A stretch of DNA of 10,023 nucleotides from an uncultured Polyangiaceae bacterium (GTDB lineage: Bacteria > Myxococcota_A > Polyangia > Polyangiales > Houyiibacteriaceae), in the NCBI GenBank assembly GCA_947258625.1, contig CAMYJN010000048.1, positions 1 through 10,023 on the forward strand. The letters run 5' to 3'. The stretch's first letter is position 1; the number at the start of each line of letters is the position of its first letter. Made by a program: the position numbers and the translations under genes. Positions 1-10,023 of the stretch are shown here, piece by piece. The notes under the pieces are model-generated. The model was not told the DNA's origin and did no database searches. It worked only from the letters and a program-made list of their open reading frames with translations.

Positions 1-2
1 CC

Positions 3-1724
3 CTAGAGCAGGCCCCTGCGGGTCTCGGCGCCGCCTTGCGCAACGCCGGATTCGAGAGCTTCACCGCCATTCAGCAGGCTATTTTGGACCCCGAGTTGGC
101 GGGCCGCGATTTGCGAATTTCGTCCCAGACGGGGTCCGGAAAAACGGTGGCCCTGGGGCTGCTCCTCGCCCCCTCTGTCGCGATCGCCGCTGCCATTGCG
201 CAACCAAAGAAGTCTCGCAAGTCCGCTCCCGCCGCACCCATGGCGCTGCTCATCGCCCCGACACGCGAGCTCGCGGGCCAGCTCGGGCGAGAGCTTCGCT
301 GGCTCTACCAACCGCTCGGGGCCCGTGTCCTCGTGGTGACCGGTGGCACCAGCGTGATGCAGGAGCGCTACCAGCTGTCCACCCTTCCCCAGGTCGTCAT
401 CGGCACGCCTGGTCGTCTTCTCGATCATCTGAAGGCCGGCGCCCTCACGCTCGAACGGCTCGAGACCATCGCGCTCGACGAAGCCGATGAGATGCTCGAT
501 ATGAACTTCGAGGAAGAGCTCGACGGCATCCTCGGCTTCGCGCCGGAGGCCCGTCGCACCCACTTGGTCTCGGCGACGTTTCCAGGCGAAGTAGTGCGGC
601 TCGCGGATCGGCTCCAGCAAGACGCTGTCTCGGTGCAAGGGACGGCTCTAGGCAAGGCGAACGCCGACATCGAACATCTCGTGATGCACGTCCGCCAAGC
701 CGATCGATTCAATGCCGCGATCAACGTCTTGCTCCGCTACCCGGAAGACAAGACCTTGCTCTTCGTACGAACGCGGACGGAAACGGTCCGACTTGCCGAT
801 GAGCTTTGCGCTGCCGGCCTCGCCGCGCGTGCGCTCAACGGCGAAATGACCCAACGCGAGCGAACCGCGACGTTCAGTCAGTTTCGAAACGGCGCCATTC
901 GCTACCTCGTCGCAACCGACGTCGCGGCGCGCGGCCTCGACGTGCAAGACATCGGCCGGGTCATTCAAGTGGATCTCCCCGACAACGCCGATGTATTCAC
1001 GCACCGGAGTGGACGCACCGGGCGGGCCGGACGGCGCGGCACCAACGTGCTGTTTGCGGCAGCGCGAGCCGAGCGTCGAGTCAAGAGCACGCTCCGTGCC
1101 GCACGCGTGGATGCCCGTCTGGTCCCCATTCCAACACCGGAAGAGATCATTGCGGCTGCCGACGAGCGGACTGGCGAACGCTTCCTTCGGGACCTCGCCA
1201 ATCAGACCGATGAGCCCAACAGCCAGACGAAGGATCTAGCCGAACGCCTGCTGGCAAAGCATTCGCCCGCCGAGCTCGTGGCCTGCCTTTTGAAACGAGA
1301 AACGGAGCGCAGCCAAGGCGCCCCAAAGCGCGTCCGAGACGATGCGAAACCCACGCGCCACGAGCGCAGCCCTCGAAAGGTTGGTCCAAAGGGGCAATCG
1401 CGGCAGCGACCGCAAGGCGATTTCATTACCTATCAAGTCAGCTGGGGCGGACAGGCGGGCGCCGATACGAGGAAGCTACTGGCGATGATCTGCCGGCGAG
1501 GCAACGTGTCGAGCGAGGTCGTTGGCGCCATTCGAGTCTCCCCGAAGAGCTCGACCGTGGACATCTCGGCGAGCGCGGCACAGCGCTTCGAGCGCGCAGT
1601 TGCCCGGCCCGACAAGCGAAACCCGCGGGCGCAATTCCGACGATGGGATCCAAGGGCAAAGGCAAAATCAAGCGCCGACGCGAAACGTCCGCGACACCGT
1701 TCTAGCAGCGCCCGCTGCGCCTGA
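3..1724 (+). CDS. DEAD-box ATP-dependent RNA helicase with DbpA-like RNA-binding tail, 5' end outside the window
   Basis: ATP-dependent RNA helicase that would remodel structured RNA in the cytoplasm (ribosome assembly, mRNA decay or cold adaptation are the usual roles). Residues are counted from the TTG at 36. The Q-motif region GFESFTAIQ is at 5-13, motif I QTGSGKT at 31-37, Ia PTRELA at 75-80, TPGR at 124-127, DEAD at 148-151, SAT at 179-181, TDVAARGLD at 294-302 and HRSGRTGR at 323-330, so both RecA-like lobes are complete. A charged linker (about 380-460) leads to a DbpA/CsdA-type RNA-binding domain at about 463-525 and a basic tail. The frame stays open from 36 back to position 3 and the upstream residues (LGAALRNAGF) fit the family's N-terminal helix, so TTG at 36 is probably not the start; the true start should lie a little left of the window. 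Convergent with the next gene, 24 bp away. Confidence 0.93.
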   Translation, partial: LEQAPAGLGAALRNAGFESFTAIQQAILDPELAGRDLRISSQTGSGKTVALGLLLAPSVAIAAAIAQPKKSRKSAPAAPMALLIAPTRELAGQLGRELRWLYQPLGARVLVVTGGTSVMQERYQLSTLPQVVIGTPGRLLDHLKAGALTLERLETIALDEADEMLDMNFEEELDGILGFAPEARRTHLVSATFPGEVVRLADRLQQDAVSVQGTALGKANADIEHLVMHVRQADRFNAAINVLLRYPEDKTLLFVRTRTETVRLADELCAAGLAARALNGEMTQRERTATFSQFRNGAIRYLVATDVAARGLDVQDIGRVIQVDLPDNADVFTHRSGRTGRAGRRGTNVLFAAARAERRVKSTLRAARVDARLVPIPTPEEIIAAADERTGERFLRDLANQTDEPNSQTKDLAERLLAKHSPAELVACLLKRETERSQGAPKRVRDDAKPTRHERSPRKVGPKGQSRQRPQGDFITYQVSWGGQAGADTRKLLAMICRRGNVSSEVVGAIRVSPKSSTVDISASAAQRFERAVARPDKRNPRAQFRRWDPRAKAKSSADAKRPRHRSSSARCA

Positions 1725-1747
1725 GCGCACGCGGCGACTAAACGCCG
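1705..1747. terminator. Two short hairpins at a convergent gene junction, possible bidirectional terminator
   Basis: Two perfect short inverted repeats sit where the helicase gene ends and the opposing gene ends. GCAGC (1705-1709) pairs with GCTGC (1714-1718) over a 4-nt loop, inside the last helicase codons. CGGCG (1732-1736) pairs with CGCCG (1743-1747) over a 6-nt loop, exactly in the 24-bp gap between the two stop codons. Neither is followed by a T-run, so this is not a canonical intrinsic terminator. In GC-rich DNA five-base stems also arise by chance. Confidence 0.25.
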
Positions 1748-1748
1748 A

Positions 1749-2243
1749 TCAGGCTCGAGCAGACCCGAACGGATTGGGCTTCCACATGCGAACGCCCAAC
1801 AGGAATGGAACGACCCAGTACGGCCCGTTGAAAGCCCAGAAGATCGCTGCGTTACCTGGCGGCGGCCCGATCCAGTACTCGTAGATCAAAAACTCGGTGC
1901 AGCCATGCAGCATCGCACCGACGTAGACGAGCGCCATGGGCCGGATCCAGTTCTTTCCCTTGATGAACGCGTAGACGAGCACGAGATAAAACGGCCCGTA
2001 GATCATCCCCGAAATACCGGTGTTCACCCGCACGTAGGGGTGATCGGCGAGAAAGAAATGGTCCTGCGCAATCTCGCCGTACCAGCGATTTGCGCGCGAC
2101 CAGAACGCATCTCCTTCGAGCAGCCCGAGCGCGTGCCAGGAGTCCGAGAAGAACGATGAAAATGCAAAGAACGAGAAGCAGAGCACGAAAAAGATGTCTT
2201 TCTTGCGTAAGCTCAGCGGGAGACCGGTACCTGATTCACTCAT
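1749..2243 (-). CDS. EXPERA/TMEM97-like four-helix integral membrane protein
   Basis: 164-aa membrane protein with four hydrophobic segments (about 17-34, 77-96, 102-123, 132-153). Its motif pattern matches what I recall of the EXPERA superfamily, especially eukaryotic TMEM97 (sigma-2 receptor). Helix 1 has FFSDSW with Asp34, then NRWYGEIAQD with Asp61, then YAFIKGKNWIRP at 91-102, then GPYWVVPFLL at 140-149. TMEM97 carries ligand-binding Asp residues in the equivalent FMD and FKD positions and the corresponding YAFLKG-WIR and PYLLIPF segments. Its helix-2 Glu appears to be Ser79 here. EXPERA proteins bind or isomerise sterols or handle neutral lipids; the ligand here is unknown. The frame is open for 55 more codons upstream, but that part overlaps the acyltransferase gene and is low-complexity Ser/Arg. 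The ATG at 2243 has a GGAG ribosome binding site and follows the upstream stop by one base. The assignment rests on remembered motifs, not an alignment. Confidence 0.7.
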   Translation of the reverse strand: MSESGTGLPLSLRKKDIFFVLCFSFFAFSSFFSDSWHALGLLEGDAFWSRANRWYGEIAQDHFFLADHPYVRVNTGISGMIYGPFYLVLVYAFIKGKNWIRPMALVYVGAMLHGCTEFLIYEYWIGPPPGNAAIFWAFNGPYWVVPFLLGVRMWKPNPFGSARA

Positions 2244-2244
2244 C

Positions 2245-3687
2245 TCAACTCCGGGTGGGGGTCGCTGCCGATTTCTGGTTGCTACAGGCTCGTGCCTGCG
2301 CGGCCGTGTGAAGCTCTTGGAACTGCTCGACGATGCCCTCGACGATGTTGTGAACGTCCGGCAGCGCGTCCCAATCCGAATTGAAGCCCCAGAAGACTTT
2401 GCCGGCATAGCTGAGCACGGCCAGCGCGAGCGCCTGATTCGGAAAGAGCGGCATCATCGGATAGATCGCCTGCATTTCGGAACCCAGGAAGTAGAGCGGC
2501 ATCGACGGGCCAGGGACGTTGCTGACGACGACGTTGAACGCACGGTTTCGGGTGGCCGAGCGACTGAGCTGAGCGAAGAAGCGACCACCGATTCGATCGG
2601 CAAGCCCCTCGAGCCAGGACACGCCGAGCGCCTGCTTGCTGTGCTTCAGCTCTTGGGTGGTCTCGACCACGCGTCGTAGGCGCGCAATGGGGTCACGTTC
2701 ACCGACCGGAAGCTGGGCCATGATCATCGCGACGCGATTGCCGAGATCTTTTTCTTTGTCTTTGCGCAGGTTCACCGGAATCAAGGTGCGGAAGTCGATG
2801 TTGTCGGTGGCAGTTCGGTGCTCGCGGAGATACTGACCCAGCGAACCTGCGGCGGTTGTCAGGACAACGTCGTTGATCGTCCCGCCGAGCCCGGCCCGCA
2901 CCTCCTTGATCTCGCGCATCGAAATGTCGGTCCAGTCGAAACGGCGATGCGGACCCACCTGGTCCGGATTGAACGGCGTCTTGGTCGCGGCTCGCCAACC
3001 CAACTTTGAGGCCTCCATCAAACCTTGGACGACGTCGCGCGCCTCCTGCAGAGCGTCGTTCGGCCGCCGAAGAGGCGCGAGCAGCTCAAATGGCGCTCGG
3101 ACTCGCCGAACCATCTCGGTTGCCACGAGCTCCGCACTCCGAGGTGCCGGACGTGGCTTCCACGGTTTCGGCCTACCCGTTCGCTCGAAGGGACGTCGGC
3201 CCAAAAGCGTCTGGATGATGCTCATGCCCGAGATGCCATCGGCCATGCAATGATGGACTTTCGTGACCAGGGCGAACCTGTCGTTCTCGAGGCCGTCGAC
3301 GACCCAGACTTCCCAGGGCGGCTTGTCGATGTCCAGCGGGAGCTCCAGCAAATACCCACAGACCCGCTTGAGGACGCGATCATCGGCGGGTTGCGGCAAG
3401 GCGATTTGCCGAACGTGATAGCGGACGTTGAAGTCTTCGTCGTCTACCCAAATCGGGTGGTCGAAGAGCGGGATTTTGATGAGACGCTGGCGATAGCGGG
3501 GAACCCTTTCGAAAGACCACTCGTAGTTGTTGAGGATCTGCTCGAAATCGAGCCCGCCGTCCTCGGTGCGCAGCGGGCCTGCCTCGAAGATCATGACTGC
3601 CGCTTCGTGCCAGTGCGTGTTCTTCTCCTCAAAACCAAGGAGTGAGGCGTCCAGAGCAGAAAGGCGATCGTAGAAGGTGTGCGACAT
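2245..3687 (-). CDS. Wax ester synthase / diacylglycerol O-acyltransferase (WS/DGAT family)
   Basis: 480-aa acyl-CoA-dependent O-acyltransferase of the Acinetobacter AtfA / mycobacterial Tgs family, a normal full length. It transfers an acyl group to fatty alcohols (wax esters) or diacylglycerol (triacylglycerol), usually at the inner face of the cytoplasmic membrane. The catalytic HHxxxDG motif is HHCMADG at 145-151, preceded by the PLD motif at 117-119. The second half has the ND motif at 272-273, PVNLR at 304-308, LGNRVAM at 315-321 and NVVVSNVPGP at 385-394. The start MSHTFYDRLSALDASLLGFE is the usual family N-terminus. The unrecognised 406-aa gene ends 27 bp upstream and the EXPERA-like gene begins one base after the stop, so the three are probably co-transcribed. 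The best purine-rich stretch upstream, GGGGAG (3707-3702), is 14 nt from the ATG, further than usual. Substrate choice (alcohol or diacylglycerol) cannot be read from sequence. Confidence 0.94.
   Translation of the reverse strand: MSHTFYDRLSALDASLLGFEEKNTHWHEAAVMIFEAGPLRTEDGGLDFEQILNNYEWSFERVPRYRQRLIKIPLFDHPIWVDDEDFNVRYHVRQIALPQPADDRVLKRVCGYLLELPLDIDKPPWEVWVVDGLENDRFALVTKVHHCMADGISGMSIIQTLLGRRPFERTGRPKPWKPRPAPRSAELVATEMVRRVRAPFELLAPLRRPNDALQEARDVVQGLMEASKLGWRAATKTPFNPDQVGPHRRFDWTDISMREIKEVRAGLGGTINDVVLTTAAGSLGQYLREHRTATDNIDFRTLIPVNLRKDKEKDLGNRVAMIMAQLPVGERDPIARLRRVVETTQELKHSKQALGVSWLEGLADRIGGRFFAQLSRSATRNRAFNVVVSNVPGPSMPLYFLGSEMQAIYPMMPLFPNQALALAVLSYAGKVFWGFNSDWDALPDVHNIVEGIVEQFQELHTAAQARACSNQKSAATPTRS
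2249..2252 (-). promoter_or_regulatory. Ribosome binding site that sets the start of the EXPERA-like gene
   Basis: GGAG on the - strand, five bases before the ATG at 2243. It is embedded in the last codons of the acyltransferase gene, whose TGA (2247-2245) is separated from the ATG by one base. This is one of the clearest Shine-Dalgarno sequences in the window. It supports both the short start and translational coupling of the two genes. Confidence 0.65.
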
Positions 3688-3714
3688 CAGCGGGGTTGCG
3701 ACTCCCCTGCTCTT

Positions 3715-4935
3715 CTACCCTTTGAAGGCTTCGGCCGACAACCCCCTTTTGCGTCTCGCTCCAAGCACTTTGCGCCGAAACTCCTGGATCACGGGAATCG
3801 GGTCGAGCCAAGCCGACGCATCGGCACGATCGTTATCATGCTCACACATCTCTCCGGCAAAGCCTTCCGGGATTTGGCTGAAGTGCTCGGAAGCATCGGC
3901 GTCTTCATCGAAGTAGTGATACTCGAAGCCCGGCACGAACAGGTCTTCGTCGGCAACCACATCGATGGTGCGAACCCCGAACGACGAGAGCTCCGTCGTC
4001 GTGGCTTGCGGCGGGATGATCCAAACGTGCTTGGGGCCTGCCACAATCAGATACTGCACCTTTCGATTGCGTGAGAGGATGCGGAAGCGCTGGAGATTGC
4101 CGCCGTACATCGCGCTTCTCAGCTCGCTGATCTCCAAGATGCCCTTTGAGAAGTCCGGCTCGAAGCCAGCGACGATCTTGAGCGAAGTCGGGTCGTTCTT
4201 GCGCGTGAACCACGCGATGCTTCGACCGCCGTTGATCAGGTTTCGGCGATCGGCCGCGGCCTTCCGTCGTGGCTCGGTGAAATCTCGATATGGCGCGGTG
4301 CGCGAGGCCGGCGCGCTTCGGAGCAGAAGGTAGAGGGCTTCCTCGTCGTTCAGGGCGTGTCGCGTCTTGCGGTTGAGCGTTTCGAGCGCGGTCTGCATTT
4401 CAAAAGGCAGATCCGTGGTCGACTCGACGCACTCCGTGACTTCATACCCGCCACGCGCCAGCACTTTCACGTCACCTTTGCCGATCCAGAAATCACCGTC
4501 GGTCGCGATGACGTGCGAGGCGGCGCGCCAGATCAGAGACAGATCTTTGTAAAAGATGCGCGGAAAGATCTCCGTCCGACCCGTCTTTCGGTGACGCTGT
4601 ACGACATAAGCGACGAAGAAACGCAGTGCGGGATTCTGCCGAACGTTGGTCAGAAAGAACCGATTATCGAAAAGCGAGATCTCATACTTGGGCGTGTACC
4701 CCGAAGACAGGAGCCCGATCGGGTCGTCTTTGGCTTCACCGGCTGGACGTAGCTTCGCGCCTGAATCGAGGAGCTTGTGGAACTCCTGTGCGACATGGCG
4801 AGGGGTCCGATCCGCGGGCGCGACGCTCGGGACGATGCGAGTAGGAATGGCTGAAGTCATGGCTGGTAGCGACGTAGCGTACTCAGGCCGCACAAACCAG
4901 GAATACCGGCCCTTGCGGTCAACGAGCGCCCGCAT
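3715..4935 (-). CDS. Uncharacterised 406-aa protein, first gene of the WS/DGAT string
   Basis: I do not recognise this protein and propose no function. It has no signal peptide and no convincing membrane helix, so it is probably cytoplasmic. Its first half holds a hydrophobic/aromatic stretch (ISLFDNRFF at 86-94, LRFFVAYVVQ at 104-113) and a region with alternating charge (about 120-170). The second half has a beta-rich pattern: SIAWFTRK at 239-246, LKIVAGFEPDF at 252-262, FRILSRNRKVQYLIVAG at 284-300, VWIIPP at 304-309. A markedly acidic segment (328-350, FDEDADASE) follows, then a basic C-terminal end (RRKVLGARRKR). No known catalytic motif stands out. The start is uncertain: ATG at 4935 is used here, but ATG at 4860 (residue 26) is equally plausible, since neither has a good ribosome binding site and the shorter form leaves more room for a divergent promoter. 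Length and codon pattern support a real gene. Confidence 0.8.
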   Translation of the reverse strand: MRALVDRKGRYSWFVRPEYATSLPAMTSAIPTRIVPSVAPADRTPRHVAQEFHKLLDSGAKLRPAGEAKDDPIGLLSSGYTPKYEISLFDNRFFLTNVRQNPALRFFVAYVVQRHRKTGRTEIFPRIFYKDLSLIWRAASHVIATDGDFWIGKGDVKVLARGGYEVTECVESTTDLPFEMQTALETLNRKTRHALNDEEALYLLLRSAPASRTAPYRDFTEPRRKAAADRRNLINGGRSIAWFTRKNDPTSLKIVAGFEPDFSKGILEISELRSAMYGGNLQRFRILSRNRKVQYLIVAGPKHVWIIPPQATTTELSSFGVRTIDVVADEDLFVPGFEYHYFDEDADASEHFSQIPEGFAGEMCEHDNDRADASAWLDPIPVIQEFRRKVLGARRKRGLSAEAFKG

Positions 4936-4985
4936 CGTTGGCCAGTTCTAGCGCGCAGGCTGACGACGGCCCAAGATAGTGGAAC
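4936..4985. promoter_or_regulatory. Divergent intergenic region, presumed promoter space for two opposing genes
   Basis: This 50-bp gap separates the 5' ends of the 406-aa gene (- strand) and the PQQ-type dehydrogenase gene (+ strand). At least one promoter for each direction should lie here or just inside the first codons of the neighbours. I could not identify a convincing -35/-10 pair or operator palindrome. If the 406-aa gene starts at 4860 instead, the region grows to 125 bp (4861-4985). The call rests on gene layout only. Confidence 0.35.
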
Positions 4986-6152
4986 ATGAACATGACCCCT
5001 CCGATGTCGCGCTGCCTTGCTCACGTCCTCCTCTCGCTATGCGTCCAGATCACGAGCTGCGGCGGTGATGGCTGCGATGCCGGAGGCTGCAGCGGCACCG
5101 GCGGACCGACCGACATCCGTCTAGAGGTCGAGGACTTCATCACCGGCCTCGAAAAACCATGGGACATCGCTTGGCTGCCCAACGGGACTGTCTTGCTGAC
5201 CGAGCGCCCCGGCCGTCTCAAGGTTTACGTCGACGGCGTCGGCGCGGCGCCGTTCGTCGTTGCACCCGACGACGTGGTTGCGCGGGGCGAAGGCGGCATG
5301 ATGGGGATCGAGGTCGACCCGGACTTCACCAACAATGGATACGTCTACGTATGCACTACGTCGAACGAGGGCGGCGACAACGATGTCCGATTGCTGCGGC
5401 TCACATTGCGCACCCCCGACGGAGGCGCCGTGGTCGCGCGCGAGGACATCGTCATCGGAATGCCCTACAGCACTGGACGGCACAGTGGCTGCCGGCCGCG
5501 CTTCGGGCCCGATGGGTGGCTGTGGGTTGGAACCGGCGACGCCGCAATCGGGACGAATCCGCAGGACGACGACTCGCTTGGCGGTAAAGTGCTCCGTGTC
5601 GGACGCGACGGCGCAGCCGCCCCCGACAACGCCCGCGGATTCCGATGGTTTTCAAACGGGCATCGCAACATCCAAGGGATGGCATTTCGATCCGACGGCA
5701 TCGGGATGTCCGCCGAGCACGGCCCATCGATCGACGACGAAATCAATCTGCTCGTGCCTGGCAACTTCGGCTGGGATCCGGTGCCCGGCTACAACGAGTC
5801 GGTTCCGATGACCGATCTCGAGAAGTTCCCAGATGCGGTACCCGCTGTCTGGTCGAGCGGCTCACCCACGCTCGCGCTGGCGGGCGCGACGTTCCTCGAA
5901 GGCAGTGCCTGGGGCAATTGGGATGGGGCCCTTGCGGTGGCCACCTTGAAGGCCGAGCACCTCCACATCTACTTCGTCGACGCCGGGGGCGAGGTGACCG
6001 GCGAAGAACGCGCCATCGAAAACCAAGGGCGCCTCCGCACCCCTCGCCAAGGCCCCGATGGCTTGCTCTACATCACCAACGATGGCGGGAGCGGTGACGG
6101 AAAAGTCCTGCGTGTCACACCGGTGCCCGCACCGAGCACTGACGAGCCGTGA
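4986..6152 (+). CDS. PQQ-dependent aldose/glucose dehydrogenase-type beta-propeller lipoprotein
   Basis: 388-aa secreted enzyme of the soluble glucose dehydrogenase / Asd family (GSDH fold), which oxidises aldose sugars to lactones using PQQ. Blade motifs include LEKPWDIAWLPNG at 55-67, LLTERPGRL at 70-78, GEGGMMGIEVDPDF at 101-114 and GPDGLLYITNDGG at 356-368. The predicted catalytic His is H166 in HSGCR, followed by FGPDGWLWVGTGD (173-185), matching the H-x-x-G-R...FGPDG pattern of this family. NGHRNIQGMAF (224-234) holds the PQQ-facing Arg227, and EHGPSIDDEINLLVPGNFGW (245-264) is another signature. The N-terminus has a hydrophobic stretch and a lipobox ITSC, so Cys25 is probably lipidated; Gly follows it, which favours the outer membrane. 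A Cys/Gly-rich linker (25-40) tethers the propeller. GGA at 4981 suits the ATG at 4992 better than the ATG at 4986, so the start may be two codons later. Substrate is inferred from family only. Confidence 0.88.
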   Translation: MNMTPPMSRCLAHVLLSLCVQITSCGGDGCDAGGCSGTGGPTDIRLEVEDFITGLEKPWDIAWLPNGTVLLTERPGRLKVYVDGVGAAPFVVAPDDVVARGEGGMMGIEVDPDFTNNGYVYVCTTSNEGGDNDVRLLRLTLRTPDGGAVVAREDIVIGMPYSTGRHSGCRPRFGPDGWLWVGTGDAAIGTNPQDDDSLGGKVLRVGRDGAAAPDNARGFRWFSNGHRNIQGMAFRSDGIGMSAEHGPSIDDEINLLVPGNFGWDPVPGYNESVPMTDLEKFPDAVPAVWSSGSPTLALAGATFLEGSAWGNWDGALAVATLKAEHLHIYFVDAGGEVTGEERAIENQGRLRTPRQGPDGLLYITNDGGSGDGKVLRVTPVPAPSTDEP

Positions 6153-6221
6153 GTGCCGCCTACTACGCAATAGCGGCCAGGGTCGACGCGCATTTGAAGG
6201 CGACCTGTTGAGCCAGTCGAC
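6153..6221. terminator. Convergent intergenic gap with inverted repeats, possible terminators
   Basis: This 69-bp gap lies between the 3' ends of the dehydrogenase gene (+) and the binding-protein gene (-). GCCGC (6155-6159) and GCGGC (6173-6177) form a 5-bp stem just after the + strand stop. GGTCGAC (6181-6187) and GTCGACC (6216-6222) form a 7-bp inverted repeat with a 28-nt spacer next to the - strand stop; GGTCG can alternatively pair with CGACC at 6201-6205. No T-run follows any of them, so intrinsic termination is only a guess from position. Confidence 0.3.
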
Positions 6222-7223
6222 CTATTCTGCCGCAGCCGCCTCGACGGCCTGAAGCAAGCTCTTTGGAAAGACGCGGCCGGCCATTCGGTCCCGCACTTTC
6301 TTGGCGGCTGCGTCCCACTCGGCCTTGTACTTGCTGGTATCGGTCGCGGTGATCCCCTTGGTGAGGATGACGTCGTAGGCCTTCTGGTCGTCCCGGCGAA
6401 TTGTCTTGTTGAGCAGCACTTCAACGCGCTCGCAGGTTCGCAGGAACGTCTCCTTGAGGTCCGGCGGAAGCCCGTCGACCTTCTCCTTACGCATCACCAT
6501 GCCCCCCGCGATGATCGCCGAGTTGTGGCCGGTCATGTATTTGACGCGCGTGTACCACTGAAGCGCAACCGCCGTGAGCGCGGACGACGTCACGACGTCG
6601 ACCATCTTGGTCTGAAGCCCGGGATACACTTCGTTCACGCCGAGTCGAACGCCGTTGGCGCCGATCACGTCGTAGAACTCGATGAAAACCAGGTCGTCTT
6701 TCCACATCCAGGGCCGCATCGACTTGATGTCCGAGGGCTTCTCGATGGGTTTCTGTGAAAAGAGCCGGGTCTTTCCCGCGTCCCCCCAGGCCAACATCAC
6801 GAAGCCTTCGTCGTCGAACAGCTTCTCGAAATCCCCGGCCATCTTCGTCCGCACCCGGTCAAGCTTCTCATAGGTATCGAGGAAATTCGGCAAGACCAAG
6901 ATCACCATCGGCCGGACCAGCATGCTCATGCCCGTCATCGTGACGACGCCGCCATCGAGCTGCCCCACGCGCATCTTTCGAACGAAGTCACGCTCATCGC
7001 CTTGAGCGCCACCCGGATAAAAACGCAGCTTCAACCGACCGTCGGTCTCCTTTTCGAGCGTCTGCTTCCAGGCGTTGAGGACCTTCATCCACGACGAGCC
7101 GGCCGGTGCAAGAGATGCGATGCGAAAGGTGATCGCCTCTTCCGCGCGGCTGCTCGGGACGCTTCCTGGGAGGCCCACGAAGACGACGGCCAGGAGGACG
7201 ACGAAAAGGAAATATCGGTTCAC
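6222..7223 (-). CDS. TRAP-type transporter periplasmic solute-binding protein (DctP family)
   Basis: 333-aa periplasmic binding protein of the DctP family, which normally delivers carboxylate-type ligands to a DctQ/DctM membrane pair. A signal peptide is clear: hydrophobic core YFLFVVLLAVVFVGL (4-18) and likely cleavage near SSRA-EE (27/28). The mature start ITFRIASLAPAGSSW (31-45) and LRFYPGGAQGDERD (66-79) are typical of the family. SDIKSMRPW (164-172) supplies Arg170 at the usual carboxylate-binding position, and LGVNEVYPGLQTKMVD (194-209) matches the helix-strand segment before the hinge. The start is GTG; a stop codon in the same frame nine codons upstream excludes any longer form, and there is no good ribosome binding site. 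It follows the Acr1-like gene by 24 bp on the same strand, so it is probably the last gene of that string. No DctQ or DctM gene is in the window, so its transporter partner is elsewhere or absent. Ligand unknown. Confidence 0.88.
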   Translation of the reverse strand: MNRYFLFVVLLAVVFVGLPGSVPSSRAEEAITFRIASLAPAGSSWMKVLNAWKQTLEKETDGRLKLRFYPGGAQGDERDFVRKMRVGQLDGGVVTMTGMSMLVRPMVILVLPNFLDTYEKLDRVRTKMAGDFEKLFDDEGFVMLAWGDAGKTRLFSQKPIEKPSDIKSMRPWMWKDDLVFIEFYDVIGANGVRLGVNEVYPGLQTKMVDVVTSSALTAVALQWYTRVKYMTGHNSAIIAGGMVMRKEKVDGLPPDLKETFLRTCERVEVLLNKTIRRDDQKAYDVILTKGITATDTSKYKAEWDAAAKKVRDRMAGRVFPKSLLQAVEAAAAE

Positions 7224-7247
7224 GGGAAGGGATATACCCGGACCTGG

Positions 7248-8165
7248 CTACGTTCGTCTAGAGCCCCTACGCTTCGCCCTCCGGGTGACCAGCTTGAACA
7301 CCCGCTCGAACATCGCCGCGTCTCCCGAGATGGGCTCCCGCAAGTCTTTCCTGTCTCCTGATTCGGGGTACAGCTGATAGGCTGCGTTCAGCACTCGATC
7401 GATGGTGTTCGGGGCGACTCCGTACGCGAATTCAAAGAGATTTCCGACGGGCGTGGCTACTCGCTTGGGCTGGTGGATGATGCCGTCGACAATCAGGTCA
7501 GCGGCCTGCTCAGCGGTCCGCATGGGAAACGCATCGTAAATGGTGGTTGATGCCATCATGGGTGTCTTGACGAGCGGCATGTAGATGGTCGTCACCTTGA
7601 CCCCGTCCCTGAGTGCTTCCACGGCGAGCACTCGGCTGAACGCGTCGAGCGCCGCCTTGCTGGCAATGTAGGCGCCGTACCGCGGGACGTTCACCTGCAC
7701 CCCGATGGTCGACACGTTGAGGATCTGCCCCTCCTTTTGCGCGCGCATCGCCGGAAGAAAGCCCATGATCAGGCGCACCGCACCGAGGAAGTTGAGCGCC
7801 AACGTGCGCTCGAAGTCGTGAACTCGGTCGTAGGACTTCTGCACGCTTCGGCGAATCGAGATGCCCGCATTGTTGACGAGGATGTCCACATGCCCCTGCT
7901 CCTCGAGGACCGCCGCGATCAAACGCTGCGTGTCTTCGGCGTTCGAAAGGTCTCCGGGGTAGACGAACGCTACACCGCCTCGTTTCTCGATGGCCTTCTT
8001 CATCTCTTCGAGCTTCTCAGCCGAGCGGGCGACCAGAAGTACTCTGGCGCCGGCATCGCTCAAGCGGTTGGCGAGCGCCTCGCCGATTCCACTCGACGCG
8101 CCGGTTATCACGATCGCGCGGCCGGAGACCCGCTCGCGCAGCCGACCTTCTTCGGTGCTGGACAC
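7248..8165 (-). CDS. acr1: Acr1-like short-chain dehydrogenase, probable fatty acyl-CoA reductase
   Basis: 305-aa NAD(P)H-dependent oxidoreductase of the classical SDR fold. The cofactor motif TGASSGIG is at 21-28, NNAG at 98-101, Asn125, Ser152, and the catalytic pair Tyr166/Lys170 in YIASK. Beyond generic SDR features it has segments I recall from Acinetobacter Acr1 and the SDR half of bacterial fatty acyl-CoA reductases: ISIRRSV (102-108), DRVHDFERT (113-121), YMPLVKTPM (195-203), RVATPVG (235-241) and a tail ending LYPESGD (265-271). Acr1 is a stand-alone enzyme of about 295 aa that reduces fatty acyl-CoA to aldehyde for alcohol and wax ester synthesis. The neighbouring AGPS needs fatty alcohol as substrate, which fits. 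The alternative is an acyl/alkyl-DHAP reductase, the step after AGPS. The start is GTG without a strong ribosome binding site; no ATG, GTG or TTG is seen in the gap upstream. The C-terminal end is strongly basic (RRAKRRGSRR). Confidence 0.85.
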   Translation of the reverse strand: MSSTEEGRLRERVSGRAIVITGASSGIGEALANRLSDAGARVLLVARSAEKLEEMKKAIEKRGGVAFVYPGDLSNAEDTQRLIAAVLEEQGHVDILVNNAGISIRRSVQKSYDRVHDFERTLALNFLGAVRLIMGFLPAMRAQKEGQILNVSTIGVQVNVPRYGAYIASKAALDAFSRVLAVEALRDGVKVTTIYMPLVKTPMMASTTIYDAFPMRTAEQAADLIVDGIIHQPKRVATPVGNLFEFAYGVAPNTIDRVLNAAYQLYPESGDRKDLREPISGDAAMFERVFKLVTRRAKRRGSRRT

Positions 8166-8234
8166 CTGCGAATCGTAGCCGACGGGATGCGATCTGCGTC
8201 GAAAAAGATCGGCTATCGTTCCGCCTCGCGGCGA
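8166..8234 (-). other. Intergenic gap in the AGPS-Acr1 string with two competing hairpins
   Basis: This 69-bp gap between the AGPS stop and the Acr1-like GTG holds two overlapping inverted repeats. TAGCCGA (8176-8182) pairs with TCGGCTA (8209-8215), 7 bp over a 26-nt spacer. CGATCT (8190-8195) pairs with AGATCG (8206-8211), 6 bp over a 10-nt loop. They share bases 8209-8211, so they cannot both form fully. On the transcribed strand a T-run lies in the loop and not after a stem, so this is not a normal terminator; a role in mRNA processing or attenuation is possible but unproven. Confidence 0.3.
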
Positions 8235-9950
8235 TCACGGCATGCGGCGTTGGTCATCCGGCAGGTCGAGCGCAAGGGTGCCGCCCGGGTTGAGCACGTT
8301 CCGGGGATCGAAGTGACGCTTGAGCGCACGAAACACCTCGAGCTCGTTGCTGCCGATCTGACCTTCGAGCCAGGGCGCGGTCATCTTCCCGATGCCGTGG
8401 TGGTGGCTCATCGTCGCGCCGGAGGCCTGAACGGCGTCGAGAATCCCGCGGTGAAATTCCAGGAACTCCTGGTGACCCATTTTCGCGATGAAGATGAAGT
8501 ATAGATTCGCGCCCTGCGGGTAGCAGTGTGACATGTGGGTCATGCAGACCGTCTGCGGTCGGCTCTTCACGTACGCCCGGACTTGCTCGTGCACTTTCGG
8601 AAGCTCGTCCCAGTTGGTGGCGCACTCGAGGGTGTCGATGAGAATGCCATAATCCTGCAGGTCTTCGCGCATGTACGGATCGGCAAAGCGACCGTGCTCC
8701 CACTTCTTGGTAATGAATCCGGTGGTGTACATCCCGCCCCGCGCTTTGCAGACCTGGCGCAGGCGGCGTTTGACCATTGCCGTGTAGGCGCGGTCTCCGT
8801 CGACAGTCCCCAACATCAGGCAACGCTCGCCCTTTTTGAACCCTCGCAGGCTCACGAGTGTGTCGATTGGCGTGCCCTCGACCCCGTAGAGCTTGAAGGC
8901 AACGTCGGTTTCCTCCGGGTCGGACAATCGAAAGACCGACGGAACCCCAAATTCGCCCTGCATGATCTCTCGTACCGCGGCCGTTCCGCTCTGCCAATCC
9001 GGAAAGATGAAGCTGAAGCGCCGCGTGTTCTCAGGCTGATAGCGAAAGACTTTCAAGGTCACCGCCACCAGGATCCCGTACGCCCCTTCGCTTCCGATCA
9101 TGATCTGATCGAGGTTCGGTCCTGTAGAATACGCGGGGACTTCGACAGTTTTGATCGTGCCAACCGGCGTGACGTACTCCTGGCTCAGCACCAGATCTTC
9201 CGCCTTGCCGTAGTACGTCGAATTCTGTCCCGCGCCGCGCGTCACCACCCAGCCGCCTGCCGACGAGAACTCGAACGATTGTGGGAAATGACCGCAGGTA
9301 TACGCGTGCGGCGCGTTGAAACCCTCGCGGGCACCATTGAGGGCTGCTTCGAGATCAGGCCCGAGAATCCCGGGTTCCACCGTGACCGTTTGATTGACTG
9401 TATTGAGGGACAGGACGCGATTCATGTGCGTGCCGAGATGGATCGAAACCCCGCCTTTCACACACTCGGTGCCTCGAGTCACGCTCGAGCCTGCGGCGTA
9501 GGTGTAGAGAGGGATCTCTTGCTCGTGGCAGTAGTGAACGATCTGCTCGACATCGTCTCGGTCGCGCGGGTGAAGCACCAAGTCGGGAAGGTTTTCTACC
9601 TTGTGGTCGCGGAGGCGAAGAGCGTCGATCATCGTCTTGCCGTAGGACACACGAAGCCTCGAGTAGACATCGTCGCTCACGTTCTCGTCGCCCAGCAGAC
9701 GGCGGAAGAAGCTGACCTGATCGGAGCTGAGCGAAATCGAAGCGTCCGCCATCACCTCTTCGAGGCCGAGCTTCTGCGGCTGCTCGAAGTGCTCGTCATC
9801 GAGCTCAAACGTCTCCTTCATCAAGGCGTAGAGCCTCGGATTCGGATGCTTGTAAGCCTCTGGCGCGCCCCACTTGAATGCCGAACGATAAGAACGCGAT
9901 GGAAGCGCCCCCTCGAACCACTGCGGAGTGAAGGAATCCTTGTCCGTCAT
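8235..9950 (-). CDS. agpS: Alkyldihydroxyacetonephosphate synthase (AGPS-like FAD enzyme)
   Basis: 571-aa flavoprotein of the VAO/PCMH FAD-binding family that resembles animal AGPS. AGPS swaps the acyl chain of acyl-DHAP for a fatty alcohol, forming the ether bond of ether lipids. The PCMH-type FAD domain spans about 122-305, with a slightly degenerate FAD loop (YAAGSSVTRG, 151-160). AGPS-specific signatures follow: GHFPQSFEFSSAGGWVVTRG (220-239) contains His221, equivalent to the active-site His in the animal GHEPDS motif. VPSVFRLSD (336-344) supplies the phosphate-binding Arg341. LYFIF (483-487) carries a candidate catalytic Tyr. SHHHGIGK (515-522) is the triple-His motif. The C-terminal FDPRNVLNPGG (547-557) closes the fold. 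The frame is open 13 codons further to a GTG at 9989, but the ATG at 9950 overlaps the stop of the upstream frame as ATGA and is preferred. The Acr1-like gene is 69 bp downstream. No DHAP acyltransferase is in the window. Confidence 0.87.
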   Translation of the reverse strand: MTDKDSFTPQWFEGALPSRSYRSAFKWGAPEAYKHPNPRLYALMKETFELDDEHFEQPQKLGLEEVMADASISLSSDQVSFFRRLLGDENVSDDVYSRLRVSYGKTMIDALRLRDHKVENLPDLVLHPRDRDDVEQIVHYCHEQEIPLYTYAAGSSVTRGTECVKGGVSIHLGTHMNRVLSLNTVNQTVTVEPGILGPDLEAALNGAREGFNAPHAYTCGHFPQSFEFSSAGGWVVTRGAGQNSTYYGKAEDLVLSQEYVTPVGTIKTVEVPAYSTGPNLDQIMIGSEGAYGILVAVTLKVFRYQPENTRRFSFIFPDWQSGTAAVREIMQGEFGVPSVFRLSDPEETDVAFKLYGVEGTPIDTLVSLRGFKKGERCLMLGTVDGDRAYTAMVKRRLRQVCKARGGMYTTGFITKKWEHGRFADPYMREDLQDYGILIDTLECATNWDELPKVHEQVRAYVKSRPQTVCMTHMSHCYPQGANLYFIFIAKMGHQEFLEFHRGILDAVQASGATMSHHHGIGKMTAPWLEGQIGSNELEVFRALKRHFDPRNVLNPGGTLALDLPDDQRRMP

Positions 9951-10023
9951 GCTTTGTCTCTTTTCGTCGGTTTGACCGGCATGTCCCACGGAGTGCCCAT
10001 GAGCGCCAGCTTCATTCGCGCGA
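9947..10023 (-). CDS. C-terminal fragment of an unidentified gene upstream of AGPS
   Basis: A second - strand frame is open from the window's right edge to a TGA at 9949-9947 that overlaps the AGPS ATG by four bases (ATGA). The visible tail reads ARMKLALMGTPWDMPVKP (18 residues), then a basic end TKRDKA. The overlap is a typical sign of translational coupling inside an operon. Only about 24 residues are visible, and I do not recognise the family. The call rests on the overlap and the open frame; a chance open frame of this length is possible. Confidence 0.55.
   Translation of the reverse strand, partial: ARMKLALMGTPWDMPVKPTKRDKA
9957..9961 (-). promoter_or_regulatory. Weak ribosome binding site before the AGPS start
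   Basis: AGAGA on the - strand, six bases before the ATG at 9950, inside the last codons of the upstream partial gene. It is a poor match to GGAGG, but together with the ATGA overlap it favours this start over the GTG at 9989. Confidence 0.4.

Follow-up and report, generated by a model that had tools for sequence, protein, structure and literature searches.

Where does the fatty alcohol for alkyl ether lipids in aerobic bacteria come from? Its source is described as unsettled even in Myxococcus xanthus (PMC9131029). The locus presented here raises the question whether a reductase encoded beside an alkylglycerone-phosphate synthase (AGPS) could supply it. The window, that is the whole stretch of DNA analysed, is an entire contig (C48, 10,023 bases), whose end truncates the region upstream of the AGPS gene; its features are listed in Table 1. 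An Acr1-type reductase kept directly behind AGPS in one genus of uncultured relatives of the myxobacteria presents a compact candidate for the alcohol source, and it comes from a family known for wax esters. From sequence comparison we put the probability that the AGPS and SDR genes work as a pair to supply alkyl ether lipid synthesis at roughly 0.5.

Table 1. Genes of the window considered in this work
Feature	Positions	Strand	Remarks
WS/DGAT (wax ester synthase/diacylglycerol acyltransferase)	2245-3687	-	WS_DGAT_cat + WS_DGAT_C; TIGR02946 384.7 bits, cut-off 310
GSDH	4986-6152	+	between WS/DGAT and SDR
DctP-type TRAP solute-binding protein	6222-7223	-	PF03480 127.5 bits; TRAP_S1 272.5 bits, cut-off 50
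Acr1-type SDR	7248-8165	-	305 aa; predicted to reduce fatty acyl-CoA to aldehyde with NADPH
AGPS-like (alkylglycerone-phosphate synthase family) flavoprotein	8235-9989	-	584 aa from GTG 9989; 571 aa from ATG 9950

The AGPS gene precedes the SDR gene on the same strand at a spacing of 69 bases, and the positions, strand and order given in an earlier note on this DNA are correct. The DctP gene follows 24 bases downstream on the same strand. It lies directly behind the SDR also in G004, G007, G014 and G015 and perhaps belongs to the SDR transcript. The internal ATG of the AGPS frame is residue 14 of the GTG-started frame. It is the likelier start, because in G012, G006 and G009 the frame has no start codon ahead of this Met (571 aa), in agreement with the choice made earlier. 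A scan of region 6100-8400 gave 2 terminator-like sites, against 1.8 expected, and 0 promoter-like sites; the two genes of the pair may be co-transcribed.

The AGPS-like protein combines FAD_binding_4 and FAD-oxidase_C domains of VAO type (Pfam, 102.2 and 118.3 bits), an architecture also found in glycolate oxidases and thus not specific to AGPS. Its nearest solved relatives and closest folds are AGPS. Catalytic residues R354, R441, Y497 and H529-531 are kept, the Dictyostelium enzyme having R352, R447 and Y508; the His triad also counts among the catalytic features of AGPS. All six positions are identical in 44/44 and 23/23 subfamily rows of two alignments, while glcD-like rows (n=4) have just the last His. 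A quick maximum likelihood tree without bootstrap comprised 42 of the 76 rows of a first quick tree and the 4 glcD-like rows; type-4 row L124, near-identical to L123, was left out, and L130 was reassigned from type 2 to type 4. AGPS-like rows and eukaryotic AGPS stand apart from the glcD-like rows with SH-aLRT 100, the latter scoring below the TIGR00387 cut-off, so that their status as glycolate oxidases is unproven. SH-aLRT 96 supports a group of the window subfamily with types 2 and 3 and the eukaryotic enzymes. The protein is AGPS-like by sequence, with predicted activity, and the grouping with lactate/glycolate-type FAD oxidases, which the earlier note had named as a refutation, did not appear. 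Folds, nearest solved relatives, residues and tree lead us to reject a glycolate/D-lactate oxidase. Six rows first labelled glcD_like keep the counterparts of Arg419/Tyr578 and the His triad and were renamed type 4. Identity to mammalian (guinea-pig) and Dictyostelium AGPS is just 28%, an observation that counts against the supply route.

The SDR belongs to Pfam family adh_short. Its best NCBIfam model is PRK07201, where residues 7-277 align to positions 362-632 of 657 with 361.8 bits, below the cut-off of 549. The protein resembles the C-terminal domain of two-domain fatty acyl-CoA reductases (FACoAR; AcrB/PRK07201, Maqu_2507, Mtb FCR1), with identity of up to 60%, but has no N-terminal extended-SDR domain and so lies outside that family. 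Acinetobacter baylyi Acr1 (P0123), likewise stand-alone and of about 300 aa, shares 51% identity over 264 aa (285 bits). The tree contained 13 pair-SDRs, 6 Acr1, 14 FACoAR C-termini and 2 proteins of the order against 18 other SDRs. The first four sets form one clade with support 100/98 (inner clade 96/86), the tool having warned of long outgroup branches. A grouping away from Acr1/FAR enzymes, named in the earlier note as a refutation, thus did not appear, and we reject a general FabG-type SDR on this tree. Residues G22, R47, N99, S152, Y166 and K170 are kept; Arg after beta-2, which we take to be the mark of NADPH-type SDRs, occurs in 13/13 pair-SDRs. Three segments had been likened to Acr1. 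In DFERT (D, R) and MPLVKTPM (M, P, T, M), 13/13 pair-SDRs agree with Acr1 at every position tested. The first M of MPLV is found in 8/14 two-domain reductases and replaced by P in 18/18 other SDRs, and by sequence the likeness of these two segments is beyond chance. The third, the LYPESGD tail, shows weak likeness, with LYPES against LFPSS at the alignment end. The FAR1-type domain NAD_binding_4 (PF07993) is not among the five Pfam families found (E 0.001); FAR1-type enzymes are a different SDR type from Acr1. The SDR is by sequence an Acr1-type reductase and probably converts acyl-CoA to fatty aldehyde.

Both genes are present in 13/19 genomes of the genus, and wherever they share a contig the SDR lies behind AGPS on the same strand (12/12). 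G003 carries AGPS alone and G008 the SDR alone, which counts against a supply route, as does the absence of the pairing outside the genus. In 8/8 genome pairs compared, dN/dS is 0.066-0.114 for SDR and 0.045-0.079 for AGPS, ratios that are rough where dS exceeds 1 (5/8 pairs for SDR, 3/8 for AGPS); both genes look like genes under purifying selection.

Outside the genus, the pairing is not seen. An Acr1-clade SDR occurs in the flanks of 0/68 AGPS loci from other bacteria (up to 8 kb per side), and beside 0/8 loci in the order that encode AGPS copies of 46-51% identity; G003, G016 and G018 contribute three of these loci and belong to the same genus. Conservation of the pair in relatives, which had been suggested as a check, thus holds within the genus and fails beyond it, and the pairing looks genus-specific. 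In 67/68 of the other loci the flanks contain an FGGY-kinase-like and/or glycerol-3-phosphate-dehydrogenase-like (GlpA/GlpD) gene, both together in 42/68; FadR-like genes flank 11/68, one of them verified (L197, 224.7 bits over cut-off 189). These counts come from tblastn, because clustering overlooked some kinases (L150), and the labels are of "like" grade, since example FGGY, GlpA-like, GlpD and oxidoreductase proteins score below NCBIfam cut-offs. A small neighbour protein, presumably "DUF1667" by name, has no NCBIfam match. In the genus, FGGY kinase or GlpD/GlpA genes stand beside AGPS in 0/12 loci, the window being truncated upstream of AGPS. The subfamily of the window AGPS thus otherwise occurs with kinase-like and glycerol-3-phosphate-dehydrogenase-like genes, almost always in the loci examined, and the genus has the reductase instead.

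On the supply reading, the SDR would use NADPH to turn long-chain acyl-CoA into fatty aldehyde, which would become fatty alcohol through an unlinked aldehyde reductase or, to some degree, the SDR itself. AGPS, working in the synthetic direction, would take up this alcohol if the two products meet in the cell, and unlinked enzymes would reduce and acylate the alkyl-DHAP. The earlier note had proposed here an alcohol-forming step beside an ether-forming step, perhaps in a self-contained module. Gene pair and families stand, and the other two attributes go too far. Acr1 is reported to yield aldehyde and not to reduce it further (PMC5806253, PMC11948995), although Mtb FCR2, a stand-alone relative with 48% identity to Acr1, is reported to have yielded both products in lysate of E. 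coli (PMC3522743). The pair itself covers neither acyl-DHAP synthesis nor the reduction of alkyl-DHAP: neither of its genes could be assigned to a DHAP acyltransferase, an alkyl-DHAP reductase or an aldehyde reductase. The aldehyde-only report on Acr1 and the lack of linked genes for a DHAP acyltransferase or alkyl-DHAP reductase count against the supply route. Moreover, the SDR need not be the alcohol source, because 16/19 genus genomes, the window's own not among the 16, carry an additional reductase match within an open frame longer than 500 aa; three of these frames were checked and are two-domain PRK07201 reductases, known alcohol makers. A probable acyl-CoA reductase beside a predicted AGPS nevertheless makes a plausible ether-lipid supply line.

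Known ether-lipid gene neighbourhoods offer parallels, and the pair is, with its predicted activities, a lineage-specific variant of them. The operon MXAN_1676-1674 of M. xanthus, implicated with ElbD in alkyl ether lipids, comes from the same phylum and likewise sets AGPS beside a predicted fatty acyl reductase (PMC9131029). That reductase is FAR1-like and fused to a GNPAT-like acyltransferase domain, whereas the window's is stand-alone and of Acr1 type; by the published figure the AGPS there has ~42% identity with its human counterpart (PMC9131029), and the window's has 28% with guinea-pig AGPS. Loss of MXAN_1676 is reported to have a minor effect (PMC9131029), which also counts against the supply route. 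Pseudomonas aeruginosa PA3026-PA3023 (GliR regulon) encodes an FAD oxidoreductase, GlpD, an FGGY kinase and a YegS lipid kinase in a glycerolipid setting, and a route from glycerol to alkylglycerone phosphate by an AGPS-type enzyme has been proposed (PMC8151288). The operon genes that this source describes include no Acr1-type reductase, and the genus loci (12/12) have no GlpD/FGGY-like gene. By gene description, the PA3026-PA3024 layout matches the neighbour kinds of the window AGPS's relatives elsewhere. In Ca. Promineifilum breve AGPS lies nine genes from FcrA, which is HMG-CoA-reductase-like, not an SDR, and which has already been suggested to supply a bacterial AGPS as acyl-CoA reductase (PMC11948995). 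As far as the sources were covered, this is the sole paper joining Acr1, AGPS and ether lipid, and the AGPS-Acr1 pair is not described in them.

A serious rival, though an unlikely one, is that the SDR acts as a conventional Acr1 that hands aldehyde or alcohol to WS/DGAT, its adjacency to AGPS being incidental or secondary. Acr1 of A. baylyi is known for wax-ester synthesis (PMC5806253, PMC11948995) and falls in a sub-clade separate from the window SDR. In 94% of cases AcrB (PRK07201) is accompanied by WS/DGAT (PMC11948995). A WS/DGAT gene lies within the window, and each of 13 genus genomes has 2-9 WS/DGAT matches; such paralogues could consume the same aldehyde or alcohol, an observation against the supply route. 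A single WS/DGAT-SDR transcript is unlikely, however, because the opposite-strand GSDH gene intervenes. An orthologue at >=72% identity is present in 7/13 genomes examined, but the other 6/13 have no WS/DGAT above 47% identity to the window's (best 29-47%), and 5 of these 6 keep the SDR, other paralogues being present. The constant neighbour of the SDR is AGPS (12/12 same-contig cases).

Rather improbable is a catabolic direction, in which AGPS would run in reverse, converting alkyl-DHAP and a fatty acid into acyl-DHAP and fatty alcohol, while the SDR, as acylating aldehyde dehydrogenase, would pass the chain to acyl-CoA for beta-oxidation. One source names Acr1 (P0123) an acylating hexadecanal dehydrogenase, and the FadR-like genes at 11/68 loci agree with breakdown. 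Acyl-CoA dehydrogenase, CoA-transferase and BKACE genes lie upstream in genus clusters, but in varied orientation, and may be unrelated. The 42/68 relatives with both kinase-like and GlpA/GlpD-like genes also favour this direction, many of their lineages being fermenting anaerobes; these genes are found in 0/12 genus loci. No alcohol-oxidising enzyme was identified, and the known AGPS reaction is the synthetic one (PMC3509576). Slightly more doubtful still is the extension to the whole subfamily as ether-lipid-cleaving or turnover enzymes in Clostridia, Spirochaetota, Chloroflexota and others. Kinase and GlpA/GlpD-like dehydrogenase would there convert alkylglycerol to alkyl-DHAP, and reversed AGPS would release the alcohol with no need for oxygen. 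In the genus that has the pair, the chain would go back to acyl-CoA by way of the Acr1-type enzyme. AGMO has been called the sole enzyme able to cleave the 1-O-alkyl ether bond (PMC9192799), and oxygen-independent cleavage, if true, would be a new route.

We give little credence to a pair without shared function, with the AGPS-like protein acting on another substrate and the SDR elsewhere, or with a GST-like gene marking an aryl-ether route. VAO-type phenol oxidases are remote relatives of the AGPS-like protein, and a GST-domain protein is encoded upstream of AGPS in 10/12 genus loci (L147 has none; L217 starts inside AGPS). The GST matches are weak and generic, however (best 25.4 bits, none of the 19 listed being named beta-etherase), and the kept catalytic residues, of which the last His alone is common to glcD-like rows, argue for AGPS. 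Least probable is that the SDR carries out the alkyl-DHAP reduction assigned to PexRAP/DHRS7B or Ayr1: its place directly behind AGPS fits the next pathway step, and DHRS7B and Ayr1 are classical SDRs, but its MPLV motif is of Acr1 type and its 285 bits to Acr1 compare with at most 110.5 to any solved SDR and about 80 to 11-beta-HSD types, in a comparison that covered Acr1 and the solved SDRs. In favour of this reading, DHRS7B goes by the name alkylglycerone phosphate reductase (PMC13200781).

Some relatives have a PF01553 acyltransferase and a YegS-type kinase as neighbours, but we rejected a self-contained module on that basis. The acyltransferase is present at >=76% identity in 4/13 genus genomes, with no match in the window's genome (80% complete). 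A FAR1-type gene was also considered for that genome, which contains 14 NAD_binding_4 matches, the best being a 355-aa frame beside a coaE-like frame (named by eye).

The AGPS-like flavoprotein gene (alkylglycerone-phosphate synthase family) and the Acr1-type short-chain dehydrogenase/reductase (SDR) gene were sought in 193 genomes, 19 of which, the window's own among them, belong to its genus. With presence set at no less than 84% for AGPS (fragments counted) and 75% for the SDR, each was found in 14 of the 19 genus genomes and both in 13. G003 carries AGPS without the SDR, which does not occur in the 1.3 kb of contig beyond AGPS, and G008 carries the SDR without AGPS; neither was found at these thresholds in G013, G016, G017 and G018. 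In 12 of the 13 genomes having both, the genes share contig and strand with the SDR downstream; in G006 they lie on separate contigs. The gap is below 100 bases, or a slight overlap, in eight (G000, G001, G002, G004, G005, G009, G010, G014) and about 1-1.9 kb in four (G007, G011, G012, G015). A carbonic-anhydrase-like gene intervenes in three of these four, accompanied by a GNAT-like gene in two of the three. AGPS of G014 (L057:9423-10756) is split into two pieces in different frames, possibly by sequencing error. As adjacent genes are co-inherited, co-occurrence is not independent evidence of shared function; gene order preserved across insertions, together with low dN/dS, is modest evidence for it.

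Among NCBIfam models the SDR best fits the C-terminal part of PRK07201, a family of fatty acyl-CoA reductases with two domains (361.8 bits, below the cut-off of 549, with the N-terminal part missing). It shares 51% identity across 264 residues with Acr1 of A. baylyi ADP1 (285 bits), and solved SDRs reach 110.5 bits at most. A maximum-likelihood tree was built from 53 rows: pair-SDRs, Acr1, C-termini of long reductases, proteins of the order and 18 other SDRs. The 13 pair-SDRs form a single clade (100/99). It lies within a wider clade (100/98) that also takes in Acr1, two proteins of the order and 14 long-reductase C-terminal domains; a narrower clade (96/86) unites the pair-SDRs with Acr1 and eight of these domains. 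The 18 other SDRs fall outside the Acr1 clade, with several long branches and a warning from the tool. Scores and tree placement therefore confirm the Acr1-like nature proposed in the earlier note. The alcohol-forming step it also assumed does not follow from this likeness: Acr1 is described as forming aldehyde and not reducing aldehydes (PMC5806253, PMC11948995). For FCR2, a stand-alone mycobacterial relative, both aldehyde and alcohol were reported in lysate (PMC3522743).

The route that best fits the neighbouring genes, to which we give about even odds, has three steps. The predicted SDR would convert acyl-CoA to aldehyde, an unlinked reductase would reduce the aldehyde to alcohol, and the putative AGPS would incorporate the alcohol into alkyl-DHAP. 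The component parts of the AGPS-SDR arrangement are known; the arrangement itself was not found described in the literature searched. Of the earlier note's headline claim, the pairing of an Acr1-type SDR with AGPS stands and the self-contained ether-lipid module is unsupported. Further reductase matches in a long frame occur in 16 of the 19 genus genomes, which therefore have other alcohol sources. These matches form one group at about 57% and another at 42-45% identity to the pair SDR, and the three checked, located elsewhere in genus genomes (L110, L112, L114), are two-domain fatty acyl-CoA reductases (PRK07201, 682-843 bits).

The strongest rival, that the SDR feeds wax-ester synthesis, is less likely but serious. 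WS/DGAT paralogues are indeed numerous (2-9 matches per genome in 13 genus genomes), but of the six genomes in which the search gave nothing close to the window's WS/DGAT, five retain the SDR, and an opposite-strand gene separates the two in the window.

Features of the window and examples of the GST-domain protein at genus AGPS loci
Feature	Position	Strand	Remark
AGPS-like	8235-9989 (GTG) or from 9950 (ATG)	-	first in transcription order
SDR	7248-8165	-	second, after AGPS
DctP-like TRAP solute-binding protein	6222-7223	-	third, after SDR
Glucose/sorbosone-dehydrogenase-like	4986-6152	+	between DctP-like and remaining - strand genes
406-aa conserved protein	3715-4935	-	no Pfam or NCBIfam match
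WS/DGAT	2245-3687	-	
EXPERA-domain (EBP superfamily) frame	1749-2408	-	overlaps WS/DGAT end, same strand
DEAD-box helicase frame	3-1724	+	at contig end
GST-domain protein	L048:6685-7863		weak generic GST match
GST-domain protein	L140:3978-5213		weak generic GST match

Outside the genus, the expected conservation of the pair in relatives fails. Seven of 174 genomes have an SDR match with an E-value no worse than 1e-50: in five it lies on a different contig from the AGPS matches listed, for G125 no AGPS match is listed, and for G135 one is listed without its position. No such SDR occurs in the stretches fetched around the eight 46-51% AGPS-subfamily copies of the order (three from the genus genomes G003, G016 and G018); a GlpD-like gene adjoins three of the eight. 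Of the best 80 loci in an AGPS-alignment scan of named genomes, 12 belong to the genus; the 68 from elsewhere (54-64% identical) carry titles of Bacillota, Spirochaetota, Chloroflexota, Thermotogota, Mycoplasmatota, Desulfobacterales and other groups, and one of them, L150 (63%), has a Myxococcota label. In flanks of up to 8 kb per side, shorter at contig ends, no Acr1-clade SDR was found at any of the 68; the best match (L215, 107 bits) groups with other SDRs.

By tblastn, the flanks of these 68 loci contain FGGY-like kinase (49), GlpA-like (40), GlpD-like (22) and FadR-like regulator (11) genes; 67 loci carry one or more of the kinase, GlpA-like and GlpD-like genes, and 42 carry the kinase together with a dehydrogenase-like gene. 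Such surroundings invite a catabolic reading, in which AGPS disassembles ethers; it would be the most interesting explanation if true, but is improbable, as the known AGPS reaction runs towards synthesis and FGGY-like kinase, GlpA-like or GlpD-like genes occur in none of the 12 genus loci in the same flanks. Across the 68 non-genus loci (L149-L164, L166-L216, L218), genes for an FGGY-like kinase, a GlpA-like protein, an NAD(P)/FAD oxidoreductase-like protein and a small protein, presumably DUF1667, recur as a cluster around AGPS; an alternative form has a GlpD-like gene, and FadR- or GntR-like regulators are sometimes present. P. aeruginosa PA3026-PA3024 shows the same kinase/GlpD/oxidoreductase layout; a route from glycerol to alkylglycerone phosphate was proposed for it, and deleting it left growth unaffected in the media tested (PMC8151288).

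A GST-domain gene (about 390 aa) lies directly upstream of AGPS, overlapping or abutting its start, in 10 of the 12 genus loci and in none of the 68 others. The sister of the genus AGPS clade is a sequence from a Chloroflexota assembly (SH-aLRT 98). With single assembled contigs and a position of L150 that differs between the two AGPS trees, no transfer donor or direction can be named. A second AGPS-like protein of the genus (L095:9744-10913, contig C28 of G000) belongs to the type-2 group, which keeps the Tyr and His triad; the Arg515 counterpart is absent in 12 of 18 type-2 rows, and a different activity is possible.

The window covers the whole of its contig, from a fragmented assembly (3.5 Mb, 80% complete); the sources of close homologues label them Myxococcales/Polyangiales. 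The DctP-like gene begins 24 bases past the SDR, which it adjoins in several relatives too; the window holds no TRAP membrane subunits beside it. The 406-aa protein gene lies directly upstream of WS/DGAT in the window, G004, G010 and G012, and the EXPERA-domain frame adjoins WS/DGAT in G010 and G012 as well. In G004 the same neighbourhood includes a neutral/alkaline ceramidase gene (L047:1587-3650, 493.6 bits).
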